From: Candidatus Kerfeldbacteria bacterium | GTDB lineage: Bacteria > Patescibacteriota > Patescibacteriia > UBA9570 > XYC2-FULL-38-9 | DNA: 53,289 nucleotides | Assembly (NCBI GenBank): GCA_016182555.1 | Contig: JACPGJ010000006.1 | Span: 1-53,289, forward strand | Direction of reading: 5' to 3' | Part shown: positions 1-53,289 of the stretch, one piece after another | Position numbering within the stretch: position 1 is the stretch's first letter | Layout: every line of letters begins with the position of its first letter | Position numbers and translations under genes: made by a program | Notes under the pieces: generated by a model | What the model saw: only the letters and a program-made list of their open reading frames with translations | The model's database searches: none | Told to the model about the DNA's origin: nothing

Positions 1-150
1 AAAGAAGGAAAACGATACAAAGAAGCAACTGTCGCAACAGCAAGAAAAATACTCTACCGAGTATTTGCCGTATGGAAAAGAGGCGCGCCCTACGAAAAAC
101 GTAATGATATTTCCTCTGAGAAAAATGTATCTAAAAAGTTATCCACTTGA
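1..150 (+). CDS. C-terminal end of an IS110-family-like transposase (partial)
   Basis: The reading frame is open from the first base and ends at TGA 148-150, giving about 49 residues. The pattern KEGKRYKEATVATARKILYR followed by VFAVWKRGAPY resembles the usual tail of IS110/IS116/IS902 transposases (GKPYKVALVAVMRKLL..LNAML type). The start lies outside the window, so completeness cannot be judged. It would be a DEDD-type transposase that acts on DNA without terminal inverted repeats. No clear IS end is visible before the tRNA-Gly gene at 257. The family call rests on a short basic motif and is moderately sure. Confidence 0.6.
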   Translation, partial: KEGKRYKEATVATARKILYRVFAVWKRGAPYEKRNDISSEKNVSKKLST

Positions 151-256
151 CACGAGATTCCAGGTCTCGAACTGGCAGGTGGTGGAGAAAAAAGTGCGGT
201 TTTGTTGGGCGAATGAATGGGACATGGCCGCACGGAACGGTACATTTTGCGGAATG

Positions 257-328
257 AGCGGGTAGCGGGAGTCGAACCCGCGTCATCAGTTTGGAAAACT
301 GAGATAATAGCCGTTATACGATACCCGC
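257..328 (-). tRNA. tRNA-Gly (anticodon TCC)
   Basis: The minus strand folds as a full cloverleaf: acceptor GCGGGTA/TACCCGC, anticodon stem TCAGT/ACTGA around loop TTTCCAA (anticodon TCC, reads GGA), T arm with GGTTCGACTCC. The discriminator is T. CCA is not encoded. Confidence 0.93.
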
Positions 329-426
329 AAATGAGTGACGTAGGAAATAGTGTAGCTGAAATACTCTATTTAATCAAGAGAATGGTATTTGATGTTCAAA
401 AAATAATTTCTATGAATCGGTGACTG

Positions 427-1545
427 TTATTTTTTACCACCGGTTTGAAAATACATAGCTCGTTTGTCTGGATCAATCAATGTTTCGTATGCTTCAGATA
501 ATTTTTTAAATTCTGCCTCTTTCTTTTCATTGCCTGGATGAAGATCAGGATGGCACTCCTTTACTAATCTATAATACGTGGGTCTAATGATTGTTTTAAT
601 TTCTTTTTCCGTTTTACCCACAAAATCTTTTATTGTCACACCAAAAATATTCAAAAACTGTAAGGATTCCACAGAAGCTTTTTGAATATCAAAATGGAAT
701 ACTCGATCATCATCCAATACTGATTTTTTTGCATCCTCAGCTGACATCATGCCAGTAAGCCACGCGAAAGCGGAATCTCCTTGAGAAAAGCCACTTTTTG
801 AAAATGCTCGTTCATGCTTTTCGCATAGTTCCATAACACGCTGACGCAAGGCTTTGAAATCAGCAATGGTACGAGAATTATAATGTGCTATACTCGTTGA
901 ACGAGATTCAGCAAGCATGGCACTCCATACCGCTCGATCAACCAAAAGTGTTCTGCGAATATTCGCCAGGGTACGAAAATCAACCGGTAAAATGAGCCCT
1001 TTCGCTGAAGGGGTGTCTTGTAACGGTTGAACTGTTTCACGAACTACGGCCAATAACCCACGAAGTTCATCAGCATATAATTGCAGCGAAGAAGGCCCTC
1101 GAGCATCACGCCTCTCCTCCAATTTAGACTGTAATGGAATAACATCTGCTGGTATTCCCTGAAAAGCTGCTGCTGGTAGAGCGCCATAGATTCCTTGTAA
1201 AATAGTATCAATTCCCTCTACAATACGTTGAGTTGATTCCGCACACTGTCTTTGCTTATCTGCTCTATATGGTTCCTCTTGCCGTCCAGCGACACCAAGC
1301 GCTGAACCTTCTGATCCGAACGCGCCACTCCATATCACTGTCGTTACTGGTTGTAAAAACAATTCCTGGATGCGTTGTGTTACACGATACACATCTTCTG
1401 TTTTTGAACGATCACTCCCATCAAACTGTGCGGCAAATTTTTGTTCTAAATCTGTAATTGTCGTGCCTAAAGCTGACCAACCCTCTTTGTCAGCTGGATC
1501 CTCTTGTTTTGGTGATTTATCAAACCAGTTCTTAAAAAAACCCAT
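427..1545 (-). CDS. Protein with C-terminal J domain
   Basis: 372 residues. The last ~75 residues form a J domain: a helix II region (IIRPTYYRLVKECHPD) with the HPD motif that stimulates DnaK ATPase, then LSEAYETLIDPDKRAMYF. The N-terminal ~290 residues are soluble, helix-rich and not recognised. DnaJ proper carries its J domain at the N-terminus with G/F and zinc regions; this one has neither, so it is more likely a specialised DnaK co-chaperone that brings a private client. It lies 39 nt downstream of a 21-codon basic micro-ORF on the same strand and probably shares its promoter at 1690-1718. The client is unknown. Confidence 0.8.
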   Translation of the reverse strand: MGFFKNWFDKSPKQEDPADKEGWSALGTTITDLEQKFAAQFDGSDRSKTEDVYRVTQRIQELFLQPVTTVIWSGAFGSEGSALGVAGRQEEPYRADKQRQCAESTQRIVEGIDTILQGIYGALPAAAFQGIPADVIPLQSKLEERRDARGPSSLQLYADELRGLLAVVRETVQPLQDTPSAKGLILPVDFRTLANIRRTLLVDRAVWSAMLAESRSTSIAHYNSRTIADFKALRQRVMELCEKHERAFSKSGFSQGDSAFAWLTGMMSAEDAKKSVLDDDRVFHFDIQKASVESLQFLNIFGVTIKDFVGKTEKEIKTIIRPTYYRLVKECHPDLHPGNEKKEAEFKKLSEAYETLIDPDKRAMYFQTGGKK

Positions 1546-1584
1546 GAACGTGTATTTAAATAAAGTATTATTAAAAATAATGAA

Positions 1585-1650
1585 CTATTTTTTCTTGTCC
1601 TTTTTTGGTTTCTTTGTCTCTTTTTTATGCGAGTTATTTCCTTTAGCCAT
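1585..1650 (-). CDS. Lys-rich 21-residue micro-protein
   Basis: ATG at 1650, stop TAG at 1585. The peptide begins MAKGNNSHKKETKKPKK and ends in DKKK: almost entirely Lys, Asn, Thr and Pro. Small Lys-rich proteins of the form MAKGxNSxKKExKKPKK are, as I recall, widespread in bacteria as uncharacterised conserved proteins, which is why I call it a gene despite its length. Nucleic-acid or ribosome binding would fit the charge but is only inference. A sigma70-type promoter stands upstream (1690-1718). The J-domain gene follows 39 nt later. Confidence 0.6.
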   Translation of the reverse strand: MAKGNNSHKKETKKPKKDKKK

Positions 1651-1689
1651 AAATAGAAAGTGATTATGTTATCGTCATTTACTGAAATG

Positions 1690-1718
1690 AGTATATCCTA
1701 AAAGCACATTGTTTACAA
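1690..1718 (-). promoter_or_regulatory. Promoter of micro-ORF / J-domain gene
   Basis: On the minus strand TTGTAA, a 17-nt spacer, then TATACT. The predicted transcription start is about 30 nt before the ATG at 1650. Confidence 0.55.
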
Positions 1719-1745
1719 GCCACTATTTGTTATTGAGAATGGTAT

Positions 1746-1775
1746 TTGACAAACGCAACTCAGTTGCATTATAGT
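1746..1775 (+). promoter_or_regulatory. Promoter of the fur-znuCB operon, giving a leaderless mRNA
   Basis: TTGACA at 1746-1751, 18-nt spacer, TATAGT at 1770-1775. The expected start of transcription coincides with the ATG at 1782, six bases after the -10 box, and no Shine-Dalgarno site exists. This also rules out an upstream TTG start at 1746, which is itself the -35 box. Confidence 0.75.
1755..1767. promoter_or_regulatory. Palindromic operator between -35 and -10 of fur
   Basis: GCAACT C AGTTGC is a perfect 6-1-6 palindrome centred in the promoter spacer. A bound dimer here would block RNA polymerase, so it is the best candidate for autoregulation by the adjacent Fur-family protein. It does not match the classic AT-rich Fur box. 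Confidence 0.6.
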
Positions 1776-1781
1776 ATATTC

Positions 1782-2204
1782 ATGCCACTTCATATAACAC
1801 TTATTGAACAATTGAAAAATGCAGGACATCGCATGACCACCACACGACGTGAAATTATTATACTGCTCTCTGAATGCACCGCGCCCATTACGGCGATGGA
1901 ATTATTGGCCCAGTTAAAAAAACGTCACCGTGCGGTGAACAAAACGACAGTGTACCGTGAGCTTGATTTCTTACAAGCACAACAGTTGATTCATGTTGTC
2001 CAATTTGGTGAAGGACACAAGCATTTTGAACTTGCCGAAACGGAACACCATCATCATTTACGTTGCATAAAATGTGAACGTGTAGAAGATGTGCATGTTG
2101 ATAATGAATTGCGGTTAGCGGAGAGACAAATTCGCAAAAAAAGTCGGTTCAAAATTATGAATCATTCTCTGGAATTTTTTGGTTTATGTGTACAATGTCA
2201 ATAA
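1782..2204 (+). CDS. Fur-family metal-responsive repressor (probably Zur-like)
   Basis: 140 residues, usual length for the family. An N-terminal winged helix (GHRMTTTRREIIILLSE, then TTVYRELDFL, the typical recognition segment) is followed by a dimerisation domain with the metal-binding cluster AETEHHHHLRCIKC and a second CxxC (CVQC) at the C-terminus, which should form the structural zinc site. It is cotranscribed with a zinc/manganese-type ABC ATPase and permease whose start follows 1 nt after its stop, so zinc sensing is more likely than iron sensing; the metal is inferred from context. The start at 1782 was chosen because promoter and operator lie immediately upstream. Confidence 0.88.
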   Translation: MPLHITLIEQLKNAGHRMTTTRREIIILLSECTAPITAMELLAQLKKRHRAVNKTTVYRELDFLQAQQLIHVVQFGEGHKHFELAETEHHHHLRCIKCERVEDVHVDNELRLAERQIRKKSRFKIMNHSLEFFGLCVQCQ

Positions 2205-2205
2205 T

Positions 2206-2982
2206 ATGAATCCCAACCCAACCTCTCCATCTCCATCCAGCAGTTGTGTGGAATTCCACCGCGTGAATTTCCAATATGATAGCACACCCGTCTTGCACGA
2301 TATTAATTTTCGTATTGATTTTGGAGATTATGTGGGTATTTTAGGGCCGAACGGCAGCGGAAAAACCACTGTACTGAAAATTATGTTGGGTTTGCTCAAA
2401 CCGACCAGCGGTATGGTGAAGCTCTTTGGCGAAGACATAAACTATTTCAAAGATTTTTCTTGGATTGGGTATGTCTCTCAATGGGTGTCGCATTCGGGGT
2501 GGGGGTTCCCGGCAACTGTGCAAGAGGTGGTGCGTACTGGTCGTATTGCCAAGGTAGGCATACTGCGCCGGTTTCAACCAGAGGATTATGCTGCGGTTGA
2601 ACAAGCAATGGAAACGACGGGTATTCGTCAATTTGCTAACCGTTTAATTACTCAGTTGTCGGGCGGTGAACGGCAGCGCGTATTTATTGCACGTGCCTTG
2701 GCTGCACAGCCGAAGATGCTTATTTTAGACGAACCCACGGTCGGCGTTGATTTACCTTCTCAAGAACAATTTTATACCTTGATTCGCAAGTTGAATGAAG
2801 AAATGGGCATGACGATTATTTTTGTTTCACATGATATTGACGTGATCACTCACGAATCAAAAAATATTCTGTGTTTAAACCGTGAGCTCATTTGTCATGT
2901 GGCATCAAAAGATTTTATTAGCAGTGAACACTTAGAAAAATTGTACGGACGCAAGGGGAAATATATTTTACACGGACACTAA
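2206..2982 (+). CDS. znuC: Zinc/manganese ABC transporter ATP-binding protein (ZnuC-like)
   Basis: 258 residues from the ATG just after the fur stop. It has Walker A GPNGSGKTT, signature LSGGERQR, Walker B MLILDEP and the switch histidine in FVSHD, all in normal order. The family energises uptake of Zn2+ or Mn2+ through an ABC-3 permease at the inner face of the membrane. The permease gene follows after 1 nt. No periplasmic binding protein (ZnuA) gene is found in the operon or anywhere in the window. Metal specificity is inferred from gene neighbours. Confidence 0.85.
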   Translation: MNPNPTSPSPSSSCVEFHRVNFQYDSTPVLHDINFRIDFGDYVGILGPNGSGKTTVLKIMLGLLKPTSGMVKLFGEDINYFKDFSWIGYVSQWVSHSGWGFPATVQEVVRTGRIAKVGILRRFQPEDYAAVEQAMETTGIRQFANRLITQLSGGERQRVFIARALAAQPKMLILDEPTVGVDLPSQEQFYTLIRKLNEEMGMTIIFVSHDIDVITHESKNILCLNRELICHVASKDFISSEHLEKLYGRKGKYILHGH

Positions 2983-2983
2983 T

Positions 2984-3784
2984 ATGCTAGATATCTTTCA
3001 ATTCGATTTCATGATTCGTGCATTTATCGCTGGAGGAGTAATTGCTATTTGCGCTCCGTTCATTGGTACGTTTTTAGTGGTACGTAGATATTCTTTAATG
3101 GCCGATACCTTGGCGCATGTGGCATTAGCTGGTGTGGCTGTCGGGTTGCTCACCAAAACTCAACCCATAGTGACCGCCATCATTGCGGCGGTGGTTGCGG
3201 CCATTGGTATTGAACGTTTGCGTAGTACGAAGCGTATTTTTGGTGAATCTGTATTGGCACTTTTTCTTTCGGGAAGTTTAGCGATTGCGGCGGTGTTGCT
3301 GAGCCTGGCAAAAGGATTTAATGTGAATTTATTTTCTTTTTTGTTTGGCAGCATTGCAACCGTTACCCCCACAGATCTTTCTATTATTGTGACATTAGGC
3401 ATCGTCGTGTGTGTTCTTATTCTCGCGCTCTATAAAGAATTATTTTTTGTTTCATTTGATGAAGAGTTAGCGAAAGCGAATGGGTTACGCGTGCGAATGT
3501 TAAATATGTTATTGGTCATTTTAGCCGCGGTGACAGTGGCATTGGCTATGCGCATTGTGGGCGTGCTGCTCATTGGTGCGCTGATGGTCATTCCGGTTAT
3601 TACCGCCATGCAAGTGGCGCGTAGTTTTCTTCACACAATGGTTATCGCTGTCATGGTTTCCCTGGTTGCGGTTTATAGTGGGCTTTTCTTTTCCTATTAC
3701 TTGGATTTAGCCAGTGGTGGCACAATTGTCGTTGTCGCGCTTCTCTTTTTCATTATCAGTACGGTTATTCAAAAACGAGTATAA
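2984..3784 (+). CDS. znuB: Metal ABC transporter permease, ABC-3 family (ZnuB-like)
   Basis: 266 residues with about eight hydrophobic helices. Typical features of ABC-3 permeases are present: the early RRYSLMADTLAHVALAGVA segment, which contacts the ATPase, and MRIVGVLLIGALMVIPV in the C-terminal half. It forms the membrane channel partner of the preceding ATPase. The gene ends 11 nt before a strong terminator shared with the convergent secreted-protein gene. Confidence 0.88.
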   Translation: MLDIFQFDFMIRAFIAGGVIAICAPFIGTFLVVRRYSLMADTLAHVALAGVAVGLLTKTQPIVTAIIAAVVAAIGIERLRSTKRIFGESVLALFLSGSLAIAAVLLSLAKGFNVNLFSFLFGSIATVTPTDLSIIVTLGIVVCVLILALYKELFFVSFDEELAKANGLRVRMLNMLLVILAAVTVALAMRIVGVLLIGALMVIPVITAMQVARSFLHTMVIAVMVSLVAVYSGLFFSYYLDLASGGTIVVVALLFFIISTVIQKRV

Positions 3785-3794
3785 TACACAAAAT

Positions 3795-3823
3795 AAAACA
3801 GCCCTCGTTGTGAGGGCTGTTTT
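3795..3823. terminator. Bidirectional intrinsic terminator
   Basis: AAAACAGCCCTC, a 5-nt loop, then GAGGGCTGTTTT: a 12-bp stem with an A-run on one side and T-run on the other. It serves znuB (+) and the secreted-protein gene ending at 3834 (-). Confidence 0.9.
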
Positions 3824-3833
3824 GATATCGACA

Positions 3834-4667
3834 TTATTCTTGTTCTGTATCGTCTGTGCCTTCGTTCGTGTTGTTATCTGTCCAATCTTTTTCCATGACA
3901 CGTAAGCGTACTTCGGCTTTTGCTAAGTTTGCTCGTGCTTTCAAAAATGATTTTCCAGCGCTGGCCATATCTTCCACATCGGAGTCATCATCACCATCTT
4001 TTGCTGCAGCGTAGAGTGTTGCTCCCGCGTCATAATCTGCTTGTGCAAGTATAATTAAAGCTTCAGTGCGAGTCGTGTCATAACCCAGTGTTTGATAAGC
4101 ATCAGCGGTGAGCTGTGCATAGTTTAAGCTCCATTGCATGTACGTATTAAATGCTTTCACTTTCAATTGCAGGAATTCGAAAGCTGTGTCTTTGAACGCG
4201 TCTTTGTTTGCAACAAAGTAATCTTCAATCTCTTGCAGCTGCGCATCTAATTGCGCGGTTGCTTCTTCTTCTGTGATTGTTGTTGCTTGGAGGTCGGCAT
4301 CAATTGCTTGCACTGCTTCTAATTGTACACGAACCTCTGAACGGATCACCATAAGTTGAGTGAACATGATTTTTTTCTCTGCAACATTTGCAAAAAGAAG
4401 AAAAGGAATTTTTGAATAGGCCGTTTCAATGTCGGCGTCTGCTTGCGTCAACACATCTTCTGCGGTTGCGATGCGTATTTCAACATCCGACGCACCGGAA
4501 TCTTCTAACGCTTGAATTTCCGTGATACGGGATTCAATACGTGTTTGTAATTCATTGACTGCTGCTTGCAATTTTTCTTGTGCGGTTTGCGCATGAACAG
4601 CAGGAGCTGCCACGAACAGAATACTGAGCATCGCTCCAGATAGAGCGCCGATCGTTTTTTTCTTCAT
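3834..4667 (-). CDS. Secreted helical protein, DUF5667-like
   Basis: 277 residues from the ATG at 4667, chosen because MKKKTIGALSGAMLSIL..APAVHAQ is a textbook signal peptide (cleavage after AHA/AQ expected) and the promoter lies just upstream. The rest is Ala/Glu/Gln-rich and predicted to be all-helical, with an acidic tail. The arrangement resembles DUF5667-type exported proteins common in Patescibacteria; the function is unknown. A periplasmic or surface role is likely. Confidence 0.65.
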   Translation of the reverse strand: MKKKTIGALSGAMLSILFVAAPAVHAQTAQEKLQAAVNELQTRIESRITEIQALEDSGASDVEIRIATAEDVLTQADADIETAYSKIPFLLFANVAEKKIMFTQLMVIRSEVRVQLEAVQAIDADLQATTITEEEATAQLDAQLQEIEDYFVANKDAFKDTAFEFLQLKVKAFNTYMQWSLNYAQLTADAYQTLGYDTTRTEALIILAQADYDAGATLYAAAKDGDDDSDVEDMASAGKSFLKARANLAKAEVRLRVMEKDWTDNNTNEGTDDTEQE

Positions 4668-4696
4668 AGAAAACGTTGAATGATTAATTATTGTAT

Positions 4697-4726
4697 AGTA
4701 TATCCTCAACAATACTGTTGAGTCAA
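4697..4726 (-). promoter_or_regulatory. Promoter with palindrome in the spacer
   Basis: On the minus strand TTGACT, 18-nt spacer, TATACT. The spacer and -35 contain the inverted repeat CTCAACA..TGTTGAG (4705-4711 / 4716-4722), positioned like an operator. The predicted leader before the ATG at 4667 is about 23 nt. Confidence 0.65.
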
Positions 4727-4778
4727 CGCGTTATTGGTCGAACTGGGGTTACAGTGTATGGGTATGGCGTTGATTTGG

Positions 4779-4849
4779 TCGGGCTGCCGAGAATTGAACT
4801 CGGTCTACATCCACCCCATGGACGCGTACTACCGGTATACTACAGCCCG
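4779..4849 (-). tRNA. tRNA-Pro (anticodon GGG)
   Basis: Cloverleaf on the minus strand with acceptor CGGGCTG/CAGCCCG, anticodon stem CGTCC/GGATG around ATGGGGT, T arm CCGAG/CTCGG, discriminator A. The C1-G72 pair agrees with bacterial tRNA-Pro identity. CCA is not encoded. Confidence 0.88.
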
Positions 4850-4923
4850 TTATGGTAAAAACTATTGTAGCACATCAACTGTGTGCGTCTACCTGCCCGC
4901 TAGCCCGTGCTTTATTTTTCCTT

Positions 4924-4929
4924 TATACT
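4924..4929 (+). promoter_or_regulatory. -10 box giving a leaderless phosphoribosyltransferase mRNA
   Basis: TATACT lies six bases before the ATG at 4936. No convincing -35 box and no Shine-Dalgarno site are visible. Confidence 0.5.
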
Positions 4930-4935
4930 ATGTGC

Positions 4936-5448
4936 ATGAAAGAATTATTTTTGACGTATGACGATATTCATCGTCTGTGCCAGAAGGTGGCCAAAGAGAT
5001 AACCGTAGACTCGTGGAAGCCTGATTGTATTGTCGCTATCGCTGGTGGTGGACTGATTCCTGCCCGTATTCTGCGCTTGTTTTTGGAGGTGCCTATTTAT
5101 GTGATTAGTGTACGCCGATATGACGATACAAAACTCGTGAGCCAAGTTCCACAAATCATGCAGTGGTTTGATGACCCGGTGCAACAAGTGGACGGCAAGC
5201 GTATATTGCTTGTGGATGAAGTGGACGATACCCGCGTGACTCTTGCATTTTGTGCGAAGAAAGTGCTGGCGGAAAACCCAGCGAGTTTGCGTATTGCGGT
5301 ACTCACTCAAAAACAGAAACCGAAAGACGCGGAGTTACCTGAAGATGTAGAAAAAGTGTACGCTGCAAAAATTATTGACGACCTGTGGGTGAACCACCCA
5401 TGGGAATCTCAAGATATTGAAAAGCATAATGCTGGCATTCGTACATAA
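4936..5448 (+). CDS. Purine-type phosphoribosyltransferase
   Basis: 170 residues. It has the type I phosphoribosyltransferase fold signature: an early VAIAGGGLIPARIL loop and the PRPP motif ILLVDEVDDTRVTL, followed by the C-terminal hood with DDLWVNHPWE, as in xanthine/hypoxanthine-guanine salvage enzymes. It would convert a purine base plus PRPP to the nucleoside monophosphate, a typical salvage step in organisms that cannot make purines. Substrate cannot be fixed from sequence. The ATG at 4936 is preferred over 4930 because of promoter spacing. A terminator follows 23 nt after the stop. Confidence 0.8.
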   Translation: MKELFLTYDDIHRLCQKVAKEITVDSWKPDCIVAIAGGGLIPARILRLFLEVPIYVISVRRYDDTKLVSQVPQIMQWFDDPVQQVDGKRILLVDEVDDTRVTLAFCAKKVLAENPASLRIAVLTQKQKPKDAELPEDVEKVYAAKIIDDLWVNHPWESQDIEKHNAGIRT

Positions 5449-5470
5449 TATGGGGGATTTTCAGAGAAAT

Positions 5471-5499
5471 AAAAAATACCCGTATCACGGGTATTTTTT
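5471..5499. terminator. Bidirectional intrinsic terminator
   Basis: AAAAAATACCCGT ATC ACGGGTATTTTTT forms a 13-bp stem. It ends the phosphoribosyltransferase transcript and, on the other strand, the tRNA-Pro transcript. Confidence 0.88.
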
Positions 5500-5503
5500 G
5501 TTG

Positions 5504-5577
5504 TCGGGGTGGTGGGACTCGAACCCACGACCCCCTGGTCCCAAACCAGGTGCCCTAGCCAACTGGGCCACACCCCG
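5504..5577 (-). tRNA. tRNA-Pro (anticodon TGG)
   Basis: Acceptor CGGGGTG/CACCCCG, anticodon stem CCTGG/CCAGG around TTTGGGA, T arm GTGGG/CCCAC, discriminator A, no encoded CCA. It is a second Pro isoacceptor within 800 nt. Confidence 0.93.
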
Positions 5578-5632
5578 AAAAGAATCGCCGATGTATACTA
5601 TCAAATCGAGCGAAAAAGGCAATAGCTTATAT

Positions 5633-5671
5633 AAAAAAATAGAACGCCCCATAATGAGGCGTCTATTTTTT
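5633..5671 (-). terminator. Terminator after tRNA-Phe
   Basis: A-rich arm, AATAGA-CGCC..GGCG-TTCTATT stem and a T7 run on the minus strand; it is nearly symmetric and could act in both directions. Confidence 0.75.
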
Positions 5672-5681
5672 GCGCGCAGTG

Positions 5682-5753
5682 TGCCGGGGGCCAGAATTGA
5701 ACTGGCTACGCCTGCCTTTTCAGGGCAGCGCTCTACCAATGAGCTACCCCGGC
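5682..5753 (-). tRNA. tRNA-Phe (anticodon GAA)
   Basis: Acceptor GCCGGGG/CCCCGGC, anticodon stem CTGCC/GGCAG around CTGAAAA, T arm GCCAG/CTGGC, discriminator A, CCA not encoded. Confidence 0.93.
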
Positions 5754-5776
5754 ATATACGGGAGCTATTTTCCGTG

Positions 5777-5850
5777 TGGGCATGTCTGGACTTGAACCAG
5801 AGGCCTCCTCATTATCAGTGAGGTGCTCTAACCAGCTGAGCTACATGCCC
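5777..5850 (-). tRNA. tRNA-Ile (anticodon GAT)
   Basis: Acceptor GGGCATG/CATGCCC, anticodon stem CCTCA/TGAGG around CTGATAA, T arm CTGG.TTCAAGT.CCAG, discriminator A, CCA not encoded. It reads AUC/AUU. It lies 3' of the 16S gene as in many rRNA operons but is separated from it by a terminator and has its own promoter. Confidence 0.93.
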
Positions 5851-5876
5851 AAATTTTTTTTGACTCGGCACAAGAT

Positions 5877-5905
5877 ATGCTACCAAAAGTGTATGATGTT
5901 GTAAA
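5877..5905 (-). promoter_or_regulatory. Promoter of tRNA-Ile/tRNA-Phe
   Basis: Minus strand TTTACA, 17-nt spacer, TAGCAT, about 27 nt before the tRNA-Ile 5' end. Confidence 0.5.
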
Positions 5906-5942
5906 GTCACACCCCGGTGATCAATGATTCAATTGATGATTG

Positions 5943-5968
5943 AAAAATGCCCCCAGGTGGGGGCATTT
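5943..5968 (-). terminator. Terminator after 16S rRNA
   Basis: Stem AAATGCCCCC/GGGGGCATTT with a 4-nt loop and a T-run on the minus strand, 124 nt after the 16S 3' end and before tRNA-Ile. Confidence 0.8.
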
Positions 5969-6780
5969 CTTTGACCGCTGAATACACGATAAGCATCACA
6001 AACCAAAACTGATATTTTTTCACACATTCATAATTGAATGTTCGACCAGTTGAGGCTCATCAACCGAAGTTGAGTCCTCATCTTCTCCCTAGAAAGGAGG
6101 TGATCCACCCACAGCTTCCGCTACGGGTGCCTTGTTACGACTTCATCCTTGTCACCAGTCCTACCTTCGTCCTTTCTTACTGAAAGGCCTTCGGGTATTA
6201 CCGGCTTCCCTGATGTGACGGGCGGTGTGTACAAGACCCGAGAACGTATTCACCGCGCCATGGCTGATACGCGGTTACTAGCGATTCCAACTTCATGAGG
6301 GCGAGTTGCAGCCCTCAATCCGAACTGGGGGAAGGTTTGATGGGATTTGCTCCACCTTACGGTTTGGCGTCCCATTGTTACTTCCCATTGTAGTACGTGT
6401 GTCGCCCCGGTCATAAGGGACATGCTGATTTGACGTCATCCCCACCTTCCTCCCTGTTGTCCAGGGCAGTTTGGTATGACACGTAGTAACATACCATAGG
6501 GGTTGCGCTCGTTAACGGACTTAACCGTACACCTCAAGGCTCGAGCTGACGACAACCATGCAGCACCTGTCTTAGCGCTCCCTTGCGGGCACCCCCCCGT
6601 TTCCGAGAGGTTCGCTAGATGTCAAGACCTGGTAAGGTTCTTCGTTTGTTGTCGATCCCCGTCAATTCCTTTGAGTTTTAAGCTTGCGCTCGTACTCCCC
6701 AGGCGGGATGCTTAACGTGTTAACTTCATGATACCGGGGGGGTCGACTCCCCCAATACCTAGCATCCATCGTTTACGGCG

Positions 6781-6816
<36 letters not shown>

Positions 6817-7072
6817 CGCTTTCGCTCGTGTAGTGTCAGGTGCGTCCAAGTAAGTTGCTTTCGCCATCGGTGTTCCTGCTGATATTAACGCATTTAACTG
6901 CTACACCAGCAATTCCACTTACCCTTTCCGACCTCTAGTTGAGTAGTTTCAAGCACGGATCCGAAGTTAAGCTTCGGGCTTTCATGCCTGACTTACACAA
7001 CCACCGTTGAGCTCTTTACGCCCAGTAAATCCGGATAACGCTTGGGGCCTTCGTATTACCGCTGCTGCTGGC

Positions 7073-7999
7073 CACTAAAATTGATTTTTAGATCTATGTG
7101 GACTATATCACCTTCCATAATTATGGAGGCTCGGCGTCTGATAGAAGTTTAATTCCTGAATATCAGGTACCTTCTATCTCACCCTTACGGGTTCAGTCTC
7201 TGAGGGGTCAAGATGTTTAAATAATGGGAGCTTATACGCAAAACAACTAAGAATATACGGCTGAATGGTTTGAAGAAATTGATCTCGACCACGTTTGCCG
7301 ATATATAATTTAATATACTTTTTCCCTCGTGAAGAAGGAGATTGGATTGACGATTCAATTGAAAATGTATTCCAGAGTACTGTTTGGAGAGTTTTGACCT
7401 CTTTTATAGAAAAGGCATCGGTACTCATTGAAAAAGAGTAATGATATTTTTCTCTAAAATCGAGGGTTCCATCATCCATATACCAAATAGCCAGTGTGAG
7501 CGGTGATTGAAAGAGTTTGGTAATAGTAGAAGGAATAATTTTTCGACCGCCTTGGTAAAATAGTTTTTTTATAGTCGTGAATTCTTCAATATAACGAGTT
7601 CCAAAGTACCATTGATTGTTATCTTGCCGGTGCTGCGGAGGTGTTTTGACTAGGTGAGAAAATTGCTCATATAGCCAGAAAACATACTCTTTTTTTGCTG
7701 CAGTCTGCTTGATTTGCAATCGAGTGCCAATATAACCGTTATATTCTAGTGATCCATCACCAAGGAGTAATCCGATCAGTATATCTTGTTGTTGTTGCGA
7801 TAAGATATTGACCATTATTGTATCATATCCGACTTCCCTGCTGATTGTCTATCGGGATCTTGAATGAATTCAAGACGCAGCCCCATACTAGATTTCCAGC
7901 ATATAAGCCAAGTTTGCTATTCGTCTTACGACGAAAAGTCGCGCACGGTATTTTATCTACGAAATTTTATTGCTATTTGTACTGCTATGTACTTTTTTC
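7073..7999 (-). mobile_element. Group I intron in 16S rRNA at position U516 (E. coli numbering)
   Basis: The 16S sequence breaks between CTAACTTCGT and GCCAGCAGC. Placing the borders so that the 5' exon ends in U and the intron ends in G, as group I splicing requires, gives exactly 7073-7999 (927 nt). Near the 3' end the minus strand shows CCTCAGAGACTGAAC, like the conserved R element (P3/P7), and GGTGATATAGTCC, like the S element AAGATATAGTCC (P7); upstream of the ORF AATCAGCAGGGAAGTC resembles the P/Q region (P4). An endonuclease ORF fills a peripheral loop between these core halves. Bacterial 16S introns occur mainly in Patescibacteria. Subgroup and P1 pairing were not resolved. Confidence 0.88.
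7174..7815 (-). CDS. LAGLIDADG homing endonuclease of the 16S intron
   Basis: 213 residues with two LAGLIDADG helices: DILIGLLLGDGSL near residue 15 and LTLAIWYMDDGTL near residue 110, each ending in the catalytic acidic residue. Two motifs in one chain mean a pseudosymmetric monomer that cuts an asymmetric site, here presumably intron-less 16S genes around position 516. The ATG at 7815 lies just after the P4-like element, and the stop lies inside the R-like element, so the last ~8 codons (PSETEPVRVR) double as intron core. Some related proteins also act as maturases; that is not visible here. Confidence 0.92.
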   Translation of the reverse strand: MVNILSQQQQDILIGLLLGDGSLEYNGYIGTRLQIKQTAAKKEYVFWLYEQFSHLVKTPPQHRQDNNQWYFGTRYIEEFTTIKKLFYQGGRKIIPSTITKLFQSPLTLAIWYMDDGTLDFREKYHYSFSMSTDAFSIKEVKTLQTVLWNTFSIESSIQSPSSRGKKYIKLYIGKRGRDQFLQTIQPYILSCFAYKLPLFKHLDPSETEPVRVR

Positions 8000-8124
8000 A
8001 CGAAGTTAGCAGCCCCTTATTCCTGTGGTACCATCGCAAGTTTTTCCCACAGAAAAGCAGTTTACACTCCGAAAAGCGTCTTCCTGCACGCGGCGTCGCT
8101 CCCTCAGACTTTCGTCCATTGGGG

Positions 8125-8179
<55 letters not shown>

Positions 8180-8423
8180 AGGCGGGTCATGCTCTCACAC
8201 CCGCTACCCGTCGTCGCCTTGGTGAGCTTTTACCTCACCAACTAGCTGATAGGCCAAAGGTCCCTCTCGAAGCGAAAAATCATTTACATAGGAATGTCAT
8301 ATGACCTCCTATGTCCATCGGGTATTAGCCACCGTTTCCGGTGGTTGTCCCCGTCTTCGAGGTAGGTTACCACTGTCTTACGCACCCGTTTGCCACTATA
8401 TCGTTCGACTTGCATGCCTTAGA

Positions 8424-8463
<40 letters not shown>

Positions 8464-8513
8464 AATAAAAGAACACTTGATTGCTTAAAGATTGCTCTTT
8501 AAGGCTTTTTTGA

Positions 8514-8533
8514 ATATTGCGTGAACGCAATAT
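8514..8533 (-). other. Hairpin in the 16S leader
   Basis: ATATTGCG TTCA CGCAATAT (minus strand) is a perfect 8-bp hairpin with a tetraloop, about 47 nt before the 16S 5' end. The 300-nt leader also holds CTCCGC..GCGGAG at 8602-8636. These are likely processing structures; no promoter other than 8765-8793 is evident. Confidence 0.55.
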
Positions 8534-8764
8534 CCGGATTTACAGAATTGGTTTATTATCTTATCGTGTATTCAGTTGTCAAATGGCAGACGTTTCTAAA
8601 TCCGCTCCGCAAAAAATATTTCTGCTATTCGCGGAGAATGCAGTACCACTTAAGGCGCAAAAAAACGTCTAAATTTAGGCAAAATGCTTTGTGTTCCGCC
8701 CAAGTTTAGCCGTTTTTCCTACAAAGATTAAATTGTAAGGAAGTTATTTTTCAATTGCCTGTAT

Positions 8765-8793
8765 ATAATACAGATAGTCTAAAAAGCTGTCAA
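8765..8793 (-). promoter_or_regulatory. 16S rRNA promoter
   Basis: Minus strand TTGACA, 17-nt spacer, TATTAT: the closest match to consensus in the region, with an AT-rich discriminator. Transcription would start near 8758, giving a leader of about 290 nt. Confidence 0.8.
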
Positions 8794-8863
8794 GCGGCGA
8801 AGGGTTCGTATTCCAGCACACATTGTGCACAATTTGTAAACACATATACAGGATCAGAAATGA

Positions 8864-8930
8864 CCGTTCGCGCCAGTGCCCCTTCACTAGCCGCTAATCG
8901 CTGAATCGTTCAGGAGCACTGCCGCTACGG
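8864..8930. other. Long imperfect hairpin between trmD and the 16S promoter
   Basis: Arms CCGT-GCG-CAGTGC-CC and GG-GCACTG-CGC-ACGG pair with small internal mismatches (about 15 pairs), enclosing a smaller hairpin CTGAA/TTCAG. There is no T-run, so it is not an ordinary terminator. A perfect 12-nt palindrome ATTGTGCACAAT lies at 8822-8833. Together with the 16S leader this accounts for the 470-nt gene-free stretch; nothing coding was seen. Confidence 0.5.
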
Positions 8931-8939
8931 TTAAAATTG

Positions 8940-9593
8940 TTATTCTACTTTACCAGAGTGATATTTACGCCATTCGCTAATTTTTTTGTGGTCGCCGGAA
9001 AGGAGAACCGGTGGCACACTTTGGCCTTCATATATTTCGGGGCGAGTATATTGTGGGTATTCTAAATAGCCTGGTTGGGAATGTGATTCGTCGGTGGACG
9101 ATTCCTCGTGACCCAGCACACCAGGGCGTAGGCGTGAAACAGCGTCAATAATCACCAATGCGCCTAATTCTCCACCGGTAAGCACAAAGTCACCAATCGA
9201 TATTTCTTCATCAACATAATGCAATACACGTTCATCTACCCCTTCATATCGTCCGCAGATCAATATCAGTTGGTCGTAGTCTTGAGCCAGTTGTTGTACT
9301 TTTGTTTGAGTAAGCCGCGAACCTTTTGCAGAAAGGAGAATGCAGCGTGAACGTTTTCGACGGCGAATGGATTTGAGTGTTTTGGCGATGGGTTCAACCT
9401 TCATCACCATTCCTGGTCCGCCCCCGTATGGGCTATCATCAACAGTATGATGTTTGTCTGTCGTTTTATTCCGTGGATTAAAAAAACGGACATCTATTTT
9501 TTTTGCTTGTCTGGCTCGTTTCAAAATACTGGCACCGAGTACTGAATCAAAGAGTTCCGGGAAAATAGTGACGACGTCAAAACGAATATTCAT
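8940..9593 (-). CDS. trmD: tRNA (guanine-37-N1)-methyltransferase TrmD
   Basis: 217 residues, close to the normal ~240. SPOUT-class knotted methyltransferase that uses S-adenosylmethionine to make m1G37 next to the anticodon and prevent +1 frameshifts. Diagnostic segments include VVTIFPELFDS, the DDSPYGGGPGMVMK loop, LICGRYEGVDERV and the knot region SIGDFVLTGGELGALVIID, ending with SQPGYLEYPQYTRPE. Its ATG overlaps the stop of the upstream membrane-protein gene (TAATG), so the two are translationally coupled. RimM, its usual neighbour, is absent here. Confidence 0.97.
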   Translation of the reverse strand: MNIRFDVVTIFPELFDSVLGASILKRARQAKKIDVRFFNPRNKTTDKHHTVDDSPYGGGPGMVMKVEPIAKTLKSIRRRKRSRCILLSAKGSRLTQTKVQQLAQDYDQLILICGRYEGVDERVLHYVDEEISIGDFVLTGGELGALVIIDAVSRLRPGVLGHEESSTDESHSQPGYLEYPQYTRPEIYEGQSVPPVLLSGDHKKISEWRKYHSGKVE

Positions 9594-10303
9594 TACTGAA
9601 GCACTTCGTTGGTATTTTCTTCCCCGCTGTTCACATTTGGAAAATCGGTAGTGGTTTCATCATTTGTATCTTCATCCGTCGGGTTTTCCACGGTGTCATT
9701 AGTCAAGTCGATGACATCACCGGTATTTGCTTCGCCATTTTCTTCATCGAGTTGCAGATCCTCGAAATCATCTTCATTAAAGGGTTGATATTTGATGCCG
9801 GTAATTTTCCATTTGCGGAACGGCTGTTTAAACAACGACCAGGTGTCATTTGCATCGCGTTTCAATTTGATTGTGACATCATCTTGAAATTCATCGAAAC
9901 CAACCGTGACAAAAGCATGATAATGGTGAGCAAAGTATTTTGGTAATGGTTTAATTTCTTTTTCTTGGTACCCGTATTTGTTGATTTGTGGAATTTGTTC
10001 GCCATTTTCTTCTGTGAACAATAATTGGGAGCGCCAGGCTTCGTCTGATGTGACTGCGGTTGTCACTGTTTTGGCGGCAATCCAATCTTCGACAAACCAT
10101 TGAATATTTTCTTGTTTACCTGGTTTTATCGTGTCACTCACATACGACATTGCTTTTTCTTGGTCTTTGGCTTCTAATGCGCTGAGGAATGCATTTAGTG
10201 TGCGTTGTGGGCTCGTCATCCATAATCCAATGGCCACGGCTACAAAAACGATGACCACAGTACCCAGAACGATGAAGAGTATTTTTTTTCCACGTGAGAG
10301 CAT
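9593..10303 (-). CDS. Membrane-anchored extracytoplasmic protein of unknown function
   Basis: 236 residues: a basic N-terminus (MLSRGKK), one hydrophobic helix (ILFIVLGTVVIVFVAVAIGLW) and an exported domain beginning TLNAFLSALEAKDQEKAMSYV, which resembles DUF4878/NTF2-like lumenal folds, then a Glu/Asp/Thr-rich tail from about residue 180. The tail looks like a flexible linker or cell-surface spacer. The gene occupies the place where rimM normally sits between rpsP-khpA and trmD, but nothing in the protein resembles RimM. It overlaps trmD by 1 nt and has its own promoter. Confidence 0.7.
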   Translation of the reverse strand: MLSRGKKILFIVLGTVVIVFVAVAIGLWMTSPQRTLNAFLSALEAKDQEKAMSYVSDTIKPGKQENIQWFVEDWIAAKTVTTAVTSDEAWRSQLLFTEENGEQIPQINKYGYQEKEIKPLPKYFAHHYHAFVTVGFDEFQDDVTIKLKRDANDTWSLFKQPFRKWKITGIKYQPFNEDDFEDLQLDEENGEANTGDVIDLTNDTVENPTDEDTNDETTTDFPNVNSGEENTNEVLQ

Positions 10304-10338
10304 AAAATATTCAATTACTCATTAATAAAGACATCATT

Positions 10339-10366
10339 AGTATACTCCATGTTAAAAAACTTTCAA
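10339..10366 (-). promoter_or_regulatory. Promoter of the membrane protein-trmD pair
   Basis: Minus strand TTGAAA, 16-nt spacer, TATACT; predicted leader about 30 nt. Confidence 0.6.
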
Positions 10367-10378
10367 AATGCGAAAATT

Positions 10379-10407
10379 AAAAATCCCGCCGTGCGGCAGG
10401 ATTTTTG
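10379..10407 (-). terminator. Terminator after the KH-domain gene
   Basis: AAAATCC-GCC..GGC-GGATTTTT stem with T-runs on both strands, 16 nt after the KH gene stop. Confidence 0.8.
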
Positions 10408-10422
10408 GTTTTATCGTTGATA

Positions 10423-10803
10423 TTAGATATCGAGGTTATCAATCGCACTGGATGTGGAATTCATTGATGGAGCAGGAGCGTCCATGGATGAATCCATTGG
10501 TCGTTGTTCATGACGACGCATGCGATCTCCTTCTGGTTCGTTAATCTTCAAGTTCACACGAGCTTGGTTCTTCGCTCCAACAACACGCAATAATGTGCGA
10601 ATTGCTTTTGCGGTAGCACCTTGGCGGCCGATGACCTGACCCAAATCTTTTGGATCAACAGTGAGTGTAATCAGTACACCCATTTCATCTGTGCGACGTT
10701 GCGTGGAAACCGCATCTGGGTTGTCAACGATAGATTTGACAACGAATTCCACGAACTGTTGGTCTTTGTACTCTTCCATTGCAGTAGAGTTAATGGTTAT
10801 CAC
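10423..10803 (-). CDS. khpA: KH-domain RNA-binding protein (KhpA-like)
   Basis: 126 residues from GTG at 10803. A single type II KH domain covers residues ~15-90 with the GxxG loop in VIGRQGATAKAIRTLL. The C-terminal ~35 residues are Met/Ser/Pro-rich and low complexity. KhpA binds single-stranded RNA and in Firmicutes works with KhpB in cell elongation; placement after rpsP is classic. The start is uncertain: TATAAT (10809-10814) ends 5 nt before the GTG, implying a leaderless mRNA, while ATG at 10779 would give a 24-nt leader without Shine-Dalgarno. It has its own terminator on each side, so it is not cotranscribed with rpsP or trmD. Confidence 0.85.
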   Translation of the reverse strand: MITINSTAMEEYKDQQFVEFVVKSIVDNPDAVSTQRRTDEMGVLITLTVDPKDLGQVIGRQGATAKAIRTLLRVVGAKNQARVNLKINEPEGDRMRRHEQRPMDSSMDAPAPSMNSTSSAIDNLDI

Positions 10804-10895
10804 GCTGTATTATATTTTGTGTATGAATGGTCAGCGTGTCATCCGTTCATCCACAGTAATGAATATCATATCATATACACAAGGTGTGTCAATGA

Positions 10896-10925
10896 ACAAA
10901 AACACCCGCTGCATGAGCGGGTGTT
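10896..10925 (-). terminator. Terminator after rpsP
   Basis: AACACCCGCT, 5-nt loop, AGCGGGTGTT followed by a T-run on the minus strand. Confidence 0.85.
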
Positions 10926-10941
10926 ACAGTATTGTGCTGAT

Positions 10942-11289
10942 TTATTTTTTTGCTGGGGTTGCTTCAGGGGCGGTTCCTTCTGTTGCTGCTGCCTCTCCTT
11001 CTGCAGATTTTTTATTCATATGCACCACGCGTTTTTTCTTCCCAGTCATGATACCAGTTTCGATGAGCATATTGTGTACAGTAGGTGATGGTTGCGCGCC
11101 TTTCGATAACCAATAAAGAATGCGTTCTTTATTCAATTGCATTTGTTCTTCACGCTTTGGTAAATGTGGGTTATACGAACCCAGAGTTTCTTGTGCGGCT
11201 GATTTTGGTGCACGCGTTTTTTCTTGCAACACCATGCGGAACGCCGCAGTATTTTTTCGCCCGATACGAGCGAGTCTAATCGTAAGCAT
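10942..11289 (-). CDS. rpsP: 30S ribosomal protein bS16
   Basis: 115 residues from the ATG at 11289. It begins MLTIRLARIGRKNTAAFRMV, the normal bS16 start, continues ETLGSYNPHLPKR and ILYWLSKGAQPSPTVHNML, and carries an Ala/Glu/Lys tail longer than in E. coli. bS16 helps assemble the 30S body. The reading frame is open to 11337, but the promoter -10 box lies just before that ATG, so the upstream codons are not transcribed or lie at the very 5' end. Confidence 0.95.
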   Translation of the reverse strand: MLTIRLARIGRKNTAAFRMVLQEKTRAPKSAAQETLGSYNPHLPKREEQMQLNKERILYWLSKGAQPSPTVHNMLIETGIMTGKKKRVVHMNKKSAEGEAAATEGTAPEATPAKK

Positions 11290-11339
11290 TGGAGGATAAT
11301 CAATAGTCATTAAAACGAGAGCACGCGATAGTGCCATTC

Positions 11340-11367
11340 AGTATACGGAATGGGGAGTAATTGTCAA
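11340..11367 (-). promoter_or_regulatory. rpsP promoter
   Basis: Minus strand TTGACA, 16-nt spacer, TATACT; transcription should start near 11333, about 44 nt before the rpsP ATG. Confidence 0.75.
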
Positions 11368-11375
11368 GCATTCTA

Positions 11376-11404
11376 TTGTCATTCTCAGAAAAAGGGGATA
11401 GCAT
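11376..11404 (+). promoter_or_regulatory. Promoter of the membrane-protein gene
   Basis: TTGTCA, 17-nt spacer, TAGCAT, back to back with the rpsP promoter; leader about 33 nt. Confidence 0.5.
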
Positions 11405-11443
11405 AGAAGCTAGAAATAATAATTATTTTGATGAGCGCACTCT

Positions 11444-12340
11444 ATGGCGGAATTACAACCCTTTAGGCAAGTATTGAGAACAAGCTGGGAAACGTATACG
11501 AATCAATTTCGGTTTTTCCTGATTGTCGTCCTCTGTTTTGTTTTTCCATTGCAATTATTGAGCTCGTGGGCATTACCGAATCCATTGAGCGAACAATTGA
11601 TGGATCGGTTAACGCAAAGCGACGTGACCACCGCGAATGTTTCTCATATTGCAACGGATTTGGTGAGGCAGCAATTGACCGAGAATGATGACACGAGAAT
11701 GATGGTTGGATATGGAGCGTTGGTCATCTCCTGGCTATTGTCGTTTTATTTAATGGCAGCAATAATATTGGGTGTTTGGCGGGTGGCGAAACATGCACCT
11801 GGCGATCAGGAACAATTAGTCGTACAAGATATACTTCGTGATGCAAAACAATATTGGTGGCCGCTGTTTTGGACCCAGCTGCTTATGAGTTTGTTATTGG
11901 GTTTTTTCTTCGTTTTATTTATTATTCCGGCTATTATTTTTTCTGTGTATTGGGCATTTGCTGGTGTTGCCGTTGTCGTTACCAATAGAAAATATATGCA
12001 CGCCTTGCAATATAGCCGTCGAATTGTTCGGGGATATTGGTGGCCAACCGCCGCACGTTTTTTCCTCGTTGGCGCAATGGTTAGTATTGTAGTGACTATT
12101 ATCAGTATTCCTGTGGCGACATTGGCCGGGCAATTTTCTGCGATCCAAGCCGTGTTGGTGGCGATTAGCGAATTGATGGGATTATTTATTTCTGTATGGA
12201 CGGTCTATTATTTTCAAGATTTGCAACGTGTATATGAATCACGTCTGTCTGCCGGCACACAAACAACGGGCCATGTGATTGAACAGCACGCAGAAGAAAA
12301 CGAACAAGAAGAATCTGAACAAGATCACCAAGAAGAGTAA
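11444..12340 (+). CDS. Polytopic membrane protein, unknown function
   Basis: 298 residues. A cytoplasmic start (MAELQPFRQVLRTSWETY) leads into about six hydrophobic helices, among them FFLIVVLCFVFPLQLL, ALVISWLLSFYLMAAIIL and LLLGFFFVLFIIPAIIFSVYWAF, then an acidic Glu/Gln tail of ~25 residues. The layout resembles the membrane domain found in glycerophosphodiester phosphodiesterase-type and DUF975-like proteins, but no catalytic motif is present. The 33083-34057 protein has a similar plan. The gene converges on smc with 2 nt between stops and no terminator. Confidence 0.65.
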   Translation: MAELQPFRQVLRTSWETYTNQFRFFLIVVLCFVFPLQLLSSWALPNPLSEQLMDRLTQSDVTTANVSHIATDLVRQQLTENDDTRMMVGYGALVISWLLSFYLMAAIILGVWRVAKHAPGDQEQLVVQDILRDAKQYWWPLFWTQLLMSLLLGFFFVLFIIPAIIFSVYWAFAGVAVVVTNRKYMHALQYSRRIVRGYWWPTAARFFLVGAMVSIVVTIISIPVATLAGQFSAIQAVLVAISELMGLFISVWTVYYFQDLQRVYESRLSAGTQTTGHVIEQHAEENEQEESEQDHQEE

Positions 12341-12342
12341 TA

Positions 12343-15030
12343 CTATTCTTGGACTAATTCTTCCGCTTCGGTGAGTTCAACGCTGAGGATATGTGATTTA
12401 CCTTCTTTGCCAACAGTGACACCATAGAGAATATCGGCAGCGCGCATAGTGACGCGGTTATGGGTGATAATCACAATTTGTGTTTTGTGGCTGAGCTCCG
12501 AAATAATGGCTGCGAGTTTTTCTGAATTTTCTTCATCTAATGCTGCTTCAACTTCATCGAGCACGACAAATGGAGATGGATTGTGTGCAATAATTGCGCA
12601 GAGCAGCGCAATAGAGATAAGCGATTTCTCTCCGCCAGAAAGAGCAGTCACATTCGTGATTTTTTTCCCTGCGGGCGATGCCATAACATCAATGCCCGAA
12701 ATGACTTTTTGTCTCTTCTTCTTTTTGCCAATCAGTTCGCGTTCTTTTTCTTGTTGAATACTTTCTGTGGCGCCATCAGACACTACGGTATCAGTCGCAT
12801 CAACGTTTTCTTCTTCAGTATCGGTGAGCATTAATAATTTTGCTGCGCCTCCACCAAAGAGCACCGTGAAATATTTTTGGAAATGTTCATTGATCCGTTT
12901 AAAGTTTTTTTGGAATTGTGCATGAATGGTTTTATCTAATTCATCAATGATTTTTTCGAGTGAAATAATTGCCGTAGAAAGATCGGTTGTTTGTTTTTGT
13001 AAGAAATCAAAGCGTTCTTTGGTTTCTTCATATTCTTTCATCATCTCTGGGTCAATGCTACCGATGGATTCCAATTGGCGACTGAGTGAAGCCATCTTTT
13101 CTTCAGCGGCATGGCGTGCAGTCAATGGTTCGCCGGTGTAATGATAAATGGCGTCAATAGATTCACTTGGCAATGCTCGCGTAATGGTATTTTGTACATC
13201 TTCTCGGCGTGTTTCTATTCGAGCAATATGAATTTCAATACTATTGGCTTGTTGGCGGATAGCGGTGAGTTTGCGCTGCAGTGTACGAATATCGCTTTGA
13301 ATACTCACTAAACGCGTTTTCTTTTCTTCTTCTTCTTGGTTGAACTGGTCAATGTTCGCGCGAACCGCATTCAATTTTGTATCGTCGTGTGCAATCTGTC
13401 CTTCTAATTCGTTGAGTGTTTCATGTTGACGTTTGATTTGGTCTTGTGCTTCGTTACTTTCTTTTTCTGCACTGGCAGCCGTGATATCAGATTGAATGGT
13501 TGCCAGTTCGTCTTCACCGCGGCGAATTTGCGTATGCAGCATCTGTACTTTTGCACGACAAGATTCAATACTCACTCGCAGTTCATTCAGTTGGTGTTGA
13601 GCGGTGTCGCGTTCTTGCACTAATCGTTCCAACAGTTGTTCCTGATGTTTCATTTCTACACGTAGTGCTTCCACGGCGTCTTTTTCTTCTGCATGTAGGC
13701 GATCCATAAATTCGGCAAATTGTTGTGTAAGGCGTTTGCCATGTGACTGGACACTTTTGAATTCTTCCAGCGATTTTGTTTGCAGTAATTGGCGCAAGAA
13801 ATCTTGTTGTTGTGCAAATAAATTTTGTAGTTCGGTTTGAATTTCGGGAATCGTCATCGCATGTGATCGTGTTTCAATCTGTTCTTTCAATTTCAAAATA
13901 TTGTATTCTTGTTCACGAAATTCATTCTTGAGCGATTCCACATTTTTTTCGGCACGCGCGAGTTCGTTTTGTTCACGGTGCATCTGCTCTTCTAATAATT
14001 GTACGCTGCCAGCTTGCTCTTGAATGTCTTTCAAAATTTCATCTTCTTTGCGTTTCATCCATACGAGGCTGAGTTCCCCTTGTTTTTGATGCTCTAATTC
14101 TAACTTGCCTTTTAATACGGCTTGTTCTTTTAATAAAAAACTTTTGTGTTCGAGCAGCTCATTAAACTGTTGTTGGAGTTGTTGATAGCGTTCTCCACGG
14201 GATGCTTCTTGCGAAATAGCGTCGCTTGCTGTTTGTGCGGTAGCAAGGTCTGATTCTAATTGTTGTGTTGTCGTTTGTTGTTGCGCCAGCTCTGTTTTGA
14301 GTGTGTGATGCTCCGCGGTTAATTCGTTCCACAGTGAACCATAGTATTGAATTTGGAGTGCGCGTAATTCTGTTTCTAATTTTTCCCGTTTTTCTAAGCG
14401 TTTCACTTGGCGCGTCAATGATTGTAAATGTGGTTCAATTTCGGTCAACAATACTTCGCCTTGTACCAAGTGTTCTTCAGTGCGGATCAATTTATTTATG
14501 GCTTGGTCGCGTTTAATTTGAAATTCACGCACGCCGGTGGCTTCGTCAAGAAATATTTTTCTCTCTTGAGGTGTGGCATTCAGGAAATGGGTAATCATGC
14601 CTTGGCCAATAACTGCATAAGATTTTTGACCAAACTTGGCTTGGGCAAGCATGAGGATAATATCTTGCAAACGCACCTGCGCATTATTCACCCGATATTC
14701 CGATTCGCCGCTGCGGAAAATTTTACGAGAGATGACCACCTCATTGTAATCGAGCGGAAGTTTATGGTCGCGGTTATCGAGGTGGAGTTCGACTTGTGCC
14801 ATGCCCAGACGAGAGAGTTGATCGGAACCGCCAAAAATAACATCATGCGAAGATTTGCTGCGCAGTGTTTTCATGCTCTGTTCTCCTAATACCCAGCGAA
14901 TGGCATCGGCGATATTAGATTTTCCTGAACCATTTGGCCCAACAATAGCCGTGAAGTTTTTTGGGAATTCAAAAACAGTTTTATCGGCAAAAGATTTAAA
15001 CCCGTGGAGAACCAGTTTATCTAAACGCAT
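12343..15030 (-). CDS. smc: SMC-family chromosome segregation ATPase without a visible hinge
   Basis: 895 residues; typical SMC is 1,150-1,200. N-terminal head: MRLDKLVLHGFKSFADKT, Walker A GPNGSGKSN at 31-39, IRWVLGEQSMKTLRS. Coiled coil runs from about 170 to 780, rich in Gln/Glu/Lys. C-terminal head: signature TALSGGEKSLISIALL near 797, Walker B FVVLDEVEAALDE near 822, His switch VIITHN. At the midpoint (residues ~395-470), where the ~150-residue globular hinge should be, there is only more helical sequence with a break near HAMTIPEIQ. The head sequence is SMC rather than RecN, Rad50 or SbcC (no CxxC hook). The -10 box is 7 nt before the ATG, so the mRNA is leaderless. Confidence 0.88.
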   Translation of the reverse strand: MRLDKLVLHGFKSFADKTVFEFPKNFTAIVGPNGSGKSNIADAIRWVLGEQSMKTLRSKSSHDVIFGGSDQLSRLGMAQVELHLDNRDHKLPLDYNEVVISRKIFRSGESEYRVNNAQVRLQDIILMLAQAKFGQKSYAVIGQGMITHFLNATPQERKIFLDEATGVREFQIKRDQAINKLIRTEEHLVQGEVLLTEIEPHLQSLTRQVKRLEKREKLETELRALQIQYYGSLWNELTAEHHTLKTELAQQQTTTQQLESDLATAQTASDAISQEASRGERYQQLQQQFNELLEHKSFLLKEQAVLKGKLELEHQKQGELSLVWMKRKEDEILKDIQEQAGSVQLLEEQMHREQNELARAEKNVESLKNEFREQEYNILKLKEQIETRSHAMTIPEIQTELQNLFAQQQDFLRQLLQTKSLEEFKSVQSHGKRLTQQFAEFMDRLHAEEKDAVEALRVEMKHQEQLLERLVQERDTAQHQLNELRVSIESCRAKVQMLHTQIRRGEDELATIQSDITAASAEKESNEAQDQIKRQHETLNELEGQIAHDDTKLNAVRANIDQFNQEEEEKKTRLVSIQSDIRTLQRKLTAIRQQANSIEIHIARIETRREDVQNTITRALPSESIDAIYHYTGEPLTARHAAEEKMASLSRQLESIGSIDPEMMKEYEETKERFDFLQKQTTDLSTAIISLEKIIDELDKTIHAQFQKNFKRINEHFQKYFTVLFGGGAAKLLMLTDTEEENVDATDTVVSDGATESIQQEKERELIGKKKKRQKVISGIDVMASPAGKKITNVTALSGGEKSLISIALLCAIIAHNPSPFVVLDEVEAALDEENSEKLAAIISELSHKTQIVIITHNRVTMRAADILYGVTVGKEGKSHILSVELTEAEELVQE

Positions 15031-15037
15031 AGGCTGG

Positions 15038-15043
15038 ATTATA
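15038..15043 (-). promoter_or_regulatory. smc promoter (-10), leaderless
   Basis: TATAAT preceded by TGG (extended -10 like), seven bases before the smc ATG. A second, divergent TATACT at 15066-15071 points toward the CAP-domain gene. Confidence 0.6.
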
Positions 15044-15116
15044 CCAGAATTATCCTGAAAATGGTATACTTTAACAAGACTATTTTATCATGGTCCTTCC
15101 ATGGTCCTGTGCGATC

Positions 15117-15166
15117 ATTCTTCGAGAGCTTCGTTTTGCTTCGCAAATACGTGCTCTCTCCAGAAT
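15117..15166 (-). repeat. 50-nt dispersed hairpin repeat, copy A
   Basis: Read on the minus strand it has arms ATTCT/AGAAT and GAGAGC/GCTCTC around an inner hairpin TTGC-gaa-GCAA. Copy B at 48999-49048 (plus strand) matches 44 of 50 positions and has GAAAGC/GCTTTC in the same arm, so the stem is conserved by paired changes. Copy A sits between the smc promoter and the CAP-domain gene. Confidence 0.8.
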
Positions 15167-15200
15167 GAACGCGAAGGCCATACTCCTATAACTCTATTTT

Positions 15201-16544
15201 ATGCATACATACAAAAAAATTTGGTTTGCCTTAGTGCTGTTGAGTGCAGTTGTTTTTCCATCATTCGTTTTTGCAGCCGGGCCACAGATTACGATAGATA
15301 ATACCGAAGACGCTGTAACCATTTTGAAAAATCCAGACAGTTTTTCTGGAGAAACGTTTATATTGTCCTATGACGGCGCTCAAGATATTCAGGCGATGCG
15401 GATCAATCGTGATGACGTGTATTACGTCGTGACGGCAGTCAAAAAAGCCAATGCCATTCGTTTACGATTATATACTAATGCCGGAGAGAAATTAGCTGGG
15501 CGTTTGGTATTTAGTAAAACGGATGAACAAGCATTCGGTGCAATGAAGTTTGATGTGCTGACGAATAATGAACAAGTGGCTTTTCGCGTTCGCACGGTGA
15601 AAATGAACGCCAGCGGCCGCCCAACACGTTTTTTGCGTAAAACATTTTATATTCGCCCCACCAGCGACCATACGATGAAGCGGCGTACCGCTGGTGTGAA
15701 AAAAATTGAGTATCCGAATTTTTCCGATAAAACAAATGAAGAAGGTGGGCTGGCATTATTGAACTATCAACGTCTTGCTTCGGGCATTTTGCCAGTACAG
15801 CGCACCACGGAATTGGATTCTGGTTGCGCCTTGCATGTAGAGTATTTACGGTTGAATGACACGCTTTCTCACTTTGAGGAAGAAGGAAACCCGGGCTATA
15901 CCGAAGAAGGGAGTGCTGCGGGTCAAGCGAGTAATTTAGCTGGCATGTACAACAATACGAGCATGATTAAAGCCATTGGTATTTGGACCACTGCGATTTA
16001 TCACCGTTTGCCGATGTTCAATAATGGTTTGCAGTCGGTGGGTTGGGCGGTGTCCAGTACGAGTGCCAGCAATTATAATTATGCCTGTATTAATGTGGGG
16101 ACGAGTAAAGATTATGGCGAGCTGACCCAAAGCGGTACGGAAAATAATTTTACCTATTACGATCCCTATAACCATGACCCCATTCCCTACCCAGGGGTTG
16201 GACAAACCCATATTCCAACGACCTTTGGTACGGGTGAATCTCCGGATCCGTTGGAAGATTTTAACGGAACGTATCCAGCAGGTGAACCGATTTCGTTGAT
16301 ATTTTCTGACAATGATACGGTCTCAGATATGGCAATGACTCTCACTGATGCCAGTGGGAATTCCCTATCTGGTTATTTCCGTGCACCAGATGATCCTGAA
16401 GACCCAAATAGCATTTACCAAGGTAATAGCGTAACATTTATTGCTGAAGAGCCGCTGGATTCTGCCATGACCTATACAGTGAATGTGACCGGAAAAGTGA
16501 ATGATACTTCCTACTCAAAAGAGTGGAGTTTCACCACGGAGTAG
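15201..16544 (+). CDS. Secreted CAP-domain protein
   Basis: 447 residues. Signal peptide (KKIWFALVLLSAVVFPSFVFA), an N-terminal beta-rich region of ~150 residues with no clear family, then a CAP/SCP-PR1-like domain from about residue 180: ALLNYQRLASGILPV, CALHVEYLRLNDTLSHF and later WTTAIYHRLPMFN, matching the NxxR, HS.xM and HR..L positions of bacterial CAP proteins. The last ~100 residues look like a Big_5-type Ig-like domain (YPAGEPISLIFSDNDTV..MTYTVNVTGKV). It is likely exported; its activity is unknown. TATAAC ends 8 nt before the ATG, suggesting a leaderless mRNA. Confidence 0.75.
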   Translation: MHTYKKIWFALVLLSAVVFPSFVFAAGPQITIDNTEDAVTILKNPDSFSGETFILSYDGAQDIQAMRINRDDVYYVVTAVKKANAIRLRLYTNAGEKLAGRLVFSKTDEQAFGAMKFDVLTNNEQVAFRVRTVKMNASGRPTRFLRKTFYIRPTSDHTMKRRTAGVKKIEYPNFSDKTNEEGGLALLNYQRLASGILPVQRTTELDSGCALHVEYLRLNDTLSHFEEEGNPGYTEEGSAAGQASNLAGMYNNTSMIKAIGIWTTAIYHRLPMFNNGLQSVGWAVSSTSASNYNYACINVGTSKDYGELTQSGTENNFTYYDPYNHDPIPYPGVGQTHIPTTFGTGESPDPLEDFNGTYPAGEPISLIFSDNDTVSDMAMTLTDASGNSLSGYFRAPDDPEDPNSIYQGNSVTFIAEEPLDSAMTYTVNVTGKVNDTSYSKEWSFTTE

Positions 16545-16570
16545 GATAAAGGATAGCGAGTTAAGCGCGC

Positions 16571-17281
16571 TTATTCGTGTTCGTAGGTGAGCCAATTTTT
16601 TTTATGGAGAGCAGCTTCTGCCGCTTTCATTTGTGCTTCTTGTTTTGATGTGCCTTCCCCTGTGGCAATGAGCTCATCATGCAGGTATACACCGACGATA
16701 AATATTTTGTTGTGGTCTGGGCCAGATTCTTTCTGTACACGGTAATTTGGTGTTGCGCCAACTAATTCTTGTGCCGCTTCTTGGAAGCGACTTTTGGCAT
16801 CCAGGTACAATTTGTATTTTAAAATGTGCGGCAACTTTGAAATAATATTTTTGTGAATAAATGTCGCGGCAATGTCATATTCTTTATCCAAATAAATAGA
16901 ACCGATAATTGCTTCCACCGCATTCGCTAAAATAGATTGTCGTGCTTTGGTGTTGCTATCTTTGGCTTCACCGCGGGATAAATACAAGAATTGTTCAATT
17001 TCGAGTTGTTCCGCAATAATGGAAAGCATTTGTGAATTCACTAAACTCGCTCGCCAATTCGTTAACTCCCCTTCTGGATTCGGGTAGGTGGTAAAGAGAT
17101 GTTCCGTGACGACCAATTCTAATACGGCATCACCTAAAAATTCTAAGCGCTCATTGTGGTCGAGTGGAAAATCGCGGTGTTCATTTAAATAGGAGCGGTG
17201 AACCAGGGCTTGGCGCAACAAATTTGGATTACTGAATTTAACCTCTAGGGTTTTTTCAAGCTTTGCAATATTTTTATCCAT
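16571..17281 (-). CDS. rnc: Ribonuclease III
   Basis: 236 residues from ATG 17281. The catalytic domain has the signature NERLEFLGDAVLELV with Glu and Asp for Mg2+ binding, then a second acidic set in ANAVEAIIGSIYLD. A double-stranded RNA-binding domain follows (AKSRFQEAAQELVG...GTSKQEAQMKAAEAAL). It processes rRNA precursors and double-stranded RNA. The frame is open upstream to 17458, but that extension overlaps nusB and looks non-native. Upstream of the start, GGAGGT followed by ATG 17319 opens a 24-codon ORF in another frame that overlaps the rnc start. Confidence 0.95.
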   Translation of the reverse strand: MDKNIAKLEKTLEVKFSNPNLLRQALVHRSYLNEHRDFPLDHNERLEFLGDAVLELVVTEHLFTTYPNPEGELTNWRASLVNSQMLSIIAEQLEIEQFLYLSRGEAKDSNTKARQSILANAVEAIIGSIYLDKEYDIAATFIHKNIISKLPHILKYKLYLDAKSRFQEAAQELVGATPNYRVQKESGPDHNKIFIVGVYLHDELIATGEGTSKQEAQMKAAEAALHKKNWLTYEHE

Positions 17282-17363
17282 AGGTGTGTATGGATGTCGG
17301 ACGTCGCCGGTGTTGTCATAACACCTCCAACGTTCAACATCAATCAATGAATTATTAATTTTT

Positions 17364-17831
17364 TTATGATGGTGTCGTGCCAAGAGTTTTTCGTTCCCCG
17401 TCTTCATCAAGCTCACCATTTTTTTCCATATCGCGGAAGATAGAACCAAGGACGCCATTCACAAATTTCCCAGACGATTCTCCGCCAAATGATTTGCCTA
17501 ATTCAATCGATTCGTTAATGGCAACTTTTGGTGGGATATCGGTATCCATTTTCAATTCATAAATACCGATACGCAATACATTGCGATCGATATTGGTGAT
17601 CTGTTCTAGCGGCCAATCTGGTGCGTAGTGTTGAATCGTTTCGTTAATCGTTTGCACGTGGGCAATAATGCCATTCAACAGTTTTTTGGTAAACTCCGCA
17701 TCATCAAATTTTTCCGCGAATTCGGCTAAATTGTGTTCCAAAATACTTTCCAGTGGCTTTGTGCCATTGTAGAAATCCCATTCAAAGAGTGTTTGGAGGG
17801 CAATGATGCGTCCAAGGTGGCGATTTGACAT
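17364..17831 (-). CDS. nusB: Transcription antitermination factor NusB
   Basis: 155 residues, all-helical. Typical segments are [14 protein letters not shown]-like start ([14 protein letters not shown]), the middle [15 protein letters not shown] and the C-terminal [30 protein letters not shown]. It binds boxA RNA with NusE (S10) to prevent early stop of rRNA transcription. It lies 26 nt after rpmF and 82 nt before rnc, so the three form one transcript. The tail after residue 140 is extra and polar. Confidence 0.95.
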
Positions 17832-17857
17832 ACAATGAAATGAACCGCTTCGGCTAA

Positions 17858-18082
17858 TTATTTGTTTTCTTTGGTGCTCGCTTTACGAATTTTTTTCTCT
17901 ACCACCGTTTGTTTTTTCAGCACATCTTTCCCTCGGTATTTCCCACATGATGGGCAAGCATAATGAGGTTTCATTGGTTGTTTGCATGATGGACATTCAA
18001 TCACCGTTGGAACTGAAAGGGCATGGTGAGAACGACGGTTACGTGTTCGGCGTTTACTAATACGTTTTTTCTGTACAGACAT
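17858..18082 (-). CDS. rpmF: 50S ribosomal protein bL32
   Basis: 74 residues. A basic start ([18 protein letters not shown]) followed by a zinc ribbon with CPSC..CPSC gives the four-cysteine type of bL32. The four cysteines mean it needs zinc, which fits the zinc-type operon at the start of the window. It is the first gene of the rpmF-nusB-rnc transcript. Confidence 0.92.
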
Positions 18083-18110
18083 ATGTTGATTTTATTATTC
18101 CTGTCCACGG

Positions 18111-18163
18111 ACTATACAGGATACATCCATTTTTTGCAAGTGTCGCCTGAGATAGTGTATGAT
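18111..18163. promoter_or_regulatory. Divergent promoters sharing one palindromic -35 box
   Basis: TTGCAA at 18134-18139 reads the same on both strands. To the right it is followed by an 18-nt spacer and TATGAT (18158-18163), leading to leaderless tpiA. To the left, on the minus strand, it is followed by a 17-nt spacer and TATAGT (18111-18116), leading to rpmF with a ~22-nt leader. Use of one hexamer for both genes means only one polymerase can sit there at a time. Confidence 0.65.
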
Positions 18164-18170
18164 ACAGCAC

Positions 18171-18902
18171 ATGGTGAACCATTACCTTATAGCCAATTGG
18201 AAAATGCATAAATTGTCAGCTGAAGCGCTGCAGTTTATTGCTGGGTTTAGCTCTACCAGCCTCCCAGACAATACGGCAGTTATTATTGCCCCTTCTTTTC
18301 CATTATTACCCGTTATGCGTACGGCAATAGAAGGAGCTCGACTACCGGTCATGCTTGCAGCTCAAAATATGTTCTACGAAGAACATGGGGCATTTACAGG
18401 TGAAGTTTCCCCGCAGCAAATTTATGATGCCGGCGCCAAATATGTCATTATTGGGCATTCTGAGCGTCGAACATTGATGAATGAGCACTATAATATGCTT
18501 TCCCAAAAGTTGAAAGCGGCGTTGACGGCAGAGCTTACTCCCATTTATTGTCTTGGTGAAAACCTTCAGGAACGTGAGGCCGGCCATTCAAAAGAGGTGG
18601 TTTCTGGCCAAGTACAGCAATTAGTAAAGGATTTTTCTTCTGCCGATATTCGCAAAATGATTATTGCTTATGAGCCAATATGGGCGATTGGCACCGGAAA
18701 AAGCGCTACGCCAGAGGAGGTAGAGGAAATTCATGCACTGATGGCTACTATGCTGCCACCTGGAATGCCAATGGTCTATGGTGGTTCGGTGAATGCCCAA
18801 AATGCTCAACAATTTTTACAACAGCCGCATATTTCCGGTTTGCTTGTTGGTTCGGCGAGCCTTGACATTCAAGAATTTCAGCGAATTCTAGCAATTTTTT
18901 AG
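18171..18902 (+). CDS. tpiA: Triosephosphate isomerase
   Basis: 243 residues. TIM-barrel enzyme that interconverts dihydroxyacetone phosphate and glyceraldehyde 3-phosphate. Seen: the N-terminal ANWKM with catalytic Lys, IIGHSERR with catalytic His, AYEPIWAIGTGKSATPEE with catalytic Glu and the phosphate-gripping loop, and YGGSVNAQN with LLVGSASL at the end. The ATG at 18171 was chosen over upstream ones because TATGAT ends 7 nt before it. Confidence 0.97.
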   Translation: MVNHYLIANWKMHKLSAEALQFIAGFSSTSLPDNTAVIIAPSFPLLPVMRTAIEGARLPVMLAAQNMFYEEHGAFTGEVSPQQIYDAGAKYVIIGHSERRTLMNEHYNMLSQKLKAALTAELTPIYCLGENLQEREAGHSKEVVSGQVQQLVKDFSSADIRKMIIAYEPIWAIGTGKSATPEEVEEIHALMATMLPPGMPMVYGGSVNAQNAQQFLQQPHISGLLVGSASLDIQEFQRILAIF

Positions 18903-18944
18903 AACATAAAATATAATATTTTGCAAACATATTTTGCAAGCCAT

Positions 18945-18973
18945 TTGACTTATAACTGTTTTTATGGTATCAT
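18945..18973 (+). promoter_or_regulatory. Promoter of the giant surface protein
   Basis: TTGACT, 17-nt spacer, TATCAT. The leader of about 84 nt contains GGAGG at 19004-19008, too far from the GTG at 19064 to serve it directly. Confidence 0.65.
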
Positions 18974-19063
18974 TTCATTTGTTATAGGTGTGTCTTTTGT
19001 CCAGGAGGCGAAAACCACCAAAAAAGTGTGTAAAAAAGAAAAACAAAATAAAATTTCAAAATT

Positions 19064-22000
19064 GTGGCTACGTTTGTTGAATCTATCCACCAAGCAGAAT
19101 TGAAGCTGCTTCGTGGACACTATGGTCCACTGAAACGACTGGGTATGCAAATACAGTTGTTGTTTTTGTATATCGGCTATGCAGCGTATTCAGCGTGGTT
19201 CATGCTTTTTTCATCTTCGCGCACCAGTTTTACTTCTCTTTACCACCAAGACCAGCAAGGCACGTGGGCACAATCGTATGATGATCATATCCATTTGCAG
19301 CGTGGCTTACGTCTATTTTCCCTTTCGTCATTATGCGTCATTGTGCTGTCATCGGTGGTCATTTTTAGTATCGTGGAATTTGTTTTTCCTCCCAGTGCCA
19401 CTTTTTTTGCGCAAGCAGCTGATAATACCTATACCGTCACTACGAGTGCAAATTCTGGGTCTGGTTCACTGCGTACCGCTATTAATAACGCTAATGGGAG
19501 TACGGGGTCGGTAGAAATTGTATTGAATATTGTTGATGTTGATAAAACGATCGAGTTAGTCACTGCACTGCCTACGCTGACCAAGCCGGTAGAATTTACG
19601 ACACAGCAATTGATGCCGGTTGTTGTTGATGGTGAATTATTGGCTCCAGGTACTGATTGTTTTGAAATCGCTGCCGGCGCTGAAGGAACGACGCTCGTTG
19701 GAATGGGCTTTCGTTATTGTCCGGGAAATGATTTGGTGGTGTCTGCAGCCAGTGGAATTACGATTGGTGGAGATGTGACAACAGAATATGTCTATGTTTC
19801 TGGCGCCGGTGAAAGTGGATTGATATTTGGTGCATCAAATTCAACGATTATGGGGGTGACCGCAGGATATCCGGTTGCGGTGAATCTTGACCCACACGAA
19901 GAAGGGAACGCACTATATGGAATTCATGTCACCGGTGATAATAATACATTGACGAATATTACCAGTGTGCAAAATGCCATGGCAGGAATATTCATTGATG
20001 CCGGAGCAGAAGGAAATACAATGACCAGTTCTTTTATTGGTGTTCGTGCGGCCATAGCTACTAGCGGTCTTGGAAATGATAGCTATGGTATTTTTATCGC
20101 CGGAGACAACACCATGATTGGCGGGACAATGAATCAAAAAAATAGTATTTCGAATAATGGCGGGAGCGGAGTGTATATCAGTAACGCGACCGGGGTACAA
20201 ATACTGAGTAATAATATTGGCGTCGATGAAGAGGGTGATGATGCGGCGGCTAATGGGAGTTTTGGTATTGAAATGAGTAACGCAGATAGTGTAGATATTG
20301 GATGGGGTGGTTCAGCGGGCAACGGAAATACGATTGCCAATAATAGTAGTGGTGGCATGCAATTAACCACGTGTACGACTGCGACGATTCGTAACAATGA
20401 GATCTATACAAATACCGGTGACGGCATCACCGTAGTTGGTGGATCAGATCATATTATTGCAGCCAATAGGATTGGTACAGATTTGCTCGGCACCGCTGGA
20501 TTGGGTAATACAGATTTTGGTATCTCCCTTTCTTCTGCAGCAACAGATATCCTGGTTGGAGGCAGTACATCTGATGAAGCAAATATGTTTGCCGACAATA
20601 CCAATGGCGGCGTGCAAATAAGTGGCAGTGGTTCAGTGCGTAATTTCATTTCGCAAAATCATTTTAGCAATCAGACCACCGGAAAAGCAATTAGTGTGGA
20701 AGATGGTGCTCAACAATCTATTCTCACGCCTGTTATTACCGGTGCTGGCTCTGAGTTGATTCATGGCATGTATGCAGAAGAGCATGGCGTTGTTCAAATT
20801 TATCTGGATGGTGTCTACTTCACCGAAGGTAGGAGTATCGATGCCTCCGGCGAATGGAGTGTCAGTAATGATTTCACCAGTGAAATGACACAGAGTATTA
20901 TGGCGTTGTCGATTGATGCTCTCAATAACACCTCAGAATTTTCTGATTCAGCGGTTTTTACGACAGAGCCACGCACATTGACTGTCACCGACAGTGCCAC
21001 ATTTATAAACACAATGACGGTTGAGGCAGAATTAGATGGTGGTGGCACGCTGTACTATACGTTAGATGGTTCTACTCCAACGGTAAGCTCGACCTCTAGT
21101 GAGAGCCCGTTATCATTGACGGTTGATGAAACAACGACGATGAATATTTTCGGTACGGATATCAACGGCAATGATACCAATATTCAAACCGAAACATATA
21201 CAAAAGAATCTGATTCAGATAGTGATGATGGTGATGGCGGAAGCGATGATAACGATGGTGATAATGACAACGGAGAAGGTGATAATACCGGTGATGATGA
21301 TAATGACAACGTTGACGCTTCACGGTTTAGTTATTTGAAACCCACTAATATGTTGATCAACGGTCAACCGGTGTACGAAGCAGACAAGCGTATCTTTGTT
21401 CCGCGGAATAAGATTCATATTGTGGGAACAGGTGCAAATGAGAAAGATCGTATTCGTTTGATTATAAAAAACAGTAAAGATATTTCAGTGGATAGCGCCT
21501 GGGAAGATGTCGAAGATCAAACATGGCGCCATACTGTTTCTGAGCCATTACAAAAAGGAAAAGTGTATTCTGTGAATGCAAAGGCACAAATCATATTGCC
21601 ACCACAGAAAGAATCTGCGGTAAAAACCCTCGCGACCATTGTGGCTTCTCATCCGGCGCCGCATATTGCCACGCTCACTGGCGATGTGACAGTGACGACT
21701 CAACCAGAAAAATTAGTGTTTGGTGGAGCATTTCAAGAGAAAATGGATGCGGCGGTATTTAAAATTCAAGACCAACAAACTGGTCAAATAGTCAACGAAT
21801 GTCGTATCGATGATGCAGAAAAAACGGTTGATGGTCAGGAAGGGGCTTGCACATTAACGGACACGTTAACGACTGGGCAATATCGAGTATTATTTCATTC
21901 ATTAGACCATCAGTTATTGAGTGCACCAGATTTTACTCAATTAGTAGTGACTCCGGCCGTGGACCGTTCTGTATTGAATACCGACGAGCGCAATACCGAT

Positions 22001-23527
22001 TTTGATTATCGCATCACGACGAGTGCAAACCCACTGGTGGTTGGCTTGGGTCCAGAAGGAGCGCTTGCGCGAGTATATTTGAATGGAGAACTGGTTGGTG
22101 AGGCTACATATATTTCTGCTATTGGTTGGCAGTATGCATTAGATTTGAGTAGTCAATCACGGGGCAAAGATTATTTGTTGGCATTGAAATTTTTTCACCC
22201 AGAAAGTGGGAAAGAATATGTCGATGCAGCGATCTCGTATGCATTCCATTATGGATATACCGTGGTACAGCCGGTTGTGCATACCAGCATACCCGCTCAA
22301 GTCGTTGTTGGTACTGTTTTGCCAATTGATATTGGAGGTGGCGCAGGAAATACTGTGCGTGTATATGATAATCATCATCTCATTGCCGAACAAGCGATTA
22401 TAGATAACATTACTGGAGCAACCGGTATGATCACTATTGATTTACCAACCGTTTCTTTAGGTGAGCATACAGTAACAGTGCAGACAGAAGATTTTATTGG
22501 CCTCAACAGTACAGTGGTGAGTGTTGCATATACTGTTATTTCACGCCCAGTGATAACACCACCTACAGAACAAACTCCATCTACAGTTGATGAAGAGGAA
22601 AATGGCGATCAAGAAACACCGGGCACGCCACCGTCGGATGCAACGGATGAAGATGATGAAGATTCAGAACAAACGAATACGGACACCGGGAACAATAGTA
22701 ACGATGGTGATAATGGAAATGCCAATTCAAATAGTGATTCACCCAATGATGGGGAAGCAGAAATTCCAGATGAATGGAAAACACCAGTGACGAATCCGCA
22801 AGAGCAAGTGGTGGTGAAAGAGCGTTTAAATCAGTATAATAGCGAATCGTTGAATGTGAGTGCAGAAGTACAAGTGCAGAATGCGCAAGGAGAAGTGATT
22901 GATACGATTCCAGTGGAGCATACGGTCAATACACCAACCGTGCTGACAAGCCAACGTGTCATTGGGTTGAAACCATTAAATTTTTTGGGCCTGGGGAGTA
23001 CGGTTCAAGATTCGGTAGTGACGTTTAGTGGCCAAACTGATCCGTATGCAGAAGTTCGTTTAACCATCCATTCTAATCCGATTGTACAAGTGACGCGTGC
23101 CGATGTAGAAGGAAAATGGACCATGACTGTTCCTGTGAGTGTGTTGCCTCCTGGAGATCACACGGCGAGTGTACAAACGACTTCACGTGGTGTGACTTCT
23201 GATGAAGTACAGATCGCCCAGTTTGTGGTGATGGAACAGAGTAAGATGAGTAATACAACTTGGATATTTATTATCAATATTGCGATTGCGATGATTGTAT
23301 TGCTGGTATCGATTGCCATGCAGATTCGATACCGTGGTAAACGCATGGCGAATTACACAACCCCACCGATTGCCGCTCGTTCCACCGATACCGGTGCAAG
23401 AAGTGATGCTGCGCAAATTCAGTCCATTGCTCAAGCGAGCGAACAGCATTCTACAACAATAAGCAACTCCAATACTGGTGAGACAGAAAAACCATCTTCA
23501 ACGCATCACTCTCCGCTATCGGAATAA
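19064..23527 (+). CDS. Giant cell-surface protein with beta-helix and Ig-like domains
   Basis: 1,487 residues from GTG 19064 (the frame closes 15 nt upstream). Two N-terminal hydrophobic helices, the second ending in FFAQAADNTYTVTTSANSG, export the rest. Residues ~120-560 are right-handed parallel beta-helix repeats, starting with the SGSGSLRTAINNANG pattern and rich in Asn/Gly turns. About 640-710 resembles a chitobiase/FN3-like domain (TLYYTLDGSTPTVSS). Two acidic linkers follow (Asp/Asn/Gly-rich ~715-755 and ~1175-1235), separated by Ig-like repeats, then a last Ig-like domain and a C-terminal helix (TWIFIINIAIAMIVLLVSIA) before a Ser/Thr tail. It is probably a membrane-tethered adhesin or glycan-binding protein facing the host or neighbour cell. 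Confidence 0.82.
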   Translation: MATFVESIHQAELKLLRGHYGPLKRLGMQIQLLFLYIGYAAYSAWFMLFSSSRTSFTSLYHQDQQGTWAQSYDDHIHLQRGLRLFSLSSLCVIVLSSVVIFSIVEFVFPPSATFFAQAADNTYTVTTSANSGSGSLRTAINNANGSTGSVEIVLNIVDVDKTIELVTALPTLTKPVEFTTQQLMPVVVDGELLAPGTDCFEIAAGAEGTTLVGMGFRYCPGNDLVVSAASGITIGGDVTTEYVYVSGAGESGLIFGASNSTIMGVTAGYPVAVNLDPHEEGNALYGIHVTGDNNTLTNITSVQNAMAGIFIDAGAEGNTMTSSFIGVRAAIATSGLGNDSYGIFIAGDNTMIGGTMNQKNSISNNGGSGVYISNATGVQILSNNIGVDEEGDDAAANGSFGIEMSNADSVDIGWGGSAGNGNTIANNSSGGMQLTTCTTATIRNNEIYTNTGDGITVVGGSDHIIAANRIGTDLLGTAGLGNTDFGISLSSAATDILVGGSTSDEANMFADNTNGGVQISGSGSVRNFISQNHFSNQTTGKAISVEDGAQQSILTPVITGAGSELIHGMYAEEHGVVQIYLDGVYFTEGRSIDASGEWSVSNDFTSEMTQSIMALSIDALNNTSEFSDSAVFTTEPRTLTVTDSATFINTMTVEAELDGGGTLYYTLDGSTPTVSSTSSESPLSLTVDETTTMNIFGTDINGNDTNIQTETYTKESDSDSDDGDGGSDDNDGDNDNGEGDNTGDDDNDNVDASRFSYLKPTNMLINGQPVYEADKRIFVPRNKIHIVGTGANEKDRIRLIIKNSKDISVDSAWEDVEDQTWRHTVSEPLQKGKVYSVNAKAQIILPPQKESAVKTLATIVASHPAPHIATLTGDVTVTTQPEKLVFGGAFQEKMDAAVFKIQDQQTGQIVNECRIDDAEKTVDGQEGACTLTDTLTTGQYRVLFHSLDHQLLSAPDFTQLVVTPAVDRSVLNTDERNTDFDYRITTSANPLVVGLGPEGALARVYLNGELVGEATYISAIGWQYALDLSSQSRGKDYLLALKFFHPESGKEYVDAAISYAFHYGYTVVQPVVHTSIPAQVVVGTVLPIDIGGGAGNTVRVYDNHHLIAEQAIIDNITGATGMITIDLPTVSLGEHTVTVQTEDFIGLNSTVVSVAYTVISRPVITPPTEQTPSTVDEEENGDQETPGTPPSDATDEDDEDSEQTNTDTGNNSNDGDNGNANSNSDSPNDGEAEIPDEWKTPVTNPQEQVVVKERLNQYNSESLNVSAEVQVQNAQGEVIDTIPVEHTVNTPTVLTSQRVIGLKPLNFLGLGSTVQDSVVTFSGQTDPYAEVRLTIHSNPIVQVTRADVEGKWTMTVPVSVLPPGDHTASVQTTSRGVTSDEVQIAQFVVMEQSKMSNTTWIFIINIAIAMIVLLVSIAMQIRYRGKRMANYTTPPIAARSTDTGARSDAAQIQSIAQASEQHSTTISNSNTGETEKPSSTHHSPLSE

Positions 23528-23530
23528 AAT

Positions 23531-23564
23531 AAAAAACAGCCGTACTTTTTCCGGCTGTTTTTTT
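23531..23564. terminator. Bidirectional intrinsic terminator
   Basis: AAAAAACAGCCG, loop, CGGCTGTTTTTTT; it separates the surface-protein gene from convergent gyrA. Confidence 0.88.
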
Positions 23565-23574
23565 AAATATGTAT

Positions 23575-26500
23575 TTAGATCAATGTGACGGAAGCCACAA
23601 TATCTTTTGCTTCCTTGAAGCGCATCAATCGTACACCTTGCGTGGCTCGACCAAGAACACTAACGGATTTTAGCGGCAAGCGAATCACTTGTCCTTGAAC
23701 AGAGATAATCACTAAATCTCGCTCCTCTTCAGTAGCTTGGATGGCAAACGCCGAGATAATGCTTCCAGTTTTCGGCGTAATATTCGCTGTTTTGATACCC
23801 GAGCCGCCGCGGTTTTGTATTTTGTATTGTGACAGAGTACTTCGTTTTCCAAATCCGTTCGACATAATCACTACTAACTGATCATTTTTTTCTCCGCCGT
23901 TGCTGACAATGCTCATACCGCTAATACTGCTCTTTTCTTTCAGTTTCATGCCGCGTACACCTGCAGCGGTCCGGCCCATGGCCCGAACATCTTTTTCGTT
24001 GAAGCGAATGGCTTGGCCATTGTCAGACACCAGAATGATATGATCTTTTCCGGTCGATGGTTGAACCCACATGAGTTGATCGCCATCTTTAATTTTGAGC
24101 GCGATCAAACCAGAGCGGCGGACATTGCTAAAATCAGCCAATTCCGTTTTCTTAATGACTCCATGCTGCGTCACCATGACTAAATATTTTTTGTCCCCTA
24201 AATTTTCTAGGCTCAGCGTGGCGGAGAGCTTTTCTTCCGGCCCGAGTTGTAAGAAATTGACTATCGCTTGTCCTTTTGCGGTGCGCGAAGATGGTGGAAC
24301 TTCATAGGCTTTCAATTGGAACACACGACCACGGGAGGTAAAGAATAATAAATCGGCATGGGTATTAGTCATGAACATATCAGAAACCGAATCTTCTTCT
24401 TTTGTTGTTAAGCCAATAACGCCTTTCCCCCCACGGTGTTGTTTTTTGAATGTATCTGGTGGTAAGCGTTTAATATATCCATCGGTCGTGATCATCACCA
24501 CGGTTTGTTCTTTCGGAATTAAGTCTTCTTGCGAGAATTCACCAACGGGGTGTGGCACCACTTGTGTCCGGCGATTGCTGCCGTAATTGGTGTTGATTTC
24601 AAGAATTTCATTTTTCACCACGTTCAAAATATTTTTACGTGAAGAGAGAATCGTTTTCAGTTCTTTAATCAATTTTTGTTTTTCTTTCAATTCTTCTTCT
24701 ACGCGTAAGCGTTCTAAGTTGGCCAACTGTTGCAATTTCATTTCGAGAATAGCCACTGCTTGGCGTTCCGTCATGCGGAATTTTTTGATCAAATTTGTTT
24801 TTGCATCATTGCGATCTTTCGATTTTTTAATCGTGTTGATCACATCATTAATTTTTTCGAGCGCCATGACTAAGCCTTCCAAAATATGTGCACGGTCTTC
24901 GGCTTTGCGTAAATCAAATTCGGTGCGGCGTTTCACCACCACCTCACGGTGTTTTACAAATTCTTCTAATACCATTTTCAGGGTGAGAACGCGTGGTTGA
25001 ATGCTATCGACTAATGCGAGCATGTTCACGTGGAATGTTTCTTGTAGTTGCGTCAGTTTATAGAGTTGGTTCAATACTTTTTTTGGATACGCCCCTTTTT
25101 TTAGTTCGACAACTACCCGCACGCCGTCACGGTCAGATTCATCACGTAAATCTTTAATTTGGTCAATTTTTTTATCACGCACCAGCAGCGCAATTTTTTC
25201 AATCAACGTCGCTTTGTTCACCATGTACGGAATTTCGGTAATCAAAATTTGGTGCGCGCCACCATTGCCTTCGACAATTTCTGCGCGGCCTCGCATGACA
25301 ATTGGCCCACGTCCGGTGGCATACGTTTGCAAAATATCTTTTCTATTAAAAATTTGTCCGCCGGTTGGAAAATCGGGTCCTTTGACATGCTCCATCAAAT
25401 CTTCCACGGTCACTTCCGGGTTTTCAATCAGCATCATGAGTGCATCACACAACTCGCTTAAGTTATGGGGCGGAATACTCGTCGCCATACCCACGGCAAT
25501 ACCCACGGTACCATTCACTAATAGTTGCGGGAATTTGGCCGGCAACACTTTTGGTTCTTGGTGGACACCATCATAGTTTGGCATGAAGTCGACAGTTTCT
25601 CGGTCGATGTCGAGCAACATTTCTTCTGCAATTTTTGTGAGCTTGGCTTCAGTATTGTGGTTAATGAATCCATTGGCTGTAAATGAATGGCACACACTAT
25701 CCACTCGTACGGAATATACTTCCGTTTCATTTTGCATCTCTTCAATCGTTTGAATACGGTCAAAAAGGTACTCGTGTTTCAGTAGCCATTCAATGAGTTT
25801 GCAGTCTTGTGGAGAGAAATATTTTTTGAAACGAGTATAATTTTTTTCTAACGCATTGTAGCGATCGAAATTATTTCTGCTCACAAAATCTTGCGTGTAT
25901 CGCGCACGAAGATATGCGTTCAAAAATGGAATGAAATCATTTTTGCTCAACCGAGCATCATTGACTTCATGAATACGGTGCAGCACCGCTTTTTTTCGCG
26001 TAGAATAAAAACCGATCTCTTTTTCAAAACGGAGAATATTTGGTCGCCCACTGATGCACAGTTTATAGCACTCATTCCGTTTATCCTGTGTTGGCGCGGT
26101 GGTCACAATACCAAAATTCAGTAAGACGGTTTTTAATTCTGAAATCAACTGTGCACTTTTGGAGCAATACACCAGTTCAACCACCTGTCCACCATGGCGT
26201 TTATCGGTATGAAAAACCACCGACCCATCACTTTCGAATAAGCCACGTAAAAAAGCGCTAACACTTTTTTTTGTGGATTGCAGTACAGAAAATGGAATCG
26301 TTTTTTTATCTGCACGAACATTATGCAACCCAGCGACCTCTAATAAGTCAACAGCCGTTTTTTGATAAAAATCAAATTCGAGGCAATCACCTTTTATTGT
26401 GCGTTCATACACCCGTGTTCCAGCAAATTCTGCCAGCAGCGCGTCACGAACCGTTTCGTAATATTGCCGGTCTTTATTGTTAAAAATAATTTTGCCTTGA

Positions 26501-27375
26501 TGAAAACTGCCTTCGGCAACCAATGCGCCCATCGCAAATGCTAAACGAGGGGTCATTTTTTTTGGTAAACGAATCGGTGTGGTGCGTACACGTTTTGGTA
26601 GACGCAGCGTGGTTAAATCAAAATCTGTTTTGGCAAACAGCGAACCCCGACGATTGATGAGTGCATAATCTTGTGTGGTTATATCTTTCAACAATTTCCA
26701 GTTCAACGTTGGGAAGCCAAATTCATTTAACGACCAACACATCACGGGGTGGTTTTGAGAGCCCATGAGGCGGTAGCCATGTTGGGTGGTGATGCGCACA
26801 ACGCGATGCTTTCCAGAATTGAAAAATCGTGACGCACGAACGGTTTTATTTTTATAATTCACTACAGAAAGGTTCACCGCTGTTTCTTCTTTGGAAGAAA
26901 TAGAAGCGATAGGAATCATTCCGCGGTCACTCAAGAGCAAGGTGTCTCCACTGACACAATAGCGCATGGCGGCAGCCGAATCTCCATCCATTGAACCAAA
27001 GTTTCCTTGGCCGTTCACGAGTGGATTACGCATGGCAAAATCTTGTGCCATACGCACCATGGAATCATACACTGCCACATCTCCATGTGGATGATATTTA
27101 CCGAGTACTTCACCGACTACAGTAGCAGATTTACGAAATTTGGCGTTGGCTTTTAAACCGATATCCCACATGGCATACAAAATACGACGGTGTACCGGTT
27201 TCATGCCGTCGCGAACATCTGGTAATGCGCGTGTCACAATGACGGACATGGCATAGTCAATATAGGAATTGGACATTTCTTCAACAATCGGACGAGGATT
27301 GACGTGCCCAATATTATTTTTCCCCGGTTCAACGGTGTTGCTGCGCGCTTGCGGTGAAGAATTTTTTTTTGCCAT
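23575..27375 (-). CDS. gyrA: DNA gyrase subunit A, intein-containing precursor
   Basis: 1,266 residues, of which 435 are an intein; the spliced product has 831, a normal size. N-terminal breakage-reunion domain: [31 protein letters not shown], and the catalytic Tyr at residue 139 in AAAMRY, immediately followed by the intein's Cys. The C-terminal extein restarts with [12 protein letters not shown] and ends in six beta-pinwheel blades, including a GyrA-box-like [11 protein letters not shown]. It cuts and rejoins DNA with GyrB to introduce negative supercoils. It is third in a transcript after a degenerate MBL-fold protein and an 80-residue membrane protein. Confidence 0.97.
25654..26958 (-). 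mobile_element. GyrA intein with LAGLIDADG endonuclease (435 aa)
   Basis: It begins [17 protein letters not shown] directly after the active-site Tyr and ends NGFINHN before Thr+1 of TEAKL. Splicing blocks seen: Cys1, block B with NHPV, block [18 protein letters not shown], and the terminal His-Asn. The central endonuclease has two motifs, [14 protein letters not shown] and [14 protein letters not shown], each with an acidic catalytic residue. All parts look intact, so both splicing and homing may be active. The insertion point is the same as in the known mycobacterial GyrA inteins (RY^TEA). Confidence 0.95.
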
Positions 27376-27380
27376 AGAAG

Positions 27381-27623
27381 TTAATCAATTATGGTAGATA
27401 AGGAGTGGAACCCGGTACCGAACAGAGAACCAATATTGTGAAAGAGTTGTTTTGCCCCCGGTGTGCCATTGCGTGGCGTGGTGAGATTGAAGGGAAGTGT
27501 CGCGATCCAGAATAAGATGAGGATGAGACAAGCGAGGCTCACCAGCAGTGCGAATTTGCGCTGTTGTTTTGGGGTGACCGTGGGTTGTGGAGTAGATGTT
27601 TTTTTCCCAGAGCGTGCGGGCAT
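27381..27623 (-). CDS. Small single-pass membrane protein
   Basis: 80 residues: a basic Pro/Thr-rich cytoplasmic start, one helix ([22 protein letters not shown]) and a short exterior part ending [16 protein letters not shown]. It lies 5 nt before gyrA and 9 nt after the MBL-fold gene on the same strand. No family was recognised. Confidence 0.6.
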
Positions 27624-27632
27624 AAAAGCAGA

Positions 27633-28238
27633 TTAAGCAATATCGAGTATGGTGATTTGTGTTTCTTCTGCGGGTAAATCGCGCACTTTTAAAATGACTT
27701 TTTTTTCTGGCGTAATGTTTTTTACCCCCATTTCCTTCAGAAACGCGTCAATAGGATCAAGCGCTGAGGTTGTTTTCCCAGTGGCGTATTGCACAGGAAT
27801 AATGACCCGTGGCTCCAGTTCGCTGATCAGCGTCGCACGAGTTGCGGCTGTGCCACCGGTCACCGGAAGAAAAAGAAGATCAACACCTTCTAAAAATTTG
27901 ACTGTTTCGTCACTCAGCGCATGAGCAGCGATACCAGGATACCCAATGCGCATGCCTTCACTTTCAATCATGTACACGGTTTGACCGTTGCTATTTGGAA
28001 GACCGTAGACAAAAAAATCTTTCACTTCATATTCGCCGGGGCCGCTAATCACAAACGGTTCACCTTGTAAGCGTTCGAAGTTGTTGCATTGGTCATTATT
28101 TGGGTCACTGGAGGCGACAATGTCCACCTTCAATTTTGGCATGCTAAGAGAGCCGGAATCTTGAAATGGATTCAAGAGGAGAGTGCCTTGTTGGGTCTGT
28201 AGTTTCACGCAGCTAAAACCGTGCCAGGTAATATGCAT
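27633..28238 (-). CDS. Metallo-beta-lactamase-fold protein lacking the metal-binding HxHxDH motif
   Basis: 201 residues. It starts MHITWHGFSCVKLQTQQGTLLLNPF, like UlaG-type (Lactamase_B_3) hydrolases, and keeps the later GPGEYEVKDFFVYGLP, LLFLPVTGG and RVIIPVQYATG strands. Where the family has THxHxDH, this protein reads SSDPNNDQCNN, so the usual di-metal site cannot form. It is probably a non-catalytic or altered-substrate member. It leads the transcript that includes gyrA. Confidence 0.75.
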   Translation of the reverse strand: MHITWHGFSCVKLQTQQGTLLLNPFQDSGSLSMPKLKVDIVASSDPNNDQCNNFERLQGEPFVISGPGEYEVKDFFVYGLPNSNGQTVYMIESEGMRIGYPGIAAHALSDETVKFLEGVDLLFLPVTGGTAATRATLISELEPRVIIPVQYATGKTTSALDPIDAFLKEMGVKNITPEKKVILKVRDLPAEETQITILDIA

Positions 28239-28281
28239 AGAAGGGAAAATAAGTAATTTTTTAGGGTATCGTTACCCCTGG

Positions 28282-28310
28282 ATTTTAGCAAACCAGAGGA
28301 AATAATTCAA
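28282..28310 (-). promoter_or_regulatory. Promoter of the MBL-fold/gyrA transcript
   Basis: Minus strand TTGAAT, 17-nt spacer, TAAAAT; leader about 37 nt. Confidence 0.55.
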
Positions 28311-28337
28311 CTCCGCGGGCGATGAGATGTGTGAAAG

Positions 28338-28367
28338 AAAAACCGCTCGAGGGTGAGCGGTTTTTTT
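28338..28367 (-). terminator. Terminator after ribosomal protein S1 gene
   Basis: AAAAACCGCTC, 6-nt loop, GAGCGGTTTTT with flanking T/A runs, 3 nt after the stop. Confidence 0.88.
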
Positions 28368-28370
28368 GTG

Positions 28371-29648
28371 CTATTTTGCAGCTTCTTCGGTGGGGGTGGA
28401 AGTTTCTTCCGCGTTCTTTTCTTCTGTTGCTGCAGTTGGCTCTTCTGCCGGCGTTGGTTCAGTTGCCGTTGGAGCGGCTTCTTTTTCTGTTTTTTCTTTG
28501 TCTTCTTTCCCTTCAGCGGCCTCCTCTTTCTCCTTACTTCCTGGGCGTGGAGTCAGTTGTTTAACAGATAACCCAAGGCGGTGATGATCTGGTTCAATAG
28601 ACACAATCTTGAATTCGCGTTCTTCACCAGATTTTAATACTTCTTCTGGGGAATGAATCTTTTTCCAAGAGAGTTCAGAGATATGAGCAAGGCCATGAAT
28701 ATCGTTATCCAGTTCCACAAATGCACCAAATGGGTTTAATTTCAACACTTTTCCTTTCACCATATCGCCAATTTTGTATCTTACTGCCACATCTTTCCAT
28801 GGGTCTTGTTGCAGGCGGCGCATGGACAACGAAATTTTGCCACCTTCAATAGCGATAATTTGAGCGGTAATCGTGTCGCCAACATTGATGACATCTTTCG
28901 GGTTATCAATACGTTGCCAAGCAAGTTCTGAAATATGTACTAATCCTTCTAGTCCTTCACCAAATTCAACGAATGCCCCGAAATCGACTACTCCGGTGAC
29001 TACGCCAGTCACATTGTTGCCTACTTTATATTCAGATAATTTCGCTGATTGTTCATTTTCACGAGCGGCTTTTTCAGAGAAAATTAGCTTATTCTCTTTT
29101 TCATCCACGTCAATAATGCGTACCTTGAATGCTTGGCCAACGTATGTTTGCAAGCGTTGTAAAATTTTGGCTTTATTTGCACCTTCCACACGTGGATAAT
29201 GCTCAACAGCTAACTGGGATACCGGTAAAAAGCCGGATACATTTCCTGTACGGGCAATCAACCCACCTTTATTTGCATCGAGAATATGCGCATCCACAAT
29301 TTCTTGTTCACGGAAGAGGCGAGCCAGTTCTTCCCAGGCTTTTTGGTGCCCTGCTTCACGGAAAGACAACTCAATCTCTCCTAATTCATTTTCAATATCG
29401 AGAACCGTTGCTGTAACCTGTTCACCGGGCTGTAGATTTGTATAGAGACCAGATTCGTCTACTAATTCTGGCCCACGCACCACGCCGGTGGCAATACCGC
29501 CGAGATCGATATGAATTTCATTATTCGCCGCAGAAATAACTACCCCTTCCACAATATCACCAACGTCTGGTAATGTAATTGGGTGTTTTTCGAGTAATGC
29601 TTGCATCTGGTCTGCTCCAGATGTTTGTGCTTGCTTGGATTTGGCCAT
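28371..29648 (-). CDS. rpsA: Ribosomal protein S1 (four S1 domains)
   Basis: 425 residues from ATG 29648. Four S1/OB-fold repeats begin near GDIVEGVVISAANNEIHIDL, QEIVDAHILDANKGGLIAR, GNNVTGVVTGVVDFGAFVEF and GDMVKGKVLKLNPFGAFVEL; the last two carry the standard GAFVE..GLEGLVHISE motif. The tail is a Glu/Ala/Thr/Pro-rich linker. E. coli S1 has six domains; four-domain forms are usual in Gram-positive and CPR lineages. S1 melts mRNA structure on the 30S subunit, of interest in a genome with many leaderless messages. It is transcribed divergently from ftsH. Confidence 0.9.
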   Translation of the reverse strand: MAKSKQAQTSGADQMQALLEKHPITLPDVGDIVEGVVISAANNEIHIDLGGIATGVVRGPELVDESGLYTNLQPGEQVTATVLDIENELGEIELSFREAGHQKAWEELARLFREQEIVDAHILDANKGGLIARTGNVSGFLPVSQLAVEHYPRVEGANKAKILQRLQTYVGQAFKVRIIDVDEKENKLIFSEKAARENEQSAKLSEYKVGNNVTGVVTGVVDFGAFVEFGEGLEGLVHISELAWQRIDNPKDVINVGDTITAQIIAIEGGKISLSMRRLQQDPWKDVAVRYKIGDMVKGKVLKLNPFGAFVELDNDIHGLAHISELSWKKIHSPEEVLKSGEEREFKIVSIEPDHHRLGLSVKQLTPRPGSKEKEEAAEGKEDKEKTEKEAAPTATEPTPAEEPTAATEEKNAEETSTPTEEAAK

Positions 29649-29728
29649 AATTATCAATTATTGTTAACCGAAACGTGACCACGTTTGCGGCGCTGGTAGT
29701 CCAGCTGTTGTAAATAGAGAATGCCATG

Positions 29729-29759
29729 ATATCAGAAAATATTTTTCCTGGCAAGTCAA
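29729..29759 (-). promoter_or_regulatory. Candidate rpsA promoter
   Basis: Minus strand TTGACT with TGATAT after 19 nt; the -10 is weak and the spacing long. Leader of about 75 nt, long enough for autoregulation by S1, but no specific structure was recognised. Confidence 0.4.
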
Positions 29760-29783
29760 GGGTCATGCCAGACATGCTAGCGC

Positions 29784-29812
29784 TTGATTATCGTGTGGGT
29801 TTGCCGTATAAT
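29784..29812 (+). promoter_or_regulatory. ftsH promoter
   Basis: TTGATT, 17-nt spacer, TATAAT; transcription should start near 29819, only ~10 nt before the chosen ATG. Confidence 0.7.
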
Positions 29813-29828
29813 GCGTTCACAAGAATTA

Positions 29829-32800
29829 ATGAAATTATTTCAGAAAACGATCATGCCCAAAAAACAACAACAACCAAAAAATCTTTTTCGTCATTTCTTA
29901 GGTTTTTTGCTCATCTTTATTATCATCGCTTCGGTGTTATCGCTCTACAATTCGCCGTTTCATAAACCAGAAAAAGTGCCGTTTAATACGGTTGTGGAGT
30001 ATATTCAGCAAGGAAAAGTGCAGGACATTCAGGTCATTGAAGGCTCTCAGTTGAAAGTGACGTTGAATGACGAAGCGAGTACGGTGGTTGAATCGACCAA
30101 AGAAAGTAATGAAGCATTGCCAACGCTGCTGACAGCATACGGCATCACGCCAGAGCAACTCGCGAAAACCAGTATTTCTGTGGAAGGTACTAGTGGGTGG
30201 AAATTTTTTGTGGTGAATATTTTACCTATTCTGTTGCCAGCAGTTTTCATTATCTTCTTTTTCTGGTTGATGATGCGCCAAGTGCAAGGAACGAACAACC
30301 GCGCTATGATGTTTGGCCAAAATACAAGCAAATTGGTTGACCCAGAACGCAAAAATAAAACCACCTTTAAAGATGTAGCTGGAGCCACTGAAGCCAAAGA
30401 AGAGTTGACCGAAATTGTGGATTTTCTGAAAAACCCGAAAAAATATACTTCTATTGGTGCTCGTATTCCGAAAGGCGTGTTGCTGATGGGGCCTCCGGGA
30501 ACGGGAAAGTGTATTACCGGTGATTCTCTTGTGCTGACCAATAAAGGCATGATGCGTATTCAAGATGTGCCAAAATATTTCTTTGTCGATCCAGTGACCG
30601 ATAAAGTGCATGGTGCACAGGTTCCTGCCGTGGACCCAGCAGATTTATCAACCGCAACCGTTCCTGCCAGCCATTGGTATGATTTGGGTATGCAGCAAAC
30701 ATTGCGTATTCGCACCCAGCTCGGCTATGAGCTGGAAGGTACCCCAGAACATCCAGTATTGGTGTTGGACACGGGTGGCAGCATTCAATTTCGCCGTCTA
30801 GATGAATTAAAAGAAGAAGACAAGGTGGTCATCAAATATGGCACGAAACAATTTGGTTATTCAACGGCCATTCCTGATCAAGAAACGGCTTATATCATCG
30901 GTTTGCTGATTGGTGATGGATGCGTTACAGTTCGAGATCGACTCATCTTCTCCACTAGCGACGCAGAATTGTTACAGAAATTCAGTTCGTTTTTTGCAGA
31001 ACGGTTTGGATATGCAGTAAAGAAAACGAGCGGTCCGTATGATTGGATGGTTTCTGATCAAGCCATTTCAAGATTGTTTAGACAAGAGTATGGATTGGGT
31101 GCGTTGTATGCAAAAGACAAGGTAATTCCGGATACGATTTTACAAAGTCCAGAACATATTGTTCGTGCATTTTTGCAAGGGTTGTTTGATACTGATGGCA
31201 CAGCAACGAAAGATGGACAAGTGCAATTTTCCAGCGCAAGCAAAACGTTGGCAAAACAAGTGGGGTGTTTGCTGTTGAATTTTGGAGTAGTGAATCGAGT
31301 GCATGAACGTCAATTGAAAGTGAATGGTAAGAAATATTTCTATCTGGATATCACCGGTGATTTTTTGCGTGCGTTCTCTGAAGAAATTGGTTTTCAATTA
31401 ACACGAAAACAGCAGCGAGTGAATGAATATGTCGTCACGCATGAAACAAATTCGAATACAAATTTGTTGTATCATCAACAAACGGTATTTTCAGCTATTT
31501 GGAAAAAATTGGAATTGGCTGGCGTGGCGGTATATTCTACATTTGAACAGGCAAGCGGAGGAATGAATTATAAAAATTTGATTCGATATGTAAGTGGAGA
31601 GCGGAATCCCTCAGTGACCACGGCACGGAATTTTACAACTGCGGTGATGGAACTCGATTCAACAATGAATACACTGCCAGCATTCAACCAGTTAAATCGT
31701 TTAGCCAACGATAATTTCTATTTTACACCAGTGACCAAAATTACGGTGGGAGAAGCACGGGTGTATGATTTTACCGTTCCGCAGCGTCATTCATTTATTT
31801 CTAATGGGTTGGTGTCGCATAATACATTACTCGCTCGTGCAGTGGCAGGTGAAGCGAATGTGCCATTCTTTCATATTTCTGGTTCAGAATTCGTGGAAAT
31901 GTTTGTGGGCGTGGGTGCTAGCCGCGTGCGTGATTTTTTCCGTAAAGCCCAGAAAGCCGCACCAGCAATTTTATTCATTGATGAAATTGATGCCGTTGGG
32001 CGCCAGCGTGGAACAGGTTTGGGTGGTTCGCACGATGAACGTGAACAAACATTGAATCAAATTCTGACTGAAATGGATGGTTTTGATAACGAAACAAATG
32101 TGATTGTCATTGCTGCGACCAATCGCCCAGACGTTCTGGATCCGGCATTGTTGCGCCCTGGTCGGTTTGACCGCCGAGTCATGTTAGACCTGCCAGACAT
32201 TCGTGAGCGTGAAGAAATTTTGCATGTGCATGTCAAGAATAAAATGTTGCAAGAAGACGTGAAACTGAAAGTGCTGGCTCAGCGTACCACCGGTTTTTCT
32301 GGTGCGGATTTGATGAATTTGCTCAACGAAGCTGCCATTTTTGCGGCGCGTGAAAACCACAAAAAAGTATCTATGGAGAATTGTTTGGAATCGATTGATA
32401 AAGTATTACTTGGCCCACAACGCAAGAGTGTGAAGTATTCTGATCGTGAGAAATCTATTACGGCGTATCATGAAGCTGGCCATGCATTGGTAGCGCACAT
32501 GTTGCCCGATTCTGACCCGGTGCACAAAATTACGATTATCCCCCGTGGTCGCGCTGGTGGATATACATTGAAGTTGCCAGAAGATGATAAAAAGTTGCAT
32601 TCGAAGAAAGAATTGCTTGCCGATATTGCGGTTGCATTGGGTGGACATGCGGCAGAGCAGTTTCAGTTTGATGACATTACGACCGGTGCGTCGAGTGATT
32701 TAAGCAAAGCCACGAAACTCGCACGGAGTTTAGTGATGCATTACGGTATGAGTGAGAAAATGGGGCCACGAACATTTGGGGCAACGAGTGAGATGGTGTT

Positions 32801-33059
32801 TTTGGGCAAAGAAATTCACGAGCAGCGTGATTATAGTGAACAAACCGCGCAAGAGATTGATGCTGAAATTGCTTCTATTATTTCTACACAGTATACGGTG
32901 GTAAAAGAATTGATGAAAAAATATACACACAAACTCGATTTGATCGCTTCGAAACTGGTGGAAGTGGAAACCATTGAACGAGAAGCATTTGAAGCGTTGC
33001 TTGCCGATGTTCCGCCTGTCGGTAGCGCGGCTTCTCCTGTTGCCGAAGCAGCGGCATAG
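29829..33059 (+). CDS. ftsH: ATP-dependent zinc metalloprotease FtsH, intein-containing precursor
   Basis: 1,076 residues, 438 of them an intein; the spliced protein has 638. Two membrane helices ([13 protein letters not shown], and [21 protein letters not shown] near 125-150) flank the exterior domain. The AAA+ core has Walker A GPPGTGK at 221-227, split from its Thr by the intein, Walker [12 protein letters not shown], arginine-rich [10 protein letters not shown], and the protease motif HEAGH at 881-885. It unfolds and degrades membrane and short-lived proteins. Starts at 29829 or 29853 are both possible; earlier codons lie within the promoter. Confidence 0.97.
30510..31823 (+). mobile_element. 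FtsH intein with LAGLIDADG endonuclease (438 aa)
   Basis: It begins [17 protein letters not shown] right after the P-loop Lys (GPPGTGK) and ends NGLVSHN before Thr+1 of TLLARAV. Block B is TPEHPVLV, block [17 protein letters not shown], with terminal His-Asn. The endonuclease motifs are [13 protein letters not shown] and [15 protein letters not shown]. Until splicing occurs FtsH cannot bind ATP, so its activity is fully dependent on the intein. Confidence 0.95.
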
Positions 33060-33082
33060 GAGTATAGTAGAGGAGGAATTCT

Positions 33083-34057
33083 ATGCAATTGTATCGCACT
33101 CTTTTTCAACAATCTTGGTTGATCACCAAACGCCATAAGCTGTTATGGTTTTTTGGTTTCTTCGCTTTGTTTTTTGGTGGAAAAGGGTTGGACATTGAAT
33201 TGTTTTTCACGAATGCGAAATTGATTGGCAGTCACGCCAGCCCATTTCAGCCGACATTTTGGGAACAAAAAAATTGGACCACGGTATTAGATCTATTTGG
33301 TTGGCGCGCTTCGGTATTGATTGCGTCACTGTTGCTGCTTGGTCTGCTCGCGCTGGCCGTAATGATGATTTCGCAAATTGGTTTAGTGGATGCCTTTGGC
33401 CGATACGCTCGTGCCAAGAAATCGGCCACTATATATACTGTTGATCATGCATTGCAAGCAACCCGTGAGCATTTTTTTCCGGTGCTTGGGGTGAATGTTC
33501 TTGGGCGATTGGTGGTGTACGGGTTGTTGGCCGTGGTTGCTTCGCCATTATTTTTTGGCCGCTATAACACATCACATTTTACTTCAACTGTGGTGCTCTT
33601 TTTTGTCTTGATGCCCATTGCCGTGGTTGTTTCCTTAGTAGTGAAATATGCGGTGAATTTTATGGTGTTAAAAGATTATACATTCCGCGAAGCGTTGCGT
33701 TCTGCATGGCAACTCTTTCGAAGAAATATTGGTCTGTCCATTGAAATGGCGGTGGTGATGTCGATGGCGTTTTTTGTAGCGAATGTGGTGGGTATTGTTG
33801 TTGGAGTGTTGGTGACCATGCCGTTGTTATTGCTCGCCATGGTATCTGCGCTGTTGTTTCAATCCGTGGCTATGGTAGCGCTCTATTATTTTGCTGTGTA
33901 TTTTGCGATTGTGGTGGGGTTAGTTGTGACGGCAATTATTTTCTCTGCATGGCATTTTGGAAATTGGACGTTGTTGTTTTTGGAGTTGACAAAAGAGGAT
34001 AAACGGTCGACAATACACCGGCTTTTCCGCGGTGAAAAAATCACCGGCATTTCATAA
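33083..34057 (+). CDS. Polytopic membrane protein, unknown function
   Basis: 324 residues with about six helices (LLWFFGFFALFF, VLIASLLLLGLLALAVMMI, VLGRLVVYGLLAVVASPLFF and three in the C-terminal half). It starts MQLYRTLFQQSWLITKRH, much like the 11444-12340 protein, suggesting related families. A strong Shine-Dalgarno AGGAGG (33071-33076) precedes the ATG; the gap after ftsH is only 23 nt, so the two are cotranscribed and this gene needs the site for internal initiation. A linked role in membrane protein quality control is only a guess. Confidence 0.65.
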   Translation: MQLYRTLFQQSWLITKRHKLLWFFGFFALFFGGKGLDIELFFTNAKLIGSHASPFQPTFWEQKNWTTVLDLFGWRASVLIASLLLLGLLALAVMMISQIGLVDAFGRYARAKKSATIYTVDHALQATREHFFPVLGVNVLGRLVVYGLLAVVASPLFFGRYNTSHFTSTVVLFFVLMPIAVVVSLVVKYAVNFMVLKDYTFREALRSAWQLFRRNIGLSIEMAVVMSMAFFVANVVGIVVGVLVTMPLLLLAMVSALLFQSVAMVALYYFAVYFAIVVGLVVTAIIFSAWHFGNWTLLFLELTKEDKRSTIHRLFRGEKITGIS

Positions 34058-34084
34058 TATTTTCTGATTATCCGTACGCACTAG

Positions 34085-34158
34085 GCTCCCGTAGCTCAGT
34101 TGGTTAGAGCACCGAGCTTATATCTCGGCGGCCTCAGGTTCAAGTCCTGACGGGAGTA
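34085..34158 (+). tRNA. tRNA-Ile (anticodon TAT)
   Basis: Acceptor GCTCCCG/CGGGAGT (first pair G-U), D arm GCTC..GAGC, anticodon stem CCGAG/CTCGG around CTTATAT, T arm TCAGG/CCTGA, discriminator A, CCA not encoded. The UAU anticodon reads AUA directly; most bacteria instead use a CAU tRNA modified to lysidine by TilS. Confidence 0.9.
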
Positions 34159-34172
34159 CAGATAATAGGTAT

Positions 34173-34202
34173 AAAAAATCACCCCTGCGCGGGGTGGTTT
34201 TT
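34173..34202 (+). terminator. Terminator after tRNA-Ile(TAT)
   Basis: AATCACCCC, 5-nt loop, GGGGTGGTT and T5. Confidence 0.8.
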
Positions 34203-34297
34203 ATTCTTCTGAATATCACTGCAGTGGTGTACAGAAGAATAACGAATGACGAGCCTACAGCCTCCTCTCTATTGGTTCGTCATTCACGCCTTGAGGC
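34201..34297. other. Run of three hairpins upstream of the GC-rich membrane protein
   Basis: First hairpin 34201-34242: arms TTATTCTTCTG/CAGAAGAATAA continue inward almost without mismatch to CACTG/CAGTG. Second 34244-34285: GAATGACGA/TCGTCATTC. Third, small: GCC-TTGA-GGC. They lie between the tRNA terminator and the next promoter, so they may be DNA-level elements (palindromic repeats) rather than leader RNA. Confidence 0.55.
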
Positions 34298-34314
34298 CTT
34301 AGAAGCAGTCGCTC

Positions 34315-34346
34315 TTGACAAAGTGAATGAAATGCTGAATATATAT
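34315..34346 (+). promoter_or_regulatory. Promoter of the GC-rich membrane protein
   Basis: TTGACA with an AT run (AATATATATA) that offers a -10 at 17-19 nt spacing. Confidence 0.6.
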
Positions 34347-34411
34347 ACGTCGACTCAACGATGAGTTTGACTTTTATGGCCCCCAACCCTCAAAGAAAGA
34401 AGGGAAAGTAC

Positions 34412-35059
34412 ATGAAAACGCTCTTTCACAGGTTCTCTCTCGCCGTTGCTCTCCTGTGTTCTTCCGTCGCCTTCGCTGAAGACCCCGCACCTGCTCAAGC
34501 ACCGCCTCTGGATGCGAAGGATGCGACGGCCATTCGGAACGATGTGAAGCAGCTCGGGCAGATCTTCGGCATCCAGTCGAACTTGCCTGCAACTCCTAAG
34601 TCTCAGGATGGGACAACGAAGGATTCTGCGCCTCAGAAGACCATGGCCGATGTTGCCGACAAGGCTGTCACCATGGCCGGTCAGGCCATCGCCAGCATCG
34701 CTGCCAACGTCCAGAAGGTGGCGCCCGAGGTCTGGCGAATCATGTTGCTTCAGCAGGTAGTGAAAGGGGTCAAAGGGATCATCATCCCGGTCGGCATCCT
34801 GATCCTCCTGCAGGTCTACATCTTCTTCGTTAACCGCTACTGGTGGAAGGCGCCTGAGGCTCCGAAAACCGAACCTGATGACACGCATACGTGGCGTATT
34901 ATTATTACCCGCGTCGTGCCCATCATGTTCTCGTTCGGATTCGCCATCTGGTGTTTCGTCGCGCTGGCGGATGCGGCGGGGTATCTGATCAATCCCGAAT
35001 TCTACGCGATTCAGGATCTCCTCAGAATCATATTGAGCTCAAACGAGGTCCCTCAGTAA
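34412..35059 (+). CDS. Exported two-helix membrane protein, unusual composition
   Basis: 215 residues. Signal peptide (KTLFHRFSLAVALLCSSVAFA), a Pro/Ala/Gln-rich exported region, then two helices: GIIIPVGILILLQVYIFFVN and VVPIMFSFGFAIWCFVALADAAGYLI, with a short C-terminal part. The coding sequence is clearly GC-richer than its neighbours and prefers C/G-ending codons (ATC, CTC, AAG, GTC), while most genes here use A/T endings. A purine-rich GAAGGGAAAG precedes the ATG. Either recent transfer or very high expression could explain this. Architecture recalls small holin- or pilin-like membrane proteins, but no family was recognised. Confidence 0.65.
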   Translation: MKTLFHRFSLAVALLCSSVAFAEDPAPAQAPPLDAKDATAIRNDVKQLGQIFGIQSNLPATPKSQDGTTKDSAPQKTMADVADKAVTMAGQAIASIAANVQKVAPEVWRIMLLQQVVKGVKGIIIPVGILILLQVYIFFVNRYWWKAPEAPKTEPDDTHTWRIIITRVVPIMFSFGFAIWCFVALADAAGYLINPEFYAIQDLLRIILSSNEVPQ

Positions 35060-35074
35060 CACAATGGAGGAAAT

Positions 35075-35104
35075 ATGGGCAACCATATTCGAGATGGGCC
35101 GTAG
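35075..35104 (+). CDS. Nine-codon ORF with strong Shine-Dalgarno site
   Basis: ATG 35075 to TAG 35102-35104 encodes MGNHIRDGP. GGAGG ends 4 nt before the ATG. It lies in the tail of the preceding transcript, directly before a branched terminator, which is the layout of a leader peptide, but no gene follows on this strand for 340 nt. It may equally be a chance ORF. Confidence 0.3.
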   Translation: MGNHIRDGP

Positions 35105-35105
35105 A

Positions 35106-35179
35106 GCCTATCAACGCTGCTGTACAGCAAATGTACAGATGAAAAGAGCATACAGCTCCAGCGTTCGGTAGGCTTTTTT
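35106..35179 (+). terminator. Branched (three-way-junction) terminator or small structured RNA
   Basis: Outer stem GCCTA-(tc)-AACGCTG / CAGCGTT-(cgg)-TAGGC encloses two hairpins, CTGTACA-GCAAA-TGTACAG and GAGC-ATACA-GCTC, and is followed by T6. The T-run after a closing stem indicates termination; the two internal arms are not typical. Confidence 0.65.
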
Positions 35180-35208
35180 CATTCCATTACTCACTTTGAA
35201 GGTGGTAC

Positions 35209-35295
35209 GGTTCTATTGCAAAGTTAACCAATAATGAAAGAGAAATTACAACTTTACTGCACAAACTTCTTGCGTAATCTTTTGCTTTGCAACAG
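35209..35295. repeat. IS6-family-like terminal repeat / short relic
   Basis: GGTTCTATTGCAAAGTT at 35209-35225 matches 16 of 17 bases of IS6-family ends as I recall them (GGTTCTGTTGCAAAGTT). An imperfect inverted partner, CTTTGCAACAG, lies at 35285-35295. No transposase can be read between. With the tail terminator and the tRNA promoter this accounts for the gene-free stretch 35060-35441. Confidence 0.35.
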
Positions 35296-35393
35296 TTTCT
35301 GCTATTTGGTTCCAGTATATCATTGCATCAGCATTTCTCAGGATAATCGCAAAGAGTTCGTGTGAGTTCTGTGCTAGAGTACAAAACAAACAA

Positions 35394-35422
35394 TTGACAG
35401 TCATCACAAAGCTGCGTAGACT
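35394..35422 (+). promoter_or_regulatory. tRNA-Val(GAC) promoter
   Basis: TTGACA, 17-nt spacer, TAGACT, about 20 nt before the tRNA. Confidence 0.75.
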
Positions 35423-35441
35423 ACACAATGCTTTCTTATAG

Positions 35442-35518
35442 GGGCGGTTAGCTCAGTTGGTTAGAGCGCTTGCTCGACACGCAAGAGGTCACAAGTTCGA
35501 ATCTTGTATCGCCCACCA
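35442..35518 (+). tRNA. tRNA-Val (anticodon GAC), CCA encoded
   Basis: Acceptor GGGCGGT/ATCGCCC, anticodon stem CTTGC/GCAAG around TCGACAC, T arm ACAAG/CTTGT, discriminator A and genomic CCA. Confidence 0.94.
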
Positions 35519-35534
35519 CATGCTAGTACATCAG

Positions 35535-35557
35535 AGCCTGCAAATGCAGGTTCTTTG
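35535..35557 (+). terminator. Terminator after tRNA-Val(GAC)
   Basis: CCTGCA-AA-TGCAGG followed by TTCTTTG; short stem, partial T-run. Confidence 0.5.
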
Positions 35558-35613
35558 TCGCCGGTGCTTCGGCCGTGCTACAATAGACCGGTTAACAAGA
35601 TAATGATTATTTT

Positions 35614-36477
35614 ATGCCTGTTCGTAAATCAAACAAACCCAAAACGACGCAAAAAAAAACACGCCCAACGCGCAAATTGAAACCGCGCGATGGTGCTATG
35701 CCGAAACCGTCATTTACGCATACATACCAGACGCCATCACAGCGCAAAACCTATAGCCAAGAAGAACAAACCCGTAAAGCTACACTGGCTGGCGAAGTGA
35801 TTCACCCATCAGAATTTAAAAGTGGCCGCGCGACCTGGCGTATTTTTCGTATTATGGCCGAATTTGTGGAAGGGTATAATTTTTTATCGAAATTGACTGC
35901 AGATATTACTATCTTTGGTTCTGCACGTACAAAACCGGGAGAAAAGTATTATAAAGTAGCAGAGAAACTGGGTCGCTTGCTTGCACAAGAAGGATTTTCG
36001 GTGATTACGGGCGGTGGCCCAGGTATTATGGAAGCGGCGAATAAAGGAGCCTACGAAGCTGGTGGTGAATCGATTGGCCTTGGTGTGCAATTGCCTTTCG
36101 AACAGCGTATGAACGATTATATTTTGCATGGTATTGGTTTCAATTTTTTCTTTACCCGAAAAGTCATGCTCACTTCGCCATCACAAGCATTTATTGCTTT
36201 TCCCGGTGGCTATGGCACGATTGATGAAATTTTTGAAGTGCTTACATTGATTAAGACTCACAAAATGCAGCCGGTACCAGTGATTTTAGTTGGCAAAGAA
36301 TTTTGGGGACAATTGCGCAAGTTTTTGAAAGAACAGATGCTCGACAAACACCAAACCATCAATGAAGAAGAGCTTCATGTGTTTGATATTGTGGATACCG
36401 CAGAAGAAGCTATACAAATTTTGCGCCAACGCATTGTATCGCGTGATAGCATGACTCAAGTATTGAATCAGGAATAG
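35614..36477 (+). CDS. LOG-family protein (nucleoside monophosphate phosphoribohydrolase-like)
   Basis: 287 residues. A ~75-residue Lys/Arg-rich, low-complexity start precedes a Rossmann-type LOG domain with VITGGGPGIMEAANKGAYEAGG and the family motif PGGYGTIDEIFE. LOG enzymes hydrolyse nucleoside 5'-monophosphates to base and ribose 5-phosphate (cytokinin activation in plants, purine turnover in bacteria); they are often mislabelled lysine decarboxylases. TACAAT at 35579-35584 may be its -10 box. The basic extension is unusual and could bind nucleic acid. Confidence 0.85.
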   Translation: MPVRKSNKPKTTQKKTRPTRKLKPRDGAMPKPSFTHTYQTPSQRKTYSQEEQTRKATLAGEVIHPSEFKSGRATWRIFRIMAEFVEGYNFLSKLTADITIFGSARTKPGEKYYKVAEKLGRLLAQEGFSVITGGGPGIMEAANKGAYEAGGESIGLGVQLPFEQRMNDYILHGIGFNFFFTRKVMLTSPSQAFIAFPGGYGTIDEIFEVLTLIKTHKMQPVPVILVGKEFWGQLRKFLKEQMLDKHQTINEEELHVFDIVDTAEEAIQILRQRIVSRDSMTQVLNQE

Positions 36478-36500
36478 CCACCTTAACGATTTCATTATCT

Positions 36501-37445
36501 ATGCCCAAAAAAATTTCGCCAAAAGAGTTTGTGGTGATTGTTGACCAAGCGCACAATGATTGGCGATTAGATCAATTTCTCACCGAACAGATGACGGGTG
36601 TTTCACGTTCGCAAATTCAACGGTTAATTGTGGGAAAGCGAGTGCGCGTGAATGACAAAGCGGTGAGTAAGCACCATTTTTTGCGTACGGGTGACCATGT
36701 GGTGGTGATGCAAGATGATGTGTCTGATGCCCCACAGGAAAAACCAGCAGTTATTATTCCAACGATTTCGATTCTTTTTGAAGATGATGCATTGATTGTT
36801 TTGGATAAACCGGTTGGAGTATTGGTCCATGCGGCTGCGCATTCTTCTGATTCGACGGTGGTTGATTTTTTACTTAATCATTGTTCGCAAATTGCGAGCG
36901 TAGGAGATGATGCAGCGCGCCCAGGCATTGTACATCGGTTAGATAGACCGGTGTCTGGTGTGTTAATCGTGGCGAAAACGGCAGAAGCATTTACGGCATT
37001 GAAAAAACAGTTTAGTGAACGCACAGTGGAAAAGGAATATCGTGCTATTGTTCATGGTAAACCATCCCGTGAAGTAGATACGATTCGGTTTGTGATTGCG
37101 CGCTCTCGCACCCGTTCTGGGAAAATGGCCGCACGACCAGAGCATGAAGAAGGCAAAGATGCTTGGACCGAATATGAATTGATCCAGTCCACGCCACCAT
37201 ATAGTGAATTGCTTGTGCGCATTAAAACTGGGCGAACTCACCAAATACGTGCTCACTTAGCCGCGATTAACTGTCCCGTTGTTGGCGATCCATTATATAC
37301 TTCGAAGCAATATCGGTCTGGCAAATATCCACGGCTGTTTCTCCATGCCCATCGGTTGAGTATCACCCACCCCTTGACTCACAAAAAGATGACTTTTGTA
37401 TCGCCTATACCCGCCGTGTTTCCAGAATTTCTTCAGCGGGCTTGA
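36501..37445 (+). CDS. RluA-family rRNA/tRNA pseudouridine synthase
   Basis: 314 residues. An N-terminal S4 RNA-binding domain (WRLDQFLTEQMTGVSRSQIQRLI) is followed by the catalytic domain with the active-site motif HRLDRPVSGVLIVAKT (catalytic Asp in RLDR), LVRIKTGRTHQIRAHL and PVVGDPLYT. Closest in plan to RluD, which modifies helix 69 of 23S rRNA; the exact target cannot be read. It starts 23 nt after the LOG gene, so cotranscription is likely. Confidence 0.92.
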   Translation: MPKKISPKEFVVIVDQAHNDWRLDQFLTEQMTGVSRSQIQRLIVGKRVRVNDKAVSKHHFLRTGDHVVVMQDDVSDAPQEKPAVIIPTISILFEDDALIVLDKPVGVLVHAAAHSSDSTVVDFLLNHCSQIASVGDDAARPGIVHRLDRPVSGVLIVAKTAEAFTALKKQFSERTVEKEYRAIVHGKPSREVDTIRFVIARSRTRSGKMAARPEHEEGKDAWTEYELIQSTPPYSELLVRIKTGRTHQIRAHLAAINCPVVGDPLYTSKQYRSGKYPRLFLHAHRLSITHPLTHKKMTFVSPIPAVFPEFLQRA

Positions 37446-37448
37446 AAC

Positions 37449-37477
37449 TTGACGCAACAGGCTGTCTTTTGTATACT
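37449..37477 (+). promoter_or_regulatory. rplS promoter
   Basis: TTGACG, 17-nt spacer, TATACT; leader about 28 nt, T-rich and without Shine-Dalgarno. Confidence 0.7.
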
Positions 37478-37511
37478 ACGAAAGCTTTGAATTTTAATTG
37501 AATTTTTTTGT

Positions 37512-38048
37512 ATGTCCGATACGGAGAAAAAACCTGAAGAAGAAGGCCAAACAGAGCCACAAACAACCCCAACAACACCCGAAACTACGCCAACTCCAGC
37601 AGAAACCGCTCCCGCAGCAGCGGTGGAAGAGACGCCTGCTCCAGAACCAGTGGAAGACCCAGAAAAAATTGCGCAGCAAGAAGCCTTGGCTAAACAACAA
37701 GCCGAAGAAGAACGTATGGCTGCCGAGACTCTGGCTCGTACTAAATATGATTCCCTTCGCCCGGGCATGACTATTCGTGTTCACCAGAAAATTAAAGAAG
37801 GAGAAAAAGAGCGTATTCAGGTTTTCCAAGGCATGATTATTGCATTGCGTGGAAAGACACATGAAACGAAAACCATCACCGTTCAGAAAAATTCATTTGG
37901 CGTGTTGGTTGATAAAATTTTCCCCCTTGCCTCACCACTCATTGATAAAATTGAAATCGTCAAAGTGGCTCGTGTTCGCCGCGCCAAATTATATTTCTTG
38001 AAGAAATACGGCAAACGCCTCAAAGAGACATTGGTGAGACAATCGTAA
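37512..38048 (+). CDS. rplS: 50S ribosomal protein bL19 with a long acidic N-terminal extension
   Basis: 178 residues; the family usually has ~115. Residues ~80-178 are standard bL19: LRPGMTIRVHQKIKEGEKERIQVFQGMIIALRG, then SFGVLVDKIFPLASPLIDKIEIVK and RRAKLYFLKKYGKRLKE. The first ~75 residues are Pro/Thr/Glu/Ala-rich and disordered. bL19 lies at the 30S-50S interface. In most bacteria rplS ends the rpsP-rimM-trmD operon; here it is 28 kb away from trmD. A tRNA-Leu gene follows 24 nt later. Confidence 0.93.
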   Translation: MSDTEKKPEEEGQTEPQTTPTTPETTPTPAETAPAAAVEETPAPEPVEDPEKIAQQEALAKQQAEEERMAAETLARTKYDSLRPGMTIRVHQKIKEGEKERIQVFQGMIIALRGKTHETKTITVQKNSFGVLVDKIFPLASPLIDKIEIVKVARVRRAKLYFLKKYGKRLKETLVRQS

Positions 38049-38072
38049 TATAACGTGGCCACGGCCACACAC

Positions 38073-38155
38073 GCCCAGGTGGCGAAACTGGTACACGCAC
38101 TACCTTGAGGTGGTAGCGCCCACAAGGCATGGAGGTTCGAATCCTCTCCTGGGCA
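38073..38155 (+). tRNA. tRNA-Leu (anticodon GAG)
   Basis: Acceptor GCCCAGG/CCTGGGC, anticodon stem CTACC/GGTAG around TTGAGGT, long variable arm (class II), T arm GAGG.TTCGAAT.CCTC, discriminator A. CCA not encoded. Confidence 0.93.
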
Positions 38156-38255
38156 CAGCGATATTGTGAGGCTCATTGGCATGCATGGAACACCATTGAA
38201 GTTTTTTCAATATTTTGTTACGCTAGAGTCATAAAATAAAAATGAACAATAGCGT

Positions 38256-38540
38256 ATGAACCACCATGCCATGCAGAGCAAGGATGTTACGCTTGAAAAT
38301 TGGCAATTTGCTCTTGCTCCATTAAGCGAAGAGGAACAGCGAAAAATTCATGTCGCGTTGCTTGGGGTGCATACCTTAGCGCAACATGTGCGTACGGATA
38401 GTTCGGTTGGCGAACTTGATTTTGTTGCCGGGTGTATGGCCGACCTGATTTGCAACGACATTAACACAAAAGTACAGATACGCAAGTTACTCAATCATGC
38501 ACTGGCCCGTGCGCTGCAAGAAGGCGCAGAAAAGAAATAA
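38256..38540 (+). CDS. Hypothetical soluble protein
   Basis: 94 residues, mostly helical, no signal peptide or membrane segment. Starts MNHHAMQSKDVTLENW; ATG 38271 is an alternative. Two cysteines (GCMADLICND) are its only striking residues. It lies between tRNA-Leu and tRNA-Val. No family was recognised. Confidence 0.5.
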   Translation: MNHHAMQSKDVTLENWQFALAPLSEEEQRKIHVALLGVHTLAQHVRTDSSVGELDFVAGCMADLICNDINTKVQIRKLLNHALARALQEGAEKK

Positions 38541-38543
38541 TAA

Positions 38544-38620
38544 GGACGGTTAGCTCAGTTGGTTAGAGCATCTGCTTTACACGCAGAGGGCCGCAGGTTC
38601 GAGTCCTGCACTGTCCACCA
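38544..38620 (+). tRNA. tRNA-Val (anticodon TAC), CCA encoded
   Basis: Acceptor GGACGGT/ACTGTCC, anticodon stem TCTGC/GCAGA around TTTACAC, T arm GCAGG/CCTGC, discriminator A and genomic CCA. Only 3 nt after the stop of the preceding ORF. Confidence 0.94.
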
Positions 38621-38641
38621 CATATAGTTATTACATCCATC

Positions 38642-39682
38642 ATGGACAAAAAAATCGAGCAATATATTCGTGAGCAGATTTTGCCACACTATCCCATCAA
38701 TGGAGTGTTGCATATTGCGCCGATTGAATTGAGTTTAATCAACCGGAATTTTTATATTCACACACAAGAAGGTGCGTTCATTTTGCAGCGCATGGCCAAG
38801 ATTTTTACCACGGCGACAGTGGAAGATATGGCGAAAGTGATAGAACATTTGACACACAAAGGTATTTCCACATTAGAACTTATCCCAGCAATAGATGGCC
38901 ACTGGTATTATGAAGACCAGCGTGGGTATTTGTGGAAACTCATGGTCGCGGTAGATGGCGAGACCTACCATGTCGTGCCTAACACTCATATTGCGTATGA
39001 AGCCGGAAAATTACTTGGTGCGTTTTTATATGGTTTGAAAGATTTTGATTATACGCAATTAAAAAATCCGCTGCGTTTGCATAATACGCAAGAGATTATT
39101 GATCGGTACAATAGAGTTTTTGAACAGCTTTGTGCGCAAGAATCAGACGAGATATTTCGTGAGGCATATATCTCTATTCATAAAGAATTACCCCAGTCTT
39201 TACTGCCTGCCACATTACCATGGTCCGTTGTGCATGGTGACCCTAAAATATCGAATTTTATTTTTGGGCATGGGTCTGATGGGCAAGGGATTTGCATGAT
39301 CGATTTAGATACGACGATGCACCATACGCCGCTGGTGGATATCGGCGATGGTTTGCGTTCGTGGTGTGGGCAGCATGAGGAAGATCCGAACAACACATTT
39401 GCGCTGGATATTTTTGAAGCAGCAATGCGTGGGTATTTTTCAGTGATGCCGCTTTCGCCACTCGAAGTGAATCATGTGTACACGGCGATTCGTATGATTA
39501 CGCTTGAACTGGCAGCGCGCTTCGCCACCGATGTAGTGGACGATAACTATTTCGGTTGGAACGATGCCTTATTCCCTTCGCGCAAAGCCCATAATCGTGC
39601 CCGGGCATATAGCATGGTGGCGTTGGCACGAGATGTTGCTACCAAAGAACAAGAAATTCGTGATATACTTCACGGTATATGA
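38642..39682 (+). CDS. Phosphotransferase of the APH/N-acetylhexosamine-kinase type
   Basis: 346 residues with an aminoglycoside-phosphotransferase-like kinase fold. The catalytic loop reads WSVVHGDPKISNFIF (HGD..K..N) and the metal-binding loop GICMIDLDTTMHHTPLVDIGD (Asp-Leu-Asp), very close in layout to NahK (HNDTK.NN / CVIDLDTVMPG..FDFGD). It would phosphorylate a sugar with ATP; N-acetylhexosamine is plausible, as the cell makes surface glycans, but not proven. The last codons overlap the next gene (ATGA). Confidence 0.8.
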   Translation: MDKKIEQYIREQILPHYPINGVLHIAPIELSLINRNFYIHTQEGAFILQRMAKIFTTATVEDMAKVIEHLTHKGISTLELIPAIDGHWYYEDQRGYLWKLMVAVDGETYHVVPNTHIAYEAGKLLGAFLYGLKDFDYTQLKNPLRLHNTQEIIDRYNRVFEQLCAQESDEIFREAYISIHKELPQSLLPATLPWSVVHGDPKISNFIFGHGSDGQGICMIDLDTTMHHTPLVDIGDGLRSWCGQHEEDPNNTFALDIFEAAMRGYFSVMPLSPLEVNHVYTAIRMITLELAARFATDVVDDNYFGWNDALFPSRKAHNRARAYSMVALARDVATKEQEIRDILHGI

Positions 39683-39909
39683 AATATCTATTTGGTATAC
39701 TACTCATTGTTTTAGGATTCGTCGTTATTTGGAAAACGAATTGGTTTCTTCAAATGTTTGGCCGTAATGCCTGGGCAGAAGAAAAATTTGGATATGGTGG
39801 AACATGGACGATGTATAAAATACTGGGTGTTCTTTTGATTATCGTCGCATTCTTGGTCATGTCTGGTGGTGCATTCAAGGTTCTTGACTTTCTCTTTATC
39901 CCAGGCTAA
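39679..39909 (+). CDS. Small two-helix membrane protein
   Basis: 76 residues: LFGILLIVLGFVVIWKTNWFL and ILGVLLIIVAFLVMSGGAF with a short hydrophilic turn (GRNAWAEEKFGYGGTW). It overlaps the kinase gene by 4 nt (ATGA), indicating translational coupling. Similar two-helix proteins of unknown role are frequent in Patescibacteria. Confidence 0.65.
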   Translation: MKYLFGILLIVLGFVVIWKTNWFLQMFGRNAWAEEKFGYGGTWTMYKILGVLLIIVAFLVMSGGAFKVLDFLFIPG

Positions 39910-39937
39910 ACTGTGTAGGCATTTTCGTATATCTTAC

Positions 39938-40010
39938 GGGCCCGTAGCTCATTTGGTAGAGCACCTGCTTTGCACGCAGGGGGCGAGGAGTTCGAGTCTC
40001 CTCGGGTCCA
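39938..40010 (+). tRNA. tRNA-Ala (anticodon TGC)
   Basis: Acceptor GGGCCCG/CGGGTCC, anticodon stem CCTGC/GCAGG around TTTGCAC, T arm GAGGA.TTCGAGT.CTCCT-like, discriminator A. CCA not encoded. Confidence 0.92.
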
Positions 40011-40055
40011 CAACTGCTACATATAAAAACGAGATTATTTTTTAACAAATTTTTT

Positions 40056-41231
40056 ATGGGTAGTAAATGTTTAGTTTCACTCCTCATCGCGATACTATTT
40101 GCAAGCCCTTTGATCGCATTTACAGCCACAAGCGATACGGTTTTTGATTTTACGGACCAAATAGGGACCACTGCAAATAACACAAAGCTTTTTAAATATA
40201 CAGGTAAATTGTATGCGATTCATTCACATGGGGATCAATTTATCACGGAGAAATCGGACGACACTACCAATCCTATTCAAGTATCGGTTGCAACCAATCA
40301 AGATCTGAGTTCTTGGGCGGATGTTTCAAGCTCTGCTCCATTTTCTACGTTGACTGACCATGTATTTGAGATAGAAAAGTTTTTCACTTTCAAAAAATAC
40401 ATCTATGCCTTTGTTGTCACCACAGAGAATACCCCCGAGTTATGGCGCTTAAGGAAAAAGCGTGACGGTGCGGTTTGGGAACAAATTGGAGAAGATGTTT
40501 TTTCAACTCAACTCATAGATTTCACATCTGCAGTTGTTCGGCTTGCCACCGTCAACGTCAACCCAGCTTTATTTGTCATTGGGCACACGGTTAATGGTAA
40601 TCATATATATAAAACAACCGATGGTGTGCATTGGCAACGCGTCAACGCGAACGCTCTTTTTGTAGGTGATGGAACAGCTCCAATAGTGCGTCTTGTGAAA
40701 CACACAGTTGATGATACTCGTTATGCATATGCTTTTACTCAAGATGGTCAGGTACTGCGCGCAGAACTCGATCATATGGATACTTGGGAAAATGTTTTCA
40801 CTATTCAAGCAGTCAGTAGTGATGCTGATACTCCGAATCCCGATTTCACGCTCACCTCAGCCGGTCAAATTGGCGGGAAATTATATGTGATTGGACAAGC
40901 GGAAAATGACGAACCGGGCGGACAATTATTTGTTTCTACAGATTGGGAAACAGCATCTCTCACTCAATCCTTCAACAACAGTTCTGGGAATTGGATATTC
41001 CATAAATTTGCTTCCAATAATACACTCTATATTTTAGCCGATGTGAATGAAGGTATGGCATGGTTTGCACGCATGACAGATAATAACACCACTGAAACGC
41101 TTTTATTGAGTGATGTTGATTTTGATCATGATGAGTCGGCGCAGTTCACGAGTCTGCTTACTTATAAAGACAGAAATTACTTTTCTTATCGCACATCGAA
41201 CGGTTCGCTGATCTATTCTTTATCGGAATAG
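40056..41231 (+). CDS. Secreted beta-propeller-like protein
   Basis: 391 residues: signal peptide (CLVSLLIAILFASPLIAFTA), then repeated beta-strand units such as KLFKYTGKLYAIHSH, NHIYKTTDGVHWQRV, GKLYVIGQAEND and QLFVSTDWE. The KTTDGVHW and STDWE patterns are like Asp-box/BNR turns of sialidase-type propellers. No catalytic sialidase residues were identified, so a binding role is more likely. The gene follows tRNA-Ala and has no recognised operon partner. Confidence 0.6.
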   Translation: MGSKCLVSLLIAILFASPLIAFTATSDTVFDFTDQIGTTANNTKLFKYTGKLYAIHSHGDQFITEKSDDTTNPIQVSVATNQDLSSWADVSSSAPFSTLTDHVFEIEKFFTFKKYIYAFVVTTENTPELWRLRKKRDGAVWEQIGEDVFSTQLIDFTSAVVRLATVNVNPALFVIGHTVNGNHIYKTTDGVHWQRVNANALFVGDGTAPIVRLVKHTVDDTRYAYAFTQDGQVLRAELDHMDTWENVFTIQAVSSDADTPNPDFTLTSAGQIGGKLYVIGQAENDEPGGQLFVSTDWETASLTQSFNNSSGNWIFHKFASNNTLYILADVNEGMAWFARMTDNNTTETLLLSDVDFDHDESAQFTSLLTYKDRNYFSYRTSNGSLIYSLSE

Positions 41232-41372
41232 ATATGCGTATTTAATCTGTCGGAAGTAAGTTTGAAATTTTTATAACCATTATGAAAATAAAATTGGCAC
41301 ATATTTTCCTCAATCAAGAAAAAATGATATCCTTATCATATTCATACATCATTACCAGTAATTTTTTGAATT

Positions 41373-42803
41373 ATGCCTACCCCGCAACAACACTTCGGTT
41401 CTACGCCTGAACCAGTGGATATGTTTGATGCGCTTCCGCAACAGCAACAATCAGCGCAAGTGCAACCCATGCAGCAACCCCTGGCTGCACAACCCGCAGC
41501 ATCTCCAATGCCGACTATATCGCCCGAACCATTGATGAATCAGGGGGAAATGAATATTCCTACTACGCCACCGCGAAAAAAGAAAAAAATTATTCTTCTC
41601 TGTGTGTTGCTTGTCGTGTGTATGCTGATTGGTGTAGGCGCCTACGCCGGATATTCTTTTTATTATTCTCCGCAGCGTGTAGCCAAAAAAACTATAGAAA
41701 ATTTTTTGCAAATTAAAACGGTTGCCTATGCTGTAGATATTACTCCAGAATTTGTTGCTGATCAGCCATCATTCATGCCAGTATTGGGTCACGGTCTGAG
41801 CGGTATTCGTGCAACGATTGCTGGGCACAGCGATATGCGTGATCAAGATAATCCACGAGGTACAGCTGATGTCAGTTTGTATATGAGTGACAGTAGGGGT
41901 GGTGAAGAAATTTATTCATTTGAAACAAAAAGTATAGACCATAGCCTGTATTTGAATATTAGTCGCGGACCATCTTTTCCCTCGTTTCCCTCAGACAAGG
42001 TAGAGAATCAATGGATTGAATTGAACACCCAAAAATTAGCCGAAACGTTTCCACTGCCACGAAATATTAAAAATAAGTTGGAAAATGTAAAACAATCGAA
42101 GCTCACCAATGAACAAAAACAACAATTAAAAAATGCCTTTGTTCAGCATCCTTTCATTTCGTTGGGTCAACGCGTGGGTGCAGAAGACATTCATGGGGTG
42201 AAGACCAATCACTATACGACCACAGTCGATAAAGAGGTATTGAAAGCATTTTTGCAAACAGTACAATCCATTTTGAATAATGGTATTGTATCGTCAGAGA
42301 AGATTGATGAATTTTTGCAAGATTTCGATCATGCTTCAGCTGTGCAATTCGATGTTTGGATTGGGAAAAAAGATTATCAACTCTATCAATGGAAGTTAGT
42401 GGTACCAATAGATACACAGAGCTTCAAATCTCTTTCCGTGACGGGGCAATTATGGGATCATAATGTGTCCGTAGATATTGCCGCGCCAGAAGATGCTGTG
42501 CCGCTTGATGAATTTATACAAACTGCTTTCGGTATTGATATCAATGCATTAACGAAAGAGTCTACACCAACACCAGAGGTAGAAAATGTGAATGACGATG
42601 ATGTGACCGTGAGTGAAGAAACGACAACCACGAATGGTGACCGTGATTCAGATGCTGATGGATTGTCCGACGAAGATGAACAACAATATGGTACAGATCC
42701 AAAAAATTTAGATTCGGATAGTGATGGTTATACTGACTGGGAAGAGGTGGAATATGGATACAATCCTATGGGCGCTGGTGCATTGCCCGCGAGCGATGAA
42801 TAA
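41373..42803 (+). CDS. Membrane-anchored protein with Ca-binding type-3-like repeats
   Basis: 476 residues. The cytoplasmic N-terminus is Pro/Gln-rich (to ~65), followed by one helix (IILLCVLLVVCMLIGVGAYAGYSFYY), an exterior domain of ~300 residues and a C-terminal segment with DSDADGLSDEDEQQYGTDP and DSDSDGYTDWEEVEYGYNP. These DxDxDGxxDxxE units are like thrombospondin type 3/EF-like calcium loops common in CPR surface proteins. It ends exactly where the convergent amidase gene ends (0 nt gap), with no terminator between. Confidence 0.7.
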   Translation: MPTPQQHFGSTPEPVDMFDALPQQQQSAQVQPMQQPLAAQPAASPMPTISPEPLMNQGEMNIPTTPPRKKKKIILLCVLLVVCMLIGVGAYAGYSFYYSPQRVAKKTIENFLQIKTVAYAVDITPEFVADQPSFMPVLGHGLSGIRATIAGHSDMRDQDNPRGTADVSLYMSDSRGGEEIYSFETKSIDHSLYLNISRGPSFPSFPSDKVENQWIELNTQKLAETFPLPRNIKNKLENVKQSKLTNEQKQQLKNAFVQHPFISLGQRVGAEDIHGVKTNHYTTTVDKEVLKAFLQTVQSILNNGIVSSEKIDEFLQDFDHASAVQFDVWIGKKDYQLYQWKLVVPIDTQSFKSLSVTGQLWDHNVSVDIAAPEDAVPLDEFIQTAFGIDINALTKESTPTPEVENVNDDDVTVSEETTTTNGDRDSDADGLSDEDEQQYGTDPKNLDSDSDGYTDWEEVEYGYNPMGAGALPASDE

Positions 42804-44825
42804 TTAGTGTATACCGATAGCGCGAACGACGCGCGTTCCAGAGATGAGCTGATCTTGATGCATGAGTTGGACCGGATAGTATTTCACGATTGGTTCACCA
42901 GTATCATTTTTGGGCGCGCTAAATGTAAAAGTAATCGTGCCTTGTGCTCCGGGTGCCACCAATTCAGAAAATGTACCTCGTTCTTTATTGTTGAATAACA
43001 GTGTCACAGTATCATCCCAGGTTTGTTCACCAGTATTTTGAAATGTGAAAGAGACATCTTGGCTAGTTTCATGGACCATTGCTAATGGAAATGTCGTTGC
43101 TGTGAGCGTGCCTGCATACGAATGAATAAAATGAAATGACGCTGTTCCATTGGATTTAGCAATTTTGCGTTTTCCGACATAGAGCTTCGTCAATATATTT
43201 TTTTGTACGGGGTCTTTCGGTGTGCGGATTTGGAAGGTAAAGCTCGCTGTTTCGTTTGGCGCAACACTGGTTTCATTCATCGCAATATGCCCATGGTCAT
43301 TTTCCCACGATGCATGACGTAATCGAGTGCGGTTTGTGCCTAGGCCATTAAATATTTTTAATCGCGTTGATGTTTGTTCCCATGTGCGGTCACCGGTATT
43401 GGTATAGGTCACCGTGACCATGACCGGTTCACCAATTTCTACATGCTCTAAATCTATTGGAGCTTCTTCTTGTTCGTCCGCGGTTTCTGTGTCGCTTGGT
43501 GATATCGCCGTGACGGCACTGAGTGCGCCACGAAATGGATGTTGGGTGAGCGTTTGGTATTGTTGCTGTGCGAGTGAGCGAATATGGTCTACATCATCAT
43601 GCACGACGGTTCCTGGGCAAGTAGTGGCATCTAAATCTCGATGCCCAACAATACGATTGATATCTTGGCCCAGTAAGTTTGTTTGAGAATTCGGTTTGAT
43701 GTGCAAATGTGCAGAAAGTGTCCCAATGAGTTTTCCGAGCGCGGCTTCCATTTCCGGAGTGAGTTCTGTTTCTGTATCGCAAACAGAGTCATAGCAACCG
43801 AGTAAGGCAATACCAATAGTTCCAATATTAAAATTTGTATTTGTTTCACTGTTGTACGTATGCCCACCAATCACGCCGAGTTTTCCTTTGCGTCCTTTAT
43901 AAATATTCCCTGAACGATCGATTAAAAAATTATATCCAATATCACCCCAACCGTTGACAACCGTATGCCAATAGTGAATGGCCCGTACGGTGGCTGCGGG
44001 GTCATCGCCACCGTCTCCGCCAGCAGTATGGTGCACGACAAATGCTTTTACCTTGGCATATTCTGGTACCCATGTTGGGTTACCTTCTTCATCTTGGGCT
44101 AATGTTTCATCAGCGCCCCAGTTTTCTCTGGAAATAATTTCGTCTTGCAAAGTTGCATATGTTGTTGTTTGCTGTGCTGCTGAAAATGTCGTTTCACCAC
44201 TCGATTGTGCCGAAAAACCACTTTGCATGGCCGCATCTGTTATTGGCTGTTGCGTATTGTAGTAGATAATTTGTACCTCTTCCACTTGTGGGCTTGTTCC
44301 ATCTGCCTGCCGACGTAGAGTGACGTCAACACTCAATGAATTAGCACGAGAAACAATCAACGGTTCTGTGACATGTTTTCCTGTAGGCAGTTGTTCTTTC
44401 AGATCATCACCTAGTGTGGGGAAATCGCGAGAGATATATTCATTCGAATCTTGAATGTGTGCGGTAAATGACACTGTGGGACTTTCTCCTTCTTCTGGGT
44501 CGCTCCCTTGACCATACCAGATGATTCCCACGGCAGAAAATGTGAATGCTGTTTCGGGAAGAGTAATAGTGTAGGATGTTGATTCTTGTCCGTTTGGAAT
44601 GAGCAGTGTTTCCGTATCTATAGTGGAGCTGCTGGAAGCAGAAAGTGTTTGTGGAGAAGAGGTTGGAGTATTGAATGTACGAACATCTAGTATTCCATGA
44701 GGAATCGATTCGGCAGCGAATACCGTATCTGTTTGAAGAAAAAAGAGGAAAGAAAGAAGGATGACGAGCGATAGACTACCAACTCGTTTATTACACCAGT
44801 AATTGAGTAAAAATGAATGTGCCAT
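42804..44825 (-). CDS. Secreted N-acetylmuramoyl-L-alanine amidase (Amidase_2/PGRP)
   Basis: 673 residues: signal peptide (SLSLVILLSFLFFLQTDTVFA), a ~200-residue beta-rich domain, then the amidase from ~230: ISRENWGADE, VKAFVVHHTAGGDGG with the first zinc His, GDIGYNFLIDRSGNIYKGR, NIGTIGIALLGCYD and GHRDLDATTCPGT with the second His and the Cys ligand. It hydrolyses the bond between muramic acid and the peptide. The C-terminal ~230 residues hold two NPCBM/NEW3-like Ig domains, the typical cell-surface part. In this lifestyle it may remodel its own wall or breach that of a partner cell. Confidence 0.9.
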   Translation of the reverse strand: MAHSFLLNYWCNKRVGSLSLVILLSFLFFLQTDTVFAAESIPHGILDVRTFNTPTSSPQTLSASSSSTIDTETLLIPNGQESTSYTITLPETAFTFSAVGIIWYGQGSDPEEGESPTVSFTAHIQDSNEYISRDFPTLGDDLKEQLPTGKHVTEPLIVSRANSLSVDVTLRRQADGTSPQVEEVQIIYYNTQQPITDAAMQSGFSAQSSGETTFSAAQQTTTYATLQDEIISRENWGADETLAQDEEGNPTWVPEYAKVKAFVVHHTAGGDGGDDPAATVRAIHYWHTVVNGWGDIGYNFLIDRSGNIYKGRKGKLGVIGGHTYNSETNTNFNIGTIGIALLGCYDSVCDTETELTPEMEAALGKLIGTLSAHLHIKPNSQTNLLGQDINRIVGHRDLDATTCPGTVVHDDVDHIRSLAQQQYQTLTQHPFRGALSAVTAISPSDTETADEQEEAPIDLEHVEIGEPVMVTVTYTNTGDRTWEQTSTRLKIFNGLGTNRTRLRHASWENDHGHIAMNETSVAPNETASFTFQIRTPKDPVQKNILTKLYVGKRKIAKSNGTASFHFIHSYAGTLTATTFPLAMVHETSQDVSFTFQNTGEQTWDDTVTLLFNNKERGTFSELVAPGAQGTITFTFSAPKNDTGEPIVKYYPVQLMHQDQLISGTRVVRAIGIH

Positions 44826-44846
44826 GAAGCATTTTTGAGTTTAGTT

Positions 44847-44875
44847 ATTATACCTCAAAAATTCCTTTTTGTCCA
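44847..44875 (-). promoter_or_regulatory. Amidase promoter
   Basis: Minus strand TGGACA, 17-nt spacer, TATAAT; leader about 15 nt. Confidence 0.7.
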
Positions 44876-44963
44876 GCGTTCACTGAATACAAAATGTATA
44901 CAAAAATTTGTCAAAGTATATGTAAATAAATTATACATCGATCAACATTTATTAAAAATAGTT

Positions 44964-44998
44964 ACAAAAAATCCGCTGAATAATTCAGGGATTTTTTG
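44964..44998 (-). terminator. Terminator after the radical SAM gene
   Basis: AAAAAATCC-CTGAA..TTCAG-GGATTTTTT with one mismatch per arm. The remaining sequence between 44876 and 45065 is AT-rich and shows only a near-palindrome (TGATGATCATCA, 45006-45017). Confidence 0.8.
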
Positions 44999-45065
44999 TC
45001 TTCATTGATGATCATCATTGAGAAATGAGGGTTTTGAAAAGGTGAACCCACAACCGACTGTGCTA

Positions 45066-46631
45066 TTAACCTGGCTGGAATGCGTAACCGCGGCCCGGTG
45101 CTGCATTTTCATGGGAAGACATTGCACGAGCAACATAGGTCACATGCTCTTGCGCTTCCTGAACAGTGATTGAGGTAAAACAATCGTACCACGCCTCTTC
45201 ACATTCCCAGGGAACAACGAGTGTATCTTTATACTGATGAAATCGTTGTTCCCAAGTGCTGCGTGAGATCTCTTTTCCTGCAATCGCTGCAAGCTGCTGA
45301 GCATAGTTGTAATCGTGGAACACTTGACTTGAAGGTGACCCGTGATTGAGCCAGTAGATATCAGTTTCACACTGATCCAACTGTATGCCTAACGCAGAAC
45401 GAGCCCATTCAAAGAATTCGAGTGAACGTTGGCAGGATTCGTGTGTTTCTCCGGATGAACCGAAGATCAGCGAAAAGTGCAGGTGGGCACCGCTTGAGGC
45501 AATATGGCGTACTGCCTGGCGGTTTTCTTCAATGCGTGAACCACCCGATTGCGTCGCTTTCACAACACCGCGTGCGAGCATCCGTTCATCGCCAGAGTCC
45601 ATCCCGACATTCACCAGAAGCCGACCACCAGTCAGTGACAGCCAGTCTTCTAAGTATTCTGGATGTCGAGATATCCCCCATGCCCGGCCGTACAACATCA
45701 GTCCTTCGCTGAAGTGTGCACCCAAACTTTGCAGTGTATGGCACACCGAACGCATTTCATACGCGGAGTCGGTTACATTGAAGAGATAATTTATCCCAAA
45801 TGCTTCATACACCTCCAGCAGTTCTTTGAGATATTCCTGCGTGGGAAGCCGTATGTCCGCCACACCAGCGATGGTGCAGTAGGAACAGACATCGGCTGTG
45901 CCCGTACGGGTGCATCCTTGCGCGAATAGTGAGAGTGCATTCCGTACCTGCGCAGTGGTGATGTGTTTGTGGCCGAATACAGTACGATAGTTGTGCCACA
46001 CCTTCTGCCAATACTCGTCTCCGAACAGATCGAGCTTGGGTACCACGAACACATCATGCGGATCGAACTTTCCCTGTTGTCGAAGTTGTGCACGCATTTC
46101 TCGTTCGGCTTGAATAACCACGCGCTCGTTGGACGGAGTGAATCCACCAGGAACAACAGCCACTCCTGGAATGTTGAGTTTGTTCAGATTAACCGATCCG
46201 ACTTGCCGCACAAATTCGCGCACAGCTGTGAGGCTGTTGCTGGTGAATACGGCATCAATTGGATGATCTGGAAGTCGAAGCAATTGATCGACTCTGAAAA
46301 TTGCGGAATCGTTGCCGGCAATGATAATGCGTGCACCAAGATTTTTTGCTTGTCGCGCTAGCTCAATTCCTCGCTCCATGCCAGTAGCAACCAGACTCAA
46401 GCCGACCATGTCACCTGGCTGGACGATCCGTTCCAGATCAACATAGCCTTGAACGAGTTCGTCGTGCAGAACAACCTCCCACCCTTCTTCATGTACAACT
46501 GTGCCGACCGTAAGTATACCCAGGTGAGGCCACAGCCGGTACTGGGTGGTATCCCCAGAGAGAGTGTTGATGGTATGCTCGACATTGATCAGAACCAGTC
46601 GACTATTTTGAATATGCTGTGAAAGAGCCAT
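45066..46631 (-). CDS. B12-binding-type radical SAM protein
   Basis: 521 residues. The first ~150 residues resemble a cobalamin-binding Rossmann domain (LWPHLGILTVGTVVHEEGWEV, MVGLSLVATGMERGIELA, RIIIAGNDSA). The radical SAM core starts near 235 with LFAQGCTRTGTADVCSYC: Cys240, Cys249 and Cys252, a CX8CX2C spacing instead of the usual CX3CX2C. Later core elements include LLVNVGMDSGDERML and HFSLIFGSSGETHESC. The product class is unknown; such proteins do methylations and rearrangements. GGAGG ends 8 nt before the ATG, and the gene is GC-richer than its neighbours, suggesting acquisition. Confidence 0.8.
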   Translation of the reverse strand: MALSQHIQNSRLVLINVEHTINTLSGDTTQYRLWPHLGILTVGTVVHEEGWEVVLHDELVQGYVDLERIVQPGDMVGLSLVATGMERGIELARQAKNLGARIIIAGNDSAIFRVDQLLRLPDHPIDAVFTSNSLTAVREFVRQVGSVNLNKLNIPGVAVVPGGFTPSNERVVIQAEREMRAQLRQQGKFDPHDVFVVPKLDLFGDEYWQKVWHNYRTVFGHKHITTAQVRNALSLFAQGCTRTGTADVCSYCTIAGVADIRLPTQEYLKELLEVYEAFGINYLFNVTDSAYEMRSVCHTLQSLGAHFSEGLMLYGRAWGISRHPEYLEDWLSLTGGRLLVNVGMDSGDERMLARGVVKATQSGGSRIEENRQAVRHIASSGAHLHFSLIFGSSGETHESCQRSLEFFEWARSALGIQLDQCETDIYWLNHGSPSSQVFHDYNYAQQLAAIAGKEISRSTWEQRFHQYKDTLVVPWECEEAWYDCFTSITVQEAQEHVTYVARAMSSHENAAPGRGYAFQPG

Positions 46632-46659
46632 TGTCTATCCTCCTATAACTGCAGTTGTA

Positions 46660-46671
46660 TGTCTTAAGACA
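46660..46671. promoter_or_regulatory. Palindromic operator candidate between radical SAM and TrmB-type genes
   Basis: TGTCTTAAGACA is a perfect 12-nt palindrome, 29 nt before the radical SAM start and within the divergent intergenic region, suited to a dimeric regulator such as the adjacent TrmB-type protein. Confidence 0.5.
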
Positions 46672-46756
46672 AGGGTACCGTACAGGAAAATAGAAAAAAT
46701 AAAATAGATACTTTGACAATAGGTGAGTTTTTTGCTAAAATTAAATAAAAATACTG

Positions 46757-46762
46757 TATAAT
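46757..46762 (+). promoter_or_regulatory. -10 box of the TrmB-type regulator
   Basis: TATAAT with TTGCTA 19 nt upstream; predicted leader only ~7 nt before ATG 46776. Confidence 0.5.
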
Positions 46763-46775
46763 TTTTTTGACAACA

Positions 46776-47588
46776 ATGTCGAATAAAAACATAAAAAGCT
46801 CTCCACAAGCAAAATTTGGCGAATTTCTGCGCACTCTTGGTCTCTCTGAAAATGAAACAGCAGTGTATTTGGCTTCGTTGCAGCTGGGTAACGCTATTGT
46901 GAAAGATATTGCAAAGCGAGCACGGCTGAACCGCACAACAACATATAATATTCTGCTACAGCTGCGAAAAATGGGAATTGTGTCGAGTTATCAAAAGAAC
47001 AATATTATTCATTTCAGTGCGGCTGAACCGCACCGCATTACCGATTTATTGAATAAACGGATACAGAAACAGAATGAGTTGAAAAATTTACTCAATAATT
47101 TACTACCAGAAATTAAAGTGTTATATCGCAAGCAGGCGTCTGGTGCTTCTATCAAAATTTTTGAAGGTATTGATAGCATGCCCGATATTTATGGGAGTGT
47201 GTATCGTAACCTGCGTCCGAATACAGAAAGTTTGGAGTTTACGAACTGGGGTGGAAAATATGATTTGTTTCCTGAGCAATTTCGGTATGATATGTTTGAA
47301 AAATTACAAAAACAGGGCATCTGGTCACGTTCAATGCTCATTGAAGATGACATGACGCGTTCATGGTACGAAAAATCCAAAGAAGGAAATCTTGCAGAGC
47401 AGCGAAAAAAAATTAAGCTACTATCAAATCCTGGTTGGGATTTTTTTTGTAATATTGAATTATACGAAAACCGTTTCGCGATTGTGACGTATAAGGATGA
47501 TATTGATTTTCAGGGTGTGCTCATTGAAAGCAACGAATTATCTTCAATGTTTCGTTTTCTCTTTGATGCCGTATGGAGTGTAGAGTAA
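46776..47588 (+). CDS. TrmB-type transcriptional regulator
   Basis: 270 residues. An N-terminal winged helix (FGEFLRTLGLSENETAVYLAS, IVKDIAKRARLNRTTTYNIL, LRKMGIVSSYQ) is the TrmB signature, followed by a coiled stretch (KQNELKNLLNNLLPEI) and a C-terminal sensor-like domain with FEGIDSMPDIYGSVYR and NPGWDFFCNIELYENRFAIV. TrmB proteins in archaea sense sugars; in CPR they are numerous and uncharacterised. It is divergent from the radical SAM gene and probably controls it. ATG 46776 is preferred over TTG 46767, given the promoter. Confidence 0.85.
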   Translation: MSNKNIKSSPQAKFGEFLRTLGLSENETAVYLASLQLGNAIVKDIAKRARLNRTTTYNILLQLRKMGIVSSYQKNNIIHFSAAEPHRITDLLNKRIQKQNELKNLLNNLLPEIKVLYRKQASGASIKIFEGIDSMPDIYGSVYRNLRPNTESLEFTNWGGKYDLFPEQFRYDMFEKLQKQGIWSRSMLIEDDMTRSWYEKSKEGNLAEQRKKIKLLSNPGWDFFCNIELYENRFAIVTYKDDIDFQGVLIESNELSSMFRFLFDAVWSVE

Positions 47589-47659
47589 ATTTAACTTTAA
47601 AAGTAGAGAATTGGTCAATACTTTGTTCAATGCAAAGAATACTTTCCATCAGGGTTGGA

Positions 47660-48970
47660 TCACGATGCATTTTTTTCCTCTATCGCGAATAGTTTTTGTA
47701 CAAACAGGAGACTCAACCAAAACCAGAAGAGGATTGAGAGATCGTTTTTGAAATAGGGCACGTCAACTAGTCCATAGACAAGAATGCTGATAAAGACGCC
47801 AAATAATATGAGGCCCAGTGGTTTTTTTGCGTGAATGGTTTTCGCAATAGTGATGAAACTATAGATCAATATCATCATGATCCAGATCAAACCAAGCAGC
47901 CCAAGCTGTACCCAAAAATCGAAAAAGATATTATGCGCATATTCTAATAATTCAATATGTGAAGGTAGGCGGTAGATATCATAGAGGATGGGAAATCCCG
48001 CAAGACCGGAACCGACAAACGGATGGGCACGAAGCAAGTGCAGCGTTCCTGTCCATAGTGCTAGGCGAACATCTCCAGAGACATCTTGAAACAGTAACAC
48101 GTGGCGAATAGGTGGAAGTGTCAACGCCAGCATTAGGCCAACTGTGCCAATAGTGAGGGTTGCCCACCGCCATTTGGTGAAGAGTAGCATGCAGCCGGTC
48201 GCAGCGATCACCGCAACAATAGCACCGTCAGATCGTGAAACAATTAACGCTCCAAAACAGAGGATGATCATACACACCATAGCAAGATTTTTTTTTCTTC
48301 CGGTAAAAAAACCACTCAGGAGTGTCCCGATGAGCATAGTCAGGATAGGTGCAATGTAGAGCCCAACAGCATTTGGGTAACCATAGAAAGCGGTTGCTCG
48401 GCGATTGGGAAGGTCGTGCCACGGTGCCGGAATATGCCAGCCAGTGAAATATTGAAACACGGCCACCGCAGCGATGATTGTTGCCGAAAGCCCAAGTGCG
48501 CTGAGGCAGAGCGCCACGTCTTTTCGTGTACGAATAGACTGTGTGCAGATGATAAAAAAGAGAATGGGTTCAATGATATAGGCTTTCCATATCCCTGCTC
48601 CTGCCCGTATATCAGGAGTCACGAGAAGACCAATGACTGAAGCAATAAGTAATAAGGCTATATTTCCATACCAGAATTTGTTGCTCGCGTCCTTCAACAG
48701 GCTTAGGGGGGTAGACCACCGTGTCATGGTGAGCCTGTCGAACCATGAAGGGATGAACGCGCGGAAGGGTGTAGCGAGCACGATACTTTTTATGATATGT
48801 ATGAAAAAAAGAACTATAATCATCACTTCAAGCAATGTGAATGGAATGCCAAATATGGAAAAACGAATGAGGTAACTGGGAAGTAATAGTAAAACAAAAG
48901 CAACGCCCCATACTCGATTTTTGATAGTAAGAACAATAGTAATAATGCTGAAAAGTATGGCGATGATCAT
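47660..48970 (-). CDS. O-antigen ligase/polymerase-like membrane protein (second copy)
   Basis: 436 residues with 10-12 helices. The Wzy_C/WaaL-type core is visible: a large exterior loop region with PHPF-like AHPFVGSGLAGFPILYDIYRLP and YAHNIFFDFWVQLGLLGLIW. It would join or polymerise lipid-linked glycans outside the membrane. Residues ~70-97 (AFIPSWFDRL..STPLSLLKDASNK) are encoded by a REP-like palindrome and look like an in-frame insertion in the loop after the second helix. It is the last gene of the polysaccharide operon, separated from its neighbour by 112 nt that contain repeat copy B. Confidence 0.8.
   Translation of the reverse strand: MIIAILFSIITIVLTIKNRVWGVAFVLLLLPSYLIRFSIFGIPFTLLEVMIIVLFFIHIIKSIVLATPFRAFIPSWFDRLTMTRWSTPLSLLKDASNKFWYGNIALLLIASVIGLLVTPDIRAGAGIWKAYIIEPILFFIICTQSIRTRKDVALCLSALGLSATIIAAVAVFQYFTGWHIPAPWHDLPNRRATAFYGYPNAVGLYIAPILTMLIGTLLSGFFTGRKKNLAMVCMIILCFGALIVSRSDGAIVAVIAATGCMLLFTKWRWATLTIGTVGLMLALTLPPIRHVLLFQDVSGDVRLALWTGTLHLLRAHPFVGSGLAGFPILYDIYRLPSHIELLEYAHNIFFDFWVQLGLLGLIWIMMILIYSFITIAKTIHAKKPLGLILFGVFISILVYGLVDVPYFKNDLSILFWFWLSLLFVQKLFAIEEKNAS
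48680..48763 (-). repeat. REP-like palindrome embedded in frame in the polymerase gene
   Basis: Arms TTCAACAGGCTTA (48693-48705) and TGAGCCTGTCGAA (48730-48742) pair at 11 of 13 positions, with a second palindrome CATGGT..ACCATG (48725-48747). The GAGCCTGTCGAA core is a widespread REP-type intergenic motif. Here it encodes about 28 residues. Confidence 0.6.
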
Positions 48971-48998
48971 GTTATGAGTGTATCCGGCTGTAGCGGCA

Positions 48999-49048
48999 AT
49001 TCTGGAGAAAGCACGGCTTTGCGAAGCAAAACGAAGCTTTCAAAGAAT
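48999..49048 (+). repeat. 50-nt dispersed hairpin repeat, copy B
   Basis: Arms ATTCT/AGAAT and GAAAGC/GCTTTC around TTGC-gaa-GCAA; the outer stem extends with GC..CA/TG..GC. 44 of 50 positions equal copy A at 15117-15166 in the opposite orientation. Confidence 0.8.
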
Positions 49049-49082
49049 TGGCGCGAAAGGCCGGAAGGATAAACATATCTAT

Positions 49083-50513
49083 TCATAAAGAATGACGTTT
49101 TAGCAACACCATATTTTGTAATGCAATCAGCAGACCAATGGTAAACCAGACATGAACAATATAGAGAATGGAAAAAGTATTGTACTGCACTAAAATAGCG
49201 ACGAAGGCTGTGGTTGCGCCGACAAGCACAGCACGAACGAATGCATCTTGCGCACGTTGTATCGCTTTTAATGAACGAACAAGCACAATCAGGAAAACCA
49301 GTATCATGCTTCCAAAACCAAGAACGCCGGTTTCTGCGAGTAATTCTAAATATTCATTATTCACAATATGCCAACCTTGATCTGGAATGATATAGGGATG
49401 TCCGCTTTCATAAGGACCAAAACTTCCTGGGCCGATACCAATAATCGGGTGTGTATGAAATGCAACCAACGCTACTTCAAACATTTCTACACGTTCGGAG
49501 TATGATGCCCCAGAAAAAATATTGGTGACATGTCCAAGGAAATTTTCTGATAATGTATCAATGCCAATAAAGCGAAACACGATAATCACACCGAAAACGA
49601 AAGCGACCAATGCGCTGGTGATCGTACGCATACTGAGCAGTTGACGTTGAAAGAAATAGTAACAAAGAATAAGGCCAATACTGATGCCAAAAGCAATATA
49701 CCCACCCCGAGCAACGGTGAGTAACAAATTGAGTACGCCAATACCAGCAATAACTAACAGCTGTAGCGGAGTACATTTTTTCACCTGCGCAATAAATAAT
49801 GAAATCACGATAGATAATGGCGCCAGCAAGTAGTTGGCAAAATAGAGTGGTTCCAGCGCCGTGGATTGAACACGCGGGAAACCGAGCACTTCTTTTGTAT
49901 AGAGCTCACGTAAGCCAGTCAGTGCTGTGGGGAGGCCAATGAGATCGCCGACAAATTGATAGAGTCCGAATACACACACGAGAAACAATGAAATGAAATA
50001 CCACGTTAACAGTTGTTGCAGTTGTGTGGTGTTTTGCACCAAAAATGGAATCATGAGGCCGATTGCGATGGTAAATATGGTGAAACAGAACACCAGCACA
50101 GACCGATCCAAGTTTGGTGCATTAAATAATCCGCATACATTCACAAAAAGAAAAATGATGATTGGCCAGACAATGGGGTTTTTGGGTAGGCGGAAGCGCC
50201 GAGTGCCGAGACCATTCACCACCAGTGAAATCATGATGCATAGCGCGATAATTTGAGACGGTCGTATAGTGGAACCGGCAAAGTCATATGAACCAATGCG
50301 TTCAAACGGCAGGAAAAAAATAAATAGAAGCATGCCATGCCACGGATTGTTGATAATCAGCATGCCGATGAGCACACAACCTAAACCGCCAAATAGAAGA
50401 ATGGGTGAGGTGCGAGTACTCAGCCAACCGAGCAGCACAATGAGTGCGCCACTGAATATCCACCACAAGAGGGGGAGGGCTTTGATCCGATGTATCATGG
50501 ATTGCAGGGTCAT
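49083..50513 (-). CDS. O-antigen ligase/polymerase-like membrane protein (first copy)
   Basis: 476 residues, about 12 helices. The Wzy_C-type core shows THPIIGIGPGSFGPYESGHPYIIPD with the conserved His/Gly pattern and NNEYLELLAETGVLGFGS. It is related to, but clearly different from, the downstream 47660-48970 protein; two such enzymes might do polymerisation and ligation respectively. The start lies 7 nt after the glycosyltransferase stop, so they are cotranscribed. Confidence 0.85.
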   Translation of the reverse strand: MTLQSMIHRIKALPLLWWIFSGALIVLLGWLSTRTSPILLFGGLGCVLIGMLIINNPWHGMLLFIFFLPFERIGSYDFAGSTIRPSQIIALCIMISLVVNGLGTRRFRLPKNPIVWPIIIFLFVNVCGLFNAPNLDRSVLVFCFTIFTIAIGLMIPFLVQNTTQLQQLLTWYFISLFLVCVFGLYQFVGDLIGLPTALTGLRELYTKEVLGFPRVQSTALEPLYFANYLLAPLSIVISLFIAQVKKCTPLQLLVIAGIGVLNLLLTVARGGYIAFGISIGLILCYYFFQRQLLSMRTITSALVAFVFGVIIVFRFIGIDTLSENFLGHVTNIFSGASYSERVEMFEVALVAFHTHPIIGIGPGSFGPYESGHPYIIPDQGWHIVNNEYLELLAETGVLGFGSMILVFLIVLVRSLKAIQRAQDAFVRAVLVGATTAFVAILVQYNTFSILYIVHVWFTIGLLIALQNMVLLKRHSL

Positions 50514-50520
50514 ACGCTCC

Positions 50521-51591
50521 TTATCCTACAACACGTTCAATAATTGACAAGGTTGCTGTTGCGGTTTGTTCCCACGAAAATTGTTGAGCATGTCTGAATG
50601 ATTTTTGTTGCATCTCTTGGCGGAGTTGATTGTTTTGTAAAAGCAAATCCAGTCGTGCGCGAATGGATTGTACATCATACGGATCAAACAATACCCCAGC
50701 TTCTCCGGTCACTTCTGGCAGGGACGTATTTTGTGCCACAGCCACGGGTGCCCCACAGTTCATGGCTTCCAATGCGGGTAGCCCAAACCCTTCAAAGAGT
50801 GATGGCATGATAAAGAATAGGCACGCATTATACAGTGCAACCAGTTGTTCTTGGGTGATGTAATCAAGAATGATCACCGTCTCTTGCATATGGTATTTAC
50901 GAATCGTTTCAAATATTTCGGCATACTCCCATCCTTTTTTTCCGACAATGACCAGTTTTGTTTCGCCACGTTTGGTGAATGCAAACGCTTCAATGAGTCG
51001 TGCAAAATTTTTTCGTGGTTCCAAGGTGCCAACACTGAGAATAAATGGTGTGGTGATTTTCATCTCGTGCAGTGATTTTTTTATTCCCTCCACATCATCC
51101 AGTACCCGAAATTCTTTTCCAGCGGCAAGTGGTACTACCTGAAGTTTCGACTCATCAATATGGAGATAATCCACAATAGTTTTTTTTGTATATTCAGAAA
51201 CGCAGATTAATTGTTCTGCGCGTTTGAATGAACGAGGAAGAAGCTTGGTCCAGTAATATGCTGCGGCACCAGAAAAACGATCTGGGTGAATGATACCGAA
51301 GATATCGTGTGCAGTCATCACCACGGGTTTTGGAAAACGTGGTGCAGAAAATGCGGGCGTAAAAAGCACATCAATTTTTTTGTTCAGAAATGATAAGGGC
51401 ACACCAATTTGATCCCAGAGAATGCGCTGGGGGGTGCGTAAGTTTTTTTTTACCCGATGTAATTCCACCAATTCATGATTTCCGGGTAATGCATGTAGTG
51501 CGCTGACAATATGTTCGACATAAAAACCGAGTCCGCTTTTTTGTCCGGCCGTTGCGGCCATGTCGATACCAATGCGTAATGATTTTTTCAT
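50521..51591 (-). CDS. GT4-type glycosyltransferase
   Basis: 356 residues, GT-B fold. The N-terminal half starts SLRIGIDMAATAGQKSGLGFYVEHI; the C-terminal half has TPFILSVGTLEPRKNFARLIEAF and the nucleotide-sugar motif PSLFEGFGLPALEAMNCGAPV with the EX7E pair, then LPEVTGEAGVLFDPYD. It is a retaining transferase, mannosyl- or related, acting on the cytoplasmic face. Gaps to the neighbouring genes are 5 and 7 nt. Confidence 0.92.
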   Translation of the reverse strand: MKKSLRIGIDMAATAGQKSGLGFYVEHIVSALHALPGNHELVELHRVKKNLRTPQRILWDQIGVPLSFLNKKIDVLFTPAFSAPRFPKPVVMTAHDIFGIIHPDRFSGAAAYYWTKLLPRSFKRAEQLICVSEYTKKTIVDYLHIDESKLQVVPLAAGKEFRVLDDVEGIKKSLHEMKITTPFILSVGTLEPRKNFARLIEAFAFTKRGETKLVIVGKKGWEYAEIFETIRKYHMQETVIILDYITQEQLVALYNACLFFIMPSLFEGFGLPALEAMNCGAPVAVAQNTSLPEVTGEAGVLFDPYDVQSIRARLDLLLQNNQLRQEMQQKSFRHAQQFSWEQTATATLSIIERVVG

Positions 51592-51596
51592 AGTGA

Positions 51597-53090
51597 CTAT
51601 TTTATGCGCACCAATGAACGTAATTCCTGTGGACGAATGGCGCGGGTGAGAAAAAGCGCTGCGAGATAAATGATGCCACCCAGTGGAACAAGCAGAGCAA
51701 GGGCAATGAATGCGAAGGTGAAATGTGATAGAGTGATATGCCTGTTGTTCAGGAAATATTGTAATGCGCGGAGCAGCAGACCGAGCACGATATACATCAC
51801 CGCTGCCGATACAATAGATTTAATGAATCGGTTCAAACCCACGTTGATATGCGCTGTACGCAAAATTAATGTGAGTGAAATCAGCATCATCGCCACTTCA
51901 GAATACACAGTCACCCATGCCGCGCCAGTAATAGAAAATCGAGGGATGACAACCATATATCCAAGCAATGAGGTGAGGGCAATAAAGAAATAGCCCCAGA
52001 CCATCGCACGTTGTCGGTTCACTGCTACGACGATATAGCCGGTGAGCGTGCCAATAAATATAGCAGCGGTGGCAATAATGAGTATGCGTAAAATATGTTC
52101 TGAATGTACGCCATCATCTCCTTGAATAATGGTCATCATCATCGGGGCGAGTACCCACGTACCCGCAATCATCGGTAGCGCAATCATCGCCAGAGCATCA
52201 AATGATTTTTGAAATAATTCTTGAAAACGCATTTTGTCTTGTTGTTGCCAAGCACCAGCGAGAATCGGCAAGGCGAGCCCAGTAAACATCGCTGGTAGGG
52301 AGACCAGTACTTCCAGAATTTTGTAGGGCGCACCATACCATCCAATTTCTTGACTCGTTTTGTAGAAACTGAGCACCACCACATCGCCTTTGAAATAGAT
52401 TAACCCAAACGCGATTGAGAGAGCGATTGGCCAGGCTTCGGTGAGAACAGAACGACATACCGCCCGGTCAAACCTAAAATGAATAGAGAAATATTTTCGT
52501 GAAGCAAAAAAGTTAATAAAGAAATTCGTTGCACTTGAAAGAACCAAGGTGAATAGAATTGCTAGTAAGCCAAGGTGGAGCCAGATAACCGCCACGGTTG
52601 CCGCACACAAAACAATTTTTCCAACAAATTCCGCAATCGCAATCCAGCTGGTTCGCAAAAATTTTTGAAAAATGGCAGCGATGAGCTGGTTGAGTGAAAT
52701 AAAGAGAAAGAAGAGAGAAGTGAGAGCAATGCCACTTATCATTTCTCCAGAATATTGAGGGTGTCTGAAACTGATGAGCCATGCGCCAAGGGGAGCGGCG
52801 GCAAGAAAAATAATTCCAGAAATTAAGCGTACGGTGAAGATGGTATCCACTACTATCGATTCACGGCCATCAATATTTGCCATCCGTTTCACCAAAATAA
52901 CATAGAGGCCCAGATCCATGAGAATACCGAAGATTTGAAGGAAGGAAAGAATGGTGGTGTATTGTCCAAAGCCAGTATCGTGTAAGTGGCGATACACAAG
53001 GCTGGCAACGACCAAAGATAAAACCGTACCAGCAATTTTGCCGACCATTTGAATGGCCGTATTATATGCAATTTTTCTTCGTAGTGACAT
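51597..53090 (-). CDS. Wzx-type polysaccharide flippase
   Basis: 497 residues and 12-14 helices (MATE/MOP superfamily). N-terminal SLRRKIAYNTAIQMVGKIAGTVLSLVVASL with GFGQYTTILSF is typical of polysaccharide exporters. It would flip the lipid-linked repeat unit made by the neighbouring glycosyltransferase to the outer face, where the two O-antigen-ligase-like enzymes act. First gene of the four-gene operon. Confidence 0.92.
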   Translation of the reverse strand: MSLRRKIAYNTAIQMVGKIAGTVLSLVVASLVYRHLHDTGFGQYTTILSFLQIFGILMDLGLYVILVKRMANIDGRESIVVDTIFTVRLISGIIFLAAAPLGAWLISFRHPQYSGEMISGIALTSLFFLFISLNQLIAAIFQKFLRTSWIAIAEFVGKIVLCAATVAVIWLHLGLLAILFTLVLSSATNFFINFFASRKYFSIHFRFDRAVCRSVLTEAWPIALSIAFGLIYFKGDVVVLSFYKTSQEIGWYGAPYKILEVLVSLPAMFTGLALPILAGAWQQQDKMRFQELFQKSFDALAMIALPMIAGTWVLAPMMMTIIQGDDGVHSEHILRILIIATAAIFIGTLTGYIVVAVNRQRAMVWGYFFIALTSLLGYMVVIPRFSITGAAWVTVYSEVAMMLISLTLILRTAHINVGLNRFIKSIVSAAVMYIVLGLLLRALQYFLNNRHITLSHFTFAFIALALLVPLGGIIYLAALFLTRAIRPQELRSLVRIK

Positions 53091-53105
53091 AAGATTGGTG
53101 TTGCG

Positions 53106-53134
53106 ATCGTACCATTTTTTACTCTGGACAGCAA
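53106..53134 (-). promoter_or_regulatory. Promoter of the polysaccharide operon
   Basis: Minus strand TTGCTG, 17-nt spacer, TACGAT; leader about 9 nt, no Shine-Dalgarno. Confidence 0.5.
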
Positions 53135-53289
53135 GTGAATTTTTTGCTATGTTATTTAAAATTGAAAAGTGGACTGGCGTAAAGTTGAAAACCGGACTAA
53201 TTGTGGATAAGTGGGAATAACGGTGCTTTCGTTCATACTGATGTGGTTAATCAATAACCATAGATACGTATGAGCAAAGGGCAATTACA
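53135..53289 (+). other. Window edge: possible left end of an insertion sequence
   Basis: The stretch holds spaced repeats of GGACT (GTGGACTGGCG, AACCGGACTAA) and GTGGATAAGTGGG, then ATG at 53270 opening MSKGQL at the window edge. The repeat spacing recalls the multiple end repeats of IS21-like elements placed before istA, but the gene is cut off after six codons. Confidence 0.2.

Follow-up and report, generated by a model that had tools for sequence, protein, structure and literature searches.

The genome of a Candidatus Kerfeldbacteria bacterium appears to host a non-autonomous family of mobile elements, small palindromes that work like the Rickettsia palindromic elements (RPE) and that are, as far as searched, restricted to its lineage; we put the probability of this explanation at roughly 70%. 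On our best reading the unit is an undescribed, RPE-like palindrome of about 83 nt, with a total of about 23 copies in the genome: 16 with near-identical cores, five that are clearly diverged and two that are weaker. Two of the copies with near-identical cores and one of the weaker ones lie in the window, the 53,289-nt stretch of DNA analyzed here, which is the entire contig C5 of a 1.38-Mb, 8-contig genome that is 95.8% complete. This family provides an independent system in a genome that is streamlined and unrelated to the earlier hosts of such palindromes. It includes recent copies and exact cores, and relatives show empty sites.

The preliminary description reported a 50-nt hairpin repeat at 15117..15166 (+, copy A) and 48999..49048 (-, copy B). 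Both copies were found at these coordinates, both are intergenic, and they are mutually inverted, with an identity of 45/50 (BLAST 90%) rather than the 44/50 originally counted. The repeat is not a product of chance, because its 21-nt centre occurs twice in the window, where 0.01 occurrences would be expected, and because no shuffled sequence folds as well as either copy (z about -5.5, reaching -5.9 for copy A). The length first given to the hairpin proved too short: the palindrome extends to about 83 nt, and the 50 nt are its conserved core only. Copy A in full spans 15100..15182 (+) and scores 92.5 bits with the covariance model R2; its fold z is about -5.5 to -5.9. It lies between two divergent genes, one for an SMC/RecF/RecN-type ATPase (12343-15030, -) and one for a CAP-domain protein (15201-16544, +). 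Its core consists of an ATTCT..AGAAT stem, an internal loop, a GAGAGC/GCTCTC stem, and the apical TTTTGCTTCGCAAA. The full copy B, at 48983..49065 (-; R2, 98.1 bits), is flanked by two genes that Pfam identifies as Wzy_C (O-antigen-ligase-like), at 47660-48970 (-) and 49083-50513 (-). About 230 nt from copy B there is also a small palindrome, TCATGGTGAGCCTGTCGAACCATGA (48722-48750); TGTCGAACCATGA repeats are common across many bacterial genomes.

A probable third copy in the window, diverged, lies at 8859..8935 (+), between the 16S rRNA region and a tRNA (guanine-N1)-methyltransferase gene. It scores 20.4 bits with R2 (E 6e-4 within the window, filters off) and folds with a z of -4.6. The outer arms (ACCGTTCGCGCCA ... 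TGCCGCTACGGT) are kept and match the exact arm pattern CGCGNCAN{30,60}TGNCGCTA, and the inner stem and apex have been replaced. The sole additional match to the arm pattern, C6:12304, looks like chance. At 6093-8461 of the window, about 700 bp interrupts the 16S rRNA gene and carries a LAGLIDADG_2 homing endonuclease ORF (7174-7815, -). This interruption and the small genome make the host resemble members of the Candidate Phyla Radiation.

The hairpin has a layered architecture. Its outermost part is a copy-specific outer stem, often NNTGGCC/GGCCANN, inside which an asymmetric loop, TTTC/TAC (or TTC/TAC), leads to a GCG/CGC stem. Next inward come a one-by-one mismatch (usually C-C), a CAATTCT/AGAATTG stem, and the loop TC/TCC, and at the centre are the GAGAGC/GCTCTC stem, a loop, and the TTTTGC-TTC-GCAAA apex. 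Compensatory changes between copies A and B, on which the preliminary description relied, amount to one pair (G-C to A-T, in GAGAGC/GCTCTC); the remaining differences between the two fall in internal-loop regions. The claim that the fold is kept beyond the sequence nevertheless holds, with strong covariation, but this is visible only when all copies are compared. In a MAFFT alignment of the 16 core copies that was not fitted to the structure (A1), both sides have changed in 12 of 31 pairs, with a covariation score of 0.154 against 0.078 for shuffles. Adding three diverged copies (A6) raises this to 17 of 31 pairs with 92.8% of cells paired, counts that are biased towards the structure since A6 was fitted to it; its score is 0.291, against 0.101 when shuffled and 0.04-0.08 when the partners are slid. 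The internal loops are invariant while the stems covary, and what is conserved is the structure.

Further copies, on which the preliminary description had staked its case, are present: BLAST of the host genome found 16 core-bearing copies and one half copy. Covariance models built from 15 copies (R1) and 18 copies (R2) added those at C3:57988, C8:261520, C2:48187, C2:84898, and C2:36755. R2 matched the host genome at 20 places with E<=2.1e-15, and matched a copy in the MnmA gene at 1e-7. We regard 21 copies as firm and two as likely, the latter being the half copy at C2:129638, in a UvrD gene, and the one at 8859-8935 of the window. With the exception of the half copy, the diverged copies form much more stable folds than shuffles, at z values of -3.4 to -8.4.

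Intergenic DNA makes up about 11% of the genome and holds about 19 of the 23 copies (P about 2e-15, with the genic share of about 89% estimated from the window and applied to the genome). Gene starts at the loci, called with an ORF heuristic, are uncertain in L010, L012, L013, and L015. Several copies lie 7-30 nt from gene ends, and this proximity, together with covarying stems, conserved internal loops and apex, and strong folds even among diverged copies, is what would be expected of functional structured RNAs or mRNA-borne hairpins (acting in stability, in processing, as a protein-binding site, or like a terminator) that were duplicated and kept for their fold. The element is, however, indifferent to the strand of its neighbours. 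The flanking gene pairs are co-directional, convergent, or divergent; in the ten co-directional cases the element runs with the genes in six and against them in four, and the divergent sites (copy A, L012, and L043) exclude a role as a 3' element for either gene. Additionally, R2 scores the reverse strand at up to 47 bits, and in ORFs either strand may be the coding one. The hairpin has no U-run, and an intrinsic terminator was rejected on that ground and on the occurrence of copies in divergent intergenic regions. A known RNA was likewise rejected: Rfam was negative at copies A and B (gathering score, window) and without a match at E<=1 in five loci, in keeping with the earlier statement that the repeat belongs to no known family. 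The structured-RNA half of the preliminary proposal, as a cis-acting RNA, is thus improbable, and the placement pattern fits a DNA element tolerated chiefly between genes.

Long ORFs, some of them essential genes, contain four of the diverged copies, all in-frame. The R strand is coding in the valyl-tRNA synthetase (ValRS; L041), MnmA (L049), and UvrD/PcrA-type helicase (L052, the half copy) genes, and the F strand in a GT4 glycosyltransferase gene (L042). Residues of the element are unmatched in alignments of ValRS, MnmA, and PcrA to solved homologues. The glycosyltransferase copy is also in-frame, but its solved homologue is very distant and an insertion is not cleanly demonstrated there. 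Compared with family-level relatives, the closest ones compared (48-72% identity for ValRS and 55-65% for MnmA), the host ValRS and MnmA carry about 24-27 extra amino acids, an insert of about 26 residues. The ValRS insert lies between the catalytic and anticodon-binding parts and the MnmA insert in the C-terminal part. The palindrome is stop-free in most frames, and in-frame inserts probably survive because of this and because their sites are loops. The MnmA copy (L049:1501-1605) has a two-hairpin apex and forms a 105-nt palindrome, longer than its protein insert of about 78-81 nt, and some of it may therefore come from the host or from a nested fragment.

Inserts of this kind also bear on whether the hairpin could serve the cell as DNA, as a protein-binding cruciform or as a chromosome-organizing or replication-pausing site whose shape is under selection, rather than being selfish. 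Its strand independence, its pairing kept despite sequence change, and its exclusion from most coding DNA would all fit such a role, as would the main-family apex, which reads GCGAAGC on the R strand and belongs to a type known to form very stable single-strand DNA mini-hairpins. Yet the in-frame ValRS, MnmA, and other inserts are difficult to account for as placements that the host selected, relatives have no firm copies, and the distribution is patchy, with four copies within 16 kb of contig 7 and none on about 240 kb of contig 2. We consider a host-serving DNA hairpin very unlikely.

Outside the host, BLAST of 56 relatives gave no matches, and covariance-model searches gave no convincing copy in the 27 nearest relatives and none in 379 other sampled members of the phylum, weak matches being rejected on inspection. 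No viral contigs matched, and plasmids and phages gave only matches of 23-28 nt, which is chance level. Searches of the open-access literature turned up no such elements for this part of the tree. The nearest relatives belong to other genera, and the family could therefore be common within the host genus. A genome of the same order (G006) matched at L051, L058, and L059, but the repeat at these three places is another one, a short dispersed hairpin (CCTTCGATAC..TTTTGCTTCGCAAAA..ACTCAGG), and the single match in G408 is a hairpin lacking the conserved loops. A wider family was rejected as well: the apical-core pattern matched only two MAG contigs (Babeliales, L022, and Ignavibacteria, L023), in which the GCTTCG-rich apex is shared and the arms are not. 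These two contigs have GTAGCTTCGTTTGGCTTCGCCAA in common, which in L023 lies downstream of an apparent tRNA 3' end.

The mobile half of the preliminary proposal of a REP/MITE-like element or structured RNA stands, with about 23 dispersed copies, in-frame gene inserts absent in relatives, and an apparent piece of a second copy beside L039. Mobility would follow from the dispersal and from inserts missing in relatives, where the relatives compared are of other genera. The REP/RAYT half finds no support. REPs are linked to RAYT (Y1) transposases, and a search for one had been suggested; Y1_Tnp (PF01797, RAYT-type) had no matches in the 95.8% complete host genome, while the control matched in 5 of 14 genomes. 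DDE_Tnp_1 (PF01609), whose control matched in known genomes, and the reverse transcriptase domain RVT_1 were also absent from the host genome, and direct repeats at the copies did not exceed re-paired controls, leaving no sign of target-site duplications (TSD). A REP/REPIN- or MITE-type element moved in trans by a RAYT or another transposase, present or recently lost, could explain dispersed intergenic palindromes, and on the R strand several copies have GTAG or GTAA beside the GCGGC stem, which resembles the GTAG tag of REPs. Against it stand the missing Y1_Tnp, DDE_Tnp_1, and TSD, a size and single-hairpin architecture unlike those of REPs (83 nt is far above 20-40 bp), and gene insertions that are atypical for REPs; of the explanations weighed, we find this one the least probable. 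We thus rejected REP/RAYT for want of Y1_Tnp, a DDE MITE for want of TSD and DDE_Tnp_1 (the only DDE family searched), and reverse-transcriptase copying for want of RVT_1.

The core and the arms of the element have distinct histories of change. Across 105 copy pairs the mean pairwise difference is 7% in the 50-nt core and 44% in the arms, and five copies have identical cores and arms that differ at 24-61% of positions, mostly still paired. In the core, TAC/GCC and the T-A/C-G pair at the end of the CAATTC stem serve as two markers and are combined in each of the four possible ways, which suggests exchange between copies. Directly after L039 comes TCGAGGAATTGTCGCT, which covers arm and stem and recurs in L010; it is probably the remains of a second copy lying against or around the first. 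There are three candidate explanations of the decoupling: the core may have been gene-converted, it may have been re-inserted into palindromes that were already old, or its sequence may be under selection while for the arms pairing suffices. Quasi-palindromes may also be 'corrected' by template switching, which could contribute to the pairing of the arms but should erase the conserved mismatches as well. Alternatively, the arm covariation could reflect selection for a cellular role of the hairpin.

In the mobile-element explanation that we favour, the unit would act as DNA, an extruded cruciform or single-stranded hairpin being recognized and copied, and it would move through that hairpin or cruciform with the help of a presumed trans-acting enzyme. 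The core would be homogenized among copies by gene conversion or re-inserted into older palindromes, either of which would yield identical cores within diverged, paired arms. It is conceivable, if doubtful, that the palindrome instead spreads independently of any transposase by being copied into palindromes that are already there, among them its older copies. An invariant 50-nt core would then travel or be gene-converted between diverging self-complementary arms, and the element would sometimes become a ready-made protein insert of about 26 residues. The system allows three questions to be tested: whether a DNA hairpin is the form in which such elements move, whether gene conversion homogenizes them, and whether they add a functional peptide to proteins. 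Annotators should also bear in mind that a short insert without explanation in a conserved enzyme could be a piece of mobile DNA.

Palindromes that invade proteins have been documented mainly in Rickettsia and Wolbachia, and in a single archaeon; their mode of movement is a long-standing question. RPE comprise ten families, with a reported size of about 150 bp, found between genes and in-frame in unrelated, often essential genes, with a conserved open frame and an unexplained mode of mobility; in R. conorii nearly half of the copies are in genes (PMC10969869). The element described here is likewise a multi-copy palindrome dispersed in one genome (about 23 copies, fold z down to -8.4), with in-frame gene copies absent from orthologues (ValRS and MnmA compared with family relatives, the PcrA-type helicase with solved homologues). 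In contrast to RPE, it occurs in another bacterium, measures about 83 nt (about 26 codons), has only about 4 of 23 copies in genes, and keeps an identical core within fast-diverging paired arms. We therefore call it 'RPE-like' and not 'an RPE', the likeness being judged on architecture and placement. The coding palindromes of Wolbachia and Methanocaldococcus jannaschii, as cited in PMC2996958, are similar in being stand-alone coding insertions in housekeeping genes; these organisms are unrelated to the host, and the likeness, taken from that citation, is again by description. PARCEL elements, amphipathic repeats of 25 aa that are arranged in tandem and linked to membrane proteins (PMC2996958), share the feature of dyad-symmetric DNA that encodes peptide and is shuffled in genomes, whereas the host element is a single hairpin and mainly intergenic. 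As with REPs and REPINs, there are dispersed intergenic palindromes with a GTAG-like tetranucleotide at the stem foot; REPs, however, are 20-40 bp long (PMC3733652), and in this 83-nt hairpin GTAG is present in some copies only, lies inside the palindrome, and is accompanied by no detected Y1 domain. The MITEs of Coxiella (PMC5896051) differ in the TSD and source transposon that were not detected here, and resemble the element in being short, palindromic, and non-autonomous and in that they may add coding sequence.
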